From Aliiglaciecola sp. M165 (GTDB taxonomy: Bacteria > Pseudomonadota > Gammaproteobacteria > Enterobacterales > Alteromonadaceae): a stretch of DNA of 64,000 nucleotides. The notes under the pieces were generated by a model. The model ran no database searches and was not told where the DNA came from. It saw nothing but the letters and a program-made list of their open reading frames with translations. This document shows, piece by piece, positions 1-64,000 of this stretch; position 1 is the first letter of the stretch; each line of letters starts with the position of its first letter. A program made the translations under genes and the position numbers. The DNA lies in NCBI RefSeq assembly GCF_007197995.1, contig NZ_VKKH01000004.1:124001-188000 (forward strand), in the 5' to 3' direction.

Positions 1-1
1 T

Positions 2-808
2 CAAGATGCCGGGTTCAAGCATGTAAGAATACCTATCACCTGGGGAAACCGGATTCAGGAGCAAGCGCCGTACACGATCGATGCTGATTTTCTGGATAGG
101 GTGGAACTGATTGTAGATTGGGTATTAGACAGAGACATGTACGCCATCATCAATGTTCACCACGACAGCTGGATAAAGGAAAACTATGACGACATCAGTC
201 AACGCAATCGATTCGATACCATTTGGTTAACCCTATCCGAGCGGTTCAAAAACAAATCCGCCAAGTTACTTTTTGAGATAATAAACGAGCCTCGTGGATT
301 GAGTATCAATCAAATCAACCAACTCAATTTGCGCACCATGGATATTATTCGTAACCAAACCCGTAACCGCATTATCATCTACGCTGGCAATGAGTGGTCT
401 GCATTGGATGACTTATTTAATGTTGCTATCCCTTATCCGCAAGATGAGTACCTCATAGCGAATTTCCATAGCTACGATCCATGGAATTTCGCGGGAATTT
501 GTGTGCAACCGTGGGGAAGCGAAGAAGACAAAACCAATATGGAGAACCACTACATGCACGCCAGGGATTGGTCAGATACTAACGGCATTCCGATCATGAT
601 GAACGAGTTTGGCTCAGCGAAATTTGATTTTCAAAATCCACAAAACGTGTGTGCGTCGAGCGAACGCGCTGATTATTTGCGCACTTCGGTTGCCATGATC
701 AAAAAATACGGTATTGCGGCCACCTTTTGGGATGATGGTGGGTCTTTTAGCACCTATGACCGCAGCACAAATACCTGGGGTTTTGAAATGGAGATTTTAA
801 CCGAGTAG
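2..808 (+). CDS. GH5-family endoglucanase/glycanase, 3' part
   Basis: The reading frame is open from the left window edge, so the N-terminus and any signal peptide lie outside; 268 residues are visible. It opens with a GFKHVRIPITW segment typical of glycoside hydrolase family 5. The acid/base glutamate lies in IINEPRG (about visible residue 96) and the nucleophile in MMNEFGSA (about residue 202). A WDDGG motif near the end fits the barrel tail. GH5 enzymes cut beta-1,4-glycans with retention, usually outside the cell or in the periplasm. The substrate (cellulose, mannan or xyloglucan) cannot be decided here. It ends convergently with the next gene and lies beside xylose genes, which suggests hemicellulose use. 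Confidence 0.88.
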   Translation, partial: QDAGFKHVRIPITWGNRIQEQAPYTIDADFLDRVELIVDWVLDRDMYAIINVHHDSWIKENYDDISQRNRFDTIWLTLSERFKNKSAKLLFEIINEPRGLSINQINQLNLRTMDIIRNQTRNRIIIYAGNEWSALDDLFNVAIPYPQDEYLIANFHSYDPWNFAGICVQPWGSEEDKTNMENHYMHARDWSDTNGIPIMMNEFGSAKFDFQNPQNVCASSERADYLRTSVAMIKKYGIAATFWDDGGSFSTYDRSTNTWGFEMEILTE

Positions 809-820
809 CACAGTCGGTTG

Positions 821-841
821 AGCACCTCTAGAATAGGTGCT
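821..841. terminator. Hairpin between convergent genes
   Basis: AGCACCT (821-827) and AGGTGCT (835-841) form a 7-bp stem with a 7-nt loop between two convergent genes. There is no clear T-run on either side, so termination is only probable. Confidence 0.4.
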
Positions 842-842
842 G

Positions 843-1520
843 CTAATCGAGAAAGGGTAGCTCTTTGATAGCAACCTCGTTGCCAAGATTCAACACATAC
901 ACAGGACCCAGCGCAATGCGTTGTTTTTGTGCCGCCAGTTGAAAACTAATTTGTGATTCATTGTTAGCAAAGTCGGTATGGGCTTTTCCTGCAAAAGTAT
1001 AGGACGCCCATTGTGAGCTGATCGAAAATCGTTTGCTGAAACTGGCGGAGTAAGGTGACTGACTAAGCTGCAATGCGGCCTGGCGAATATCCCCTCCCTC
1101 ATCGCTTAACAAGCGAGCAAAGAATAAAACAAACACAACGTCACCTTTTTTGATTTCGCCACCAATCGTCATATAGGCCCCAGCATCGTATGGCTGACGG
1201 CCCGCTTGTTTGACGTCGATTTCATAAGATGCACCACCAACAGCATCACTATTTTGATTAAGTTTGCCGCTAGCAATGTCACCAAAATGATTAATTGAGT
1301 CTGCATAAGGTACAGCGATTAGACTGCTTTCAACGGGCATTTCACTGATAAGTTTGGCATAAATGATATCAATCTCTTTTGATTTATCCTGTGCCCAACT
1401 TGCAAAAGAACATATAGATAAAAACAGAGCTAGCACCAAAGCTATGGTTCCATGTGTTTTAGGACGTAGAGGTGTCATCAAGCTTGACTTAGATATTTTA
1501 CCTGAAGGTGTTTTGTTCAT
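843..1520 (-). CDS. Secreted protein with carbohydrate-binding (CBM4/9-like) fold
   Basis: A 225-residue protein with a basic N-region and a hydrophobic stretch (about residues 26-43, ending ASWAQ), consistent with a Sec signal peptide. An internal ATG at residue 15 is an alternative start. The mature part resembles galactose-binding-like, CBM4/9-type beta-sandwich modules: QPYDAGAYMTIGG followed by KKGDVVFVLFFAR, then alternating beta strands. Such modules are often appended to xylanases; here it stands alone with no catalytic domain. It may bind xylan or another glycan at the cell surface next to the GH5 gene. The family call rests on pattern similarity only. Confidence 0.55.
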   Translation of the reverse strand: MNKTPSGKISKSSLMTPLRPKTHGTIALVLALFLSICSFASWAQDKSKEIDIIYAKLISEMPVESSLIAVPYADSINHFGDIASGKLNQNSDAVGGASYEIDVKQAGRQPYDAGAYMTIGGEIKKGDVVFVLFFARLLSDEGGDIRQAALQLSQSPYSASFSKRFSISSQWASYTFAGKAHTDFANNESQISFQLAAQKQRIALGPVYVLNLGNEVAIKELPFLD

Positions 1521-1590
1521 ACTGTTCTCCTTACCAAATTTAATGACAATTTATTAGCCATTTTAAAATTTAATCGACTGACACTTTTTA

Positions 1591-1696
1591 GGAAAACGAT
1601 AGATAAACATTTGAATGTGTGGAAATCAGGGACGATTTCGCCAAGCGCCCAGGGATGGGTTCACAGCGCCATTCAAATGATTATCTATCGCTTTCC
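1591..1696. repeat. Long inverted repeat around a conserved core
   Basis: The arms 1591-1617 and 1670-1696 match as inverted repeats at 25 of 27 positions. They enclose 52 nt that hold a shorter TGTG...CACA pairing and the core CCAGGGATGGGTTCA (1649-1663). Nearly the same core occurs in the repeats at 15.9, 24.3 and 24.8 kb. The element fills most of the gap between the two neighbouring genes. It looks like a dispersed palindromic element or structured RNA, not a terminator, since no T-run follows. Confidence 0.75.
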
Positions 1697-1811
1697 TATT
1701 TACCAAGCTTTCACTTACTACAAAATGCTCACGTAAAGTCTCTTTCGCTCTTCCACACAAAAAAAATGTCTGGTATGGCGCGACATCCAGGACTAAAGGC
1801 TGCTCAGGATA

Positions 1812-3362
1812 TCAATCTTGGTCAGTATGAGCGCAGTGTTGTGCGATAAATTCAGCGTGCGTTGGCAAACTCTCCGCACAATGTGCAATCACCTGTTTCA
1901 TCTTGGATAAATGCTCGTTGAGTCGGCTGGCCTCTCTGGCATCAGACAATGGATGATGGCCTTGAGCCCGGAAATTCTGCCCTTCCATCACTGCCAGCCA
2001 ACTGGGGATGCCGAAAAGCTCTTCGTTGTCGCGGAAAATGTGGCCTCCGGTTTTGTACAACTCCAATTTATTCGAAAGATAATCAGGAATGGGCATATTT
2101 CGACAGTATTCCCAAAACGTGGAATCGGTACGTTGATTGACTTTGTAGTGCAAAATTAGGAAGTCACGCACCCGCTCATATTCGAATACCGTCAACTCGT
2201 TGTATCGATCAATCAAACTTTGGCTAAAGCGCTTATCAGGGAACAGGCTCATGAGTTTGGTCACGCCAGTTTGAATTAAATGTATGCTGGTGCTTTCCAG
2301 CGGCTCCATAAATCCACCAGACAGGCCGATTGCAATACAATTCTTGTTCCAGAATTTGTTGCGTCGTCCGGTGGTGAAACGCAGTAACTTTGGCTCGGCT
2401 AGTAATTTACCTTCTAAATTATCCAGTAGAATAGACGTGGCTTCATCATCACTCATGTACTGACTGCTATAAACGTGCCCATTGCCAATGCGGTGTTGCA
2501 AGGGGATTCGCCATTGCCAGCCAGCTTTTCGTGCAGTGGAGCGCGTATAAGGAATAGGCGGACCGTTTGACTCACAAGGCGCGGCGACTGCGCGGTCACA
2601 TGGCAACCAGTGTGTCCAATCCTCGTATCCGGTTTTTAATGCACCTTCAATTAACAGGCCACGAAAACCTGTGCAATCGATGAATAGATCTGCCGTCAAT
2701 ACTTCGCCATTTTCCAAGGTGATCGATTCAACAAACCCGTCGTCCTGGCGCAGAGAGACAGAGCTCACTTTTCCTTCTATGCGCTGTACGTCTCGTTTTT
2801 CGGCGAACTTACGTAAATACTTTGCATAAAGCCCTGCATCAAACTGAAACGCATACGCCATCTGTGCAAGAGGGGAATTGGGGATGTTTTTAGGCCTAGA
2901 AAAGCGCTCACGTTTTGCCGCGGCGATAGAAAGAGAAAAATCCGATAGATCAGTATCGTATCCTGCATCTCTGAGTTTTAACCAGTAATGGTGAAAAGGA
3001 ATATTGTCGGCCATCGGTGAGCCGTATACACCAAAGGGGTGAATGTATCGTTCACCCAAGTTGCCCCAGTTAACAAATTCAATACCGAGCTTAAAGGTCC
3101 CTTTAGTTTCTCTAATAAACTCATTTTCATCTATGCCAAGCACTTCGTTGAAAGTGCGTATTGCCGGGATTGTGGCTTCACCTACACCTACCGTACCGAT
3201 TTCGTCTGACTCGACCAATCGTATTCGACGACCTTTTTTATAGAAACTTTTTGACAGTGCAGCGGCCGCCATCCATCCAGCTGTGCCACCACCAACAATA
3301 AGAACGTCTCTGACTTGTTCATCAGCAATTAGCGCCGGTTCGGAAGCATGAGTTTGTTGCAT
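1812..3362 (-). CDS. Flavin-dependent tryptophan halogenase family protein (third of trio)
   Basis: The protein has 516 residues from an ATG at 3362 that is preceded by AGGAG; a GTG at 3389 would add nine residues and overlap the upstream gene. It carries the FAD motif GGGTAGW (residues 24-30), the lysine equivalent to PrnA K79 in KGTFKLGI (about 91), the signature WQWRIP (282-287) and the glutamate equivalent to PrnA E346 in EPLEST (about 356). Family members use FADH2, oxygen and chloride or bromide to halogenate indoles. All key residues are present, so activity is likely, but the substrate is unknown. It is the last gene of a tight three-gene operon downstream of a TonB-dependent receptor. 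Such homologues often accompany receptors in marine and freshwater proteobacteria. Confidence 0.85.
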   Translation of the reverse strand: MQQTHASEPALIADEQVRDVLIVGGGTAGWMAAAALSKSFYKKGRRIRLVESDEIGTVGVGEATIPAIRTFNEVLGIDENEFIRETKGTFKLGIEFVNWGNLGERYIHPFGVYGSPMADNIPFHHYWLKLRDAGYDTDLSDFSLSIAAAKRERFSRPKNIPNSPLAQMAYAFQFDAGLYAKYLRKFAEKRDVQRIEGKVSSVSLRQDDGFVESITLENGEVLTADLFIDCTGFRGLLIEGALKTGYEDWTHWLPCDRAVAAPCESNGPPIPYTRSTARKAGWQWRIPLQHRIGNGHVYSSQYMSDDEATSILLDNLEGKLLAEPKLLRFTTGRRNKFWNKNCIAIGLSGGFMEPLESTSIHLIQTGVTKLMSLFPDKRFSQSLIDRYNELTVFEYERVRDFLILHYKVNQRTDSTFWEYCRNMPIPDYLSNKLELYKTGGHIFRDNEELFGIPSWLAVMEGQNFRAQGHHPLSDAREASRLNEHLSKMKQVIAHCAESLPTHAEFIAQHCAHTDQD

Positions 3363-3375
3363 GGTGGGTAGACTC

Positions 3376-4995
3376 CTATTTTGCACCACAGAATTGCTGT
3401 AAAAAATGATAATGCGCTGGCATCTTGTCGCTTATCTGGTCTATTAAGCCTGCCAGTTGCTCAAATGCATCCAAGCTGTCTTGCAAGTTTTGTTGCCCGA
3501 CATCTAGTAGACGATCGTATTCCTTGGGCCACAATCCCAATCCTAAAAACAAAGACAACCATGTTTTCTCGGAAAAGGTTTCTCGCTCGTAAAAAGGGAA
3601 ACGGCCGGTTTGCTCAAAAAGCTTCATTTTGTGCATCAAGGATTCGGGGCATTTGGCTTGCGTTTGGGCGCGCCAGAACGGACTATCGATGGGGGCTTTT
3701 TCTCGGGCTAGGAGCGCAAAATACGCACAGTGGTAATCTAACACCCTGGCATATTCCTCTTCACAGAGATTGTTGTACTCATCTCTACTTGGACATTCAA
3801 CATGTTCGTTCAAGCTTCTGTCTGGCAACAGATCAATCAGTCTTAGCACAGCAGATTGCACCAAATGGAAATTACTCGCTGCGATTCGTCCCAGACTGCC
3901 CGCAGCGTCGCCCATTGCCACACAGTTTCCAACCCAAAATGACGCAACACGTTGTGATTTCTGTTGACGGAAAATAACAGTCTCCAAAGCCGCCGAATCC
4001 AAATCTAACGACGCTAACGCCTCTTCTTGTGTCTGATGTGCACTGCTGTAGTGATATTCATTCACTGTTTGCGCCTGCAACGGAAAATTAAGATTAAAAC
4101 CAGCTTGGTTGGGGTTGATTTGCGTGGTGGCTTTAGGCTTAGGTTTGTTGTCAGTGACATACTGAATACTGTTGTCGCACGGCAAGTAATCACTGTAATC
4201 GACAAACCCAACTTGCAGCGCCTGGTCAATCAAGCGGCTGTGCGCCGTACAATCAATAAAAAGATCAGCACTTATATGTTGCGTATTATCTAAACAAATC
4301 GACTGAATATGAGTGCATTGTTTATCATTTTCGCTGCCAATGTTGACTGTTTTCACAGCAGAGATTTCACCCACGACACTGGTAGCACCAAGTTTTTTCG
4401 CAAAGTCTTTCATCCCAGCCGCGTACCGTTTGGCGTCGACATGAATTGCATAGGAAAATGGCAGGTTCTGTGCCCCAGCCTGGGGTAAGCCAAACTTGCC
4501 TTTGCCTGCAGCCGCCGCTGGCAAAGAGAACCGGTTCAAATCTATCGGAACACCCGCCCGTTTTGCTTTGGTTAAATGATGTTGGAATGCAATATTGTCA
4601 ATCACCGAACCATAAGGACTCATTGCATGATAGAAAACGTTAGACTGGCTAGTCTCTGCAGCTAACGTTGAATCCGGTAATACATACTCAGTAGCAAGCT
4701 TATAAGTTCCTTTTGTAACTGCCATCAGTTGTCGTTCTGTCAAACCGAGCACGCGATGAAAATAGTCAATGGCAGGTAACGTCGATTCTCCCAGGTTATC
4801 AACCGGTGCATTGAGCTCTTCTACAACCATCACTTTTGTTGGTGTTTTATATAATCTTCGAGCAAGACAGGCTGCAACCGTCCAGGCATATAAACCACAA
4901 CCGACCACAACAATAGTATTCAAAGGTGTGTTGGACGGCTGAGTGTGGCTTAGCGGTTCGATTGGTTTTTGCTGCATATGTACATCAACATCCAT
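3376..4995 (-). CDS. Degenerate tryptophan-halogenase-family paralogue (middle of trio)
   Basis: A 539-residue full-length homologue of its two neighbours, but with key motifs changed. The FAD motif reads GCGLYAW (32-38; last glycine replaced by alanine), WxWxIP is replaced by FNLNFP (300-305), and the EPLEST segment with the catalytic glutamate is replaced by GSLGRIAAS (366-374). The lysine of KGTYKLAT (K99), GESTLPAI and LFIDCT are kept. The frame is intact, so it is not a pseudogene by sequence. It may be an accessory subunit or act in a non-halogenating role. Its start overlaps the end of the upstream gene by 11 nt, and 13 nt separate it from the downstream ATG. Confidence 0.8.
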   Translation of the reverse strand: MDVDVHMQQKPIEPLSHTQPSNTPLNTIVVVGCGLYAWTVAACLARRLYKTPTKVMVVEELNAPVDNLGESTLPAIDYFHRVLGLTERQLMAVTKGTYKLATEYVLPDSTLAAETSQSNVFYHAMSPYGSVIDNIAFQHHLTKAKRAGVPIDLNRFSLPAAAAGKGKFGLPQAGAQNLPFSYAIHVDAKRYAAGMKDFAKKLGATSVVGEISAVKTVNIGSENDKQCTHIQSICLDNTQHISADLFIDCTAHSRLIDQALQVGFVDYSDYLPCDNSIQYVTDNKPKPKATTQINPNQAGFNLNFPLQAQTVNEYHYSSAHQTQEEALASLDLDSAALETVIFRQQKSQRVASFWVGNCVAMGDAAGSLGRIAASNFHLVQSAVLRLIDLLPDRSLNEHVECPSRDEYNNLCEEEYARVLDYHCAYFALLAREKAPIDSPFWRAQTQAKCPESLMHKMKLFEQTGRFPFYERETFSEKTWLSLFLGLGLWPKEYDRLLDVGQQNLQDSLDAFEQLAGLIDQISDKMPAHYHFLQQFCGAK

Positions 4996-6619
4996 ACAGA
5001 CTTAAGTTGGCCGGTGGCGGTGGTGTTTGCCAGCCTGTTTCTAAATCACAATGCTTGGCCAGACTTTCTGCGTGCATAGGCATCTGGGCACTGGCCAGAC
5101 TCACCTGTGACTTTACCTCATCAAGACGCCGCTTAATTTGTTCAATGGGAAGAGCATCTAATTGCCAATCGTAGTGTTTAGGTATAATCCCTTGCCCAAA
5201 ATAAACCGCCAACCAGCTAGCTTTAAGAAAAAGTCCCTCGGTATATTGCACGACGCGTCCACGCTCTTTGAACAGGTCTATCTTATGTGCCAGCCCTTGA
5301 GGAAGCTGCATGGTGCGCACGTATTTCCAAAAGTCAGAGTCATCGCGCTGGGTCGCGTGATAATGCAAGACCAAAAAGTCTCTCAAGCGTTCAAACTCCA
5401 GTTGCATCATGCGATTGTATTCATCCACGCGCACGGCTTCACAATGCTTGTTTGGGAAAAAATCCAGCAATTTCATAATACCTAACTGAATAAGATGGAT
5501 ACTGGTACTTTCCAAAGGCTCTAAAAACCCAGCAGAGAGGCCAATGGCAACACAATTTTTGTTCCAGACCTTTTTGCGTTTGCCGGTAGTAAAGCGCAAA
5601 AAATTGGGCTCAGCAGTCGGCTCACCATCGAGGTTTTTCAGTAAGATATCTAGGGCAGTGTTATCGTCCATGTAAGGACTTGAGTAAATGTGTCCATTGC
5701 CAACGCGATTTTGCAGCGGAATTCGCCATTGCCACCCTGCCTCGCGAGCAGTGGCTCGGGTGTAAGGTAAAGGCGGCGTGTTGGCTTGGCATGGAATCGC
5801 GATGGCGCGGTCACAAGGCAACCAATGACGCCAGTCATCGTAACCTGTGTTGAGACAGTCTTCGATTAGCAAGCCTTTAAATCCCGAGCAATCGACAAAA
5901 AAGTCAGCACTTAATTGGGTACCATCTTCTAAGGTTACCGATTGGATAAAGCCAGAATCCTGGTGTTGTTTAACTTGGGTGACGATCCCTTCTTGGCGGG
6001 TGACTCCTCGCTGGGTTGAATATTCACGCAGATACTTTGCAAATAATCCCGCATCCATATGAAACGCATAAGAGAAAGTTGATAAAATCGACCGCTCATC
6101 CGTGTCAGGATAATCAAACTTCTGCGCTTTGGACGCTACGACAGGAAGTGAATAATCGCCAATTGGATTGATGTGCCCGTTTTGTCGCAATTTAACGTAG
6201 TAATGGTGGAAATCAATACCTTTGATAGGCTCGCCAAAGTCGCCAAACGGATGAATATAGGCATCTCCTACCTTGCCCCAGTTAACAAATTCTATACCGG
6301 TCTTATAGGTAGCATTGGTTGCTCGCATAAATTCTTGTTCGTCAATACCAAGACGCTTAATAAAATAGCGCAGATGGGGCAATGTCGCTTCACCCACTCC
6401 AACTGTACCAATTCGGTCAGATTCGATTAAGGTGATGTTAGTGTGCGTCAATAGATTTGAAAGGGCCGCTGCTGTCATCCAGCCAGCCGTGCCGCCACCT
6501 ACAATAATTATCGACTTTATGGAGTCATCTTGCATGTCTTGCTTTTTTTGTTTTTCTTTTTCTTCTTGCATAGAAATTACACTTCGAGCGGGCGTATCAA
6601 TTTGCCCAGTTTGCGACAT
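4985..6619 (-). CDS. Flavin-dependent tryptophan halogenase family protein (first of trio)
   Basis: The protein has 544 residues from an ATG at 6619. Internal ATGs at residues 17 and 29 are possible starts because the first 33 residues are Lys/Glu/Gln-rich and precede the fold. It has FAD motif GGGTAGWM (41-48), the catalytic lysine in NATYKTGI (K106), WQWRIP (296-301) and EPLEST with the catalytic glutamate (E370). It is closely similar to the third gene of the trio (shared EFVNWG, YIHPFG and LEPLESTSIHLIQ), suggesting duplication. It is separated from the upstream receptor gene by an intrinsic terminator, so it probably has its own promoter or relies on read-through. Substrate unknown. Confidence 0.85.
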   Translation of the reverse strand: MSQTGQIDTPARSVISMQEEKEKQKKQDMQDDSIKSIIIVGGGTAGWMTAAALSNLLTHTNITLIESDRIGTVGVGEATLPHLRYFIKRLGIDEQEFMRATNATYKTGIEFVNWGKVGDAYIHPFGDFGEPIKGIDFHHYYVKLRQNGHINPIGDYSLPVVASKAQKFDYPDTDERSILSTFSYAFHMDAGLFAKYLREYSTQRGVTRQEGIVTQVKQHQDSGFIQSVTLEDGTQLSADFFVDCSGFKGLLIEDCLNTGYDDWRHWLPCDRAIAIPCQANTPPLPYTRATAREAGWQWRIPLQNRVGNGHIYSSPYMDDNTALDILLKNLDGEPTAEPNFLRFTTGKRKKVWNKNCVAIGLSAGFLEPLESTSIHLIQLGIMKLLDFFPNKHCEAVRVDEYNRMMQLEFERLRDFLVLHYHATQRDDSDFWKYVRTMQLPQGLAHKIDLFKERGRVVQYTEGLFLKASWLAVYFGQGIIPKHYDWQLDALPIEQIKRRLDEVKSQVSLASAQMPMHAESLAKHCDLETGWQTPPPPANLSLYGC

Positions 6620-6710
6620 CCAACATTATAGAACTTTTTCGGCGTGTACTCTTTTTGTTAGCTTAGCAGCTTGATGTTGATAAGAGAACGTAATAGTCCA
6701 TCATTCGAAT

Positions 6711-6736
6711 AAAAAGGGACGCCAAAGAAGCGTCCC
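6711..6736 (-). terminator. Intrinsic terminator of the receptor gene
   Basis: GGGACGC (6716-6722) pairs with GCGTCCC (6730-6736). Read on the minus strand, the stem is followed by five T (complement of 6711-6715). It sits 20 nt after the receptor stop and before the halogenase trio. Confidence 0.85.
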
Positions 6737-6756
6737 TTTAGTTCCAATCATAGGCC

Positions 6757-9726
6757 TTAGAAAGACCCTCTCAAAATAAAGGAGATCCGTCTATCATTGG
6801 TAAAGGAGCTCCTCACCACAGTGTCCCCTCCTTGGTTAACCTGCATCCGAGTGTTGGATTCAGACTCTGTGAGGTTTTGCCCCTGCACACCTATTTGCAA
6901 TTCATCAGTCAAGTTGTAGAAGATTGACGCGTCAACCTGCCCTCTTGCCTCGTTGAAAATGGGCACGCCAAGGTTGACCTGGCGAATTGTCAGCAGATAA
7001 TCAGAGCGATAGTTGTAGGCAATACGCGCCTGAAAATCGTCGTCTTCATACATTCCCACAAAGTTGTATGTGCGCTTCGATAATCCTTGCAGCGGCAGGT
7101 TATCAAAAGGTAGCTCCGCCCTTGATACATCCGATGGACTACCTGATTCATTCGGTCGCGTATTTTGATTAGGCACCCCACTTTCTCTTAAGAATGTCGC
7201 ATTGAACTGCACACCCAAATTTGAAAATATCCCGGGTAATTCGTCAAAGAATTGTTGATAGGCCACCTCTAAACCGCTCAAATTGCCGTCGCCGACATTG
7301 ATGGTTGTCGACACACTTACCGGCAATGTCACGCCGTTGTGAGTAATGTCCTGATTAAAGGTGTCATTGGAAAAGAATCCTTCAATTGATTTGTGGAAAA
7401 CACCAACAGATAGCGAATCTGCATCGTCAAAATACCATTCCAGAGACAGATCGAAGTCTGTGGATTCCATTGGATCCAGGAATGGGTTACCGCTGCGCCG
7501 CTCAATTTCGTCGATGACGACTGGAGATTGTTCAAGGTTTGGATCGACTTCAACGGTGTCCGCTGTGTAATTGTAGTTGTAGCGTAAATTACCCGAGTCG
7601 GCAAAAGCAACAGACTTCGAAAATGCAAATCTGGCAATTAGATTTTCACCAATCAAATACTTCACATTTAAGCTGGGTAACACGGTTGAATAGCTACTGC
7701 TTGTCGACGTAACAATGCTGTCTCCATTAAAGAAAGCGGCTTGTTCTGGCGTTAGCTGCAAGTTCGCTGATGTTTGCACAGGATAGTTTTCTCCCCCCGC
7801 AACACTGGTATCAATATTCACGTAGCGTAACCCTACATTACCTGACCAGCGAGACTCACCGCCAAAGTTTAGCTTTGCGTAGAATGCTGTATTTTCTTCA
7901 GTTATACGGTTAATTTCACCGGGCAAATAGCTTGTACCATCCACCGCACCGCCACGTGCAGACAACGGTGGTCTGCCAAACCCAGCCAAACCAGTTATGA
8001 AGCTGTCGTAGTCTGCCACCAAACTAGGATTTGCAAACAAGCCATTTACTGCGCCACCTGCATTGCCATTGTGGAACCCGTCAAAGCCAAATTGTACTGG
8101 GGCTGCGATAGGCACATCGCCGATGTCAGCAAAGGGGTCGCCGTCCCATGAGGGTGCACGTCTGTCACCATTAAAATCAACCCAGCCGCCGGCCCATTCT
8201 TCGGAAAGATTTTGCCAGTTGTAGGTCGACCAACGGGTGGTCTGATCGCGTTCTGCGTAACGTGCACCGACTTCTACCGAATCGAGATATTCATGATCAA
8301 GTTCATAGTCCACATCAAATTGGAATGCTGTTTGATCACCTTCTGATTCTTCAAGGTGATCCATCGCTGCGCGATAGAAAAAGTTACTTGGGTCGTTGAA
8401 GAAATCTTCGGCACTTTGAGTACTGGTACTAGGGGTCAAAAAGTCTACTACAGGTGTATCACCCTGTGCATCGACCAGAATGTTAATACCGCTACCCGAA
8501 CTTGGGATAAAACCGCCAAAAACTGACAAATCAACGATGTCGGTTGTCGCGTCGACTCTTTGCACGTCGAACTCAACCCGTAAGTCAGAATTTACTTGAT
8601 ATTGTGCATTAAAGGTAAATTCCTCGAGAATCTCTTCGGCATTACTTTGACGTGTTTGAGGACCCAGTCCACCTTGAATGTTAACTAAGGTACCTCCAGT
8701 GAATGAAACATCATTATAGGTTACGTCATCGCCCAAACTGCCATAGGCTTGATCATCAGAGAAAAAGGCATACTCCAGCCACTTGGTAGTCGAGTCAGAG
8801 CGGATGTATTCTGCGGTTAGCAGCAAGGTTTCATCCAAATTCTGATATTGCACAGAAGCAGAAGATGCCTGCCGTTGACGCTCTGTAGTGGTTGAGCGAA
8901 CCCCTGCATTGATTGGTACATAGCGATCTTGTCCGGCACCGGCAGCGTCCTCTACCAGGTTGTGTTGACCCAGTTCAGAACCATCAGCTCTGAAGGTTAA
9001 GTCAACATCACTGTGACTAACCAAGAAGCCAATTTCACCGCTTTCAATACTGAACACATCTGAATACAAACCGGAGAAGCCAAATTCAGGCTCTTCTGAC
9101 AAATTACCTTCGCTGCGCTGAATTTCGAAACTCACAATACGCGATGAGCTATCTAGCGGTTTACGCGTGTTCAAATTGATTGTACCGGCGATACCCCCTT
9201 CAATCATATCCGCAGTTTGGTTTTTGAAAATCTCAACGCTACCGAGTAGTTGTGGAGAAATGTCGTCAAAGCCCAATCCATTTGTCGAATCCGCGGCGAC
9301 ACTGTCACGGCCGTTAATGCCCGTGCGGGTTTGAGGAAGACCACGCAAGGTTGCATCACTACCCTCGGTTGAGAAGTGATCCGGATCATTAGGTGCCGCG
9401 AATCGTTCAATCGCAATACCGGGCACACGTTGCAATGCTTCAACCACACTTGCGTCTGGCAATGCACCAAGATCCGAGGCAGAAATCGCGTCTACAAAGG
9501 TATCTGCATTTCGTTTTATTGCTTGCGCCTCGGTCAAGCTTAATCGTTGACCTCGGACCTCAATACGCTCTTCAATTTGATCTGTGTCGTCTTCTTGAGC
9601 TTCTTGAGCGTAAACGGGAACATTCATAGTGGCAGCACCAATGCATACCGCTAAAAATGATTTTTTAAAAGGTGACCATTCGATGTTTCGAGCGTGAACG
9701 GCGTTTTTGCTCTTGTATTTCTTCAT
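6757..9726 (-). CDS. TonB-dependent receptor (first)
   Basis: A 989-residue outer-membrane protein. The signal peptide covers about residues 1-40 (cleavage after VYAQ). A plug follows with ALPDASVVEALQRVPGIAIER, then a long beta-barrel ending in ILRGSF with a terminal aromatic residue. The ATG at 9726 has GGAAGGA upstream. The layout (IEVRGQR, LGALPDASV, NGRDS) fits the class of receptors that import glycans in Caulobacter and Alteromonadales rather than siderophore receptors. With GH5, the binding protein and xylose genes as neighbours, uptake of a xylose-containing oligosaccharide is plausible but not shown. A LacI-like operator lies about 80 nt upstream. Confidence 0.9.
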   Translation of the reverse strand: MKKYKSKNAVHARNIEWSPFKKSFLAVCIGAATMNVPVYAQEAQEDDTDQIEERIEVRGQRLSLTEAQAIKRNADTFVDAISASDLGALPDASVVEALQRVPGIAIERFAAPNDPDHFSTEGSDATLRGLPQTRTGINGRDSVAADSTNGLGFDDISPQLLGSVEIFKNQTADMIEGGIAGTINLNTRKPLDSSSRIVSFEIQRSEGNLSEEPEFGFSGLYSDVFSIESGEIGFLVSHSDVDLTFRADGSELGQHNLVEDAAGAGQDRYVPINAGVRSTTTERQRQASSASVQYQNLDETLLLTAEYIRSDSTTKWLEYAFFSDDQAYGSLGDDVTYNDVSFTGGTLVNIQGGLGPQTRQSNAEEILEEFTFNAQYQVNSDLRVEFDVQRVDATTDIVDLSVFGGFIPSSGSGINILVDAQGDTPVVDFLTPSTSTQSAEDFFNDPSNFFYRAAMDHLEESEGDQTAFQFDVDYELDHEYLDSVEVGARYAERDQTTRWSTYNWQNLSEEWAGGWVDFNGDRRAPSWDGDPFADIGDVPIAAPVQFGFDGFHNGNAGGAVNGLFANPSLVADYDSFITGLAGFGRPPLSARGGAVDGTSYLPGEINRITEENTAFYAKLNFGGESRWSGNVGLRYVNIDTSVAGGENYPVQTSANLQLTPEQAAFFNGDSIVTSTSSSYSTVLPSLNVKYLIGENLIARFAFSKSVAFADSGNLRYNYNYTADTVEVDPNLEQSPVVIDEIERRSGNPFLDPMESTDFDLSLEWYFDDADSLSVGVFHKSIEGFFSNDTFNQDITHNGVTLPVSVSTTINVGDGNLSGLEVAYQQFFDELPGIFSNLGVQFNATFLRESGVPNQNTRPNESGSPSDVSRAELPFDNLPLQGLSKRTYNFVGMYEDDDFQARIAYNYRSDYLLTIRQVNLGVPIFNEARGQVDASIFYNLTDELQIGVQGQNLTESESNTRMQVNQGGDTVVRSSFTNDRRISFILRGSF

Positions 9727-10188
9727 CTATCTGTCCTTCCGGAGTCAATGTGTGTTGAAAATTTATTAAAAAACAAATGCTAATTCTGTAAGCTATTTTA
9801 TTATTAGAAAGCGCTTACATTTTTAATTATATTATTAATATTTTGTTTATTTTACCTTTAGTTTTATGTGCAAAATTAGGAGTGGTTCCTAAGTGGAATA
9901 AGACAAAAAAACTCGTCACTTGTAATGATAATAAGTGCTGAAATCGACATTTGCAACAGTATTTTAACATTTTAACCACCTTTTACGCCCTATTGTTAAT
10001 GTTTTTAACATTTATAACTTCGTAGAATGACTTCGGTTTATTTTGCTGAGCTAAAGATAAAATCCAAGATTTCGCTGGCCCTCAAGCAACTCAAAAATCA
10101 CCCATAAAACCCACCATTTTGTAAGCGCTATACATTTTTTTCATAACGACAAACTGTGCGTATACAAAAGCTTAAAATCTGATTGTTA
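9727..10188. other. Intergenic region upstream of the receptor
   Basis: A 462-nt AT-rich gap between xylA and the receptor, both on the minus strand. It holds two AAGCGCT-centred motifs (9807-9818 and 10120-10134) and several T/A runs with AACATT repeats near 9960-10015. I see no coding sequence and no convincing terminator for xylA. Confidence 0.6.
9807..9818. promoter_or_regulatory. Candidate LacI-family operator before the receptor
   Basis: GAAAGCGCTTAC is palindromic except for one pair, centred on GCGC. LacI/GalR-family regulators of sugar genes typically bind such TAAGCGCTTA-type sites. It lies about 80 nt upstream of the receptor start, next to an AT-rich stretch. A weaker relative, TGTAAGCGCTATACA, lies at 10120-10134. 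Confidence 0.5.
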
Positions 10189-11508
10189 TTAACCATACAA
10201 AATCCGATTCACTTTATTTTCTAGAAATTCCTGTTGGCCACTCACGTGACCCGGTTTGAAATCTTGATTAAGGGTTGTATCAGCTAGGGATGCCAAACTG
10301 TGTTGACCGGCCATGATGTGTCGACCTAATTCGGTGTTCCAGCCAGCGTAGCGTTCTGCTACGTTTGCAGCGAGAAAGTTGTCCTCAATCATTGCCGCAG
10401 CCTTTTTTAATGCAAGTGCCATATGGTCCATGCCGCCGATGTGTCCATAGAGCAAATCCGCAGAGTCTGAACTCTGGCGACGAAGTTTACAGTCGAAGTT
10501 CAACCCTCCAGTTGAAAATCCGCCGGCTTGAAGAATTTCATACATAACTAAAGTAAGCTCATCTACTGCATTGGGAAATTGGTCGGTATCCCAACCGTTT
10601 TGAGGGTCCCCTCGATTGGCGTCGATGCTACCAAAGATGCCCAATGAAATAGCGGTAGCAATTTCATGATGGAATGAGTGCCCTGCCAACGTTGCGTGAT
10701 TGGCCTCGATGTTCATTTTAAATTCTTGCTCCAAACCAAACTGTTTCAGAAAACCGTAAACCGTCGCACTATCATAATCGTATTGATGCTTGGTGGGTTC
10801 TTGTGGCTTGGGTTCTATTAGCAAGGTACCTTCAAAGCCAATTTTGTATTTGTACTCAACCACCATCTGCATAAAGCGTCCCAACTGTTCTCGTTCTTGC
10901 CGAAGATCTGTATTGAGTAAGGTTTCATATCCTTCACGCCCACCCCACAACACATAATTTTCTCCGCCCAAACGCTGCGTCGCATTCATAGCATGAAACA
11001 CTTGGGAAGCCGCATATGAAAACACTTCAGGATTGGGGTTGGTTGCGCCACCCGCCGCATAACGAGGATGGCTAAATAAATTCGCAGTACCCCACAATAG
11101 TTTCATGCCTGTTTCAGCTTGTTTTGCTTCCAGGAGGTCAACCATAGCTTCGAAGTTGTTGACATAGTCTCGAATGGAGTCGCCCTCTGGCGCTACGTCA
11201 ATATCGTGAAAACAGTAATAAGGAATGTTCAATTTGCTGAAAAACTCAAACGCTGCATCGGCTTTTTGTTTCGCACGTTGCATCGGATCGCCAGGTTGTA
11301 ACCAAGGGCGATTGAATGTGCCCTGCCCAAATACGTCTGTCCCATCCCAACAAAAGTTATGCCAATAACACGCCGCAAAGCGCAAATGCTCTTTCATGGA
11401 TTTTCCCAGTACCACCTCGTCAGGGTCATAATGATGGAAAGCCAGCGGGTTGTCTGACTGTGTGCCCTCAAATTGAATAGGGTTAATATGTTCAAAGTAA
11501 GTGGCCAT
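10189..11508 (-). CDS. xylA: Xylose isomerase
   Basis: XylA converts D-xylose to D-xylulose in the cytoplasm using Mg/Mn/Co ions. The start is the ATG at 11508, preceded by a strong AGGAGG seven bases upstream; a longer upstream frame runs into xylB and is rejected. The 439-residue length matches the class II (E. coli-like) enzymes. Diagnostic stretches include [11 protein letters not shown] with the catalytic histidine and aspartate, [28 protein letters not shown] and [17 protein letters not shown] with metal ligands. It follows xylB by 55 nt on the same strand, so the two are probably cotranscribed. Confidence 0.97.
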
Positions 11509-11563
11509 TAATAAACCTCCTGATGTGGCATTGATACGCGCCCTGTCCAAGTAAATAATTGAG

Positions 11564-13018
11564 TTAACATAAGTCGTGAAGTCGTTGATAAAGCGATTGA
11601 AAACGTTGACGCCGCTTTTGGTAAAGCTCAAAACACTGCGGATCCGGTGTATGCACTTGCTCAATTTGAGGAACAGGGCAAACCTGTTCAATGGGTCGTT
11701 CAGGTTGCATGGCTAACTGCGCCAGTCGCGCTGCTCCGATTGCGGGCCCAACCTCGCTGCCTGCACGATAAATGATTTTTTTGCCCAACACATCTGCCAA
11801 CATTTGGCGCCAGTATTGGCTTTTCGCCCCACCGCCTATCAAGTTAATTTCTTGGGCTGCTTTACCGGATTCATGAAGCGCATCGACACCGTCTGCAAAC
11901 GCAAAGCTGACACCTTCGAGTATCGAATGGGTCAAACTGGCACGATCATTTGAATGGGTTAATCCAAAGAAATTACCCTTTGCATGAGGATTATTGTGAG
12001 GGGTGCGCTCACCGCTTAAATAAGGTAGAAAAAGCGGAGCGCTTTTTTTGTTAACTTGCGCGGCCCCCAGTTCATCGAGTAATTCCGCAACCTCTTTTTG
12101 TACGATATTGTCTGCAAACCATTGCAAACAACTTGCCGCACTGAGCAATACCGACATCAAATGCCATCGATCTGGTAGCGCGTGACAAAAGCTATGTACT
12201 GCCCTGTCAGGATTTGCTGTAAACCCATCGGTAACCAGAAAATACACGCCTGACGTACCGAGCGAGATCATCGCTTGACCGCTTTGGGTGAGTCCGACAC
12301 CCATTGCCCCTGCAGCATTATCGCCTGCACCTGCAATGACTGGAACACTAGACATGCCCCAGCGCCTGGCATGTTCAAGCTTGACATAACCTGTAACTTG
12401 GTTGCTTTCAAACAATTTTGGCATCTGTGAGCGATTAAGATCACAGGCTTCCAAAAGCCTTTCACTCCAATCGCGCTTACCCACATCAAGCCAACCTGTC
12501 CCTGCCGAATCAGACATATCAGACGCAAAGTCACCGGTGAGTAAAAATCGTAAAAAATCTTTGGGTAATAATACTTTTGCGATCAAGGAGAAGAGATCGG
12601 GTTCTTGCTGCTTAATCCACAACAATTTAGGCGCTGTAAACCCTGTCATCATGACATTGCCCGTAATCGTGCGACTATCAGGTACTAACGCTTCCAATTC
12701 TTGGCACTGCGCTTCGCTACGCCCATCATTCCACAATATTGCGGGCCGAAGTACTTGATTTTGTGCGCCAAGCAAGGTCGCTCCATGCATCTGACCGGAC
12801 AACCCCATCGCCAGCACTCGACTGAGATCTTGGCGCTCAGACAAAGACGTCATACACGAATCCAACCCATGCCACCAATGATTGGGATCTTGCTCTGACC
12901 AAAGTGGCTGGGGCCTCGAAACGCTCAGATCATAGCTTTCGGTATCTAAGACTTTTCCATTGTCGAGCATTAGGATCACTTTAATCCCGGATGTGCCCAA
13001 ATCAACGCCTAGATACAT
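11564..13018 (-). CDS. xylB: Xylulokinase
   Basis: XylB phosphorylates D-xylulose to xylulose-5-phosphate, feeding the pentose phosphate pathway. The 484-residue length is normal. It is a FGGY-family kinase: the N-terminal phosphate-binding motif is [22 protein letters not shown] lies near residue 78, [15 protein letters not shown] in the second domain, and the C-terminal adenosine motif is [19 protein letters not shown]. The start ATG at 13018 faces xylR across a 181-nt divergent control region. Gene order xylB-xylA is the reverse of the E. coli order, but both are expected to respond to XylR. Confidence 0.96.
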
Positions 13019-13080
13019 AATTCGTTTTCCGATTCAAAATCTGTTAACAAATTTTTTACGAGAATCAAACAATAATCAAT

Positions 13081-13115
13081 TACGAAATTTGATAATTAAA
13101 TTCCGTAATTTCGTA
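13081..13115. promoter_or_regulatory. Inverted repeat in the xylB-xylR control region, candidate XylR site
   Basis: TACGAAATT (13081-13089) and AATTTCGTA (13107-13115) form a perfect 9-bp inverted repeat with a 17-nt spacer, so each arm starts a GAAATT...AAT element. It lies in the middle of the AT-rich divergent region, where XylR operators are expected. Confidence 0.55.
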
Positions 13116-13199
13116 TTTGTCTCCATTTACTTAATTTTGTATTAAGCTAAATTCAATAATAAAAAAAGTAATGTTTGAGAGTGGAGTAACTGGCACACA

Positions 13200-14378
13200 A
13201 TGCACACATCAAGACATGGTATATCGTTGTTGTTTAATGCAAACAAAGTCTACGACAGGCAAGTAATAGAGGGCATTGGTCGATATTTGCAATCTTCCAA
13301 AGTGGCATGGGATGTGTACTTGGAAGAAGACTTTTTAGCTCGCATAGAGCGCATTGAAAATTGGGTAGGCGACGGCATCATTGCGGATTTTGATGATCCG
13401 TCGATTCAACGCGCCTTGCAACACAGCAAACTGCCGATAGTGGGTGTTGGAGGCTCCTATCAAGACCAGGCAGACTATCCCGATGTGCCCTATGTAGCGA
13501 CCGACAACTTAGCGGTAATTCGAGCCGCTTACGAACACCTAAAACAAAAAGGATTGGAACGTTTTGCTTTTTATGGTTTGCCGCAAGATGACTATCACCG
13601 CTGGGCTATCGAAAGAGAAAAAGCGATCGTTCAACTATGTGATGAAGATGGCTATGAATGTTTTGTTTACCGGGGGCATCATACACGACCAGAAACCTGG
13701 CAAGGCGCTATGAACAGCTTATCTGAATGGCTACAAAGTTTACCTTCACCTGTCGGGATCATCTCGGTCACAGACGCCAGAGCAAGACATTTACTGCAAG
13801 CTTGTGATCAAATTGGCAAATTGGTGCCTGAGCAAATTTCTATTGTCGGCATAGATGACGATGACATAGCCCGTAATTTAAGTCGAATTAGCCTAAGCTC
13901 AGTTACCCAAGGAGCGTTGGAAATGGGTTACCAAGCGGCGAAGCTGCTTCATCGCCGACTCGACAATCCTAACCTTAAAAACAAAATCGTAACCGTCCCA
14001 CCAGTAGGCGTCATAGGCCGTCAATCCACTGACTACAAAGCGCTGGGCGATCCTTTTGTTGCACAGGCGATCCACTTTATCAGTCAAAATGCCTGCTCAG
14101 GTATTAAAGTGCAGCAGGTACTAGATTATGTCGGTATTTCACGTTCTAACTTGGAAAATCGCTTCATGGAGGAATGTCGTCACAGTATTCATCATGCAAT
14201 CCACGAAAGAAAGCTCAAAGAAGCATGCCAGTTGCTTGCGCAAGGAGATAAGCCGTTACCAAAAATTGCCACACTTAGCGGCTATCCATCGCTCCCCTAT
14301 ATGTACGCGGTGTTTCGAAAACACTATAACCTCACACCCAAGCAGTATCAGCAGCAAAACCGATCAAACGTATTGTGA
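13200..14378 (+). CDS. xylR: XylR-type xylose-responsive regulator (AraC family)
   Basis: A 392-residue protein with the E. coli XylR layout. The N-terminal and central part is LacI/periplasmic-binding-like (about residues 5-275, with GISLLFNANKVYDRQVIEGI and VGIDDDDIARNLS), and the C-terminal part (about 285-390) is an AraC-type double HTH (YVGISRSNLENRF, then IATLSGYPSLPYMYAVFRKHY, then TPKQYQQ). It senses xylose and activates xylAB. The ATG at 13200 has GGAG rather far upstream (13 nt). Divergent transcription from xylB supports the assignment. Confidence 0.92.
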   Translation: MHTSRHGISLLFNANKVYDRQVIEGIGRYLQSSKVAWDVYLEEDFLARIERIENWVGDGIIADFDDPSIQRALQHSKLPIVGVGGSYQDQADYPDVPYVATDNLAVIRAAYEHLKQKGLERFAFYGLPQDDYHRWAIEREKAIVQLCDEDGYECFVYRGHHTRPETWQGAMNSLSEWLQSLPSPVGIISVTDARARHLLQACDQIGKLVPEQISIVGIDDDDIARNLSRISLSSVTQGALEMGYQAAKLLHRRLDNPNLKNKIVTVPPVGVIGRQSTDYKALGDPFVAQAIHFISQNACSGIKVQQVLDYVGISRSNLENRFMEECRHSIHHAIHERKLKEACQLLAQGDKPLPKIATLSGYPSLPYMYAVFRKHYNLTPKQYQQQNRSNVL

Positions 14379-14551
14379 AGCTTGAATCAAGCACATAAAT
14401 GTCATATTGAACCCACCCAGTTTGCATGGTTTAGCGACAGATAATGAGGGGAGGTTTACCGTCATAACTGACCTGACAAGGCCTCGACTAACTAGCATCA
14501 CTAAGACAATGCTATGGCCCCAAATATTCGATTCAATTTAACCTATGTATT

Positions 14552-15091
14552 CTAGTCCGACGTATGTTGTTGAATTCTGGCTTTTTTGCGTCTAAAGCGC
14601 GAAGTGAATGTGGTATACAACAGCACTAGCCCACTCATCCAAAGAAACAGAAGCACAACGGCAACGGGTAAAAATACCCACAGTTTAGCGTCTTCAAAAA
14701 ACCAACTACCGTCGTGGATCGCTTCGATGGTATCTGAGCGACGATAAGCGACCTGCAATACCTTTCCTGTGTGCCCGTCAATTTGAATTTCAAAATTATT
14801 TTTGCTGAGGATCTTAACGATCCCTTTGCCTGGTCGCACATCAAGTCGGTCGATATCCTGCCAAGTGTCAATGCCTGCATCTGGGACCTGCGTGGCGATT
14901 TGCAAAATCACATCGAAAGACAGTGAAGGGCTTTTGTATTCACCTTTTTGTGTCGCAGGTTGGATCCACTCAACTTGCTTTTTTACCTGCAGTAGCAATC
15001 CACTTCCAATCACTATCACAATGGGAATAAAAATAACAAGTGCGCCCCAAAGGTGAAGCGAACGACTGAGCTGACGAAGACGGACTTTCAT
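14552..15091 (-). CDS. PepSY-domain membrane protein
   Basis: A 179-residue protein with a membrane segment near residues 17-35 (ALVIFIPIVIVIGSGLLL), a periplasmic PepSY-like domain (about 50-115, with VLQIATQVPD and IQIDGHTGKVLQV) and a second membrane segment near 135-160, followed by a basic C-terminal tail. This is the short form of the PepSY-associated transmembrane family seen next to siderophore or reductase genes. No partner is evident here. Cytoplasmic-membrane location is inferred. Confidence 0.75.
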   Translation of the reverse strand: MKVRLRQLSRSLHLWGALVIFIPIVIVIGSGLLLQVKKQVEWIQPATQKGEYKSPSLSFDVILQIATQVPDAGIDTWQDIDRLDVRPGKGIVKILSKNNFEIQIDGHTGKVLQVAYRRSDTIEAIHDGSWFFEDAKLWVFLPVAVVLLFLWMSGLVLLYTTFTSRFRRKKARIQQHTSD

Positions 15092-15184
15092 ATTTCTCTT
15101 TACTACAACCTAAATTGATTCAATAGCATATCAAAATTCATCACATAGATTTAGAGTTCACGACGAATCTAATGAAAACGGCTG

Positions 15185-15589
15185 TCATTTTCTCAAAGGA
15201 TTAGGAGGGATCAGAAACCAACTGGCTAAAACCAGAGCACCAAATGCAGTGTATATCGCTACAAAGACCCAGTCAGGAGCAGTGTAATACAAAATTTGAT
15301 GCAGCCAATATTGAATAAAGGATGTTTGATAAACCGACTCCCCCGCTGCTTCTCGTAGCGCCATTTCCCATACAGTCAGTGGACAATCGTTACCCAGCCA
15401 TGTGCTAACAACCACAAAGGTAATCGCAGTGAGATGACCTAACCTAAACCAAAAATTTTTTACCCAAGGCCAGATCAGCCAGTAACCCATGTATATCAAC
15501 ACTAATCCAACCACGACAAATGCCACAAATAAGGTGTGAACAATAAGAATGCTGTCTGCCAGAACCAAATAAACAGTTTCTTTAGCCAT
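15185..15589 (-). CDS. DUF2784-family membrane protein
   Basis: From the ATG at 15589 it has 134 residues; two TTG codons upstream are less likely starts. About four membrane segments are visible. Family-typical stretches are ADSILIVHTLFVAFVV near the N-terminus, a central W-rich PWVKNFWFRLGHL and CPLTVWEMALR. DUF2784 proteins are small predicted integral membrane proteins of unknown function. Located 93 nt upstream of the PepSY gene on the same strand, it may be cotranscribed with it. Confidence 0.8.
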   Translation of the reverse strand: MAKETVYLVLADSILIVHTLFVAFVVVGLVLIYMGYWLIWPWVKNFWFRLGHLTAITFVVVSTWLGNDCPLTVWEMALREAAGESVYQTSFIQYWLHQILYYTAPDWVFVAIYTAFGALVLASWFLIPPNPLRK

Positions 15590-15737
15590 CAACAATTAGC
15601 GGTTAGCGTTGGTATTTCAATAATAGTTTATTGCGCATGTTATCGGTAGCTCAACGCTTGCTCGACGCTAAAATATGCGCCACCACACTGAGCTCCCCCC
15701 AAGAGTTCCTTAAGCTTTATCCTCGAAAGCCCCCATA

Positions 15738-15826
15738 ACGTCATCTCCGAGTGCTCTTATCAGAGATCTTTTAATACTTCTATTGGTCTAACAAGATCCC
15801 GCCCTAAAAGCATTGGCGGGATCACG
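15738..15826. repeat. Pair of short palindromic repeats preceding a tRNA-end repeat
   Basis: A unit starting CGTCATCTCCGAGTGCTCTT ends in AGAGATCT, giving an imperfect hairpin. It is followed by the hairpin GATCCCGCC (15795-15803) / GGCGGGATC (15815-15823). The same two-part arrangement occurs at 24041-24175 and 24415-24590. There the second hairpin reads CCCGGC/GCCGGG, a compensated G-C to C-G change relative to this copy. Confidence 0.7.
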
Positions 15827-15836
15827 TTTCCTCTCT

Positions 15837-15990
15837 TGGTACCAGAGCGTAAGGTTGGATTTCCTAAGAGCGAAGCTCCGCCTAACCCCACGACACGTCA
15901 AGAATGGCGTGGCTGGGTGCGTTACCAGGGACGGGTTCATTCTGCGTTTTGTGCTGAATAAATTAGAAGTGTCGCACCTATCAAACGCAT
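15837..15990 (-). repeat. Dispersed tRNA-3'-end structured repeat, copy A
   Basis: On the minus strand the element ends in CTCTGGTACCA, the 3' end of the tRNA-Leu at 24.9 kb, but no tRNA gene is here. The half from 15909 to about 15990 is almost base-identical to the copy at 24.3 kb (one T indel). The other half has diverged but keeps the same spacing and the same stems through compensatory changes: GGTTGG/CTAACC against AGTCGG/CCGACT, and an inner hairpin GAGC-GAA-GCTC against GCAAC-GGA-GTTGC. The core CCAGGGACGGGTTCA is at 15925-15939. Confidence 0.75.
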
Positions 15991-16121
15991 AAAACGTCAT
16001 CTCCGAGCGCTCTCCTAACGTCATCACGGTGTGTCGTAGCAGCGATAGTGCCTTCTTTTGTAACGAGAATGAAAATGTTGAATCAAGTGTTTTAATGCCT
16101 TGTTTCGCAGTTGCATTTCTA

Positions 16122-16544
16122 CTACCGCACTGAGAAAACTTTATTAGTGATTTTCCACTGACCTGCTTCTTTTAATAGTAGTAAATAATCTACATAGATC
16201 TGGTCGTTCATTTCGATTTCCGCTTTTACCATGGCAACGGCGTTTGTTATATCTATACTGATAACGCGTCCAACACGAGGGTACATTACCCCTTCCTTGA
16301 ATCCGGCGACATAATCCTCAGCATTCCATGAAATGGCCTTACCGTCTCGCACAAACTGTAATTTCATTCCCGGCATAAACACGTCTTTGAGTATTGCTGG
16401 CGTGCCTTTGGAAGTGCCGTCAAAGTATTTCTGCAATGCGGTTAACACCCCATCAAAATCACCGGACTTATCTCTTGCAAAAGCGTCAGGTAAGCAGGTA
16501 GTCAACAGTATGGTTGCCGCGAATAAGTTAACTAAGTATTTCAT
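16122..16544 (-). CDS. Secreted NTF2-like (putative lumazine-binding family) protein
   Basis: A 140-residue protein with a signal peptide (about residues 1-23, cleaving after AFA). The mature part has the cone-shaped NTF2-like pattern: an N-terminal helix (VLTALQKYFDGTSKG), strands with MKLQFVRDGK, and a C-terminal VDYLLLLKEAGQWKITNKVF. This last pattern is characteristic of the Lumazine_bd_2/SnoaL-like group. The function in this group is usually unknown. It ends a two-gene run with the next upstream secreted protein (23 nt apart), which suggests cotranscription. Confidence 0.65.
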   Translation of the reverse strand: MKYLVNLFAATILLTTCLPDAFARDKSGDFDGVLTALQKYFDGTSKGTPAILKDVFMPGMKLQFVRDGKAISWNAEDYVAGFKEGVMYPRVGRVISIDITNAVAMVKAEIEMNDQIYVDYLLLLKEAGQWKITNKVFSVR

Positions 16545-16567
16545 TTGTCAATGCCCCTAATCTTAAA

Positions 16568-17305
16568 TTAATAGCTAATTTCAGGGAGATATTTTGCAAG
16601 GCTGATTCGATATTCGCTGATGCCTTCTTTCACCTCTTGCGGCAATAATTGCACAGGGTCAAAGACCCCTTTTTGTTCTAGCTTTTTATAAAATTCAATA
16701 ATTGAATCGCTATGAAATACCAAAAAGACTGTGGGCAAATTGCTTCCGTACTGTTTCACATAAGTAGAAAAATATAGGGGCGCTTTTGCTTTTTTCTGAG
16801 TTACTACCCATTCGCTAAAACTTTTGCGAATATTCGCATCACGATTTAATTGAATCTCTACAAACACCATATGAGAATACGGAGATTTCATCTCTTTGGT
16901 GGGTTCCGATGACATGCTATCTCTGTAACTGATGAGAAAATAATCCTGTTGCGTTATAGTTTTCGTATAAACAGCGCCATTGCTGGCAAGAAATTCAGCA
17001 TCAAAATGCTCTGCCACTTCAGCCCAATCGGCGTCACTTTGTGCCTGATAGTCATGGCTTTTTTGCGCATTGAACGCTACATGACGACCGTCATCAAATT
17101 GATAAAAACGCCAGCTTTGTTGATAGCCAGTTTCATCTACCTTTTGTTTGAAACGTGCCAAGGCAGTTTCATGATCTTGTACAAGGTGAGGGGCAATGGT
17201 GTCGTCAGCCACCACAAAATAAGGTGATGGTACTATTGCTGATGCGTCAGTAGCATTGAGCCCCGCCAATAAGGTGACAAGACCTGCATATTTTCCTAAT
17301 TTCAT
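16568..17305 (-). CDS. Secreted protein of unknown function
   Basis: Not recognised. It has 245 residues and an N-terminal signal peptide (residues 1-22, cleaving near DASA). The mature part begins VPSPYFVVADDTIAPHLVQDHETALARFKQ and contains no cysteine pair, membrane segment or enzyme motif that I can identify. It is mixed alpha/beta, with a repeated pattern around FYQFDDGRHVAFNA and HMVFVEIQLNRD that could be two ABM/NIPSNAP-like half-domains, but this is weak. It sits just upstream of the NTF2-like gene and downstream of a two-component system, and may share a transcript with the former. Confidence 0.7.
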   Translation of the reverse strand: MKLGKYAGLVTLLAGLNATDASAIVPSPYFVVADDTIAPHLVQDHETALARFKQKVDETGYQQSWRFYQFDDGRHVAFNAQKSHDYQAQSDADWAEVAEHFDAEFLASNGAVYTKTITQQDYFLISYRDSMSSEPTKEMKSPYSHMVFVEIQLNRDANIRKSFSEWVVTQKKAKAPLYFSTYVKQYGSNLPTVFLVFHSDSIIEFYKKLEQKGVFDPVQLLPQEVKEGISEYRISLAKYLPEISY

Positions 17306-17476
17306 AACAATCTCCGCTAATTCGAAATCGTCGCCAATATGTCACAACAAAAAATAACCCATAGACAAGACAATACAGGCGGCAACATATTCACGATAAG
17401 CGGCTTGTTAAACCTTAAAAACACCAGTGAAAGCGACGACAAAAGTATAGGGTCTGAAGAATAATAATTTGCAGGC

Positions 17477-18241
17477 TTACGACAAAACAGCAAGGAGATC
17501 TTTGTATCGTCGACTGAATTTGACTTGTTTTTGATTACTCATTTCTACAAATCCATCTCCAAATCGCCCCCTTTCAAGACGCACCACATGAGCAGAATTC
17601 ACCATAAAGGATTTATGAGTGCGAAAGAAAAACGCCGGATCCAACTCTGTCGCCAGTCGTTTAAATGAGTCGCGGGTGATCAACGTAGCGTGTCGATCAT
17701 GCTGGTCATCGTGGTAATACAAAGCCAGATGGTCGCCAATTGATTCAAGGTAAATCAGGTATTTCTGTTTAATACGGTACAAGCCGTCACCGGTTTTCAC
17801 ACTAAGACCCAGTTGAGACTCGTTAGATTTAATTTGTTGAAATAGAGCATCCACAGTGTCTTTTTTAAACATCAAGTGTTGTTCCTGAAGACGCCGCCTG
17901 ACCTTTTGCATCATCTCATCAAATCGAAGTTGTTCGATGGGCTTGAGCAAATAATCCAAGGCATTGTTATCGAAGGCTTTTATCGCATATTGGTTATAAG
18001 CGGTAATAAACACAATTAACGGCGGATTATCTGGCCAGAGATCTAGCAGCCCAAAACCGTCTTCACCGGGCAATTCGATATCCAGAAAGACCAAGTCAGG
18101 TTTTGCTAGCGCTTTTGTTTTTATTGCAGTCACTGAATAACCATGTAATTGAATATCGATATCAGAATGAGCACCAAGCGCTATTTCAATTCCTTTGTGG
18201 GCGGCCGGTTCATCATCGATAATCCAACAACGAATACTCAT
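17477..18241 (-). CDS. LytTR-family response regulator
   Basis: A 254-residue protein. An N-terminal receiver (about 1-120) has the acidic pair DDE at 9-11, the phospho-acceptor in VFLDIELPGEDGF, the conserved threonine in FITAYNQ and the lysine in YLLKPIEQ. A C-terminal LytTR DNA-binding domain (about 150-250) has LYRIKQKYLIYLESIGDHLALY and FFRTHKSFMVN. Such proteins bind short direct repeats upstream of targets. Its start overlaps the kinase stop by 4 nt (ATGA), so the two are translationally coupled. The target genes are not evident. Confidence 0.93.
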   Translation of the reverse strand: MSIRCWIIDDEPAAHKGIEIALGAHSDIDIQLHGYSVTAIKTKALAKPDLVFLDIELPGEDGFGLLDLWPDNPPLIVFITAYNQYAIKAFDNNALDYLLKPIEQLRFDEMMQKVRRRLQEQHLMFKKDTVDALFQQIKSNESQLGLSVKTGDGLYRIKQKYLIYLESIGDHLALYYHDDQHDRHATLITRDSFKRLATELDPAFFFRTHKSFMVNSAHVVRLERGRFGDGFVEMSNQKQVKFSRRYKDLLAVLS

Positions 18242-19293
18242 AAAGCCACCTCAAGTGGCAATGTTACAATGACCTCGAACTGGCCATCATTGCAGAATGT
18301 CTGCAATTGGCCATTCTCCGCGTAAAGCAATTTCAGTCGATTAGCCACATTCTCAAGCCCTGTGTTGGTACCTGCTGATGACCCGACTTTTGACGCATCA
18401 TAGGGGTTTTTCAACAATATCTTAAGGTGTTTTTGTGTAATGCTAGCACTAAGTTCGATAGTGCATTTACCCCCTAATTGCCAACTAAACTTAATGGCAT
18501 TTTCCATCAGTGGCTGCAATAGTAATGGCGGAAGGAAAGCCGTAAGTGCCGCTTCCTGAATATGATTCTTAATCTGAATGTGCTGATGAAACCGTTGTTG
18601 TTCTATCTCTACAAAATTATTCAACAGATCGAGTTCCTGCTGTAGCTGGATTTTATTATTAAACTTGTGCTCCAACGTACTGCGCAAAAACCTACTAAGT
18701 TTCACCACCATATTATGTGCGGTATCGTTTTGTTTTTGCAAAATAGCAACATCAATAGAGTTTAAAACGTTGAATAAAAAATGCGGATTAAGCTGGTAGA
18801 GTAATTGCTGTAGTTGTGCGTCTCTTGCACTACTTTTAATACTTAGTAATTCTTCTTGTTGGGCTTTTTTCTGTAAATAAATGTGAGCACTAACAAACAA
18901 TCCTGCCCAAACTAATATAACCAAAACACTATAAGAACTCCCCTCCCACAAGTTAAGAAACGGCGACTTTAGCAATTCCTCGAAGGTAATATGATAATGT
19001 AGAAGTCGGCTCAGGTTGTGCCAGATAAATACAGAAACCAGACCCACTGAAACAAGTACAGGTACTCTAAACACCAGCGCGCGATCTTCCGTGCGCTCAT
19101 AAATTAACGCAAAGATAGCAGTACAGATCATGGCCGTCATCGGTGCGAACAAGCTACCTTGCCAATGATTTTCTCCATACATGACATGACTAATATGCTC
19201 AGCGGCGCCATAGAGAAGCCAAAACAAAACATGAGCTATGCGCAGAAAGGGATATTGATACAAGGAATTTCCGTTAAAAAACGTGATCACCAC
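18238..19293 (-). CDS. LytS/YehU-type sensor histidine kinase
   Basis: A 351-residue protein with about four membrane segments in the first 150 residues. A His_kinase domain follows with LNPHFLFNVLNSID (phospho-accepting histidine) and a degenerate HATPase (LPPLLLQPLMENAIKFSW and GTNTGLENVANRLKLLY). The start used is a GTG at 19293; no strong ribosome site is seen and the first ATG lies inside the membrane domain. The short extracytoplasmic loops suggest a membrane-embedded or intracellular signal. It pairs with the overlapping LytTR regulator. Confidence 0.9.
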   Translation of the reverse strand: MVITFFNGNSLYQYPFLRIAHVLFWLLYGAAEHISHVMYGENHWQGSLFAPMTAMICTAIFALIYERTEDRALVFRVPVLVSVGLVSVFIWHNLSRLLHYHITFEELLKSPFLNLWEGSSYSVLVILVWAGLFVSAHIYLQKKAQQEELLSIKSSARDAQLQQLLYQLNPHFLFNVLNSIDVAILQKQNDTAHNMVVKLSRFLRSTLEHKFNNKIQLQQELDLLNNFVEIEQQRFHQHIQIKNHIQEAALTAFLPPLLLQPLMENAIKFSWQLGGKCTIELSASITQKHLKILLKNPYDASKVGSSAGTNTGLENVANRLKLLYAENGQLQTFCNDGQFEVIVTLPLEVAL

Positions 19294-19571
19294 TTTAGTT
19301 TAGTATGACGCATGCGCAAATTAAAAGCCTGATGGCAGTTCGAGTACCAATCAACGATATGATGGTTGAGAATAGCGTATCGCAGCAAGAAAAAAGCAAT
19401 CTACGTTTGTCGTAGCAGCCGCAAAAAACGATAAACCTTTTCATGTCCGAATCGTTTCTAATTAGTTGGTGCGCATTTTGTCAATAGAACTCCTGCTTGT
19501 TGTACATTAACCAGGAGGAAAATTGGTATCCAAGAGTGCATCGGGATACACTCCTGGCATCACATTATCAG

Positions 19572-21266
19572 TTATTCAAGGCTGTGGTCTTGCAAGTGTT
19601 TTCCGTTAATATCTACAGAAAAAATGTGACGCCGACCTTTCACATCGGCTTCAAAATACACCAATTGGCTGTCGGTTGACCAGCGAGGCGATGCCACGGC
19701 ACCGGTCAATTCTGTAAGTTGTTTTACCTCAGTTCCATCCGCTTTCATCACAAAAATGTTATCACTGCCATTGCTACGGTCAGATACGAAGGCTATTAAT
19801 CGGCCATTGGGTGACAGGCTCGCATCAAAATCGGCAGATGGATTTTGAGTTAATTCGATAAATTCACCATTTGCCTGATTCATTGCAAGCACTTCCCAAT
19901 TACCTTCGATTGGACTGGAAAAGATGATTGGATACTCTTCACTTACCCAATGTGGGCGGTAGTGCCATAAATCATCACCGGAAATCTGCGTGTAATTTGT
20001 TCCATCAACGTTCACTCGATAGATACTCGTTTGTCTATTTTGTGTCCCACTAAAAATCAGTTGTTTACCATCTTTAGACCAACGAGGATCTTGCTCATTA
20101 ATTTTGGAATGCGTAACGTTGCGCGTTTTTAAGGTACCTGTGTCGAGGACAAAGATATCCTTGTTATTGCCAACCATTGTTGTGTAAGCAATATAACGAC
20201 CATCAGGTGATATTTCGGCTTCACTTTCAAAGCCTTGGGAATGTGTGAGGCGATGGTGCTGCTCTTGCCCTTTTCTATGCAACATCAACTCTCTGTTACC
20301 ATGTTGACTACTGACATAGGCGCGGTTGCCATTTTCAGACACACTAGGGTACTGATGATCCAGGTTTCGTTTGGTGATACGTTTAACGCTATTATCAGCG
20401 AGGGACAATTGATATAAGTCGCCATCAAACCCTAATCCACCATGACGGTTCGAGGTAAAAGTGACGCTGCTTGAATCAGGTGCAAATTTCGGGTAACGGT
20501 TATTGCTGTGCCCAAAAGTGCGTTGTTTTAAATTTTTCCCTGTCGGTGAAATAGTAAATATATGGTCATTGCCGTTAGTGCGCATTGAAAACACGACCTG
20601 TTTGTTGTCATTACTCCAATCTATGTAGGCGATATTATTCGCCGTTTTGTATATGATTTTAGGATCCGTTCCATCGGTATTTAACACTACCAATTGATTA
20701 GTTTGTGTATCGTCTGTGGCAACCAACACAATGTGTTTACCATCCGCTGAGAAACGCGGCGCTGCAACGAGATCCGGTTGGGCTCCGAACTGCAAGGTCT
20801 TAAGAGATTTTGAGGTGAGATCAAACGTGTGTAGCGTGGCAGAGCGGTTGCCTTTTTCACCATAACGTGTAAATAACAAGGTTTTACCATCTGGAGAAAA
20901 ATCTGGGTCGTTACCCTCGGTTAAGCGCGTTTTATTGCTGCCATCACTGTTAATAATATATACAAATCGCTGTCCGGTGGCACCTGCACCATGCGAATAT
21001 GCAAGCTGACTACCACTTGGCGACCACGTTGGCCATAAATCCTGACCGCGATTAAACGACAAGTTTGTCGGATTACTACCGTCCCGATTTGCCACATAAA
21101 TTTCGTAGTCGCCTTCTCTGTCTGTTACAAATGCGATTTTTTTGCCATCGGGTGAAATAACTCCTGCTATATCAGCAGCGGCGTAAGTGTTTAGCGACGT
21201 CATGATAAGAGCGGGAATTAGTAGTGGACGAATTATCGTATTTTTAGAGTGTTGTTTAATATTCAT
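19572..21266 (-). CDS. Secreted TolB-like (PD40) beta-propeller protein
   Basis: From the ATG at 21266, preceded by AGGAGG, it has 564 residues; an upstream extension of 34 residues lacks a ribosome site. A signal peptide precedes about ten PD40/WD40-like blades, each with the pattern D-G-x-x-I-A-F or SPDGK and a following W/S-x-DG, for example ISPDGKKIAFVTDREGDYEI and SFSADGKHIVL-like repeats. The whole protein is propeller; no peptidase domain is present. TolB-like propellers act as binding scaffolds. It is divergent from a CadC-like regulator, a common pairing in Alteromonadales, and is a likely target of it. Confidence 0.85.
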   Translation of the reverse strand: MNIKQHSKNTIIRPLLIPALIMTSLNTYAAADIAGVISPDGKKIAFVTDREGDYEIYVANRDGSNPTNLSFNRGQDLWPTWSPSGSQLAYSHGAGATGQRFVYIINSDGSNKTRLTEGNDPDFSPDGKTLLFTRYGEKGNRSATLHTFDLTSKSLKTLQFGAQPDLVAAPRFSADGKHIVLVATDDTQTNQLVVLNTDGTDPKIIYKTANNIAYIDWSNDNKQVVFSMRTNGNDHIFTISPTGKNLKQRTFGHSNNRYPKFAPDSSSVTFTSNRHGGLGFDGDLYQLSLADNSVKRITKRNLDHQYPSVSENGNRAYVSSQHGNRELMLHRKGQEQHHRLTHSQGFESEAEISPDGRYIAYTTMVGNNKDIFVLDTGTLKTRNVTHSKINEQDPRWSKDGKQLIFSGTQNRQTSIYRVNVDGTNYTQISGDDLWHYRPHWVSEEYPIIFSSPIEGNWEVLAMNQANGEFIELTQNPSADFDASLSPNGRLIAFVSDRSNGSDNIFVMKADGTEVKQLTELTGAVASPRWSTDSQLVYFEADVKGRRHIFSVDINGKHLQDHSLE

Positions 21267-21506
21267 TGAAATACCTCCTGTCAAAGTGACTGGCATTAAA
21301 CCTGAGTGATTGAAGGCTGTACTCATCTGGGCAAAATTTATATGTGATTTTTTGCACACCAAAAACAAACCAAATTTATTTTATTAAATTTCAATAAGTT
21401 AGATATTAAAGTTGCGTATTTACAAACAGCTAATACTCTGGAGTTTTGTGATATTGTGCTAGTATCTTTCTAGTTTTTGCACATAAATACTTCACGGGAA
21501 TAGCGG

Positions 21507-23747
21507 TTGACACTTTCAGTTAAGTTAAATAATGGCCAACTTTATCAGGTGGATATGACAGCCAATCAGTTACTTGGCACCTCGGGTGAGGTCATTACAC
21601 TACAAGCGAAAACCATGGCACTTTTTGTCTTTCTTTTGCAGCACAACCATCAAGTGGTAACCCGAGGACAAATTGCAGAACAGGTATGGCTCGGAACGCC
21701 AGTAGTTGATAACGCGATTACCAATGCTATTGCTAAAATTCGAAAAGCCTTAATGGACGATCCAACAACACCGACTTTACTCCATACCATCCCAAAAGTA
21801 GGTTACAAACTAACCATTGAAACAAACACTAAGGCTATTCCCGACAATCGGCATGAACTATTGGCGCCAACGCAACGGGATCAGGCAGTAAAAAACGCAA
21901 CTAGCCAACGGGTAAAGTGGGGGTCAACTGCCTTGATTGTGTTCTTGGTATGTGTAGTGACAATTAGCTCGTGGTGGCTGCAAAGACTGTCACCTACTCC
22001 AGCCCAACAAACCGCAGTGCACAATGTTGCCACACAGATATACATGGCTGTACTGCCGTTCAATCAAAAAGGCGATTCAAACATTCCTGTTCACGTTCTG
22101 CATGGCATAACAGATAACATTCATCAACAATTAAGCACCAATCATAGATTACAGTTACTCGATATGACGACCACCCGCCGCCCCGGCGTCGCTCAACTTA
22201 GCTTGGAAGATATGGCACAACAACTAGAAATTTCCTATGTTCTTTCGGGCTCAGTGCGGCAGCTAAAACAAAGTTATAAGATTGAAACTCAATTAACAGA
22301 CATCCATAGTCAAAAAGTTGTGCACCGGCAGTCAGTATCCATTGGGCTAAATAATCTGGCCTTCGTGAGCGAGAAAATCGTGAAGCCCGTTCTAAATGTA
22401 TTTAGCCTTAGTCAACAAAAAAAAACCGCCGAACCCATCCCCTTTGTCGCCTACGATTTATATCTTCTGGGGCAATTTCATATCGATAAACGGCAGCCGG
22501 AATCGCTACAAAAAGCCATTGCATTGTTGTCTCAAGCTACAACATTGGATCCTAAAATGGCACCCGCATTTAGCGCCCTTGCCAAGGCATACCTTCTCTC
22601 TTCGTTTTATACGGAGCAGGAAAAGGCTGAGATTGAATCTTTGGCCGAAAAAGCCGTTTTCACCGCCCTAAGTTTAGACAGTCAACTCGCCGATGCACAT
22701 GCAGTCCTTGGCTTTCTAAAAGCCACTTTCGGCGACAATGAGAGTGCCATGCGATCGTACCTCAGAGCATTGGAATTGGCCCCTAACAACGCTGAAGTGT
22801 GGATGCGAATTGGTTTATTGCACCTTAGTCAATGGCAATACAACCTCGCGGTTGAATCATTAAGTAAGGCGGTTAAATTGTCGCCACTGGATCCTCTTAT
22901 CAATGTGAATTTGGCAGAAGCACTGATATACAAAGGCGATATTATTCCTGGATTGCAGCGTTATGAAACCGTGTTCGCACAACCAGATGTCCCTTTAAGC
23001 TACCATCGATACGCAGCCATTGTTGCTAGCAACGTAGGCCGACATCAAATGGCAGAACAGTGGGCAAAGCATGCGGTGGAAAAACAGCCAGATGATCCTC
23101 TGAATCAAAGTGCGCTGGCATACATCTACCTGCAACTAGGAAACTTTTCTGAGGCAAGCGAGATATTGCAATATATCGATGCGAAAAACAGTTCACATTT
23201 GCAGATTCGGCGTACTTACTTCTTGTGGCTGTGGTTAAGTGGTGAACATCAAGCTTTGCTCGAGTATTGCAAAGCCTTATTAGAGAAAATTGCAGCGTCG
23301 CCCTCAGTTAATGAAAAACGTTTTGTCTATCCAGTATTTGCGGCACGCACTGGCATAGCCTTGCTGCTCAATAATCAACTAACGCAAGCAATTGAATTTT
23401 TGGAGCACGCTCTAAATAGTGAGAGTGGCCAAGATCCCACGTTTATTCTCGAATTCCGTCCTTTTTTGAGTTTTGCTTATCAACTCGCCGGCGAAAAGGC
23501 GTTGTTTATAGATAGTCAAGAAGTACTAAGTCGTCACATTGAGTCGTTTGAACAAAATGCCCCCAATGGCGTGCAAATCCAACTCACCAAATTGCTATTA
23601 TTAGTCATGAACAATCAGCTTACAGAGGCCAATAACTTGCTGCAGCACTTACAAAAAGTAGGATGGCAACCCAACACTTACTTTTTAGCATTACAACCAC
23701 TGCAACCTTTGTGGCAAAAACCCATTAGTTCACCAAAAACGCTCTAA
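21507..23747 (+). CDS. CadC-like transmembrane transcriptional regulator with TPR domain
   Basis: A 746-residue protein starting at TTG (21507) with GGGAA upstream; ATG 21555 is the next option. The N-terminal OmpR/PhoB-type winged helix (about 1-105) has VVTRGQIAEQVW, NAITNAIAKIRKAL and the wing IPKVGYKL. One membrane segment lies near 140-160 (STALIVFLVCVVTISSWW). A periplasmic part follows with a TolB-N-like domain (VAVLPF-type MAVLPFNQKGD, then SYVLSGSVRQ) and TPR repeats (about 325-720). Like CadC and ToxR, it likely binds DNA while sensing a periplasmic signal. It is divergent from the propeller gene. Confidence 0.88.
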   Translation: MTLSVKLNNGQLYQVDMTANQLLGTSGEVITLQAKTMALFVFLLQHNHQVVTRGQIAEQVWLGTPVVDNAITNAIAKIRKALMDDPTTPTLLHTIPKVGYKLTIETNTKAIPDNRHELLAPTQRDQAVKNATSQRVKWGSTALIVFLVCVVTISSWWLQRLSPTPAQQTAVHNVATQIYMAVLPFNQKGDSNIPVHVLHGITDNIHQQLSTNHRLQLLDMTTTRRPGVAQLSLEDMAQQLEISYVLSGSVRQLKQSYKIETQLTDIHSQKVVHRQSVSIGLNNLAFVSEKIVKPVLNVFSLSQQKKTAEPIPFVAYDLYLLGQFHIDKRQPESLQKAIALLSQATTLDPKMAPAFSALAKAYLLSSFYTEQEKAEIESLAEKAVFTALSLDSQLADAHAVLGFLKATFGDNESAMRSYLRALELAPNNAEVWMRIGLLHLSQWQYNLAVESLSKAVKLSPLDPLINVNLAEALIYKGDIIPGLQRYETVFAQPDVPLSYHRYAAIVASNVGRHQMAEQWAKHAVEKQPDDPLNQSALAYIYLQLGNFSEASEILQYIDAKNSSHLQIRRTYFLWLWLSGEHQALLEYCKALLEKIAASPSVNEKRFVYPVFAARTGIALLLNNQLTQAIEFLEHALNSESGQDPTFILEFRPFLSFAYQLAGEKALFIDSQEVLSRHIESFEQNAPNGVQIQLTKLLLLVMNNQLTEANNLLQHLQKVGWQPNTYFLALQPLQPLWQKPISSPKTL

Positions 23748-24255
23748 TCAGTGGTCTAAATGAAAAATGATAAACTTATTGGTCTATCTTAAGTGGCAGA
23801 CAGTGATATTGTCGCGTATGGGGAAACACGCTTGATTGCCGCTACTTAGAGCATTGTTTTTTTAATGCCATCTTTCCAACCCACGTCCATACCCAACTAA
23901 GAGAATTAACTTTTGAATTGTGAATATGATTTGGTACATCACTAGCGACTGTTTCAGATTGAGTATTTGACCAATGCAAATCAACACAAAGTGTCATCTT
24001 CGCTCTCCCCCAATGCCTTCCCCGCATACTCTCCACCAACGTCATCTCCGAACCTTCCAAAACGTCTTCTCCGAGTGCTCTCCCCCACAGCGTCATCTCC
24101 GCGCGCTCTTGGCGGAGATCTTTTTTACACCTCAGAGAAATTAACCAGATCCCGGCCTAAAAGCGTTGCCGGGACGACGTGTAATATTAATCCGGCGAGA
24201 TGAAATAACCTAGACGCAGAAAACAAAAAACCAACTAAAAAATTGGTTTAAAGTT
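23748..24255. other. Repeat-rich non-coding stretch, first half
   Basis: There is no credible gene. From about 23990 to 24121 runs a degenerate tandem series of 23-28-nt units beginning GTCATCTCCGA or GTCTTCTCCGA and closing with GGCGGAGATCT, the complementary arm. The hairpin CCCGGC (24151-24156) / GCCGGG (24168-24173) follows, then GACGACGTGTAATATTA. A terminator-like AACCAACT...AATTGGTT follows near 24226-24250. Confidence 0.65.
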
Positions 24256-24414
24256 TGGTATCAGAGGGTGAAGTCGGTCTTTTTAGCAACGGAGTTGCGC
24301 CCGACTGAACAACTTGCCATGGATGGCAAGGCTGGGTGCGTTACCAGGGACGGGTTCATTCTGCGTTTTTGTGCTGAATAAATTAGAAGTGTCGCACCTA
24401 TCAAACGCATAAAT
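24256..24414 (-). repeat. tRNA-3'-end structured repeat, copy B
   Basis: On the minus strand it ends in CCTCTGATACCA, a one-base variant of the tRNA-Leu 3' end, followed by a terminator-like hairpin. The stems seen are AGTCGG/CCGACT enclosing GCAAC-GGA-GTTGC, and CTTGCCAT/ATGGCAAG. The core CCAGGGACGGGTTCA is at 24344-24358. The stretch 24330-24413 matches copy A at 15.9 kb almost exactly. Confidence 0.78.
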
Positions 24415-24600
24415 CCTCATCTCCGAGCACTCTCTACCATCTTCATTTCCGCACCTTACAAAACGTCATCTCCTAGTGCTCTCCCCCAAGATCATCTCCG
24501 AACCTTCCAAAACGTCATCTCCGAGTGCTCTTATCGGAGATCTGTATAACAGCCCACCAGATCCCGGCCTAAAAGCGTTGCCGGGACGACGTGTAATATT
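24415..24600. repeat. Degenerate TCATCTCCGA array plus hairpin
   Basis: Five units of 23-28 nt related to CGTCATCTCCGAGTGCTCT run from 24415 to 24542; the last ends TTATCGGAGATCT and closes a hairpin with its own ATCTCCGA. The hairpin CCCGGC (24563-24568) / GCCGGG (24580-24585) and GACGACGTGTAATATTA follow. The layout duplicates that at 24041-24190. Confidence 0.68.
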
Positions 24601-24682
24601 AGTCCGGCGAATGAAAACAACCTCCAATTTCAGGCACAAAAAAACCAACTAAAAAGTTGGTTTAGATGTTTGGTACCAGAGG
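24601..24682. repeat. 82-bp direct repeat carrying a tRNA-Leu end and terminator, copy 1
   Basis: 24601-24682 and 24821-24902 are identical but for one base and lie exactly 220 nt apart. Each holds the terminator hairpin and the TTTGGTACCAGAGG segment, which on the minus strand is the 3' end of tRNA-Leu. In the second copy this segment belongs to the intact tRNA; here it abuts structured repeat copy C. Confidence 0.85.
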
Positions 24683-24798
24683 GTGAAGTCGGTCTTTTTA
24701 GCAACGGAGTTGCGCCCGACTGAACGACTTGCCATGGATGGCAAGGCTGGGTGCGTTACCAAGGACGGGTTCATTCTGCGTTTTGTGCAGACCTTATT
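24671..24798 (-). repeat. tRNA-3'-end structured repeat, copy C
   Basis: The same element as copy B: minus-strand end CCTCTGGTACCA, identical AGTCGG/CCGACT and CTTGCCAT/ATGGCAAG stems, core CCAAGGACGGGTTCA at 24759-24773. It diverges from copies A and B after GTTTTGTGC. It sits where a second tRNA would be expected, between the terminator of tRNA-Leu and a further terminator copy. Confidence 0.78.
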
Positions 24799-24856
24799 CG
24801 AAGTAACGCCCCTAAACTGTAGTCCGGCGAGTGAAAACAACCTCCAATTTCAGGCA

Positions 24857-24883
24857 CAAAAAAACCAACTAAAAAGTTGGTTT
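24857..24883 (-). terminator. Intrinsic terminator of tRNA-Leu
   Basis: AAACCAACT (24862-24870) pairs with AGTTGGTTT (24875-24883) and is followed on the minus strand by a T-run (complement of the A-run from 24857). It lies 7 nt after the tRNA 3' end. An identical copy is at 24637-24663. Confidence 0.85.
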
Positions 24884-24890
24884 AGATGTT

Positions 24891-24977
24891 TGGTACCAGA
24901 GGCCGGACTTGAACCGGCACACCATTACTGGCGGCGGATTTTGAATCCGCTGCGTCTACCAATTCCGCCACTCTGGC
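24891..24977 (-). tRNA. tRNA-Leu (anticodon CAA)
   Basis: An 87-nt class II tRNA on the minus strand: acceptor stem GCCAGAG/CTCTGGT, discriminator A and encoded CCA. It has GGTAGACGC in the D-loop, an anticodon loop TTCAAAA between GCGGA and TCCGC, a variable arm, and a T-arm with GGTTCAAGTCC. It reads UUG leucine codons. The last 12 bases recur in three repeat elements in this window. Confidence 0.96.
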
Positions 24978-25040
24978 ATCGGGAATTTAATCGTTGTGAT
25001 TAAATCAGGTAGTCACTCGCTGTGCTAAAGAGTGGCAGGC

Positions 25041-25068
25041 ATTATAGCGGGCCCATTAAAGCTTGCAA
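25041..25068 (-). promoter_or_regulatory. Promoter of tRNA-Leu
   Basis: On the minus strand TTGCAA (25063-25068) and TATAAT (25041-25046) are separated by 16 nt, followed by a GC-rich GCCTGCC segment as in stringently controlled stable RNA promoters. It lies 64 nt upstream of the tRNA 5' end. Confidence 0.72.
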
Positions 25069-25171
25069 GCATTTTGTGAAAGGAATCGAACGTTTGGTGA
25101 TTTTTCATGCACATCAATTTAACCGTGTCATTCAATCTATTCGAACAACCTCTCACAACTCCCCTACCCCT

Positions 25172-26548
25172 TCAATCTGCAAACTGTCTGATCATGTTGT
25201 TCAAGGTGTCTTTAGCATCACCAAAAATCATTCTACTGTTTGGTTTAAAAAACAGTGGATTATCTATTCCAGCGAATCCTGAAGCCATACCTCGTTTAAG
25301 AACAAAAACGTTTTTAGCCAAATCCGCGTTGATAACCGGCATTCCATAAATCGGGCTGCCCTGCATTTCTCGCGCGGCTGGATTTACCACGTCGTTTGCG
25401 CCTATCACCAACGCCACGTCAAAGTTTTCAATACGATTATTGATTTCGTCCATTTCAAAAAGTTGCTCATAAGACACGTCAGCTTCGGCTAACAATACAT
25501 TCATGTGCCCTGGCATTCTCCCCGCTACCGGATGAATCGCATATGCCACTTCTGCTCCATTGTTTTCAAGCAATTCTTGCAGCTCCTTCATTGCGTGCTG
25601 TGCTTGCGCCACCGCCATCCCGTAACCGGGAACAACCACCACCGATTGGGCGGCTTCCAGCACGTAATATGCGTCATCTGCACTCAGGGGTTTAACTTCG
25701 CCCTCTATAACCATGTCTGAAGTGTGAACAGGCTGAAACCCAGAAAACAATACATTGCTTAACGAGCGGTTCATCGCCTTACACATAATACTTGTTAAAA
25801 TAATCCCACCGGCTCCAACCAATGATCCCGCTACAATAAGCAGGTTATTTTGAATCGCGAAACCGGCTGCACAAGCGGCTAATCCTGAGTAGCTGTTGAG
25901 AAGGGAAATAACAACAGGCATGTCCGCGCCACCAATTGGCATGACGAGCATGATGCCCATAACTAGTGCTAAGGCCATAGCGATATATAAAATATTTGGT
26001 ATATTTGGTATATTTGGTTGGGTCACTAGCACATAACCTGCTACAAGTATTGCGACAACAATGGCGCTATTTACGATGGCCTGCCCGCGAAATACAACGG
26101 CACGGCCAGTGATCCTCTCGCTAAGTTTTGCCCACGCGACAATACTGCCAGAAAATGTCACTCCACCGATTAAAAGCGCCAACATTGTTGCTATCAATAC
26201 AAATTGACTCAAGTTAATGCCTTTTTCAAGGGTTGACCAGGCAACAAACAAACTGGCCAATCCGCCAATGCCATTAAACAGAGAGACCATTTCAGGCATC
26301 GCTGTCATCGCTACCAATCTTGCAGCAAAGATCCCCACGATGGATCCTGCAAACATCGCCAAGAGAATCCATTCAAAAGAAACGATCGACCGATCCAAAA
26401 GTGTCACAACAATTGCCAGCAACATGGCTGCCCCTGATAATGCGTTTCCTTTACGAGCTGAAGATGGGTGTCCTAAAAACTTTAAGCCCAAAATAAACAG
26501 AATTGCCGCCAATACATAAGTGAAGTTGATAACTAAATCAGTTTCCAT
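25172..26548 (-). CDS. pntB: Proton-translocating NAD(P) transhydrogenase beta subunit
   Basis: PntB carries the NADP(H)-binding domain of the membrane transhydrogenase, which uses the proton gradient to make NADPH from NADH. The 458-residue length is normal. About nine membrane segments fill residues 1-260, then the dIII domain starts near 275 (VHTSDMVIEGEVKPLSADDAYYVL-like start). The dIII domain holds the Rossmann motif VVPGYGMAVAQAQHAM and VALVIGANDVVNPAAR. A 9-bp tandem repeat encodes an NIPNIPN loop near residues 180-190. It is the last gene of pntAa-pntAb-pntB, 3 nt after the preceding gene. Confidence 0.96.
   Translation of the reverse strand: METDLVINFTYVLAAILFILGLKFLGHPSSARKGNALSGAAMLLAIVVTLLDRSIVSFEWILLAMFAGSIVGIFAARLVAMTAMPEMVSLFNGIGGLASLFVAWSTLEKGINLSQFVLIATMLALLIGGVTFSGSIVAWAKLSERITGRAVVFRGQAIVNSAIVVAILVAGYVLVTQPNIPNIPNILYIAMALALVMGIMLVMPIGGADMPVVISLLNSYSGLAACAAGFAIQNNLLIVAGSLVGAGGIILTSIMCKAMNRSLSNVLFSGFQPVHTSDMVIEGEVKPLSADDAYYVLEAAQSVVVVPGYGMAVAQAQHAMKELQELLENNGAEVAYAIHPVAGRMPGHMNVLLAEADVSYEQLFEMDEINNRIENFDVALVIGANDVVNPAAREMQGSPIYGMPVINADLAKNVFVLKRGMASGFAGIDNPLFFKPNSRMIFGDAKDTLNNMIRQFAD
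25992..26018. repeat. Three-fold 9-bp tandem repeat inside pntB
   Basis: TATTTGGTA-type units repeat three times (25992-26018), encoding NIPNIPNI in a loop between predicted membrane helices. The frame is kept because the unit is 9 bp. Confidence 0.75.
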
Positions 26549-26551
26549 GGT

Positions 26552-26833
26552 TTAGCCCTCCTTCTTTTTAAACATGGCGAGCATTCTGTCCGTCACTAAA
26601 TACCCTCCCACCACATTAATGGTGGCAAGAAATACTGCAAATGCACCGAGATAGGTAGCGTATTGATCTAGAGGGCCACCAGAAATGGTTATTGCCCCGA
26701 CAACGGTAATACCTGAAATGGCATTTGCGCCTGACATTAATGGTGTGTGCAAGGTCGCAGGGACTTTATGGATCAGTTCAAATCCCACGAATATTGACAG
26801 TATCAATATGAATAAAAGATAGATTGCATCCAT
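26552..26833 (-). CDS. pntAb: NAD(P) transhydrogenase alpha subunit, membrane part
   Basis: A 93-residue protein with three membrane segments, equivalent to the C-terminal membrane domain of E. coli PntA. Conserved features are TPLMSGANAISGITVVGA and GGYLVTDRMLAMF. The alpha subunit is thus split in two genes, as in Rhodospirillum and many marine gammaproteobacteria. It is spaced 1 nt from the upstream pntAa and 3 nt from pntB, so tight cotranscription is expected. Confidence 0.94.
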   Translation of the reverse strand: MDAIYLLFILILSIFVGFELIHKVPATLHTPLMSGANAISGITVVGAITISGGPLDQYATYLGAFAVFLATINVVGGYLVTDRMLAMFKKKEG

Positions 26834-26834
26834 G

Positions 26835-28010
26835 TTACGCCGCTCCTGCCGTTTTATTTAGTTGATCGAATGACGCGTAATACTCTTTGATGGTTTTATT
26901 AACCACTTCCTTTTGGTGAGTGATCACACATCCTGATTGAATTTCGTCGTTGATATTAATGTCAAAAAGATTGCGTTCTTTGTCCCAAAATTCACTGACA
27001 AGATTGAACAGGTTATTGGCATACATTTGACTTGCATGTATAGCAACACCTGCAGCCCAATCCCCTGTTCCGATGATAGTGACACCATTTTTTTCGACCG
27101 TTTTTCCCCCTTCAGAGCCAGCAACATTGCCACCGTTTTGAGCAGCCATATCAACAATTACGCTACCAGGTTTCATCTGACTTACCACGTCGGCATCGAT
27201 CAGTAACGGCGGTTTTCGACCAAATAATTGGGCGGTAGTGATAACGATGTCGGATTCGATGATGCATTTGGCCTGCTCTTTCTGTTGCTTTTCCAACTGA
27301 GCTGGCGTCAACGCCTGTGCATACCCTTGTTGAGTTTCACCGGTTTCACCTAAATCGATCTCTAGGAACTTGGCACCTAAGGATTGGACTTGTTCAGCAA
27401 CAACACTTCTTGTATCAAATGCCGTTACGCTAGCACCAAGGCGTTTGGCCGTAGCAATAGCCTGTAAACCCGCTACCCCAGCACCAATAACAAACACTTT
27501 TGCCGGCTTTAGTGTGCCAGAGGGGGTCATCATCATTGGCAACACCCCTTGCAAATGATTTACCGCTTTCATCACCATTACGTAGCCAGCGAGACTCGCT
27601 TGAGAACTCAATGCGTCCATCTTTTGACAGCGACTAATTCTTGGGATCATTTCCATGCTGATGCCGGTAATTCCCAAATCGCAAAGTTCACCTACGTACT
27701 GATACTCATTAAATGGATCGAGAAAACTGATCAGAATAGGCGATTCATTTGCCAGATGAGGCAAGTCGCGCTTTGGTAATCTGTGCAGCGTCAGAACTAA
27801 GTCAGCTTTATTCAGTAATTCTGTTCGATTTTCTACGATGGTTGCGCCGTGCGCTTTGTATTCTTCATCTGAAATAAAAAGGTGATTCCCCAAACCTGCT
27901 TCAACCAGCACTTCTGCGCCCATGGACTTGTAAGCTTTGACATTGATGGGTAAAAGCGAACATCGTTTTTCAGCGGTATTTTCCTCTTTAGGAAAAGCAA
28001 TATTGGGCAT
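26835..28010 (-). CDS. pntAa: NAD(P) transhydrogenase alpha subunit, soluble NAD-binding part
   Basis: From the ATG at 28010, preceded by GGAGGGGG, it has 391 residues; a GTG 45 nt upstream is rejected. It is the dI domain that binds NAD(H): an N-terminal MPNIAFPKEENTAEKR, the alanine-dehydrogenase-like Rossmann motif VFVIGAGVAGLQAIATAKRLGA and VIVDMAAQNGGN. It works with the two downstream membrane subunits to exchange hydride between NADH and NADP at the cytoplasmic face. Confidence 0.95.
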   Translation of the reverse strand: MPNIAFPKEENTAEKRCSLLPINVKAYKSMGAEVLVEAGLGNHLFISDEEYKAHGATIVENRTELLNKADLVLTLHRLPKRDLPHLANESPILISFLDPFNEYQYVGELCDLGITGISMEMIPRISRCQKMDALSSQASLAGYVMVMKAVNHLQGVLPMMMTPSGTLKPAKVFVIGAGVAGLQAIATAKRLGASVTAFDTRSVVAEQVQSLGAKFLEIDLGETGETQQGYAQALTPAQLEKQQKEQAKCIIESDIVITTAQLFGRKPPLLIDADVVSQMKPGSVIVDMAAQNGGNVAGSEGGKTVEKNGVTIIGTGDWAAGVAIHASQMYANNLFNLVSEFWDKERNLFDININDEIQSGCVITHQKEVVNKTIKEYYASFDQLNKTAGAA

Positions 28011-28391
28011 GCCCCCTCCAATTAAAACGTGCAAAACGTTCCAACGACTATGCACTTATAGAGTTAAAACATGTAATTCATAATATTTATGTGGGGCATA
28101 GATTAGGTTGTTAGACTGCGTGAAGTCACAATCCCAATGATACTTTTAGAGCATTTTTTAGATATTTATCAAATAGATAGGATACTAATTTAATGTGTGA
28201 TGTTTGGTGGCTTATCTTGCCGATTTAAACTTGTACGAATATTAATCAACAGATTTACGCTAGATCTTTGCCGAATTTTCGCTTTGAACGGGTTTTCGAA
28301 GGCCTAATTTTATAGAAGATCAGTATTATCGAGGCGACCAATAAATCGAACTTAATCTGGGAATTACTTTCATGAATGAATGGGGTTGAAC
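28011..28391. other. Intergenic region upstream of pntAa
   Basis: 381 nt, AT-rich, presumably with the pnt promoter. I see no gene, strong hairpin or recognisable riboswitch. Confidence 0.5.
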
Positions 28392-29057
28392 TCATTCACT
28401 GAAGTCATAAACTTTTGGCAAATAGAAATCTTCTCCTGCTTTATGCTTCTTCTGCATGACTTCAAAAAACGCTTTGATTGAAATTCCATGCGCCTTCTTG
28501 ACGTTTAATTTGGTTTGCAAATCTTCAATAAAATCCTCGGTGATGTTGTGCGCATATTTGATCAGTTCCAAATCGGCCTCGTCACCCACATCAAAATAAG
28601 ATTGCACAAATGTATGCAATTGTGCGATGCGAAATAGCACCTTCATCGTCGATGGGATCCATCGTTTAAATTCCATATCTGGATGATTGATTAACTCTGT
28701 ATCTACCTCACGATTCTTCATCCATGGAATGCAATGAATCTCGAACCCTCTATGCGTAAACACTTTGTAGATTGACAGCCTCGGGCTTTGAGTAAATATT
28801 GTTGATCCCAGCTCACCGTCTTTTCCTTCGAGCATTTTTGGATTCCAGTTTCCCTGATTCAACACCAGATCCAAGGAGTTCTCAAAGCCGTACCGAAACA
28901 TTCCTTCTGCCAAACCTAGCGATGTCGATACGGCATGATAAAATGCCGGAACATTTCCAAAGGTGATTTTTTGTTTTAGACGATTGATTTCACGAAGTTT
29001 TATATCTGCGTTGTAGGCAGAGGTCGTTGTTTTAGTCATAATAAGTAGATCAGACAT
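28392..29057 (-). CDS. Conserved-looking protein of unknown function
   Basis: Not recognised. It has 221 residues (215 if the ATG at 29039 is used), no signal peptide and no membrane segment. It is rich in charged and aromatic residues, with a compact central part (FRYGFENSLDLVLNQGNWNP, FTHRGFEIHCIPWMKNREVD) and a helical C-terminal third (LIKYAHNITEDFIEDLQTKL). This suggests a soluble alpha/beta protein. It stands alone, on the opposite strand to the next gene, with 300-nt flanks, so context gives no clue. Confidence 0.7.
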   Translation of the reverse strand: MSDLLIMTKTTTSAYNADIKLREINRLKQKITFGNVPAFYHAVSTSLGLAEGMFRYGFENSLDLVLNQGNWNPKMLEGKDGELGSTIFTQSPRLSIYKVFTHRGFEIHCIPWMKNREVDTELINHPDMEFKRWIPSTMKVLFRIAQLHTFVQSYFDVGDEADLELIKYAHNITEDFIEDLQTKLNVKKAHGISIKAFFEVMQKKHKAGEDFYLPKVYDFSE

Positions 29058-29200
29058 ACATGCCTATACATTAGGCGCTATTGACTTTTTTGGCAATCGA
29101 CAAACTCGTAATGATACGTATTATGAGTCCCCACAATATTTGAGAAGTTCGATCTACCCAAAAATACTAGCTAAGTACACAAATAACGTAAGGGTTATCC

Positions 29201-29716
29201 ATGACAAAGGCACAAAGCGGCTTCCCAAGAGCAGGTTTTTTCAGACGGTTAGCAGCAATGATATATGATTTGCTGGTCGCCGTGGCGGTCGCCATGTGCG
29301 CGGGTTTGGTTTTTATGCTGTTTATGTTGTTAAGTTTTGAGAATGGATTGATCCCCAAACAAGGTTACGAACACTTCATGGATTTTTTCCAGCAATCTTT
29401 GCTGTATAAAACACTTGCGCAACTCTGGGTTGGTGCTTGGGTTTTAGGATTTTTCTTGTGGTTCTGGCGTAATGGTGGGCAAACAATTGGAATGCGAGCT
29501 TGGCGCCTTCGATTGTTTAGCACAACAGACCGCCCAATGGGCTATGGGCGCGCATTATTGAGGGTGCTGTGTTCTCTGGGCGGAATAGGCACACTGCTGG
29601 TTTTACTGGATATTAAACACAAGCAATCGCTGCAGGACAGACTGGCAAAAACAGAAATGTTGGTACTGACAAAAGATGCAAACCATCATAAAGCATGGAA
29701 GTCGATTCAGGATTGA
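29201..29716 (+). CDS. RDD-family membrane protein
   Basis: A 171-residue inner-membrane protein. The RDD signature is present: GFFRRLAAMIYDLLVAVAV with arginine and aspartate in the first helix, then GGQTIGMRAWRLRLFST and a last charged LQDRLAKT. Two long hydrophobic segments lie near 25-48 and 75-92. The function of the family is mostly unknown; some members are implicated in ion exchange. Convergent with lptG, it commonly sits beside lptFG in Alteromonadales. Confidence 0.88.
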   Translation: MTKAQSGFPRAGFFRRLAAMIYDLLVAVAVAMCAGLVFMLFMLLSFENGLIPKQGYEHFMDFFQQSLLYKTLAQLWVGAWVLGFFLWFWRNGGQTIGMRAWRLRLFSTTDRPMGYGRALLRVLCSLGGIGTLLVLLDIKHKQSLQDRLAKTEMLVLTKDANHHKAWKSIQD

Positions 29717-29778
29717 GTAATCTCAACTTGGCATGACTCAAGACATGCCAAGAGTGATTCAGCCATTGTATGAGGGCT

Positions 29779-30840
29779 TTAGCGTCGAAGCAAAAACCCT
29801 GCGATACCGGCAAAAACGAAGCTTGGAACTAGTGCGCCTAAAATGGGTGGGATTTGGAAAACCAGACTGAAAGTGCCAAAGGTTTCATTGCTGATGAAAA
29901 AAGCAAACCCTGCCAGCACCCCCATGATAATTCTTGCGCCCATTGTCACACTTCGAAGTGGCCCAAAAACAAAAGATAACGCCATTAGCAGCATCACACC
30001 AATCGAAATAGGCTGAAATATTTTACGCCATAACGCCAGATTATAACGACCAGAGTCCTGGCTATTGTTCTCCAAGTAATTGACATAGTCATACAACCCT
30101 AGGATTGACAAGGCTTCAGGCTTAACCGTAACGACCCCCAACTTGTCGGGCGTTAAGGTAGATTGCCAGTCACCTAATTCTATTGCCTGACCACGAATAC
30201 GTTGATCGCCAATGAAGGTGTAATTCACATCGGTAAGTTGCCATTTGTCATCGACAAAAACCGCTGATTCAGCGGAGGTGATCTGCCGGAGGTTCAACTC
30301 ATTGTCAAATTCGTACACATTAATGTCTAGCAAATTAGTCCGATCGACTACCTCACCGATACTAACAAAGTTGTCGCCATCTTTTGCCCAAACCAAACGA
30401 TCTGATGAGAATAAGCTACCGCCGGATATTGCCTGGGTGCGTATTTCTTTAGCTTTAGCTTCTGTGATGGGCGCCACCCATTCACCTATGGCCATCACAA
30501 ACAACACCATAAGTAGTGCCGACTTCATCGCAGAAACCGTGATGTCCCAGCGAGACTGTCCCGCTGATTGCATGACTACAAGTTCTGAATTACTGGCTAA
30601 CATCCCCATGCCAATCAGCCCGCCGAGTAATGTCGCCATCGGGAAAAATTGTTCAAGCTCTCTGGGTAAACTTAACAACACATAGACTCCAGCGACGGTC
30701 ATATCGTAACTGCCACGCCCGACGCTTTTCATCTGTTCAATAAATTTAATCAACGCACTTAAACCAACCAAAACCGATAGACTAATGGCGGTTGTACCCA
30801 GTAGCGTTCTGGCTATGTAAAGATCGAGGATTTTAAACAT
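29779..30840 (-). CDS. lptG: LPS export ABC transporter permease LptG
   Basis: LptG with LptF and LptB2 forms the inner-membrane ABC transporter that extracts lipopolysaccharide for transport along LptCA to LptD. The ATG at 30840 (preceded by GGTGGGGG) gives 353 residues; a GTG 12 nt upstream is less likely. Six membrane segments surround a periplasmic beta-jellyroll (about 135-265). Typical segments are MFKILDLYIARTLLG, FFPMATLLGGLIGMG and the C-terminal FGPLRSVTMGARIIMGV. Its start overlaps the lptF stop by 8 nt. Confidence 0.95.
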   Translation of the reverse strand: MFKILDLYIARTLLGTTAISLSVLVGLSALIKFIEQMKSVGRGSYDMTVAGVYVLLSLPRELEQFFPMATLLGGLIGMGMLASNSELVVMQSAGQSRWDITVSAMKSALLMVLFVMAIGEWVAPITEAKAKEIRTQAISGGSLFSSDRLVWAKDGDNFVSIGEVVDRTNLLDINVYEFDNELNLRQITSAESAVFVDDKWQLTDVNYTFIGDQRIRGQAIELGDWQSTLTPDKLGVVTVKPEALSILGLYDYVNYLENNSQDSGRYNLALWRKIFQPISIGVMLLMALSFVFGPLRSVTMGARIIMGVLAGFAFFISNETFGTFSLVFQIPPILGALVPSFVFAGIAGFLLRR

Positions 30841-31939
30841 TTTTACCCCCACCTAACGCAGCGCGAAAACGCACGCCAATGGGCCGGCCTTTCATCACGA
30901 GGGTAACGCCGATCAGGAAGATAACGGCATGCACCCACCACAAACCCAATTGTGGTGGGATTTTGCCATCTTCTAGCACTTTGCGCCCAGCCATGAGCAA
31001 CATAAAATAGCCGAGATACAGCAGCAAAGCTGGGAACATTTTGCCAAATCGACCCTGCCGAGGGTCCACGGCACTAAGCGGCACGGCAATTAACACCAGA
31101 AAAGGTAAAGACAAAGGTATCGCTATTCGCCATTGCAGCTCAGCTATCGCTTCGATTGAATTGTCATTAAGTAATTCATTACTTGGTATGGCGGTCATCT
31201 TACGGCGCTTCTGTTCAGCAGCTTGCTCCGATATTTGGATTTGATATTCATCAAACTCAATCACTTGATAATCCACCTCACCGCGCTCACCTTCGTATTG
31301 CAAACCTTGTTCTAACACTAATTGCTGAGAGCCATCATCCGCAAGACGCACCGTGCCGCTTTGCGAATAAACGATGTGGACGCCTTCTTCGTCTTGCTTA
31401 TCATGTTGCGCTAGAAAAACCTTGTTCAAGCTGGCGTTATCAGAATCGATGTCATGCACAAATATGACCGCTCTTCTATTTGCTGTCTCTTGGAAACGCC
31501 CAGGAAGCAGCGCGGTCAGCCCGCTCTCGGAGCCCGCTTTTTCTTGCAGTTGATATTCACTTTCTACAGACAATGGCGCCAACCAAAGGGTTAGCACAGC
31601 GGTGATGACCGCCATAAATGCCGACAATGCCAGCATGATACGTGTGATGTACCATTCACTGATCCCACAAGCGCGCATGACAGTCATTTCACTGTCGACG
31701 TACAAACGACCATGAGCGAGCATAATGCCCAAAAACAGACTTAGCGGAAGGATAAGCGAGGCTAGATAAGGTGTGCTCAGGGCTAAGAAGCCTAAGACAA
31801 GACTTGCAGGTATTTCGCCATCAGACGCGTCCGCGAGCACCCTAACAAAGTTGCGCGTGAGGAAAATAGCCATAATGACCATAAAAACCGCAAGTTGCGA
31901 TTTCACAGTTTCTTTAAGTAAATAGCGAAATATCAGCAC
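30833..31939 (-). CDS. lptF: LPS export ABC transporter permease LptF
   Basis: A 368-residue partner of LptG, starting at GTG (31939). It opens VLIFRYLLKETVKSQLAVF as in E. coli LptF, has SLILPLSLFLGIMLAHGRLY and the coupling-helix motif SEMTVMRACGIS, a periplasmic jellyroll in the middle, and closes with the membrane segments PLSAVDPRQGRFGKMFPAL. Divergent from pepA across 252 nt, the typical gammaproteobacterial arrangement. Confidence 0.95.
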   Translation of the reverse strand: MLIFRYLLKETVKSQLAVFMVIMAIFLTRNFVRVLADASDGEIPASLVLGFLALSTPYLASLILPLSLFLGIMLAHGRLYVDSEMTVMRACGISEWYITRIMLALSAFMAVITAVLTLWLAPLSVESEYQLQEKAGSESGLTALLPGRFQETANRRAVIFVHDIDSDNASLNKVFLAQHDKQDEEGVHIVYSQSGTVRLADDGSQQLVLEQGLQYEGERGEVDYQVIEFDEYQIQISEQAAEQKRRKMTAIPSNELLNDNSIEAIAELQWRIAIPLSLPFLVLIAVPLSAVDPRQGRFGKMFPALLLYLGYFMLLMAGRKVLEDGKIPPQLGLWWVHAVIFLIGVTLVMKGRPIGVRFRAALGGGKNV

Positions 31940-32191
31940 ACATATCCCAAAGGAAAAGTCGCATTTTTAGTGGCATGATGCGAAATTTTAAGTAAACTTA
32001 ATGTTTTGACAAGTTTAATGTATGAATGGCCTGAAATAAAGCCACTCTAAACTTGAATTTCATAGATTATGTCCTTCGGCACTGTGAACCGCAATGGCAG
32101 ATAATCCCAAAAATTAACATAAACCTGATTGATGACTTGCACAATTAGTCTGCTCGTCAGTCAAAAAGTTTCGTAGAAGTGAGGAATCAGC

Positions 32192-33694
32192 ATGGAATTT
32201 AGCGTTAAAAGCGGAAGCCCTGAAAAGCAACGCAGCGCTTGTATTGTGGTCGGTGTATTCGAACCACGCCGGTTGACTGCGGTTGCAGAACAATTAGACG
32301 AGATCAGTGAAGGTTATATCAGCAATTTACTACGACGGGGAGACCTGGAAGGTAAAGCTGGCCAAATGCTGCTTTTGCACCACGTACCCAACATCCTTAG
32401 TGAACGAGTATTGCTGGTTGGTTGTGGCAAAGAACGTGAGCTTGACGAACGTCAATACAAACAAATCATTTCCAAAACGATCAAAACGCTCAACGAAACA
32501 GGTTCAATGGAAGCTGTATGTTTCCTTAGCGAGTTGCATGTTAAAAGCCGTGACATCTACTGGAAGGTTCGTCAGGCAGTAGAAACTACCCAAGATACGC
32601 TTTACAGCTTCCTGGCGATGAAAACCAAAAAGGGGGAGCCAAGACGTCCACTGCGGAAAATCGTCTTTAACGTCCCTACTCGGCGCGAATTACCTATCGG
32701 CGAGAGAGCGGTAGAGCACGGCTTGGCAATCGCTGCTGGCATGAAAACCACAAAAGATGTGGCGAACATGCCGCCGAATATTTGTAATCCCGCTTACCTA
32801 CTCGATCAGGCAAAAGAACTTGAAACGTACCCCAGTGTAGCTGTTGAATCAGTGAATGAAAAACAGATGCATGAGTTAGGAATGCATTCCTACTTAGCGG
32901 TAGGTCGCGGTTCAGCAAACGAATCGATCATGTCGATTATTCATCACAAAGGTGGTGAAGAAGGCGAAGCGCCTGTTGTGCTTGTTGGTAAAGGTTTGAC
33001 CTTCGATTCAGGAGGAATATCTCTCAAACCTGGCGAAGCCATGGACGAGATGAAGTACGACATGGGCGGCGCCGCGGGCGTGTTAGGTACTATGCACGCT
33101 ATTGCGCAGCTTAACTTGCCCATTAATGTAATTGGCATTTTAGCGGGCTGTGAAAACATGCCTGACGCCAATGCATACCGCCCCGGTGATATCCTCACAA
33201 CCATGTCAGGGCAAACTGTAGAAGTACTAAACACAGATGCAGAAGGCCGATTAGTGTTGTGTGATGCATTGACCTTCGTCGAACGTTACGAACCAGATTT
33301 GGTTATCGATGTCGCTACCCTGACTGGCGCTTGCATTATCGCTTTGGGCGCGCACGCAACGGGGATCATGAGTAACCATAATCCTCTGGCTCATGAGCTA
33401 CTAAATGCCTCTGAGCAAAGTGGCGACAAAGCTTGGCGTTTGCCACTTTGGGACGAATATCAATCACAACTAGACAGTCCTTTTGCCGATATGACCAACC
33501 TTGGTGGCCGTGCCGCTGGCACAATCACCGCAGCGTGTTTCTTGTCGCGCTTTACCAAGAAATATAATTGGGCGCACATGGATATCGCTGGCACCGCTTG
33601 GCGCAGTGGCAAAAATAAAGGGGCAACAGGTCGTCCAGTGCCAATGCTTTCTCAGTTTTTGATGAATCGTGCAGGTATTGAAAGCGAAGATTAA
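32192..33694 (+). CDS. pepA: Leucyl aminopeptidase
   Basis: PepA is a hexameric, two-metal M17 aminopeptidase that removes N-terminal residues, and in E. coli it is also an Xer accessory and regulatory DNA-binding protein. The 500-residue length is standard. It has the catalytic domain signature NTDAEGRL (347-354), lysine and aspartate ligands in [18 protein letters not shown], and MGGAAGVLG. The ATG at 32192 has GAGGAA upstream. It is followed by holC with a 1-nt stop/start overlap (TAATG), so pepA-holC-valS is a translationally coupled operon. Confidence 0.97.
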
Positions 33695-34176
33695 TGGCTG
33701 ACGTGACCTTTTATACTCACGAAGCAGAATCGTCAAATCTGCAAGCTTCAACAGACCCTAGTGCGCCGGACCATTGGGTCACGGCGTGCGAAGTTGTCGC
33801 TCAATGCTATCGCAACAAAAGGCGCTGCCTAGTGTTGTGTAATAACCAACAGCAAGCAGAAGCCCTCGACGATTTACTTTGGAAACGGCCACTCGATGGC
33901 TTCATTCCTCATAACCTGGTTGGCGAAGGCCCTAATGGAGGTGCGCCAGTTGAAATAAGCTGGCAGCAAACCACAACACATACAAGGCCGGTGCTAATCA
34001 ATTTGGCCGACGACATGCCTTCGAACTTACAAGGCTTAAAACATGTTTTCGACTTTGTCCCTGTGGAAGACACCGCCAAACAACAGGCCAGAGAGAGATA
34101 CAAACAATATCGAGCGGCAAGGTTTACCATGCATTCTTTGCCCGCTAGCAGCATTTACGAGAACCAAAATGGATAA
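33694..34176 (+). CDS. holC: DNA polymerase III chi subunit
   Basis: HolC links the clamp loader to SSB through psi. The 160-residue length is in the usual range. It shows [11 protein letters not shown] at the N-terminus, [32 protein letters not shown] and VFDFVP, all characteristic of chi. It sits between pepA and valS, its conserved position in gammaproteobacteria, overlapping both (1 nt and 8 nt). Confidence 0.94.
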
Positions 34177-36934
34177 GACTTTTAGTCCCCAAAATATAGA
34201 ACAACAACGCTATCAACATTGGGAAGACAGTGGCTATTTCAAGGCAAGTGGTCAAGGTGACCCTTACTGTATTTTACTTCCACCGCCCAATGTCACCGGT
34301 AGTTTGCACATGGGGCACGCATTTCAGCACACAATTATGGATGCGCTCATCCGATATCATCGAATGAAAGGCGACAATACCCTTTGGCAGTGTGGTACCG
34401 ATCACGCTGGGATCGCCACCCAGATGGTTGTAGAGCGTCAGTTGAATGCCGAAAATAAAACCCGTCACGATCTCGGACGGGAAGCCTTTGTCGACAAAAT
34501 TTGGCAGTGGAAAGAACACTCCGGTGGCACTATCACCCAACAAATGCGTCGTTTAGGTACCTCGCCGGATTGGGAGCGAGAAGCTTTCACCATGAATCCG
34601 GATCTGTCTGAAGCGGTTCAAGAAGTCTTTGTGAAATTGCACGAGGAAGGTCTCATATATCGCGGTAAACGTTTGGTGAATTGGGACCCGGTTTTACACA
34701 CAGCAGTATCCGATCTTGAAGTGCTCAACGAAGAAGAAGATGGCTTCATGTGGCACATGCGATATCCACTGGCAGACGGTTCAGGTGAGATAGTCGTTGC
34801 CACGACGCGTCCTGAAACAATGCTCGGTGACACCGCCGTAGCCGTTCACCCTGAAGATGAACGTTACCAAGGATTGATTGGCAAACAAATTAAATTGCCC
34901 GTTACTGATCGCTTGATCACCATCATTGCAGATGATTATGTAGATCCAGAATTTGGTACTGGTTGCGTTAAAATTACCCCTGCCCATGATTTTAACGATT
35001 ACGACATGGGAAAACGTCACAACCTGGAAATGATTAACATCTTTACGGCTGACGCCAAGATAAACGATAACGCCCCAGAATCGTTACGTGGACTCGATCG
35101 ATTTGATGCGCGCAAGCAAATTGTTGCCCAGCTTGAAGAGCAAAACCTTTTAGTTAAAGTTGAAAATCACAAACTCAAAGTGCCCCGCGGAGATCGCACC
35201 GGTGCGGTCATTGAACCTTATCTTACCGATCAATGGTACGTAGCGGTTGAATCACTGGCAAAACCCGCAATCGAAGCAGTAGAAAGTGGCGAAATCAAGT
35301 TTGTACCAGAGAACTGGAATAAGACTTACTATCAATGGATGTATAACATTCAAGATTGGTGTATCTCACGCCAATTGTGGTGGGGACACCGCATCCCTGC
35401 TTGGTATGACGAACAGAACAATGTTTATGTTGGCCGAAATGAAGCAGAAGTAAGAAATAAACATAAACTTTCGGATGATGTAACACTGCGCCAAGACGAA
35501 GATGTACTCGACACCTGGTTTTCTTCGGCATTATGGCCCTTTGCCACTATGGGTTGGCCGCACGATACCAAAGAACTGGAAACCTTTGTGCCAAGTTCGG
35601 TTTTGGTCACAGGGTTTGACATCATTTTCTTCTGGGTAGCCAGAATGATCATGATGACGAAAAAATTTACTGGCAAAATCCCTTTCAAAGAAATTTACAT
35701 TACAGGCCTTATTCGCGACGAACAGGGCGACAAAATGTCAAAATCTAAAGGCAATGTGCTCGATCCCATTGACCTGATTGACGGTATTTCTCTTGATGCG
35801 TTAGTCGAAAAACGCACAGCGGGAATGATGCAGCCGAAAAAAGCCGCAGCCATAACTAAGCGCACCAAAAAGCAGTTTCCAGAAGGAATCAATGCTTACG
35901 GCACCGATGCCTTGCGTTTCACTTTTGCTGCGATGGCGTCGACAAGTCGAGACATCAATTTTGACATGGGCCGGGTGGAAGGCTATCGCAATTTTTGTAA
36001 TAAGCTTTGGAACGCCTCTCGCTTTGTGTTGATGAACACAGAGGATCAGGACACCGGTTCAAACGGTGGTGAACTGGAATTAAGCCTTGCAGACAAGTGG
36101 ATATGGGCTAGATTCCAACACACCCTTAATGAATTTGAATCCGCAATAAAGGATTATCGTTTTGACATTGCAGCACAAGCGGTTTATGAGTTTACCTGGA
36201 ATCAATTCTGTGACTGGTATCTAGAACTATCAAAGCCTGTGTTAAATGCCGACGCTAGCAGTGAGGCACAGAAACGCGGTACCCGTCACACGCTGATAAA
36301 TGTATTGGAAAACTTGCTGCGTTTGTTGCATCCATTTATGCCCTACATTACAGATGAAATCTGGTTGCGTGTTTCGCCATTGTGCGGAATTGAGGGCGAC
36401 AGCATTATGACTCAACCTTTCCCTGTGCAAGATGCCAACAGGCAAGATGCCCAGGTTTTATCAGACATAGAATGGGTGAAGAGTTTTATCGTTGGTATCC
36501 GCAACATACGAGGTGAAATGGATATTTCACCAAATAAACCGTTGAATGTGCTGCTTAAAAATGTCCGTGAACAAGATCAACAACGATTAGCGCTTAGTGA
36601 TAGCTTCCTGGCTAAAATGGCCAAGCTTGAAAGCATTACGCAGTTATCTGCAGGTGAAACAGGCCCAGCCTCAGCGACCGCACTCGTGGGTGAGATGGAA
36701 ATCCTTATTCCCATGGCGGGTTTGATCGACAAAGACGCTGAACTTTCACGCATTGCTAAAGCGTTGGATAAAATCGAAAAAGACTATGCTCGTACACAGG
36801 GTAAATTGAGCAATGAAAAATTTGTCAGCAATGCCCCAGCAGCAGTCATCGACAAAGAAAAAGCCAAGCTGGAAGATTTCCAGATGCAGCTCGACAAGCT
36901 AAAAGCACAGCGAGAGACCATCGAAGCACTTTGA
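34169..36934 (+). CDS. valS: Valyl-tRNA synthetase
   Basis: ValS charges tRNA-Val. The ATG at 34169 inside the end of holC gives 921 residues beginning [19 protein letters not shown], matching the family; a 42-residue upstream extension is read from the holC coding region and is rejected. The HIGH motif appears as [15 protein letters not shown] and the KMSKS motif as [14 protein letters not shown]. An editing CP1 insertion with [19 protein letters not shown] and a C-terminal coiled coil (about 850-921, [19 protein letters not shown]) are present. An intrinsic terminator follows. Confidence 0.98.
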
Positions 36935-36955
36935 TGTTTTTCCGCCATTAACTAC

Positions 36956-36986
36956 AAAAAAACCCCAGTTTATGCTGGGGTTTTTT
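36956..36986 (+). terminator. Intrinsic terminator after valS
   Basis: CCCCAG (36963-36968) pairs with CTGGGG (36975-36980), extended by A and T runs on both sides, so it may act in both directions. It starts 22 nt after the valS stop. Confidence 0.9.
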
Positions 36987-37108
36987 GATTGCATTGTTCG
37001 CCTTTAAAGCGAGAAATAAAAATTAATTTCATTTTAAATTCAACTTTTTGAAAAAAGTGCTGTAGTTATTCAAGAGAATTAAATTTAACGCATTCAACCA
37101 GGAACACA

Positions 37109-37678
37109 ATGACAGAAGAATGCCAGCTAATGTTGCTTGTTCAACAAGGCCAACTGGACAAATTAGCGCCGCTTTTTGAAGCATACAAGGTCAGATTGTT
37201 TAACTATTTTTTGCAGCGCGGGCATAGCCGAAGCGCGAGTGAAGATTTGGTGCAGGAAACCTTTACAAAAGTTTTGGCATATCGGGATAGCTTCGGTGCT
37301 CAGGGTACATTCCGCAGTTGGCTTTACGGTGTGGCTAGGAATACTGCCGTTGATCACTATCGAAAACACAAACAAAGCGATCAACACGAATCCTTAGATG
37401 CACAGCAACCTTCTACTGAAAGTGGTGAAGGTAATGACTTGACAGAGAAGCTACACAAGGCACAACAGCAGGATATTTTTCAACGCTGTTTGGCACAGAT
37501 ATCGGTGCAAGACAGCGAAATTATCTTACTCAGTCGTGTACATCAACTGAAATACGAGGACATCGCCATGTTACTGGGCTGCAACGTCAATACGTTGAAA
37601 TCAAAAATGCAGGCAGCGCTCAATCGATTGCACCAAAAATATCAAGATTTAACGAATGAGGGAGACCCTTCATCATGA
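37109..37678 (+). CDS. ECF-type RNA polymerase sigma factor
   Basis: A 189-residue sigma-70-family protein. Region 2 has LFNYFLQRGHSRSASEDLVQETFTKV and FRSWLYGVARNTAVDHYRK; region 4 has RVHQLKYEDIAMLLGCNVNTLKSKM-type HTH near 145-175. The ATG at 37109 lies behind CCAGGAAC. The stop overlaps the next start by 4 nt (ATGA), coupling it to a membrane protein that is its likely anti-sigma factor. ECF factors usually control their own operon and an envelope response; the target promoters are not identified. Confidence 0.94.
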   Translation: MTEECQLMLLVQQGQLDKLAPLFEAYKVRLFNYFLQRGHSRSASEDLVQETFTKVLAYRDSFGAQGTFRSWLYGVARNTAVDHYRKHKQSDQHESLDAQQPSTESGEGNDLTEKLHKAQQQDIFQRCLAQISVQDSEIILLSRVHQLKYEDIAMLLGCNVNTLKSKMQAALNRLHQKYQDLTNEGDPSS

Positions 37679-38508
37679 ACAAACAACAAATTTTAGAAAG
37701 TAAAATCGCGCAACTTTGTGGTGAGCAATATGTGCCTATCGACAGTGCAGGAGAAGCACTTATCGAACAAAATCCAGAACTTAAACAGGAAATCGCCTTT
37801 CTAGAAGCGATTTGGCATCCAAATACTGTGTCACTGCAACAGCCCTCTGCTGATCTAGACTTGGGCTTTTACAAAATGTTAGCCAGTGCCCAGTCCGCTC
37901 AGGCAAGATATCCATCCATACCGACGGCAGAATCGAGTGCAGTAAGCACAAAGGTCGACCTCTTATTCAGTCGAATTAAGCGTTGGTTCACACCTCAACA
38001 CATTGCACAATTTGCCTCACTAGTTGTTGTTTTCATGCTTGGGTTTTATCTGAACAGTAGCGAAAGTGATCGCGCTTCAAGTCTGCAGCTAGATGCACTT
38101 AATGAACAAGTATCGTCGCTTAATACCATGATGGCGATTTCATTGTTGCAGCAACCCAATGCCAGTGAGCGGTTAGCAGGTGTGGCGTTTACCCAAAAAG
38201 CCAATTTACACCATCAAGAATTGTCTAATTTAATGCTGCAAACTCTGCGAAACGATAGTGCAACACCGGTCAAACTGGCCATCATTAATGCTCTGTCAGC
38301 TAACGCCATCGACAGCTTTGAGCTGGCATTGCTCGAGATTATTCAAGCAGAAAACAATGTTCTTGTGCAAATAGAGTTGAGTCGTTTGCTGTATTCACAG
38401 GGGTCGCCTTCGACAATACAAGCACTTTTAGAATTGGGTAAGCAAGAGCAATTGCATCCGGACTTGCGCCAGTGGATCAATGACATCAAAGCGACAGCAT
38501 CGACATAG
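37675..38508 (+). CDS. Putative membrane anti-sigma factor with HEAT-like tail
   Basis: A 277-residue protein. The N-terminal ~100 residues are cytoplasmic and hydrophilic, one membrane segment lies near residues 115-132 (FASLVVVFMLGFYL), and the rest is outside. The N-terminus does not show a clear zinc-finger HxxxCxxC. The C-terminal part (about 170-275) consists of helix pairs such as LMLQTLRNDSATPVKLAIIN and LLEIIQAENNVLVQIELSRL that resemble HEAT repeats. Context (overlap with an ECF sigma gene) implies an anti-sigma role; this is inference, not domain recognition. Confidence 0.72.
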   Translation: MNKQQILESKIAQLCGEQYVPIDSAGEALIEQNPELKQEIAFLEAIWHPNTVSLQQPSADLDLGFYKMLASAQSAQARYPSIPTAESSAVSTKVDLLFSRIKRWFTPQHIAQFASLVVVFMLGFYLNSSESDRASSLQLDALNEQVSSLNTMMAISLLQQPNASERLAGVAFTQKANLHHQELSNLMLQTLRNDSATPVKLAIINALSANAIDSFELALLEIIQAENNVLVQIELSRLLYSQGSPSTIQALLELGKQEQLHPDLRQWINDIKATAST

Positions 38509-38534
38509 ATCAGACATCGATTAGGAGAAGTAAT

Positions 38535-39383
38535 ATGAAAATCGTTATAGCCTCGTTAGTTGCTGCACTAGCACTAACCTGTATGCCTTCTGTAGGCAAA
38601 GAAAAAGAGTACCAAGTTGATTTGTCTAAACCTGGGGAACCTGTCAACTTAAATGTTGACGTCTATTACGGTTCGGTGAATGTTCAAGGTTACGATGGTG
38701 AAGAGATCATTGTTATGGTCAATGCCCGAGCTGATTTACCCAAAGAAAGCGATGTGAAGGAAAAACATCAACAGTACACCCGTCAGCAACAGAAGAACCC
38801 ACCACGCTCTTCTGAAGGCCTACGCAAAATTAGTAGCAACGCATTACAGGTCAGTATTAGAGAGTCTAATAATCGCGTTTATATTGAAAGTGAACGATCG
38901 GACAAATTTGTCGAAATCCTTGTGCGAGTCCCTAAACGTGCCTCCGTGTCGGCAGAGGTGTATCGTGGTGGCGAAATCAACATTGACAACATTACTGGTG
39001 CTTTGGAATTAGAAACCTGGCGAGCTGGAATTGTTGCTAAGGGAGTGACTGGACCAATAGTTGCCGAAACTTACGACTCTGATATCGTTGTCGCGTTTAG
39101 CCAATTCAGTGAGCAAAACCCGTCGTCAATAGCTAGTCACAGTGGCAATATCGATGTCACTTTATCGAACAAAAGCAAAGCGAAAATAAAACTGCAAAAC
39201 TATAAGGGCGAAATTTATTCTGGGCTGAGTGCTGATTTTGTTTCGGAAGATCAAGTTAAACGTAACGCAGATCGTTCCGGACAAGAAATTGTTATTGGAA
39301 GCATGTTAGCCGCAACTGTCAATGGAGGGGAACAAACGTTAACCCTCGTTTCCTATAGCGGTGACTTTTACCTGCGCCAATAG
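38535..39383 (+). CDS. Secreted DUF4097-type beta-helix protein
   Basis: A 282-residue protein with a signal peptide (residues 1-21) and a repetitive beta-strand-rich body: VNVQGYDGEEIIVMV, VSAEVYRGGEINIDNITG, LELETWRAGIVAKGV, and LTLVSYSGDFYLRQ at the end. This matches the DUF4097 (putative adhesin) fold, a right-handed beta-solenoid often found in sigma/anti-sigma operons. AGGAG precedes the ATG at 38535 (26 nt after the anti-sigma stop). It probably belongs to the same envelope-stress transcript; its molecular function is unknown. Confidence 0.82.
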   Translation: MKIVIASLVAALALTCMPSVGKEKEYQVDLSKPGEPVNLNVDVYYGSVNVQGYDGEEIIVMVNARADLPKESDVKEKHQQYTRQQQKNPPRSSEGLRKISSNALQVSIRESNNRVYIESERSDKFVEILVRVPKRASVSAEVYRGGEINIDNITGALELETWRAGIVAKGVTGPIVAETYDSDIVVAFSQFSEQNPSSIASHSGNIDVTLSNKSKAKIKLQNYKGEIYSGLSADFVSEDQVKRNADRSGQEIVIGSMLAATVNGGEQTLTLVSYSGDFYLRQ

Positions 39384-39504
39384 CTTGGTCAGTGTGAATT
39401 TTTAAACTGATACAGCGAATAGTTAAAAAACTTACAATAACATCCCAACAGAGCCATATTCTTTGATAAGCTTTTAATTCTAAAGCTAACAATTAATATG
39501 GCCT

Positions 39505-41064
39505 ATGCTCGGACGGGACTTCATGCAGGTTTATTCAACAAGGGTTGTTATACCTAACCTTTACATCAAGATTGCAACGATGCTACCAGTTTTCGTCTGG
39601 ATATTGGCCATGTTGTTAATTCCAGCCCAAAGCGCCCATGGACAACAAAAACAAGCCAAGTTAATTTTTGCGGCAGACATGCCAATTATCAGTGATAATA
39701 GCCAAGGCACCTACCCAAAACTCGGTACCGCACTGTACTTGTATCGGCAAAGCAATATCCCCACTTTTTTCCTGTTTGGCGGCAACAGTCTCGGCCCAAG
39801 CCCAATGTCTACTTACGACAGTGGTTCCCATATTGTTGATTTACTCAATAGTCTAGAGCCCGACGCCATGGGAGTGACAAAAAGAGAATATAGTTATTAC
39901 GAGGAACAACTTTCATTGAGAGCCTATGAAGCCGGCTTTCCAATGATCGCTTCCAATTTATATGATCCCTTAAACCAAGCGATGCAAGATGGTCTGGTTA
40001 AATCGGTTCTATTGGACAGAGGAGGCATCAAACTTGGCATTCTCGCAGTGATTGATCCTGCAGCCAAAAAGCAGTATTTGTTGCAGCGCATCGAAATACT
40101 CGACGTCGAAGAGAGCTTGAGGAAAGAATCAAAAAAGCTTCGACAACAAGGCGCAGATATTATTGCGGTCATGCATGGGAAAATTTTCCCGGAGATCGAA
40201 GAGCTCATCGTCGAGGGTATTATCGATTTAAGTTTGGTCAAAGATCGCTACTCAACCGCCCGCCCAACACTCTCATCACCTTTTGATGCACAAGCTGTGT
40301 TTTTGACAGAACCTGGCGATATAGCAGTCGTTAACATGGCCGTTAGTGAAAACACCAAGCAAATTTCGTGGCAGAAGGAGTCCATTCTGTCACTGCAAGA
40401 AGAACCAAATATTGCAGAGCTTCGGGATGACTATGCAAAACGCCTAAATCGATTGATGAATTTACCTCTGGCAAAAGTAGAGACGCCGTTCAACACATTG
40501 AGAAACGAAGTCCGTTCAAATGAGAGTGCCTTCGGAAATCTTGTCACCGACGCTATGGTTGAATTGACACAATCTGATATTGCGTTGATCAACAGCGGTA
40601 TTATCAGAGGCGATCGTTATTACCAAACTGGTGAGGCATTTACGCGCAAAAGTTTAGCAACAGAACTGCCGTTCAGATCTGGTTTGATTGTCGTAGAAAT
40701 TGATGGCGCCAGTTTACTTCAGGCAATTGAAGATTCCCTTGATGAATATCATTTAAACAAAGGGAAATTTCCTCAGGTGGCCAACATGCAGATCACCTTC
40801 GATAGTCAGCGACCTGTGAATGAACGACTTGTCTCTATCACCATTGATGGCAAGCCGATATCTCCTAAAAAGACCTACAAACTGGCAACAACGGATTATT
40901 TGCATGATGGTGGTGATGGGTATGTCAGTTTTACGAATATGCCCGTGATTGCAAAATATAGCGAACCATTAGTTACCATAGCTGAAGTTGTTAGATACAA
41001 ATTAAGCCGTGAGAAAATAATTAATTCAATTGAACAGCAACGCATCGTCAATATTGGTGAATGA
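39505..41064 (+). CDS. UshA/5'-nucleotidase-family protein with degenerate metal site
   Basis: A 519-residue periplasmic protein; the hydrophobic signal core is near 27-45 (VFVWILAMLLIPAQSAHG). It has two-domain UshA architecture. The C-terminal domain is well conserved: SAFGNLVTDAM, NSGIIRGD, LPFRSGLIVVEIDG, HDGGDGYVSF. The N-terminal metallophosphatase domain has lost its ligands: DxH reads ADMP, GGD reads GGN, GNHEFD reads TKREYS and the final GHxH is absent. Hydrolysis of nucleotides is therefore doubtful; a ligand-binding role is more likely. It is followed 7 nt later by a membrane diguanylate cyclase, suggesting a sensory pair. Confidence 0.85.
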   Translation: MLGRDFMQVYSTRVVIPNLYIKIATMLPVFVWILAMLLIPAQSAHGQQKQAKLIFAADMPIISDNSQGTYPKLGTALYLYRQSNIPTFFLFGGNSLGPSPMSTYDSGSHIVDLLNSLEPDAMGVTKREYSYYEEQLSLRAYEAGFPMIASNLYDPLNQAMQDGLVKSVLLDRGGIKLGILAVIDPAAKKQYLLQRIEILDVEESLRKESKKLRQQGADIIAVMHGKIFPEIEELIVEGIIDLSLVKDRYSTARPTLSSPFDAQAVFLTEPGDIAVVNMAVSENTKQISWQKESILSLQEEPNIAELRDDYAKRLNRLMNLPLAKVETPFNTLRNEVRSNESAFGNLVTDAMVELTQSDIALINSGIIRGDRYYQTGEAFTRKSLATELPFRSGLIVVEIDGASLLQAIEDSLDEYHLNKGKFPQVANMQITFDSQRPVNERLVSITIDGKPISPKKTYKLATTDYLHDGGDGYVSFTNMPVIAKYSEPLVTIAEVVRYKLSREKIINSIEQQRIVNIGE

Positions 41065-41071
41065 TTTAAGC

Positions 41072-42724
41072 ATGACGGTTTTAAACAAGAATCAACAAAA
41101 CAAACGCGCCAAAAGACACTCTCTTAGATTTGTCTTCACCTTGTCACTTAGCGCCTTGTTCTTTTTATTTTCAGGGGTTACCACCTTTACTTTTTATCGT
41201 TTGGTGCAAACTAATCAGGTGTTTAAGCAGATGGCAGACACCTCCATACCTCGAATATTGGAGTTTGAAAAAATATCCAATATTGCCAGTGAGTTGAGGC
41301 ACTATACAGAAAAGCTATCCAGTGCCAGAAACCCTCCTTCATTAAGGATCGCCAGGGCGCAGACGAACGCAAAGGTGCAGGAAATAAGTGAGTTGTTTTA
41401 TAAGGTTAATTTTGATTCGATTACCGTGGCGGAATTTGCCACCATTTCAGATGAGCTCATAGAATTATCAAATTTAGTTGCCAAGCGCTTACTAATTGTC
41501 GACCAGCTAAAAGAATCTGAGCAACAAATATATGACTTGTTGACACGATTTGCCAATTTGGACTCCGAAGGGTTTAGTGATACGTTCAATCGCAATTGGA
41601 CGAAGCAGTACTCGGACTTATTTGCTTTGGTTACCAAGAGCCTAACACTGACACAGCTCAATGAACTTCGATTGCTGAAAAGTCAAATTTCCGCTTCGGT
41701 AGAAAACTTACCCGCTTCTTCTTCATTTCCTACTCTACTAGCGCAATCAAGAATAAATGACATGTACAAAGATTTTCATTTATTTGTCTTGTCGGAAAAA
41801 GGACTGATAAATCAGCGAATGGAACAACTTAGGATCGAAGGCAGAGCAGTTGGGCGAGGCCACTTTACGGTCAATCTGGTTTCTGACTTTGCTCGTTCAG
41901 TACGTTTCCAAGCTTCACTGATTAGCCAAGACGTTTTAGCAGAATCCATCGAAAAAAATAGAGCGATAGACCAGCAAGTGAACATCATATCTATCTCTTT
42001 GGGAATTTCGCTGCTGATTTTGTTTGCCATCACATGGTTTCTTAAGTCGAGAGTCATCAACCGATTAACAGAACTAGACAGCATGGTCCGAGGCAAAATT
42101 GGTATGGAGAGCACAAAAATAGAAATAGGTGGAAATGACGAAATTTCAGATATTGCTGAAACTTTCCAAAAATTTACTCAAAAAATTGAAGCGCAACAGG
42201 AAGAACTATCAAAGTTAGTGCTATTAGATGGATTAACCGGGATTGCCAACAGAAGAGCCTTTGATCAAGAGTGGGCAAAACAATATTCTCAAGCAAAACG
42301 ATTTGATCAAAGCTTATCGATACTTATCATCGACGTAGACTTTTTCAAAAACTTTAACGACTTATATGGCCATCAAATGGGTGATGACACCTTAAAAGTG
42401 ATCGCTGGGATATTCAAAAATAGGCTAAAACGCGATATCGATCTTGTCGCACGTTACGGTGGTGAAGAGTTTGCTGTAATCCTGCCAAATACTGACCAGG
42501 CAGGCGCCAAAACAGTGGCAAATTCGCTCAGAGAATCTGTTGAGAATATCGCTATCAAACATGAAAGCAGTGAAGTCTCCGACGTCGTCACGGTTAGTAT
42601 TGGTTTCGCCACGATGACTGAAGAATCCGCAAAGACAATAACGGCAGATGAGTTGATTAAACAAGCTGACATGGCGCTGTATTGTGCGAAAAAACTAGGT
42701 AGAAATCGAGCGGAGCAAGCTTAA
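41072..42724 (+). CDS. Membrane diguanylate cyclase (HAMP-GGDEF)
   Basis: It makes cyclic di-GMP. From the ATG at 41072 it has 550 residues; a TTG further upstream overlaps the previous gene and is rejected. Membrane helix 1 lies near 19-39, a helical periplasmic sensor of about 265 residues follows, helix 2 lies near 307-323, then HAMP (about 325-375) and GGDEF (about 390-550). The active-site loop is GGEEF (463-467), which is competent, and RDID five residues before it fits the product-inhibition I-site. The sensor domain could dock the UshA-like periplasmic protein encoded immediately upstream. Confidence 0.94.
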   Translation: MTVLNKNQQNKRAKRHSLRFVFTLSLSALFFLFSGVTTFTFYRLVQTNQVFKQMADTSIPRILEFEKISNIASELRHYTEKLSSARNPPSLRIARAQTNAKVQEISELFYKVNFDSITVAEFATISDELIELSNLVAKRLLIVDQLKESEQQIYDLLTRFANLDSEGFSDTFNRNWTKQYSDLFALVTKSLTLTQLNELRLLKSQISASVENLPASSSFPTLLAQSRINDMYKDFHLFVLSEKGLINQRMEQLRIEGRAVGRGHFTVNLVSDFARSVRFQASLISQDVLAESIEKNRAIDQQVNIISISLGISLLILFAITWFLKSRVINRLTELDSMVRGKIGMESTKIEIGGNDEISDIAETFQKFTQKIEAQQEELSKLVLLDGLTGIANRRAFDQEWAKQYSQAKRFDQSLSILIIDVDFFKNFNDLYGHQMGDDTLKVIAGIFKNRLKRDIDLVARYGGEEFAVILPNTDQAGAKTVANSLRESVENIAIKHESSEVSDVVTVSIGFATMTEESAKTITADELIKQADMALYCAKKLGRNRAEQA

Positions 42725-42928
42725 AAAGCCTGGTTAAACTCGGGGTATGTCCTTATACTTTCTAGCACTGCAATTAGCGTCCGACGCTAAAACTTTACCC
42801 CTTTAAGTTCTCATAATTCGCGCCACTGTAGCTGACTTTAGTGTCACCTAATTCTTTTATTCCTCATCGCAACTTGGCCATTCCCTTAATTCATCAATGC
42901 TTGCAATAACCAAATTCACGATCTATTA

Positions 42929-42947
42929 TGATATCAATTTGATATCA
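42929..42947. promoter_or_regulatory. Perfect 9-1-9 palindrome before the SPFH-DUF4177-Arc operon
   Basis: TGATATCAATTTGATATCA is an inverted repeat of nine bases with one central base. It ends 21 nt before the ATG of the SPFH gene and overlaps the likely -10 or transcript start region. A ribbon-helix-helix protein is encoded at the end of this operon, so it is a candidate autorepressor site. Confidence 0.75.
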
Positions 42948-42968
42948 CTTTGTATGAGGAGAAACAGC

Positions 42969-43832
42969 ATGGTGAATGAAAAACAAGGATTTTCAGCAAA
43001 TGGTTATGTTGCAATTATTATTTGGCTAGTCGCCTTACTAGTGGGATTTACAATGATGAGCAACGTCAACGCCCCATTTAATATTTCTGAAGTTATCATT
43101 TTGATATACATGATCGCTGTCTTAGGTTGCCTGGCAGGATTCTTTATGGTCCAACCTAACCAAGGCAAAGTATTGACGTTATTTGGAAGCTACGTGGGCA
43201 CAGAAAAGCGCAATGGGTTGCGTTGGACCATACCCTTTTTTATGCGTAAATCCATCTCACTAAGAATTCGTAATTTCGAAAGTGGCAAAATTAAAGTCAA
43301 CGACAATTTGGGCAATCCGATTGAAATAGCGACCATTGTTGTTTGGTCAGTGACCGATACTGCAGAAGCAGTGTTTGAAGTGGATGATTATGAAAGCTAT
43401 GTCACTATTCAGAGTGAATCGGCGTTGAGAAATCTAACCAGCACTTATTCCTATGATCCTCAAAATGAGGAAGACATATCATTACGTAGTCATCCTGTAG
43501 AGGTTTCTGAAAATCTAAAACGAGAAATACAAGACCGACTAGGCAAAGCTGGCGTTACTGTGCACGAAGCACGAATAAGCCACCTCGCCTATGCACAGGA
43601 AATCGCTAGCGCAATGTTACAACGCCAACAAGCAACAGCGATTATCGCCGCACGAAATAAAATTGTTGAAGGAGCTGTGGGCATGGTAGAGATGGCACTG
43701 GATCGTCTCAAAGAAAAGAATGTCGTAGAATTAGATGAAGAGCGAAAAGCAGCGATGGTTAGCAACCTGCTAGTCGTTTTATGTGCAGACAAGAGCACTC
43801 AGCCTATCGTCAACACAGGAACTATCTATTAA
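42969..43832 (+). CDS. SPFH/Band 7 (slipin-like) membrane protein
   Basis: The ATG at 42969, preceded by AGGAG, gives 287 residues; a longer frame starting within the palindromic promoter region is rejected. Two membrane segments lie in the first 65 residues ([33 protein letters not shown]). The Band 7 domain follows (about 70-240) with [41 protein letters not shown] and [27 protein letters not shown] proteins form oligomeric scaffolds in membrane microdomains. It heads a three-gene operon with DUF4177 and Arc-like genes. Confidence 0.9.
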
Positions 43833-43842
43833 GGAATAAACA

Positions 43843-44040
43843 ATGAGCTGGGAATACAAGATCATTGATATTGCTGCAAAACAAAAAGGATTGTTTAACA
43901 GCAGTTGGGAAACGCAAGAGGTAGAAAACTACCTTAACGAGCTTGGTCGAAACGGTTGGGAGTTAGTGAGCTTTTCTCCACCCAACATGACTGGGTTTGG
44001 CAGCAAAGCATTCAGCGCCGTGTTAAAACGGCCTAAATAG
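43843..44040 (+). CDS. DUF4177-family small protein
   Basis: A 65-residue cytoplasmic protein: MSWEYKIIDI at the start, then LNELGRNGWELVSF and a final FSAVLKRPK, which is the DUF4177 pattern. The function of the family is unknown. It begins 10 nt after the SPFH stop behind AAGGA, and is followed 11 nt later by the Arc-like gene, so all three are surely on one transcript. Confidence 0.88.
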   Translation: MSWEYKIIDIAAKQKGLFNSSWETQEVENYLNELGRNGWELVSFSPPNMTGFGSKAFSAVLKRPK

Positions 44041-44051
44041 AAGAGGATATT

Positions 44052-44270
44052 GTGGCCAAAAAAGCCTATCCATTAAGGATCAACGAAGATGTACTCGCCG
44101 CAATGCAACGCTGGTCTGACGATGAGTTACGCAGCCTCAATGCTCAAATCGAATATGTGTTGAGAGAGGCATTAGTTAAAAGTGGCCGAGTTAAACTGGT
44201 TCAACAAGCTGTCACTCAGGTTGTTGAACAAACCGTTGATTTAGAGCAAAACCAAAAAAAGGGAGGCTAA
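44052..44270 (+). CDS. Arc-like ribbon-helix-helix DNA-binding protein
   Basis: A 72-residue protein beginning at GTG (44052) with AGAGGA upstream. The N-terminal strand KKAYPLRINEDVLAAMQRW and two helices (DDELRSLNAQIEYVLREAL) match the Arc family, where the strand pair reads the DNA major groove. A helical tail (residues 46-72) is rich in valine and glutamine. It is the probable repressor of its own operon through the palindrome at 42929-42947. Its stop codon lies inside the hairpin that terminates the opposite gene. Confidence 0.87.
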   Translation: MAKKAYPLRINEDVLAAMQRWSDDELRSLNAQIEYVLREALVKSGRVKLVQQAVTQVVEQTVDLEQNQKKGG

Positions 44271-44278
44271 TGCCTCCC
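44254..44278 (-). terminator. Intrinsic terminator of the GlyGly-CTERM gene
   Basis: GGGAGGC (44261-44267) and GCCTCCC (44272-44278) form a 7-bp stem followed on the minus strand by seven T (complement of 44254-44260). It overlaps the stop codon of the convergent Arc-like gene. Confidence 0.85.
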
Positions 44279-44298
44279 GAAAATCTTACCTAACCTGA

Positions 44299-45078
44299 CT
44301 AACTTTTTGTGAAGAGGATCCTCCGCATTAGTACAGGAATCAACAGCAAGGCAAGAATTCCAAAACTTCCACCAGATTCAGTTACTACGACCACCGTATC
44401 AACTTCTTCGAAACTTTTACTTTCAAGGGTCAAAAGGGTTAGGTCCGCGTCATTAAATCCATCAAATGTGGCGACTAAACTGTCATCAAACCCGTCGTAT
44501 AACTCGATTAGCAATTCATAGTCCCCGCTGGGGAAACCACTCAATAAATCACTTTCGACCACAAAGCTATCAGTGCTTGAATCACCATTAATAATAAACA
44601 GTGAGGTGGTATGATATTCTTCAAACACGCTACCTCGTGTTAAGTACAACCTAGCGTAGACTTCTGCTTCGCTGTAAACAGTATCGGCATCAAATTCAAC
44701 GGTAAAGGTTGAATAATAGCCATCAAAATCTTCGTCAACATTGAAGGTGACAAACGCATCATAAATCCAAAAATCAGGGTCAGGCACTGAAGTACGCAAG
44801 TCTTTATCAAAGGGCTTGGAAAGAGGCGCAGCCAATTGCTTGGCCTGATGTTTACTGAGCTTTCCAGCCGTTCCCTCCAAAGACGTAGGTTTATCGCTTC
44901 CAGTCATTCCTTTCTTAGTAACCCCTTTCTTAGTAACTATGGCAAGTTGTTGGCCATGTTGTGACTCTTTAGATGATACGCTGATCTGCTCAGTTCGAGT
45001 CGACTCCTGGGCGTTGACCACTTGGGTAAATGGCACGCTAGATAAAAACAAAAAACTTAGCAATGTAAATCGAGTCAT
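44299..45078 (-). CDS. Choice-of-anchor H-like secreted protein with GlyGly-CTERM
   Basis: A 259-residue protein with a signal peptide (residues 1-23, cleaving after VNA) and a low-complexity linker with duplicated TKKGVTKKG. A central beta domain (about 100-220) contains DFWIYDAFVTFNVDEDFDGY, YARLYLTRGS and SGDYELLIELYDG. The C-terminus is a sorting tail: ESGGSFG (GG near 236), a hydrophobic helix and an arginine pair. GlyGly-CTERM proteins are cut by rhombosortase and delivered to the surface by the type II secretion system. The central domain matches the choice-of-anchor H family; its function is unknown. Confidence 0.82.
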   Translation of the reverse strand: MTRFTLLSFLFLSSVPFTQVVNAQESTRTEQISVSSKESQHGQQLAIVTKKGVTKKGMTGSDKPTSLEGTAGKLSKHQAKQLAAPLSKPFDKDLRTSVPDPDFWIYDAFVTFNVDEDFDGYYSTFTVEFDADTVYSEAEVYARLYLTRGSVFEEYHTTSLFIINGDSSTDSFVVESDLLSGFPSGDYELLIELYDGFDDSLVATFDGFNDADLTLLTLESKSFEEVDTVVVVTESGGSFGILALLLIPVLMRRILFTKS

Positions 45079-45244
45079 GAGACCTCCAGTTGAGCTTTTC
45101 CTTAATTCTTAAGTGTATTGTGACAAGACAAAGATGAATAAAAGCTGAAGACAAACTTAACCGCTAAAAAATATTCTGATGAGAATAAGATGAGGTAAGG
45201 AAAATTTCTCAATCCAGGATCTGGGGTGAATGATGTAGAAGTGA

Positions 45245-45265
45245 GCGCTGCATGACTTGCAGCGC
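45245..45265. repeat. Perfect 8-bp hairpin
   Basis: GCGCTGCA (45245-45252) and TGCAGCGC (45258-45265) enclose a 5-nt loop. No T-run follows on either strand. Located in the 307-nt gap before rraB. Confidence 0.6.
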
Positions 45266-45297
45266 GAGACTCAGAAAATATAAGTAGCCGCAACTCT

Positions 45298-45348
45298 ATG
45301 TATAGACTCCACCACTCCAGCTTAGCTACAGTGGTGGAGTCTATACAT
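45298..45348. repeat. Perfect 19-bp inverted repeat
   Basis: The arms 45298-45316 and 45330-45348 are perfectly complementary with a 13-nt loop that itself contains AGCTTAGCT. It lies 38 nt past the rraB stop (minus strand) and upstream of the GlyGly-CTERM gene. The stem is unusually long and perfect, and no T-run follows on either strand, so it is not a normal terminator. Confidence 0.8.
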
Positions 45349-45385
45349 CGAATTGAGATTAAGTAGTTAAATCGTCAGGCTACGA

Positions 45386-45739
45386 TTACTCGATAAAATA
45401 TGTTCCCCAGCCGTCGTAATGAATACTGTGTTTGTCGGCGATGGTTAATAGAGCGTCAGTATCTTTATTGATCGCATCAATATCCAACATACGTTCAGCA
45501 ACAGCATCAAAGCAGAATATGGTCCCACCATCATCCAGCATCAATTCTTCAGCGTCACCGACCTCAAAACCGGCTTTAAATGCGTCTACGGCTGCTTTCT
45601 CTAACACATCAAAATTCGCATGAGCAAAATGATATTCAATAGTGTGAGGTAAGCTTTTGTTGCTGCCATCTTCTATCAAAGCGTCAACGGTCTCTTGATT
45701 AAACTCATACCATTCCTGTTTTTCTTGTTCATTGCTCAT
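45386..45739 (-). CDS. rraB: RNase E inhibitor RraB
   Basis: RraB binds RNase E and modulates mRNA decay. The ATG at 45739 with AAGGA upstream gives 117 residues; a TTG one codon upstream is ignored. Typical features are an acidic composition (many D/E), LPHTIEYHFAHANFDVLEKAA, FKAGFEVGDAEE and the end YDGWGTYFIE. The length is a little short of E. coli RraB (138) because the acidic tail is missing. It stands 55 nt downstream of plsC on the same strand. Confidence 0.9.
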   Translation of the reverse strand: MSNEQEKQEWYEFNQETVDALIEDGSNKSLPHTIEYHFAHANFDVLEKAAVDAFKAGFEVGDAEELMLDDGGTIFCFDAVAERMLDIDAINKDTDALLTIADKHSIHYDGWGTYFIE

Positions 45740-45794
45740 CAAAGATATCCTTGAAAATTTTATTCATTTAAAGATGACAAAAGGTATGCCTAAT

Positions 45795-46520
45795 CTATTG
45801 AACTTTGTCTAGTTGCGCAACTTGCTCATCAAGGTCACTGATTTTAGCCGCCATTGAAGTGCGGAAATAGTCAGCCCATTGTTTGGCATCTTTGCTGTCA
45901 TCAACAACAACAGGTTCACACAGCTCAATGAGTAAGGTGCCATTATTCCAACGATTGAGCTTGATTTTATTTTGCAAATTGCTGGTGCATACCATCACTA
46001 CCGGTTCATTGACCGCTTGGGCGATTCTAAACGCACCCGTTTTAAATGGCAGTAAACCACGACCACGACTTCGTGTTCCTTCGGGGAAGAAGTACACTGA
46101 CAAACGTCGTTTGTTGATCTTTTCAACTGTTTGCGCGAGGGTGTCATGGGCCCTGCCCTTGTTTTTTCGATCAATAAGAATATTACCCGATAGCCAATAA
46201 AGCCAGCCAAAGACTGGGATCCAGATTAGGCTTTTTTTACCTACTGTGACTACGCCTTTTTGCGCTGACAAGCAAACCGTGATCAGATCATAACTATTTT
46301 GATGATTGGCGATGAACACATAAGGACCGCCATGTTTTACTGAATCCGGTACTCTTAATTCAACTTTCACACCCACCATTTTGGACATGACGCCATACAC
46401 TTTGCCAATAACGTAAACGTTATCCCGATGAAATGGACGCAGAACACACATCAATATCAACAGAAGATTGGCGAAAATAAAATATATAAAAATGGAGACG
46501 ATGCGAATTAAAGCTAACAC
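45795..46520 (-). CDS. plsC: 1-acyl-sn-glycerol-3-phosphate acyltransferase
   Basis: PlsC acylates lysophosphatidic acid to phosphatidic acid at the inner membrane. The start chosen is a GTG at 46520, with GAG 7 nt upstream, giving 241 residues as in E. coli; a GTG at 46598 would add 26 residues of atypical sequence. It has an N-terminal membrane helix (LIRIVSIFIYFIFANLLLIL), the HX4D motif in IANHQNSYD and the second motif FFPEGTRSRG, with the third block NEPVVMVCTSN. It is followed by rraB. Confidence 0.92.
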   Translation of the reverse strand: MLALIRIVSIFIYFIFANLLLILMCVLRPFHRDNVYVIGKVYGVMSKMVGVKVELRVPDSVKHGGPYVFIANHQNSYDLITVCLSAQKGVVTVGKKSLIWIPVFGWLYWLSGNILIDRKNKGRAHDTLAQTVEKINKRRLSVYFFPEGTRSRGRGLLPFKTGAFRIAQAVNEPVVMVCTSNLQNKIKLNRWNNGTLLIELCEPVVVDDSKDAKQWADYFRTSMAAKISDLDEQVAQLDKVQ

Positions 46521-46733
46521 GTGTACTCTCAAAATTTTGACCGGCGCTGAGTATACATCGTTTCTTTTGGATGCCAAATTCAATACGACAAAATCCACCG
46601 CTCGTCTGATGAGTTTCTGTTAAAGCATACATTGACATGCTAAGGTCAAATCATAAGCTAAAGTTAATACACCGTGGCCGATAAAAAGACGTCATGCGCA
46701 CAGCGCCAATTTAAAACGAGGTGATCCTTTCCA

Positions 46734-47867
46734 ATGCAAACGTTTACTCCTGAAGACTTAGATGACGATATTCTTAACGACCTTCTCGAAGAGATTAACG
46801 AACTTTACGAGGCAAGCGAGCAGACCTTGATTGAATTGGAATTGCGTCCAGAAGACAATGAACTTCAACGTTCTTTATTTCGCTCTGTACACACTATTAA
46901 AGGGGACCTAGGTCTCGTCAGCTTCTCCCCTATGATCCCGCTTTTGCAGCATGTGGAAGACTTGCTGGACTATTTGCGAAAAGGCCAGATTAAGTACACA
47001 AGTACCATGAGTGATTTGGTGCTGCTGACAATGGATAGGGTTAAAATATTCGTCGAAGGCTGTTTCAAAAAAGGCAAAGCTGAATATGACCCTGAATTGT
47101 ACAAATTGCTTGTCAGTCACGTATCAAAAATTTCGCCAGAAAACCCTACCCAACATGAGAAATTGCTTGCAGATGCAGTCCTGTTGCTTGATCCAAGTCT
47201 TGACCTTGGTCAAGAAGATGCAGAACAAGATGCAACACCTTCTAGATCCGTTACTTTAGCAAATACTGGTATTCCAAAAGGCTTGAGCAGTGAAAAGCAA
47301 ATGGATGTACTGTTTTTCCGAGAAATCATGAAACCTATTGAGCGTCGTTCAATGTATTGGGAAGGCAGAGGTGACCGGATCGCAAAACTCGCATTTTATA
47401 TTAACAATCTCGCGGACAAACCAATTGAAGAGGACCAGCTTGCTGTTGCTTGTTATGTGCATGACTTTGGTATGGCATTTATGCCACTCAAAATTTTGCA
47501 TAAACAAGACAAATTGACAGAGAACGAATTTAACCTAATGCGCTCACATGTATATAAAAGCTCGCGCTTGCTCGAGCATCTGGATCAATGGAATGGTGCT
47601 CGTAAAATCGTGATGCAACACCACGAGCGGATTGACGGTAGTGGTTATCCACTTGGGATCAAAGAAAAAGAGATATGCGATGGTGCCAGGTTACTTGCTA
47701 TCTTGGACACTTTTGACGCACTCACTCACTCGCGTGCTCACACGGGTCATGTCAAGCGCCCCAAAAAGAAAGCCGTAATTGAAATTAATCGCGTCGCTGA
47801 AGGTCAGTTTTGTAAAACTTGGATGGGCCACTTTAATCGCGGTATGGCAGCGCTGTTAACTAAATAA
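46734..47867 (+). CDS. Hpt / degenerate HD-GYP fusion protein
   Basis: A 377-residue cytoplasmic protein. The N-terminal histidine phosphotransfer domain (about 10-120) has SVHTIKGDLG with H53 as the likely phospho-acceptor. The C-terminal HD-GYP domain (about 190-350) keeps HD (243-244), the following SH, HHERIDGSGYP (296-306) and FDALTHSR, but lacks the usual first histidine (GRGDRIAKLA where HxxRVxxxA is expected), and HDIGK reads HDFGM. Phosphodiesterase activity on c-di-GMP is thus uncertain. Hpt joined to HD-GYP without a receiver is unusual. It is divergent from plsC; the partner kinase is not in the window. Confidence 0.85.
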   Translation: MQTFTPEDLDDDILNDLLEEINELYEASEQTLIELELRPEDNELQRSLFRSVHTIKGDLGLVSFSPMIPLLQHVEDLLDYLRKGQIKYTSTMSDLVLLTMDRVKIFVEGCFKKGKAEYDPELYKLLVSHVSKISPENPTQHEKLLADAVLLLDPSLDLGQEDAEQDATPSRSVTLANTGIPKGLSSEKQMDVLFFREIMKPIERRSMYWEGRGDRIAKLAFYINNLADKPIEEDQLAVACYVHDFGMAFMPLKILHKQDKLTENEFNLMRSHVYKSSRLLEHLDQWNGARKIVMQHHERIDGSGYPLGIKEKEICDGARLLAILDTFDALTHSRAHTGHVKRPKKKAVIEINRVAEGQFCKTWMGHFNRGMAALLTK

Positions 47868-47938
47868 ACTCGCTACTTACAGAAAGGTTAACGAGCTGGC
47901 TTATTTTACTGCGCCAGCTCGTCGAAGGTTACTCACAA

Positions 47939-48256
47939 TTACGCCTTGGTGCTGATGAACGAGTCAATAGCAGTTGCTTTGCGAGACTGTGCGAAATCTA
48001 CAAGGTCTTGACCAGCACAGGTTACACTGTTGGATTCAAGTACACGGTTAAGAACACGTTTTTGTGACGAACCTAATTCACCAACAAAACGGTTCAAAGC
48101 GATCTTGAACAATTTTACATCATTGTTGATTACGGCTTTACAAAATGGCGCGAAGTGAGTGTCACCAACATACTTAACGTTCGCTGGAGCATTAGATGCT
48201 GAAGCTGTGAACGAAACCGCTGCTGAGAACAAAGTTGCTAGAATTACTTTTTTCAT
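47939..48256 (-). CDS. Secreted DUF3718-like protein
   Basis: A 105-residue protein with a signal peptide (residues 1-21, cleaving after SASA). The mature part has two cysteines (in FAPFCKAVINND and SVTCAGQDL) spaced as in the DUF3718 family, which likely form a disulfide, and the pattern VLNRVLESNSVTCAGQDLVDFAQ. AGAGGT precedes the ATG. Function unknown. It stands alone between the HD-GYP gene and the ilv operon. Confidence 0.7.
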   Translation of the reverse strand: MKKVILATLFSAAVSFTASASNAPANVKYVGDTHFAPFCKAVINNDVKLFKIALNRFVGELGSSQKRVLNRVLESNSVTCAGQDLVDFAQSRKATAIDSFISTKA

Positions 48257-48587
48257 ATCAATACCTCTTAAATAATAAAATTGAAATGCATGGTTTATCT
48301 AACCAGCGAGAGATATTGTAATTTAATTACAAATTATTGTTGTTTTATTACTGTTTAAGTTAGTTTAAATTGATGTAAACGATAGTCAAAACCACACAGT
48401 AAAAATCGTAAACATTTGTATTTAAATGATTTATACTAAATCCAATATAACGTAATAGAATATTCTTAAACCTATTACGTCTAAAAAGGTATGTAATTTT
48501 ATTACATATTATCGCAATAATTAGTGAAACTTTCAGAATTGTTAAAAAATTTAACCTAAATCCAGGGGTTTTCTATGTAAATCCAAT
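48257..48587. other. AT-rich intergenic region
   Basis: About 330 nt upstream of the DUF3718-like gene. It is very AT-rich with three TAATTTAATTACA-like repeats (near 48321 and 48491) and TTACGT/ACGTAA motifs. It presumably holds the promoter. No gene or RNA is recognised. Confidence 0.5.
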
Positions 48588-48615
48588 AAAAAAGCAGCCA
48601 CTAGAGGCTGCTTTT
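48588..48615 (-). terminator. Intrinsic terminator of ilvIH
   Basis: AAAGCAGCC (48591-48599) pairs with GGCTGCTTT (48606-48614), followed by T on the minus strand. It lies 23 nt past the ilvH stop. Confidence 0.9.
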
Positions 48616-48637
48616 CGGGAAAATAACCGTTCACATT

Positions 48638-49135
48638 TTATAAGCGTAGGACTTTTTCACCTCTTGCTAAACCACAGACTCCCGTTCTTGAAGATTCAAT
48701 AACTTCAGTCTGTTGAGACATCGCTTGCGAAAACGAATCCAATTTGTCACTAGTTCCAGTTATTTGAATTGTGTAATTCTTAGCGTCGACATCAACGATT
48801 TGGGCTCTGAAAATATCAACGGTGCGATTTACTTCAGAACGCACAGCATCAGTTTTTGCAGAAACCTTGATTAACATTAGCTCCCTTTCAACATGAGTGC
48901 CTTCTGTTAAGTCGGTGACTTTCAACACATCGATTAGTTTATTCACTTGCTTGGTGATTTGTTCAATCACTTTATCGTCACCATGTGTCACTATGGTTAG
49001 GCGAGATAAACTGCCATCTGTTGTTGGTGCAACACAGAGTGAGTCGACGTTATACCCTCTTTGCGAGAACACACCAACGATTCTAGACAATGCGCCGGGT
49101 TCATTTTCCATTAATACTGAAATGATTCGTCTCAT
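48638..49135 (-). CDS. ilvH: Acetolactate synthase small (regulatory) subunit
   Basis: IlvH confers valine feedback control on acetohydroxyacid synthase. The 165-residue length is standard (E. coli 163). The N-terminal ACT domain is [30 protein letters not shown]-like with the valine-site glycine/asparagine region. The C-terminal domain has RSEVNRTVDIFRAQIVDV and ends SRTGVCGLARGEKVLRL. Its ATG overlaps the ilvI stop by 1 nt (TAATG), so translation is coupled. Confidence 0.96.
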   Translation of the reverse strand: MRRIISVLMENEPGALSRIVGVFSQRGYNVDSLCVAPTTDGSLSRLTIVTHGDDKVIEQITKQVNKLIDVLKVTDLTEGTHVERELMLIKVSAKTDAVRSEVNRTVDIFRAQIVDVDAKNYTIQITGTSDKLDSFSQAMSQQTEVIESSRTGVCGLARGEKVLRL

Positions 49136-50853
49136 TAAGTGCGCTCCGTCTTGCTAAGTCTCATATCATCCATAGCACCATATTTTATTTGCATGGGGTA
49201 AACGTGTTCATTTTGATCAACTGAGATATCCATAAAGACCAATCGGTCTTTCTCTGCAAAACAACGCTGCATTGCATCGTCGAGTTCAGATGGATGGTCC
49301 ACTTTGATCCCAACATGGCCGTAGGCTTCCGCCAATTTAACAAAATCCGGCATCGAATCCATATAGGAATGGGAATGACGCCCTTTGTATATCATATCCT
49401 GCCATTGGCGCACCATGCCCAGAGCGCGGTTATTCAACGAGATTATTTTTACTGGCAAGTTGTATTGCAAGCAGGTTGACAACTCCTGAATATTCATCTG
49501 AATACTGCCGTCACCCGTGATCACTAACGAAACCGCATCAGGATTTGCCATCTGCACACCCATCGCGGCAGGTAATCCAAAGCCCATGGTGCCGAGTCCG
49601 CCAGAGTTGATCCATCTGCGTGGTTTGGCAAAAGGATAATACAAGGCTGCAAACATTTGATGTTGCCCCACATCAGAGCTAACAAATGCATCACCGTTAG
49701 TGTGTTTGTATACTGACTCAACCACTTGCTGGGGCTTTATTACTTCGCTACTAGTCTGATAATGCAAACACTTGCGCGCCCGCCACTGATCAATTTGTTT
49801 CCACCAGTCAGCCAGTTTTGCCGGTTGTTCAGACAAGTCTTGATTCTCAAGTTGTTTAAGTACTTGTTCTAATACTTTGTCTACGGACCCCACAACAGGG
49901 ATATGCACAGCAACCGTTTTTGAAATTGACGCGGGGTCGATATCCACATGAATAATCGTTGCGTGTGGACAAAACTTGCTGACATTGTTTGTTACTCGGT
50001 CATCGAACCTTGCACCTAAAGCGAATATGCAATCAGCATTGTGCATGGTTTTATTGGCCTCAAGGGTGCCGTGCATACCAAGCATGCCAACAAATTGTTC
50101 ATGTATACCAGAAAACGCACCTAAGCCCATCAATGTTGACGTTACGGGCGCATTAAGCTTTTCAGCTAACTGGGTAATCAATTCCGAGGCTTCAGAAGTA
50201 ATCGCTCCTCCACCAACATAAAGTACAGGGCGTTTAGCGCCAAGTAAGGTTTCTACCGTTTTCTTGATTTGTTTGCTGTGCCCTTTAAGCGTTGGATTGT
50301 ATGAACGCATCGTCACATCATTTGGATATTGATACGGATGTTCGTCAAGAATACTGACCAAATCCTTAGGTAAATCCACCACAACAGGTCCAGGGCGTCC
50401 TGTGTTAGCAATGTAGTAGGCTTTGGCAATAGCTTTAGGAATATCCTCTGCGCGTTTAACTAAAAAACTGTGCTTAACGATAGGACGCGAACAACCCACC
50501 ATATCAGTTTCTTGGAATGCGTCTTCGCCAATGTGCATGGAAGGAACCTGTCCAGACAACACAACCATAGGAATCGAATCCATGTAGGCGGTAGCAATGC
50601 CGGTAATCGTGTTTGTTGCCCCAGGCCCAGAAGTAACAAGAACTGTACCTGTCTTACCTGTCGAACGGGCATAACCGTCTGCCATATGTGCTGCAGCTTG
50701 TTCGTGGCGGACGAGTACATGTTTGACATCATCTTGTGCATAAAGCGCATCATAAATATCAAGAACGGCTCCACCAGGGTAACCGAATACATGTGTGACT
50801 CCCGAATCTTTGAGCGCGCGAACAACCATCGCTGCTCCTGACATCATTTCCAC
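49135..50853 (-). CDS. ilvI: Acetolactate synthase large (catalytic) subunit
   Basis: The catalytic subunit of acetohydroxyacid synthase, the first common step of branched-chain amino-acid synthesis, which uses ThDP, Mg and FAD. The start is a GTG at 50853 with AGGAGG seven bases upstream, giving 572 residues beginning [14 protein letters not shown]. It has [17 protein letters not shown] and the catalytic glutamate in [17 protein letters not shown]. The ThDP motif begins GDGSIQMN and ends SLNN. Sequence and pairing with ilvH favour the IlvI isozyme type. The upstream 190 nt show no recognisable attenuator peptide. Confidence 0.95.
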
Positions 50854-51046
50854 CAGCGTTCCTCCTAGGGACAAAACAATTAAATTCTAATTTAAGTGGA
50901 CTATACGTGACAGATTAGGAAGATAAAACAGCAAAAGGCGATAAAGTGAGATACGTATCCCAATATACAGCTTTTTTAGGACAAGCATCCTATTTTGAGA
51001 CAATTTCAAGCTATATATTAGGATATATTTACATTTGATTTACAAA

Positions 51047-51433
51047 TTAAGAGCTCTCGTCATCTAAATCCACCTCTAGCTCAAGGTCGTCATCTTCTAT
51101 GTCTGTATCGTCATCCTCACTCACTCGGGTTGGCTTATTGCCATAAATGCTGCCTAATTTAGGACGATTAATACGTTTTTGGTATTTTAACCAAGCTCTT
51201 TCTGCAATCGTCTCTGGCTCCGCTTTTCCATAAGCAACCATGAGAAAGTGCTCATCCTCTGCAGACTCGGCAGATATTTGGCCATCCACCAAAGCGGCAA
51301 GCAAAGCACCAAATTGACTGAGTGCTTTGCTTTCGTTAATCGAAAAATCTCCTGAACGAGAAAAACCATAAGGATAGTTTTTAGCGTCGTTGAAGATGCG
51401 TTTTGTTAAAGATTCTCTTGAAACATTTGCCAT
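51047..51433 (-). CDS. maoP: MaoP / DUF413 (YifE-like) protein
   Basis: In E. coli MaoP acts with the site maoS to organise the Ori macrodomain. The ATG at 51433 gives 128 residues. The DUF413 block is clear: KRIFNDAKNYPYGFSRSGDF, LSQFGALLAALVDGQI, AEDEHFLMVAYGKAEPETIAE and RAWLKYQKRINRPKLGS. A strongly acidic tail of about 25 residues follows, longer than in E. coli. It lies between the ilvI promoter region and a thioesterase-like gene. The maoS site is not recognised here. Confidence 0.88.
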   Translation of the reverse strand: MANVSRESLTKRIFNDAKNYPYGFSRSGDFSINESKALSQFGALLAALVDGQISAESAEDEHFLMVAYGKAEPETIAERAWLKYQKRINRPKLGSIYGNKPTRVSEDDDTDIEDDDLELEVDLDDESS

Positions 51434-51603
51434 TAGTGAACATCCCAAAATACAAAATAACTAAAAGAGTAAAGCGTCGTTTTCAGCCTGTTATTTAGAA
51501 TCAAATTGACCTTGTGTCAATAAAAATCACATGACATTTTTGTGTCGAAACTCAACCTTAAACAGCGACCCGTTATTTTATAAGTTGGTGAGGTTCAAAA
51601 AGT

Positions 51604-52092
51604 TTACTTTTTAGGCACCCATGCCCAGATCATTTCTGCTTCCATTGGGGTGATGTTGGCACCATCTGTAATAGTCACTTTTACACTCACCTCGCCTTTA
51701 GGTTCTTGTTGCATCAATGCTATTTGTTCATCTGTTAGACTCGCTACCGCTATAATGTCACCAGAACAGCGCTTGACGTAGTTCAGGTTCATTGTCTTTA
51801 TCAATGGTAATTTGTCTCCTGGCAGATTGATTCCTACGATAAAACCGGTCGCAGATTCAGCTAAGAGCGCCATAGTCGCCGCGTGCACAGTACCAATGTG
51901 ATTACGTACTTTACGAATGTTCTTTTGTTTAAAGGTAACTTGCTTGCCGTCGGTTCCGAGAATATTAACTCTCACCGTACCCGCTAATTTCACGGTGTGC
52001 CGAAAGACCATGGTCATAAGAAATGAACTCAGCCATGTTGGATAACCATTAACTTTGTCGACGAATTTTCTAAGCGGATTAGCAACTGCCAT
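51604..52092 (-). CDS. Hotdog-fold DUF4442 protein
   Basis: A 162-residue protein of the thioesterase-like hotdog superfamily. It has RNHIGTVHAATMALLAESATGF, in which the helix-forming segment carries the residues normally used in PaaI-type thioesterases, then KTMNLNYVKRCSGDIIAVASL and KVTITDGANITPMEAEMIWAWVPKK. DUF4442 members are uncharacterised; activity on acyl-CoA is a guess. It stands alone on the minus strand. Confidence 0.82.
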   Translation of the reverse strand: MAVANPLRKFVDKVNGYPTWLSSFLMTMVFRHTVKLAGTVRVNILGTDGKQVTFKQKNIRKVRNHIGTVHAATMALLAESATGFIVGINLPGDKLPLIKTMNLNYVKRCSGDIIAVASLTDEQIALMQQEPKGEVSVKVTITDGANITPMEAEMIWAWVPKK

Positions 52093-52167
52093 AATAAAAC
52101 CTTTATTATTAATTTATCTGGTTGGACCACTAGAAGTCTGAACCTTTCTTACTAAAGTTTCAAGCAC

Positions 52168-52196
52168 AAAAAAAGCTCGGCGATTGCCGAGCTTTT
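52168..52196 (-). terminator. Intrinsic terminator of the second TonB-dependent receptor
   Basis: AAAAGCTCGG (52171-52180) pairs with CCGAGCTTTT (52187-52196), with a T-run on the minus strand. It begins 20 nt after the receptor stop; the flanking A and T runs could also let it work in the other direction. Confidence 0.9.
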
Positions 52197-52216
52197 TGTT
52201 ACACCTGTGTGATTAA

Positions 52217-55200
52217 CTATATTTTCACATTGAAACCCAAGAATGCATATCGGCCAACCGCACTTACTGGGTAAGCATAGTTGGTGATAAATGGCTTTTC
52301 GTCTGTGATGTTATTCAACCCGCCATAGACTTGCAGTGACTCATCAATATCATAACTAAATGATAAATCATGTACCCACATTTCATCCTGGAATACAGAA
52401 TCTCCATACAAGGATTGGGCGGTTTCGATCTCTAAGAAACCAAGTAGCATTTCGTCAACATATTGGTTTTGCAACGATAGACGCAAGCCTTCGTATTCCC
52501 AAGACAAGGTGACATTACCTGCCAACTCTGGACGACGAATTTCGCCTAGTTCAGGATCAACTTCTGTTAGATCAAGTGGGTTGGTGAAATCATCCAACTC
52601 ATTAACCTTAGTGCCACCAACTTTGATCTCAAATTCATGAGCATCGATATCAAATTCGTAGGCTAACGAGAAATCGTAACCACTGGTTTCACGTTTTGCG
52701 AAGTTAATTGATACTGATTCAATGAAGTTGAAACCGCCATTAGCAGGGTTTCTCGATAATAATGAACAGAACTGTTGATTCAAACTATTACCTTGGAAAC
52801 ACCCGTCAGCAATGTTTTGCCCACTGACCGCGTTGATGGCATCTTCAATTGAGATGTCCCAATAGTCGATACTTAAACTAAAGCCTTCCAAGAAGCTCGG
52901 TGTGAAAACAAACCCATAAGAGGTTGTTTCAGCGGTTTCTTCTTGAAGGTTGGGGTTACCACCCGTTATCCCACCAAATGCAGCGGTTAATGGATCAGCA
53001 AAAACATAATTACCTGCTCCATCAGTTGGATCGAAGCCAATGCCCTGGAAGAATGCTACACAGTTGGCTTGTGTGCTATTAGCCAAGTCTGCCTGTCCAC
53101 CGTCACGTAATGCTTGCAATTGCGCCGCATCACAAGGGTCAGTTGGGCGGAAAGTGGTTCCAGTACGCGGCCCAAACAACTCGGTGATATTCGGTGCACG
53201 TACAGCCTCAGACAAGTTAACGCGGAATCGTAAGTCCTCATAAGGTGCCCAAACGACTCTAGCTAACCAGGTAGTCGTGGTGCCAATAGTAGAGTAATCA
53301 GAGTAACGCGCAGCTAAGTCTAGCGTCAGTTCTTCTGCACCCGGTGCTCCTTCTAGCAGTGGAACAGATAATTCGGCAAACACTTCTGTGACGTCATAAT
53401 CACCGGTTTCATCGATGGTTAATGTAGCGGGACGGAAAGTCAGTTTGTTATTGTCCGAAACCGTGTTTAGAAGTGTTCCTGCAGCAAATGGGGCCCCCTC
53501 AGGAATGACGCCTCGTTGCCAAGGGTCAAAGCGCGCTTCAGACTCTTCTTTTCGGTATTCCGCACCCACTGCGAACGCAATTGAACCTGCTGGCAATTCA
53601 AAATATTCTGACGAATCACCGGCTAAACTTGCACTGAGAATCGTCTGTTCAAGGGTGATTTTGTCACGTTCTTGAACGGTTACCCAATCGACTGCCTCCT
53701 GGGTAATACCTGTAGCCCCAGCCCAGATATTTAGTGGTACACAGGTACCGTCTCCAGGAGTGAATGAGAAGTATCCCGGGTCGTATGTTGGAATATCGAA
53801 AGGTGTTGTTTGTGCTTCAGTTGTTGGATCGACTTGCGAACGACAGGCTACTTCGCCGGTAGCGGGATCAGTCACTGCATCTATCGCTGCAAAGAATCTA
53901 TCGTTAATGACGGCATTATTGCGCGTGGTTTCCAGGTCAAATCGACCATAAACAGCACTAACTTCATAATTGAAATCGTTATCTAAAACACCTTTGATTC
54001 CACCAACAACACGAAAGGTTTCGCGTTTGTTTTTGGTATCACCATCTCCAATGGAGATCGGGTCAATAGTAATACTCACGCCGCCAGTTGCTCGAGCTGT
54101 ATCTTGAATAAAAGTAGGTAGATATGGGTTATCAGGCTTACCTAGCAATAAATCCCAGAATGATGTGGGCTGAGCATTGTTTTCAACCTCTTGCGCAGAG
54201 TATTTTATACTGCCATAAATCTGCGTATCGTCATTGATATCATATTTAGTTAGCAAATTGACAGTGATCTTCTCTTCGGGGATCAACAAATAGCTATCTG
54301 CGCGTTGGATAGTATCAAATGAATCTCCTCCGAAACCTTGAGTGGCACTAGACACCAAACCATCTTGAGTAGGGCGAACTGTCCCGTCTGCCAACACTGT
54401 CCAGCATCCACCAATTGCGCCAAAAGACTCTGTGCCAAAGACAGACTGGTAACCTGTCGATGAGTCGTAACAATCTGGCACGCCGTTGTTATTTAAGTCG
54501 ATCGGGGTATTGGGGTCAAAGCCGTCAAATGTAAAAGCGTTGCCCGGAACGATTAGCCCGTAACCAGAAGTGAACGGGAAAGTCCGGCCAGGCAAAACAG
54601 CCCTTTGCGGCGCTGCTGCAGCCGCAGAGATAAAGTCTAATTCAGCCTGGGTTAAATCAGGATCACTGCCAAAGGCAGCGTTATAATCTTCGATAAAGGC
54701 GTCAGCACTGCCGGGCACCGCTAAACCGAAAGAAGAACGATCATTGGCAGGGCTAAAGAATTGTGCAAAATTCGGCATATTGCTGGCTTGAATATCACCT
54801 TGTTGAAAACGTTTTGCTGGATTAGTCCAATCTCGTCCCGTTCCCACGAATAGGCCTTCTTCACCGCGATCAGAGGCTTTTAATCCATCATTACTTCCGT
54901 ACTCGACGCTGATAACCACATTACCTTTGTCGTTGTCGAACGACTCACCAAATAGTGCGCTGATTTTGAACTGTGACGCATCCCCTTCTGAAGAAGTACC
55001 TGCTTGCGCATCAAACTCAAACCCTTCAAAGTCGTCTTTGAGAATAAAGTTAACTACACCGGTTACCGCATCCGCTCCGTAAACGGCCGATGCACCACCG
55101 GTTAATACTTCTACGTCGCGTATTAAGTTGGTTGGAACTGAACCAATGTCCACGGCACCAGAACCTTGCGCACCGCCCACATGGCGCTTGCCATTGACCA

Positions 55201-55570
55201 ATACAAGCGTTCGGTTAGCACCGAGGCCTCTTAGATTTAACACGTTAGCACCATCGGCCAAACCTGCATCACCGACGTTATTGGAATTTGCAGTCCCGGT
55301 AGTTGTTGATGAAAACAATGCGGGAATATCGTTGACAACTTCGGAAATATTAAACTCACCAGAAGATCGGATGTCTTCTGCTGAAACCGATTGTATGGGT
55401 GCACCAGAACCGATATTCGCATCACGGATGATGCGTGACCCAGTAATGGCTATACGCTCTACATCTTGTTCTTGTGCTGCGGCGTCCTGTGCCAATGTGC
55501 TAAAGCTTGTTCCAGACATAGCTAAGGCTAATGCCGACAGCTTCAACATCGGGTTTTTATGGTATTTCAT
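52217..55570 (-). CDS. TonB-dependent receptor (second, large)
   Basis: A 1117-residue outer-membrane protein. It has a signal peptide (cleaving near TLAQ), the start of the mature part EQDVERIAITGSRI and the plug sequence LNLRGLGANRTLVLVNGKRH followed by LTGGASAVYGADAVTGVVNF. A long barrel follows, ending in FLGFNVKI. The GSRI and VNGKRH plug motifs mark the large Alteromonadales/Xanthomonadales receptor group thought to import peptides or oligosaccharides rather than siderophores. No substrate enzyme is adjacent. A terminator follows it and a 700-nt palindrome-rich region precedes it. Confidence 0.93.
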   Translation of the reverse strand: MKYHKNPMLKLSALALAMSGTSFSTLAQDAAAQEQDVERIAITGSRIIRDANIGSGAPIQSVSAEDIRSSGEFNISEVVNDIPALFSSTTTGTANSNNVGDAGLADGANVLNLRGLGANRTLVLVNGKRHVGGAQGSGAVDIGSVPTNLIRDVEVLTGGASAVYGADAVTGVVNFILKDDFEGFEFDAQAGTSSEGDASQFKISALFGESFDNDKGNVVISVEYGSNDGLKASDRGEEGLFVGTGRDWTNPAKRFQQGDIQASNMPNFAQFFSPANDRSSFGLAVPGSADAFIEDYNAAFGSDPDLTQAELDFISAAAAAPQRAVLPGRTFPFTSGYGLIVPGNAFTFDGFDPNTPIDLNNNGVPDCYDSSTGYQSVFGTESFGAIGGCWTVLADGTVRPTQDGLVSSATQGFGGDSFDTIQRADSYLLIPEEKITVNLLTKYDINDDTQIYGSIKYSAQEVENNAQPTSFWDLLLGKPDNPYLPTFIQDTARATGGVSITIDPISIGDGDTKNKRETFRVVGGIKGVLDNDFNYEVSAVYGRFDLETTRNNAVINDRFFAAIDAVTDPATGEVACRSQVDPTTEAQTTPFDIPTYDPGYFSFTPGDGTCVPLNIWAGATGITQEAVDWVTVQERDKITLEQTILSASLAGDSSEYFELPAGSIAFAVGAEYRKEESEARFDPWQRGVIPEGAPFAAGTLLNTVSDNNKLTFRPATLTIDETGDYDVTEVFAELSVPLLEGAPGAEELTLDLAARYSDYSTIGTTTTWLARVVWAPYEDLRFRVNLSEAVRAPNITELFGPRTGTTFRPTDPCDAAQLQALRDGGQADLANSTQANCVAFFQGIGFDPTDGAGNYVFADPLTAAFGGITGGNPNLQEETAETTSYGFVFTPSFLEGFSLSIDYWDISIEDAINAVSGQNIADGCFQGNSLNQQFCSLLSRNPANGGFNFIESVSINFAKRETSGYDFSLAYEFDIDAHEFEIKVGGTKVNELDDFTNPLDLTEVDPELGEIRRPELAGNVTLSWEYEGLRLSLQNQYVDEMLLGFLEIETAQSLYGDSVFQDEMWVHDLSFSYDIDESLQVYGGLNNITDEKPFITNYAYPVSAVGRYAFLGFNVKI

Positions 55571-56307
55571 TGTGGTCTCCTACAACATGGCGAAAATGCC
55601 AAATTTGTTGTTAAACAGTTGTTGTGTATACGTTTTCTTATTTTAATTATTATTATTTTATTTCTGTCACTACCCGTACGACCGATTGGTTCTCGCTAAG
55701 CAAACGGTGATTCTTTGTAACCCTCTCCACAAAAGAAGAAGCATGAATCATGCCTGATTTCGCATCACCACGTGAGTTAAACAAGTGATAATCGAGTTAA
55801 AAATGAATAATTATTCAGTTCACTCGCACACAAGTGCAAAACTTCACTGTTTCAAGCCCATGTGCGCACCAACAAAGTGCAGCAGGCTTGTTTGAAACAT
55901 AGCATGTTTCATAAAAAAATCACAAATTTCCCAAAAACGTGCACGAAAGCACCAGAAATGCTCAACGAATATGTGACTAATCATTCAATACTAAGAATTT
56001 AGTACTTTTTTTTTGAGTAAAAACAGGAAATTAACTGTGCATGATTATGCAAAAAGTGCATTTTCAGCAAAGAATCATGATTGATTCATAATTAACCCTG
56101 ACTACAAGCGTGTTTATCCAAATTCGAATTCTCTCAAATCAAGATGGGGTGGTGTAAACAAAGGCGAGTATGATGACCAAATAATGGAATGAAAAAATTG
56201 AGCGTGCTAAAGACTAAAGATGAATCGCTGACAAGCACCCAAGATTTCGCTGATGAAGTGAAAGACTGTCTGAAATTGTGGGTTCAATTTTTTTGGATTT
56301 AAAAATT
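55571..56307. promoter_or_regulatory. Palindrome-rich leader region of the second receptor
   Basis: There is no credible gene in 737 nt. It contains three dyads: TGAATAATTATTCA (55804-55817, perfect), TGAAACAT-AGC-ATGTTTCA (55893-55911, 8-3-8) and GAATCA-TGAT-TGATTC (56072-56087). There are also several scattered TGAAT/ATTCA half-sites. This suggests complex control of the receptor, but no regulator can be named. Confidence 0.55.
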
Positions 56308-56383
<76 letters not shown>

Positions 56384-56448
56384 ATAGAGGTGGTGCTAAA
56401 TTTCCGTATATTTGGTGCGGTTCATCCTAAACCGGGTGCGCATTTTAC

Positions 56449-56480
56449 AAAAATAATGACGCGAAGCAAGCGTTATTTTT
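56449..56480 (-). terminator. Candidate terminator after orn
   Basis: AAAATAATGACGC and GCGTTATTTTT form an imperfect stem around GAAGCAA, with a T-run on the minus strand, 18 nt past the orn stop. Confidence 0.65.
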
Positions 56481-56498
56481 AATTAATTTAACTAACGC

Positions 56499-57044
56499 TT
56501 AAATATTAAACACTTGGCGACGATAAAAAGCCATTTCTTCGATGGATTCACGAATATCGTCTAGCGCCTGGTGCGTGCCTTTCTTTTGAAATCCATCTAG
56601 CACTTCTGGTTTCCAGCGCTTGGTTAGCTCTTTAATGGTACTGACATCAATACTTCTGTAATGAAAATAATTTTCAAGAGCTGGCATGTATTTTACTAAA
56701 AAACGTCTGTCTTGGCCGATAGTGTTGCCACATAAGGGTGATTGTCCAGAGGGAACATACTTTTCGAGGAAAGCGATGGTTTGATCCACTGCTTTTTGCT
56801 CATTGACTTTGCTGTCTCGACACCTTTGCGTCAACCCTGACTTACCATGAACATCAATGCACCACGGGTCCATGTTATCCAATATTTCATCACTTTGTTT
56901 TATCGCCAATACTGGACCTTCAGCCAAAATATTTAGATTCTTATCCGTGACAATGGTGGCAATTTCAAGGATCACATCGGTTGCGGGATCCAACCCTGTC
57001 ATTTCAAGATCAATCCAAACCAAATTTTCATTATTGATAGTCAT
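56499..57044 (-). CDS. orn: Oligoribonuclease
   Basis: Orn degrades 2-5-nt RNAs and the linear pGpG from c-di-GMP breakdown, so it also serves the cyclase and HD-GYP proteins encoded in this window. It has 181 residues and is a DEDDh exonuclease: [12 protein letters not shown] (aspartate and glutamate), [12 protein letters not shown], the catalytic histidine in [13 protein letters not shown], and [13 protein letters not shown]-like [13 protein letters not shown]. It is divergent from rsgA, the conserved arrangement in gammaproteobacteria. Confidence 0.97.
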
Positions 57045-57162
57045 CAGCAGGCCCTTTATAAGCGTTTATGAAATCCTCACCAGCAAGTGATAGAATGCCT
57101 TTCATATTTCTTATTGAAGTTAACATGTAAGTGTTTTCTGAAACAATACAGTATTTTATAAC

Positions 57163-58194
57163 GTGGCAAAAAAACCCAAGTTAACACATAAACAAAAACG
57201 GCAAGTATCAAGCAACCGTAAAAAACGTCTATCATCAAAAGACACCTTTAGCGACGACGAACAACTTGGTGAAAGCCGAGCAGGTGTTGTCATTGGTCGC
57301 TTTGGTAAGCATGCAGATGTAGAAGAGTCTTCCGGTGTCATTACAAAGTGTCATATCAGACGCACTGTAGACAGTGTGGTATGCGGAGACAGAGTTGAAT
57401 TCCGCCCCGGTAAAGACGCCTCCCAATCGGTTAATGGCATAATTGAACTTGTGCATGATAGAGATTCAGTGTTAACACGCCCCGATTTTTACGATGGAGT
57501 GAAACCGATAGCCGCCAATATTGATCAAATTATTATCGTCAGCTCTGTACTGCCTGCATTATCACTCAATATTATTGATCGCTATTTAGTGGCCTCCGAA
57601 GATGTCCGGATCACACCCATCATACTGTTAAATAAGGTTGAACTGCTTGATGAAACATCTCGAAAAGAAGTCAACCAACAACTAGATATGTATCGAGATA
57701 TTGGCTATCAAGTCATGTTAACCAGTTGCAAAACCGGTGAAGGCATAGATGAATTGACAGGGTTGTTGAAAGACAAGATAAGCGTCTTTGTCGGCCAGTC
57801 TGGTGTTGGTAAATCCAGTATTGTTAACCAGCTACTGCCTGATGCAGACGAAGCCATTGGTGAAATTTCTGATAATTCAGGACTTGGCCAACATACCACT
57901 ACAGCAGCAAAACTGCTGCATTTTCCACAAGGCGGTGATCTTATCGACTCCCCTGGGGTTCGAGAATTTGCTTTATGGCACCTACCCGTTGAAAGTATAA
58001 CCAACGGGTTTGTTGAGTTTCGTGACTATGTAGGCGGCTGTAAATTCCGCGATTGCAAGCACCTTGACGATCCAGGCTGTTTGATAAGGCAGGCTGCGGA
58101 GCAAGGGGAAATCGACATGTTACGTTATGACAGCTACCACAAGATATTGGCTTCAATGCTGGAAAATAGGCCAAACAGGGTTATCCCGCTGTAA
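57163..58194 (+). CDS. rsgA: Small ribosomal subunit maturation GTPase RsgA
   Basis: A circularly permuted GTPase that checks the decoding centre of the nascent 30S subunit. The GTG start at 57163 gives 343 residues. A basic N-terminal tail ([20 protein letters not shown]) is followed by an OB domain, G4 LLNKVEL, the P-loop [15 protein letters not shown]3 DSPGVREF and a C-terminal zinc cluster with [10 protein letters not shown] and PGC. Gene order orn / rsgA-psd is conserved. Confidence 0.97.
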
Positions 58195-58309
58195 AGGATT
58201 TTGCAGTGGGTAATACAACAAAAAAATTATGAGTTAGACCGACAGATTCTCACACGCCAAGTCAAAAGTAAGATACAATCTCGGCGGTTTTAATTTGGAG
58301 TTTCCGACC

Positions 58310-59170
58310 TTGATAAATTGGCTAAAAATTAAGTTTCAGTACATGTTGCCTAAACACCTTCTGTCTCGTCTTGTGGGCAAACTGGCAGCGGCTGAAGCAG
58401 GTTCCTTAACCACGTCATTAATTAAACTTTTTATTAAGCAGTATGACGTTGATATGTCAGAAGCCAAAAATCCAGATCCCGCGTATTACCGCACGTTTAA
58501 TGAATTCTTTACTCGCGAACTAAAAGACGGCGTCAGACCCATCTGTTCAGAACAAAATCAGCTAGCGATGTCCGTTGACGGGACAGTAAGTCAAATTGGC
58601 GATATCGACTTTGATACAATCTTTCAAGCCAAGGGTCACGATTTCAGCTTAACAACGTTGTTGGGTGGGAACCCAGATTTGGCAGAACCATTCAAAGGTG
58701 GGAAATTCGCCACCATTTATTTATCTCCTAAAGATTACCATCGCATTCATATGCCTATGGATGGAGTTTTGACCGATATGGTTTATGTACCTGGTGATTT
58801 ATTTTCGGTAAATCCCCTAACCACAGAAAACGTTCCCGGTCTGTTTGCCAGAAACGAAAGGGTTGTATGTATATTTGATTCACCCAAAGGTAAATTTTCA
58901 ATTGTATTGGTCGGTGCAACGATTGTTGCCAGCATCGAAACAATATGGGCAGGTACAGTCACACCGCCTGCTGGCAAAAATGTACAACATTGGCGCTACC
59001 CCGCAGATAGCGAAAATACTGTAAGCCTTAAAAAAGGGGAAGAAATGGGCTTATTCAAGCTCGGCTCTACAATCGTGGCTTGTTTCGAGCCAGGTATGGT
59101 TGAATTTAATGGTCAACAAAGTGGCGATGTAACGAGACTAGGTGAAGTTTTTGCGACGCTGAAAGACTGA
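58310..59170 (+). CDS. psd: Phosphatidylserine decarboxylase
   Basis: It makes phosphatidylethanolamine using a pyruvoyl group from self-cleavage. A TTG at 58310 with GGAG nine bases upstream gives 286 residues. This numbering places the catalytic aspartate at 90, histidine at 147 and the cleavage motif LGST at 251-254, in line with the E. coli residues (90, 147, 254), so it is preferred to the TTG at 58295. It is a membrane-associated enzyme. The EamA gene follows after 5 nt. Confidence 0.95.
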   Translation: MINWLKIKFQYMLPKHLLSRLVGKLAAAEAGSLTTSLIKLFIKQYDVDMSEAKNPDPAYYRTFNEFFTRELKDGVRPICSEQNQLAMSVDGTVSQIGDIDFDTIFQAKGHDFSLTTLLGGNPDLAEPFKGGKFATIYLSPKDYHRIHMPMDGVLTDMVYVPGDLFSVNPLTTENVPGLFARNERVVCIFDSPKGKFSIVLVGATIVASIETIWAGTVTPPAGKNVQHWRYPADSENTVSLKKGEEMGLFKLGSTIVACFEPGMVEFNGQQSGDVTRLGEVFATLKD

Positions 59171-59175
59171 TCAGC

Positions 59176-60042
59176 GTGGACCCAGTAAAAAAAAGCCTCT
59201 GGTCGTTACACCTAACTGTCATCCTACTGGGTGCGACGGCCTTAATGTCTAAAATCATTCCTTTGTCTGCCACCGATATCACGTTTGGTCGTTCAATTGT
59301 GGCATTTGTGGTTTTGGCACTGATTGTCAAACTGTCTGGGACCCGATTACGTCTCAAATCTCTGCGAGATTATGGTTTTGCTATCGCACTAGGCTTCTTA
59401 ATGTCCGCACACTGGGTCACCTATTTTGCCGCAATGCAATACTCTTCGGTGTCAGTAGGCATGATCGCATTATTTACTTTCCCGGTAATCGCAGTGCTAT
59501 TAGAGCCTTTTTTTGAAGGGATCCGGCTAGTTTGGCAAGATCTTGTCAGCGCGTTGGTTGTCTTCTTAGGAATTTTCTTGATTGTGCCAGAGGTTTCGCT
59601 GGAAAACGACGTTACTCTGGGGATTCTGATTGGTGTTTTTTCTGCAATTTTGTACGCCCTAAGAAATCTATTTCATCGCAAGTATTTCTCGCATTATAGC
59701 GGGGCGCATGCCATGACCTACCAAACTCTGGTCATTTTTGTCAGTCTGTTATTCTTCGTTTCTGAAGATTTGTTTGTTGCCAGCAGTGAAACCTATACCT
59801 GGTTGATTGTACTAGGAATTTTCTTGACCGCCCTGCCCCATGCAATGATAGCGGCGAGCCTCAAACATTTGCGTGTCAAAACATTTGCTCTGGTCGCTTG
59901 TATGCAACCCCTTTATGGTGTGATTTTGGCGATATTGGTTTTAGACGAAAAACCCAATTGGCAAACTTTTGTTGGTGGAATACTGGTAATATCCGCCGCA
60001 ATTTACGAAACTGTTAATGCTCAAAAATTACATCGCAAATAA
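59176..60042 (+). CDS. DMT-superfamily (EamA) transporter
   Basis: A 288-residue inner-membrane protein starting at GTG (59176), with ten predicted helices in two EamA halves (about 5-135 and 145-285). The first half has ITFGRSIVAFVVLALIV and AMQYSSVSVGMIALFTFPV; the second has LVACMQPLYGVILAILVLDEKP and a terminal GGILVISAAIYE. Members export amino acids or other small metabolites; the substrate here is unknown. It is tightly linked to psd (5 nt) and followed by the GDPD gene (29 nt). Confidence 0.9.
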   Translation: MDPVKKSLWSLHLTVILLGATALMSKIIPLSATDITFGRSIVAFVVLALIVKLSGTRLRLKSLRDYGFAIALGFLMSAHWVTYFAAMQYSSVSVGMIALFTFPVIAVLLEPFFEGIRLVWQDLVSALVVFLGIFLIVPEVSLENDVTLGILIGVFSAILYALRNLFHRKYFSHYSGAHAMTYQTLVIFVSLLFFVSEDLFVASSETYTWLIVLGIFLTALPHAMIAASLKHLRVKTFALVACMQPLYGVILAILVLDEKPNWQTFVGGILVISAAIYETVNAQKLHRK

Positions 60043-60071
60043 TATACCTTCGCGCGATCTAAGGAGTCATT

Positions 60072-60770
60072 TTGCTCGTTTTTGCCCATCGAGGTGCCAG
60101 TGCCATAGCGCCTGAAAATACGTTATTGGCGATTTCTGCTGCCGTTCAACACAACGCAGATGGTATCGAATTTGACGTTTACCAACACGGCAATGAATTT
60201 ATCCTGATCCATGATTGTTGGTTACACCGAACCACCGACGGCAGAGGCAATATCTACGATTTTACACTTGCAGAGCTACAGGCATTCAATGCTGGACAGG
60301 GTGAAAAAATCCCTACCTTGGCACAAGTGTTGACCCGAATTTCTGGTGCATGCCAAATCAATATCGAAATGAAAGGCGTACAAGACGCTCAAGCAATCTT
60401 GTCTTACGTTAATCAAGTTGTTACTGAGCAACACATTCCTGCAAATAACATCATCTACTCCTCATTCGATCATCATTTACTGAAAGAAATAAAATCGCTT
60501 CAACCCGACGCACGGATAGGTGCACTTACCGCTAACAAACCTCTGACCTATGCAAAATTCGCAGAAGATTTACAGGCGGAATATATGAATGCAGATGTCA
60601 CCTTTGTCGATCAGGCATTTGTTGAAGATGCCCATGCTAGAGGACTAAAAATTGGTGTCTACACCGTTGACCAAGCACAGGATTTGGCGCGTCTTAAAAG
60701 TTGGGGAGTAGATATGGTATTTAGTAATCACCCAGCAAACGCTAAGCGGATCATTAAAAATTTAAAGTAG
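60072..60770 (+). CDS. Glycerophosphodiester phosphodiesterase
   Basis: A 232-residue cytoplasmic GDPD-family enzyme (UgpQ-like, no signal peptide) that releases glycerol-3-phosphate from deacylated phospholipids. The TTG start at 60072 lies behind AAGGAG. It has the catalytic motif FAHRGASAIAPENT, then EFDVYQHGNEFILIHDCWLHRTTDG, INIEMKG and the C-terminal VYTVDQAQDLARLKSWGVD-type motif near the end. Its position after psd suggests a link to phospholipid turnover. Confidence 0.93.
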   Translation: MLVFAHRGASAIAPENTLLAISAAVQHNADGIEFDVYQHGNEFILIHDCWLHRTTDGRGNIYDFTLAELQAFNAGQGEKIPTLAQVLTRISGACQINIEMKGVQDAQAILSYVNQVVTEQHIPANNIIYSSFDHHLLKEIKSLQPDARIGALTANKPLTYAKFAEDLQAEYMNADVTFVDQAFVEDAHARGLKIGVYTVDQAQDLARLKSWGVDMVFSNHPANAKRIIKNLK

Positions 60771-60774
60771 GTGG

Positions 60775-61200
60775 TTAGTGCGCAGAGCTGCACTCTTGAC
60801 ACGAATTACAACTTTTACATAACTTAATATTCAGTACGTGTGCGGCAACGATAAGCAACGCGCCGAACCCTATCGTCAATGGTTCGTACGCTTCACCAAA
60901 CATATCTTTATTCCAGTAGACCAGACCGCCAATCAACAGACTGTAAATAGGATAAAGCTGACGATGATAACGGTAAAAGCCAGAAAGCAACGCCCAAAAC
61001 CCAATGATCATGGATAAAGACAATATGGTTTTTTCAAACCAATCTTCTGCAAAAAAAGAGGCGCTTACAAAAGGCAAAACAGGGATCAAAATGGGCAACA
61101 ACAAACAATGCAAAGCACAGAGACTGGATGTCCAGATCCCTACCCTATCCATTATTGATTTGCGTTGTATTTGTGCCACGAAATGTTTCCTGATAGCCAT
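60775..61200 (-). CDS. MerC-domain membrane protein with cysteine-rich tail
   Basis: A 141-residue protein (ATG 61200; ATG 61152 is an alternative). The MerC signature appears near the N-terminus, SSLCALHCLLLPILI, with a metal-binding cysteine pair in the first helix. Four membrane segments follow, then a tail CKSCNSCQECSSAH that could bind metal. MerC proteins were described as mercuric ion carriers, but chromosomal relatives are often under zinc control. A Zur-type box lies just upstream, so a role in zinc handling is more likely than mercury resistance. No other mer genes are present. Confidence 0.82.
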   Translation of the reverse strand: MAIRKHFVAQIQRKSIMDRVGIWTSSLCALHCLLLPILIPVLPFVSASFFAEDWFEKTILSLSMIIGFWALLSGFYRYHRQLYPIYSLLIGGLVYWNKDMFGEAYEPLTIGFGALLIVAAHVLNIKLCKSCNSCQECSSAH

Positions 61201-61216
61201 CTTTTGTAAAACGGAC

Positions 61217-61229
61217 GTTATAGTATAAC
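61217..61229. promoter_or_regulatory. Candidate Zur box before the MerC-like gene
   Basis: GTTATAGTATAAC is a perfect 6-1-6 palindrome, extended on one side by ATTTC. It matches the gammaproteobacterial Zur consensus core (GTTATANTATAAC) and lies 16 nt upstream of the ATG, where binding would block transcription. Confidence 0.72.
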
Positions 61230-61353
61230 ATTTCGTGAATTTTGCAAGCCTTTCTTACTTGGATTATCGCACTCTAGATCTATTGTACTGGGTTACTAGT
61301 ATTGCCAATTGGGAAAAGCAACACCAATTGTGATAGGCAATGACTCCATAGGA

Positions 61354-61743
61354 CTATTCCCCCAACAAATCGCGAAGCTTCTGCTCTGCGATTTGCGCTG
61401 GGGTTAGGTTTTGTTGCTGTTCGCTTGACGTATTTGCTTCTGAATCAGGCTCCTCGCCAAACAGCGCAGCGAGTTGCGCTTTGGCCTTTAGCGCTTTTTG
61501 ATTTCCAGTCACTTCAAAGTTTTGGCCTGAAGGAGAAAAATAGTCACAAAAATTCGCTTTTTCTCTATCGCTGACATGTTCGGCGCGAGGTTCATTGCAC
61601 CCTCCCCGACCATCGTACTCTTTACACATTCTGCAAACATGTTGATCGGCGCCACACTGCGGGCATTCCTCCCGTCGCGACATCGGAAAAATAACGTCTG
61701 TCAGTTCAACGCCGCACTGCCAGCATGACAAATCATTGTGCAT
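61354..61743 (-). CDS. Cysteine-rich zinc-ribbon-like protein
   Basis: A 129-residue protein. The first 75 residues hold paired cysteines: CWQCG, CPQCG, CRMC, then GGC and CDYF, suggesting two or more zinc sites. The rest is a helical, alanine- and glutamine-rich tail ending LTPAQIAEQKLRDLLGE. It looks like a conserved gammaproteobacterial protein of unknown function. It stands 60 nt from the VOC gene on the same strand. Confidence 0.75.
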   Translation of the reverse strand: MHNDLSCWQCGVELTDVIFPMSRREECPQCGADQHVCRMCKEYDGRGGCNEPRAEHVSDREKANFCDYFSPSGQNFEVTGNQKALKAKAQLAALFGEEPDSEANTSSEQQQNLTPAQIAEQKLRDLLGE

Positions 61744-61803
61744 AATCAGGGTCCAGAAATAGATCTTGTCTCAATCTAAATCAACAATGTAAACGAAACA
61801 AGC

Positions 61804-62142
61804 TTATTGGTGCTGATCAAACATGATGACATTTCCATCAGGGTCTTTCATGATGAAATGAGCGGGGCCACTCTCTCCTGTCGTGGCAGTTTCTATTTCA
61901 TGACCTTTGCCCTTTACATGGGCTTCAATCGCTCTGGCGTCTTTCGGATTAAAAGTCAGAATATTGTGATCAAACATATCCTGAAAAAGGCCGATTACCA
62001 CCTCGCCTTTCTGCAAAATTAACCATTTATCTTCAATTCCTCCGCACTCTTCATGTGTCACAAAGCCAAGATCTTCGTAGAATGCTTTCGATTTAACGAT
62101 ATCCTTAACGGCTAAGCTGACAGAAAATTGTCCTAATTCCAT
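61804..62142 (-). CDS. VOC (glyoxalase-like) family protein
   Basis: A 112-residue single-domain VOC protein: FSVSLAVKDIVKSKAFYEDLGF at the start, then VIGLFQDMFDHNILTFNP, and HFIMKDPDGNVIMFDQHQ at the end. One domain has half the usual metal-binding set, so it would work as a dimer. Relatives include glyoxalase I, bleomycin resistance proteins and uncharacterised enzymes; the substrate is unknown. It is followed upstream by a DUF4199 gene 13 nt away. Confidence 0.88.
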   Translation of the reverse strand: MELGQFSVSLAVKDIVKSKAFYEDLGFVTHEECGGIEDKWLILQKGEVVIGLFQDMFDHNILTFNPKDARAIEAHVKGKGHEIETATTGESGPAHFIMKDPDGNVIMFDQHQ

Positions 62143-62155
62143 ATTAATTCCTCTT

Positions 62156-62680
62156 TCAATTGTTTGGTTGGTCTTTCATCGCGATGGCTGTCACTAAAGT
62201 GAACAAAACGCCTATCAAAAACACCGTCATAAACATCACGAACAAATAAAATAGCTGACTGTTCATCAAATCAGAGTAACTTGCTAGCTCTTGAAGTTGC
62301 CTGTCAATTGTTGCAGCGTCTTCGCCACTTTCACGGATCTGTTGTTCTGAATACTGTAAATAAGTTTGAAGAAAACCTGGCTCGAGCACGTTGACATAAA
62401 GCCAATTGTAAAGAGCAAAAAAGAGTCCGCCAATTGCACTCACACCTAACCCAACTTTAAGCCCATCTGAAAACAGCATGGGTTGCCCTTCTTTATTGAC
62501 CTTATATTGTTTCGTAGCAAAATAAATACTGATTGAACTGAGCACCATGACACTGTAGCCAGCAATCTCACTTTTGGTGAAATTTTCAGGAGATGTGCCG
62601 ATCAGAATATAGGACAAGCCAAATCCAACCATCAGTGCGAGACCATAATAACACCCATAGCGAACAACGAGATTGCCCAT
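62156..62680 (-). CDS. DUF4199-family membrane protein
   Basis: A 174-residue protein with four membrane segments: YYGLALMVGFGLSYI, YSVMVLSSISIYFA, LGVSAIGGLFFALYNWLYV and LFYLFVMFMTVFLIGV. Between the third and fourth lies a charged periplasmic stretch. This is the DUF4199 layout common in Bacteroidetes and present in some gammaproteobacteria. Function unknown. It is probably cotranscribed with the VOC gene. Confidence 0.8.
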   Translation of the reverse strand: MGNLVVRYGCYYGLALMVGFGLSYILIGTSPENFTKSEIAGYSVMVLSSISIYFATKQYKVNKEGQPMLFSDGLKVGLGVSAIGGLFFALYNWLYVNVLEPGFLQTYLQYSEQQIRESGEDAATIDRQLQELASYSDLMNSQLFYLFVMFMTVFLIGVLFTLVTAIAMKDQPNN

Positions 62681-62776
62681 CTTGTTTTCCTTACAGATAC
62701 GATTTTAAGTTGTGCTAACTATAGCTAATTGTTTTGAAAATGTAGGAGTGAATTTAGGGTGAAAAACGGGTGGTTT

Positions 62777-63274
62777 TCATTTCACCTGAACGGGTCGATT
62801 TTCAAATCCCAAATCTTGAGCTTTAGCGACCGCCTCGGCACGGTTTGCCACAGATAGCTTTCGATAAAGGTTTTTAAGGTGTGTTTTGATGGTGTTCACA
62901 GAAACATGTTGTGAATCCGCTATTTGCTGATTACTCATGCCGGCGAGCAACCCTTGCAATATTGTTCTTTCTTTGGCCGTCAAAGGTTCTTCAATTACCG
63001 TTTCGCTGGAGCGCTTGATGTCCGGTTTATCCATCTTTACTTTTCTGGTTTGCAACCATCCAAGACCTGTCGCTATCCCAACAAGAAGGAAAAATACCGC
63101 CAACAATCCAGTGTATAACTCCATACTGAAACGATAGGAAAACAATTGATATTCAAGGGTTTTAACTAACACTAGACCTAAACTGAGGATAAGACCGTAA
63201 CGCAAGATCAAAGGAATGTTACGTATTCGCTGCAAGATTTCTTGCCAGATCGATGCTTTAGCTTCTTTATTCAT
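62777..63274 (-). CDS. Membrane-anchored LuxR-type transcriptional regulator
   Basis: From the ATG at 63274 it has 165 residues. Two membrane segments lie in the N-terminal half (ILRYGLILSLGLVLVKTLEY; ELYTGLLAVFFLLVGIATGL), then a short charged linker. The C-terminal LuxR HTH (about 98-158) has LTAKERTILQGLLAGMSNQQIADS and VSVNTIKTHLKNLYRKLSVANRAEAVAKA. It lacks a receiver or ligand domain, so the membrane part probably senses. Membrane-bound LuxR proteins of this build are known beside DUF4199 genes, which fits the neighbouring gene. It is divergent from mutS. Confidence 0.87.
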   Translation of the reverse strand: MNKEAKASIWQEILQRIRNIPLILRYGLILSLGLVLVKTLEYQLFSYRFSMELYTGLLAVFFLLVGIATGLGWLQTRKVKMDKPDIKRSSETVIEEPLTAKERTILQGLLAGMSNQQIADSQHVSVNTIKTHLKNLYRKLSVANRAEAVAKAQDLGFENRPVQVK

Positions 63275-63508
63275 GAACAAGGTTTACCATTTGCGAATAG
63301 ATTTCACCTCTGATGCTATCAACGAGCGGTAGAATGATCAAAGTTGTTGTCCGTCAATTCAATCATTTAGAAATTGTAAAAACAAATCCAAGTTTGTCTA
63401 TGGCAAATCTTACCCTAGCTTTTATAATGCTCTGCATTAAAATAACAACTTGGCAAAAAACACCCATATCAAGGTGTGCTTGCTGTAATCAAAGAGCCCA
63501 CTTTTTCG

Positions 63509-64000
63509 ATGACTCAAAACGCGCTCCCTAGCGAACTCGATAACCATACGCCTATGATGCGTCAATACCTGACAATCAAAGCTGAACACCCAGATATTTT
63601 GTTGTTTTATCGTATGGGTGACTTTTACGAACTGTTTTTTGATGATGCTAAGAAGGCCGCAGAGTTATTGGATATTTCGTTAACAGCCCGGGGGAAGTCC
63701 GGGGGCAATGCTATTCCAATGGCGGGTGTTCCTTACCATGCTGTTGAGAATTATTTGGCGCGCCTAGTTAAGATGGGCCAATCGGTTGCAATCTGTGAGC
63801 AGGTCGGTGACCCGGCCACCAGCAAAGGGCCGGTCGAGCGTAAAGTTCAGCGTATTGTTACCCCAGGCACAGTCACTGATGAAGCCCTGCTGGAAGACAA
63901 ACACGACAACTTGTTGGCGGCAGTGTTTGAGCGTAAATTACGGTTTGGTTATGCGACATTGGATCTGACCAGCGGCCGTTTTTGTGTCGTAGAGTTGGCG
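63509..64000 (+). CDS. mutS: DNA mismatch repair protein MutS, 5' part
   Basis: The frame runs from an ATG at 63509 to the right window edge (164 residues); the rest lies outside. The N-terminal mismatch-binding domain is clear: [28 protein letters not shown] contains the FYE wedge motif that stacks on the mispair, followed by [33 protein letters not shown] and [10 protein letters not shown]. MutS starts methyl-directed mismatch repair. Confidence 0.97.

Follow-up and report, generated by a model that had tools for sequence, protein, structure and literature searches.

Islands and prophages that sit in the 3' ends of tRNA genes carry the 3' part of the tRNA with them and so keep the gene intact. 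Integron cassettes recombine at a folded site, attC, with the core sites RYYYAAC and GTTRRRY; they stand in arrays and have one fixed exchange point. Elements derived from IS200/IS605 have hairpins and are inserted on the 3' side of a target that is short and fixed. The rtT repeats of E. coli K-12 comprise three units after tyrV and a fourth in the tyrT-tyrV interval, ending in AATCCTTCCCCCACCACCA, the 3' part of tRNA-Tyr from the T-arm on. REPs are described (PMC3733652) as palindromes of 20-40 bp tagged GTAG or CGTC, and those tagged CGTC are reported there to have no dedicated transposase.

The window analysed here (the whole stretch of 64,000 nucleotides from Aliiglaciecola sp. M165) holds three copies, A, B and C, of a small structured element that we call E. 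B and C are close copies of one another and lie behind tRNA-Leu(CAA), and the third copy, A (15836-16014), lies 8 kb from them. Judged from sequence, the three are rather likely to be copies of a non-autonomous mobile element that would join behind CC in its target genes. The features are these:

15837..15846, minus strand: tRNA-Leu tail TCTGGTACCA carried by A
15847..15937, minus strand: element A, positions 1-91 of covariance model R1, 88.2 bits
24256..24265, minus strand: copy of the tRNA 3' end behind B, one position mismatched (TCTGATACCA); then a weaker terminator-like hairpin
24266..24356, minus strand: element B, positions 1-91 of covariance model R1, 103.2 bits
24417..24531, strand not assigned: array of CGGAGATGACG repeats inside the second unit, outside the element
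24600..24682, minus strand: duplicated block, second copy, containing the terminator at 24642-24663
24642..24663, minus strand: second intrinsic terminator, in the second block copy (9-bp stem and T run)
24671..24680, minus strand: copied tRNA 3' end TCTGGTACCA behind C
24681..24771, minus strand: element C, positions 1-91 of covariance model R1, 104.3 bits
24820..24902, minus strand: duplicated block, first copy (tRNA end, terminator, spacer), 82/83 identical to the second copy
24862..24883, minus strand: intrinsic terminator after tRNA-Leu(CAA) (9-bp stem and T run)
24891..24977, minus strand: tRNA-Leu(CAA), the target gene (ARAGORN, Rfam)
25041..25068, minus strand: promoter-like TTGCAA-16-TATAAT before tRNA-Leu(CAA) (motif scan)

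On the minus strand the order is thus the one that the preliminary description had given: tRNA-Leu(CAA), terminator, C, a copy of tRNA end and terminator, a REP-like array, B, and a further copy of the tRNA end. Its observation that the elements end in the tRNA 3' end is also borne out, exactly behind C and with one mismatch behind B. The block that it had called 82 bp long and duplicated exactly, 220 nt apart, is indeed duplicated at that distance, but it measures 83 bp, of which one position is mismatched. The copied part of tRNA-Leu(CAA) starts behind GGCC, between 24901 and 24900, and the 5' part of C may extend to about 24808, as judged by eye. The third hairpin, after B, is visible on reading the sequence and was not called by the terminator scan; the promoter-like site is graded weak, since one was found against 1.3 expected. 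Upstream, A and B have about 70 nt in common; the core of A is followed by the tail TCTGGTACCAA. No tRNA lies within 1.5 kb of A, despite its tRNA-Leu tail.

Like the GTAG and CGTC REPs (PMC3733652), E is small, palindromic, dispersed and without a gene of its own, but it is longer, has two main hairpins, ends in CACCC and is accompanied by a duplicated gene part. By inspection, its consensus fails the definition of a tagged palindrome of 20-40 bp given in PMC3733652, and a classification of E as a CGTC or GTAG REP was rejected. Separately from E, hairpins and an array (CGGAGATGACG / GTCCCGGC...GCCGGGAT) in 24417-24600, within the second unit, and in 24000-24200, behind B, resemble by eye the CGTC-tagged REPs (PMC3733652).

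From 5' to 3', E consists of a left part (L), hairpin 1, TCGTTCA, hairpin 2 and the 3' end. L reads approximately AACACRTCC.TG...CACCCAG, hairpin 1 has TCC in its loop, and the 3' end is TTCACCC or a close variant, with CACCC also appearing as TACCC, CGCCC and the like. A defined 5' end was sought and not found, the upstream sequences being of several unrelated kinds. A DNA search of 147 genomes (that of M165 and 146 relatives) found pieces of the element in 12, adjoining tRNA-Leu, tRNA-Lys and 5S rRNA genes and, in one case, within a CRISPR array. From 18 aligned and folded copies, the covariance model R1 was built, with 91 positions and two hairpins; the fold of this alignment has 19 pairs, and for 13 of them one or more sequences have both partners changed. 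A model built from the copies and run across relatives, as the preliminary description had proposed, does recover a family: R1 matches 36 of the 147 genomes, including that of M165 (E-value up to 0.001), where it finds 13 sites at E-values up to 0.01, one of them weak. Across the class Gammaproteobacteria it matches 28 of 369 genomes, M165 again included (E-value up to 1e-6). Both genome counts are lower bounds, because strict filters were used in the two large searches.

The fold is conserved and covaries far above chance in the family. Among 131 distinct rows, standard pairs fill 90.8% of 2316 pair cells, and 629 cells are changed on both sides, against a mean of 187 for shuffled alignments and at most 153 for slid structures; in 28 distinct rows outside the training set of R1 (from 19 loci of the class search and one further locus of M165), 92.1% of cells are paired, with 101 double changes against 25.1 for the shuffled mean and 21 for slid structures, both alignments having been fitted to R1 and so being biased in its favour. 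Folding of single sequences gave no significant result, with z of -1.46 for B, -1.70 for C and +0.61 for A. A, B and C belong to a real, conserved family of small structured elements. At the loci scanned, no Rfam family reached its gathering score over the element, and matches under relaxed settings were scattered and weak. A blastn search with one 5S-type copy against plasmids and phages gave no match; the one pattern-scan match in viral contigs (L204) fell in an apparent coding sequence where the rest of the element is absent, and was taken as chance. The family is gene-less, and no account of such elements was found in the open-access journal literature searched, a scope too narrow to prove absence.

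A rule recurs at the 3' side of E: directly after its 3' end comes a piece of a nearby gene, and the original of this piece, situated upstream of E, stands behind a CC. In 51 of the 135 distinct elements with enough flanking sequence, the 16 nt that follow E are found again no more than 450 nt upstream, with up to two mismatches. The dinucleotide before the upstream copy could be read in 49 of these and is CC in 44; with the 13 of these 44 in which the copy follows another E excluded, it is CC in 31 of 36, although both counts include repeated rRNA operons and orthologous loci and their members are not independent. CC makes up 4.6% of the dinucleotides in the window. Control stretches further downstream of E recur upstream in 77 of 399 cases, because arrays repeat whole units. 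The remaining 84 of these 135 near elements have no upstream copy of the 3' flank, and this was counted against a mobile element. Since E itself ends in CC, the exact crossover cannot be placed within the CC.

The targets are varied. Among tRNA genes they include tRNA-Leu (GGCC/TCTGG, the slash marking the junction), tRNA-Lys and tRNA-Arg (GAATCC/), tRNA-Tyr and tRNA-Leu(CAG), and the 5S rRNA gene is joined at GTTTCC/CCATG. At tRNA-Ser, where E is antisense, the duplicate comes from the 5' part of the tRNA. E has also settled in its own L and, in two genomes, in repeats of the CRISPR type. The target gene stays whole beside E, and the length of the duplicate varies from about 13 to more than 150 bp. 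Measured by eye, the duplicate at tRNA-Ser has about 13 bp, those at tRNA-Leu have 58 to 100 bp, and the one at tRNA-Arg in L202 exceeds 150 bp. The general form of the unit is gene part, terminator or spacer, L and core, often in arrays. Within one genome the same core lies beside tRNA-Leu, tRNA-Tyr, tRNA-Phe and 5S genes, each time with a partial copy of that gene (decayed at tRNA-Phe). As with the islands and prophages of tRNA ends, the incoming DNA would bring the tRNA 3' part and preserve the gene; E differs from them in that its units measure about 85-400 bp, have no integrase, and also occupy antisense tRNA places, 5S genes and CRISPR sites.

Two sets of loci may be mentioned in their own right. 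One rRNA operon of M165 (L145, G000:C26, 416-508) has E at a second 5S site, CATTCC/GAACTCAG. In CRISPR arrays, E is joined to the second half of the repeat at L092 (G030:C12) and at L185 and L186 (G088:C1); the array at L092 is Rfam CRISPR-DR4, and L186 has regular repeat arrays.

Of the 27 other class genomes that R1 matches, 19 contributed loci to a distant set, and 12 of these 19 loci have a tRNA no further than 67 nt from an E. Together with one further locus of M165 they hold 31 elements, of which 22 have an upstream copy of the 3' flank (at most one mismatch in 14) and nine have none, these nine being counted against mobility. Every one of the 22 copies lies behind CC, as do 18 of 18 when four behind another E are excluded; ATCC precedes the junction in eight of the 18. 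For 16 of the 31 elements the upstream copy lies inside the neighbouring tRNA, on reading in the D-arm antisense in eight cases (e.g., CTATCC/AACTGAGC), in the T-arm sense in four, and in other antisense places in four. Copies ending in tRNA parts thus occur in related genomes, an outcome whose opposite would have counted against the reading of the preliminary description. One tRNA-Met in G165 (L242, G165:C1, 777-2110) has seven E units to one side of it and two to the other, all pointing away from it, spaced at 141-146 bp and nearly identical within each side.

Are the elements RNAs? The preliminary description had suggested that they are stable small RNAs, which would be cut from a tRNA precursor at the copied tRNA ends. 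The conserved fold would suit such RNAs, the copies in the window are on the strand of the tRNA, and the copied tRNA ends are plausible as processing marks. However, a terminator stands between the tRNA and C and another after C, copies also occur in CRISPR arrays and inside other copies of E, and, of the 14 distant elements that have a tRNA at 100 nt or less, only three share its strand, while 11 lie opposite and point away from the tRNA. We thus consider it very unlikely that the family consists of putative stable RNAs of this kind.

The members of the family are probably mobile. Orthologous loci with and without the core exist, although some of the core-less ones are not clean, and all the evidence is comparison between species, with one genome per species. 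Of eight tRNA-Ser(GGA) loci read in the genus, E is present in G005, G008 and G003 (the last cut by a contig end) and its core is absent in G000 (M165), G002, G004, G006 and G007. Only G002, G004 and G006 look empty, because G007 (L208) and, in decayed form, G000 (L211) carry another, core-less duplicate of the tRNA-Ser 5' part. The second copy in L208 and L211 lies about 190 nt from the first and follows a hairpin unlike those of E, TTTGTTCCAGACAAA, which suggests that some other type of element might share the target. At tRNA-Leu(CAA), E is found in G000, G001, G003 (with the hairpins deleted), G005, G007 and G008, and there is none in G002 and G006; G004 gave no match for this locus, and a stretch in G002 may be a remnant of L. 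The tRNA-Leu genes of Paraglaciecola arctica BSs20135 and of an uncultured Paraglaciecola have E, that of P. arctica A3R16 has L and no core, and in BSs20135 a second E sits within the first, behind CATCC.

Could the same patterns have arisen without mobility? Slippage, or unequal recombination of the CACCC end with an upstream CC, might have produced tandem duplicates of a structure-prone region beside tRNA genes. Near-identical tandem units (L242, L194, L165) are what such a process would leave, and the use of E itself as a target (L012, L092) agrees with it. It would not readily place the same core beside tRNA-Leu, tRNA-Tyr, tRNA-Phe and 5S genes of one genome with matching gene-part copies, nor give A a tRNA tail where there is no tRNA, although recombination between REP repeats could also have placed A. 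We give local duplication a low probability.

If E is a mobile element, as we prefer to think, it probably acts as folded single-stranded DNA. An enzyme supplied in trans would attach the 3' end of E after a CC that is part of, or close to, a hairpin in a tRNA, a 5S rRNA, a CRISPR repeat or another E. In its simplest form this would be an insertion, with the 3' end behind CC, plus a duplicate of the far side of the target; an integrating circle made up of gene part, terminator, spacer and E would give the same outcome by another route. Because the unit carries the gene part, the target gene would presumably suffer no harm. Three arrays (L194, L200 and L015) close with a unit that breaks off directly after L (CCAG or CTAG) and has no core, and a plain insertion with target duplication does not account for these; in G165 the last unit runs slightly into hairpin 1.

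Which enzyme might be responsible? Like the derivatives of IS200/IS605, E has hairpins and lies 3' of a short, fixed target; unlike in these, a duplicate of the far side of the target precedes it, and the Y1 transposase is not associated with it, being found in 18 of 36 genomes with E versus 54 of 111 without. Y1 occurs in 17 of 25 E genomes, namely 23 other genomes of the class plus G088 and G145, and no match was found in M165 at E-values up to 1e-5. A derivation from IS200/IS605 is thus not supported.

E could also be a SINE-like retroelement, its RNA being reverse-transcribed onto a nick behind CC, so that the 3' junction would be fixed while the target duplicate differs in length from case to case. 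The fixed 3' end, the CC common to element end and target, and the variable duplicate would all fit target-primed reverse transcription, but no match to RVT_1 (reverse transcriptase) was found in seven of 16 chosen E genomes, that of M165 included, and we attach very little probability to this origin.

The integron integrase does show an association. TIGR02249 matches (E-value up to 1e-60) occur in 32 of 36 genomes with E versus 64 of 111 without (Fisher p 0.0005, or p 0.008 with the genus of M165 counted once, the sole correction for kinship). E might be a by-product of integrons, gene-less cassettes with a folded site that the integrase would use at secondary sites. E does resemble attC sites and cassettes in being folded and arrayed, with a single fixed exchange point, and arrays of E look like cassette arrays. 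Against this, the consensus has no GTTRRRY or RYYYAAC at the exchange point (by inspection), no long gene was seen in the units that were read, and the targets are tRNA and 5S genes and CRISPR repeats. Of the 27 other class genomes with E, 23 were searched (E-bearing genomes only), and 12 have an integrase above the cut-off. Among the 147, the integrase is lacking in the E genomes G023, G061, G088 and G145; G088 and G145 are single-contig genomes, as is the distant genome G165, which has nine copies of E and no integrase above the curated cut-off. An integron origin is accordingly quite improbable in our estimate. As the enzyme for E, Y1, RVT_1 and the integrase are each disfavoured because each is missing from some genomes with many copies. 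A search for a gene linked to E took in 960 open reading frames from 15 genomes (20 neighbourhoods), and a single cluster had members in at least three genomes; on reading, this is ordinary replication-like and clamp-loader-like, and it was dropped as a candidate. Taken as a mobile element, E points to a recombinase that is still to be found.

The preliminary description had also likened the locus to the rtT repeats. The likeness holds in architecture, both being tandem units behind a tRNA that each close with the tRNA 3' part, and it does not extend to homology. The Rfam RtT model (RF00391), which finds four copies at tyrT-tyrV of E. coli, has no match at E-values up to 10 in positions 24000-25100 of the window, and R1 gives no meaningful score over the E. 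coli rtT repeats. E is thus built like rtT yet is not a member of that family, since the architecture agrees while the sequences and folds do not; rtT also has a period of 178 bp. The shared part of rtT begins at AATCC of the T-arm, which is compatible with a junction behind CC without proving it.

One may go further and propose that the Gammaproteobacteria harbour a class of gene-less mobile DNA which, folded as a single strand, recombines after CC in tRNA and 5S rRNA genes and CRISPR repeats, carrying a cut-off gene part so that essential genes survive, that rtT lives in the same manner although its sequence is not homologous, and that one recombinase drives both. This wider proposal is tentative, and we think it rather unlikely to hold in full. 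The rule itself, a CACCC end with a duplicated gene part from behind CC, would offer one explanation both for odd duplicates of tRNA and 5S ends and for the insertions that CRISPR arrays contain, and R1 can be used as a covariance model for annotating such elements. The old question about the nature of rtT also becomes testable: do these repeats move by a cut in the T-arm? The rtT unit (L280, E. coli K-12 1285500-1288500) also contains AAGTCCCTGAAC, which is reminiscent of the L of E, possibly by chance.
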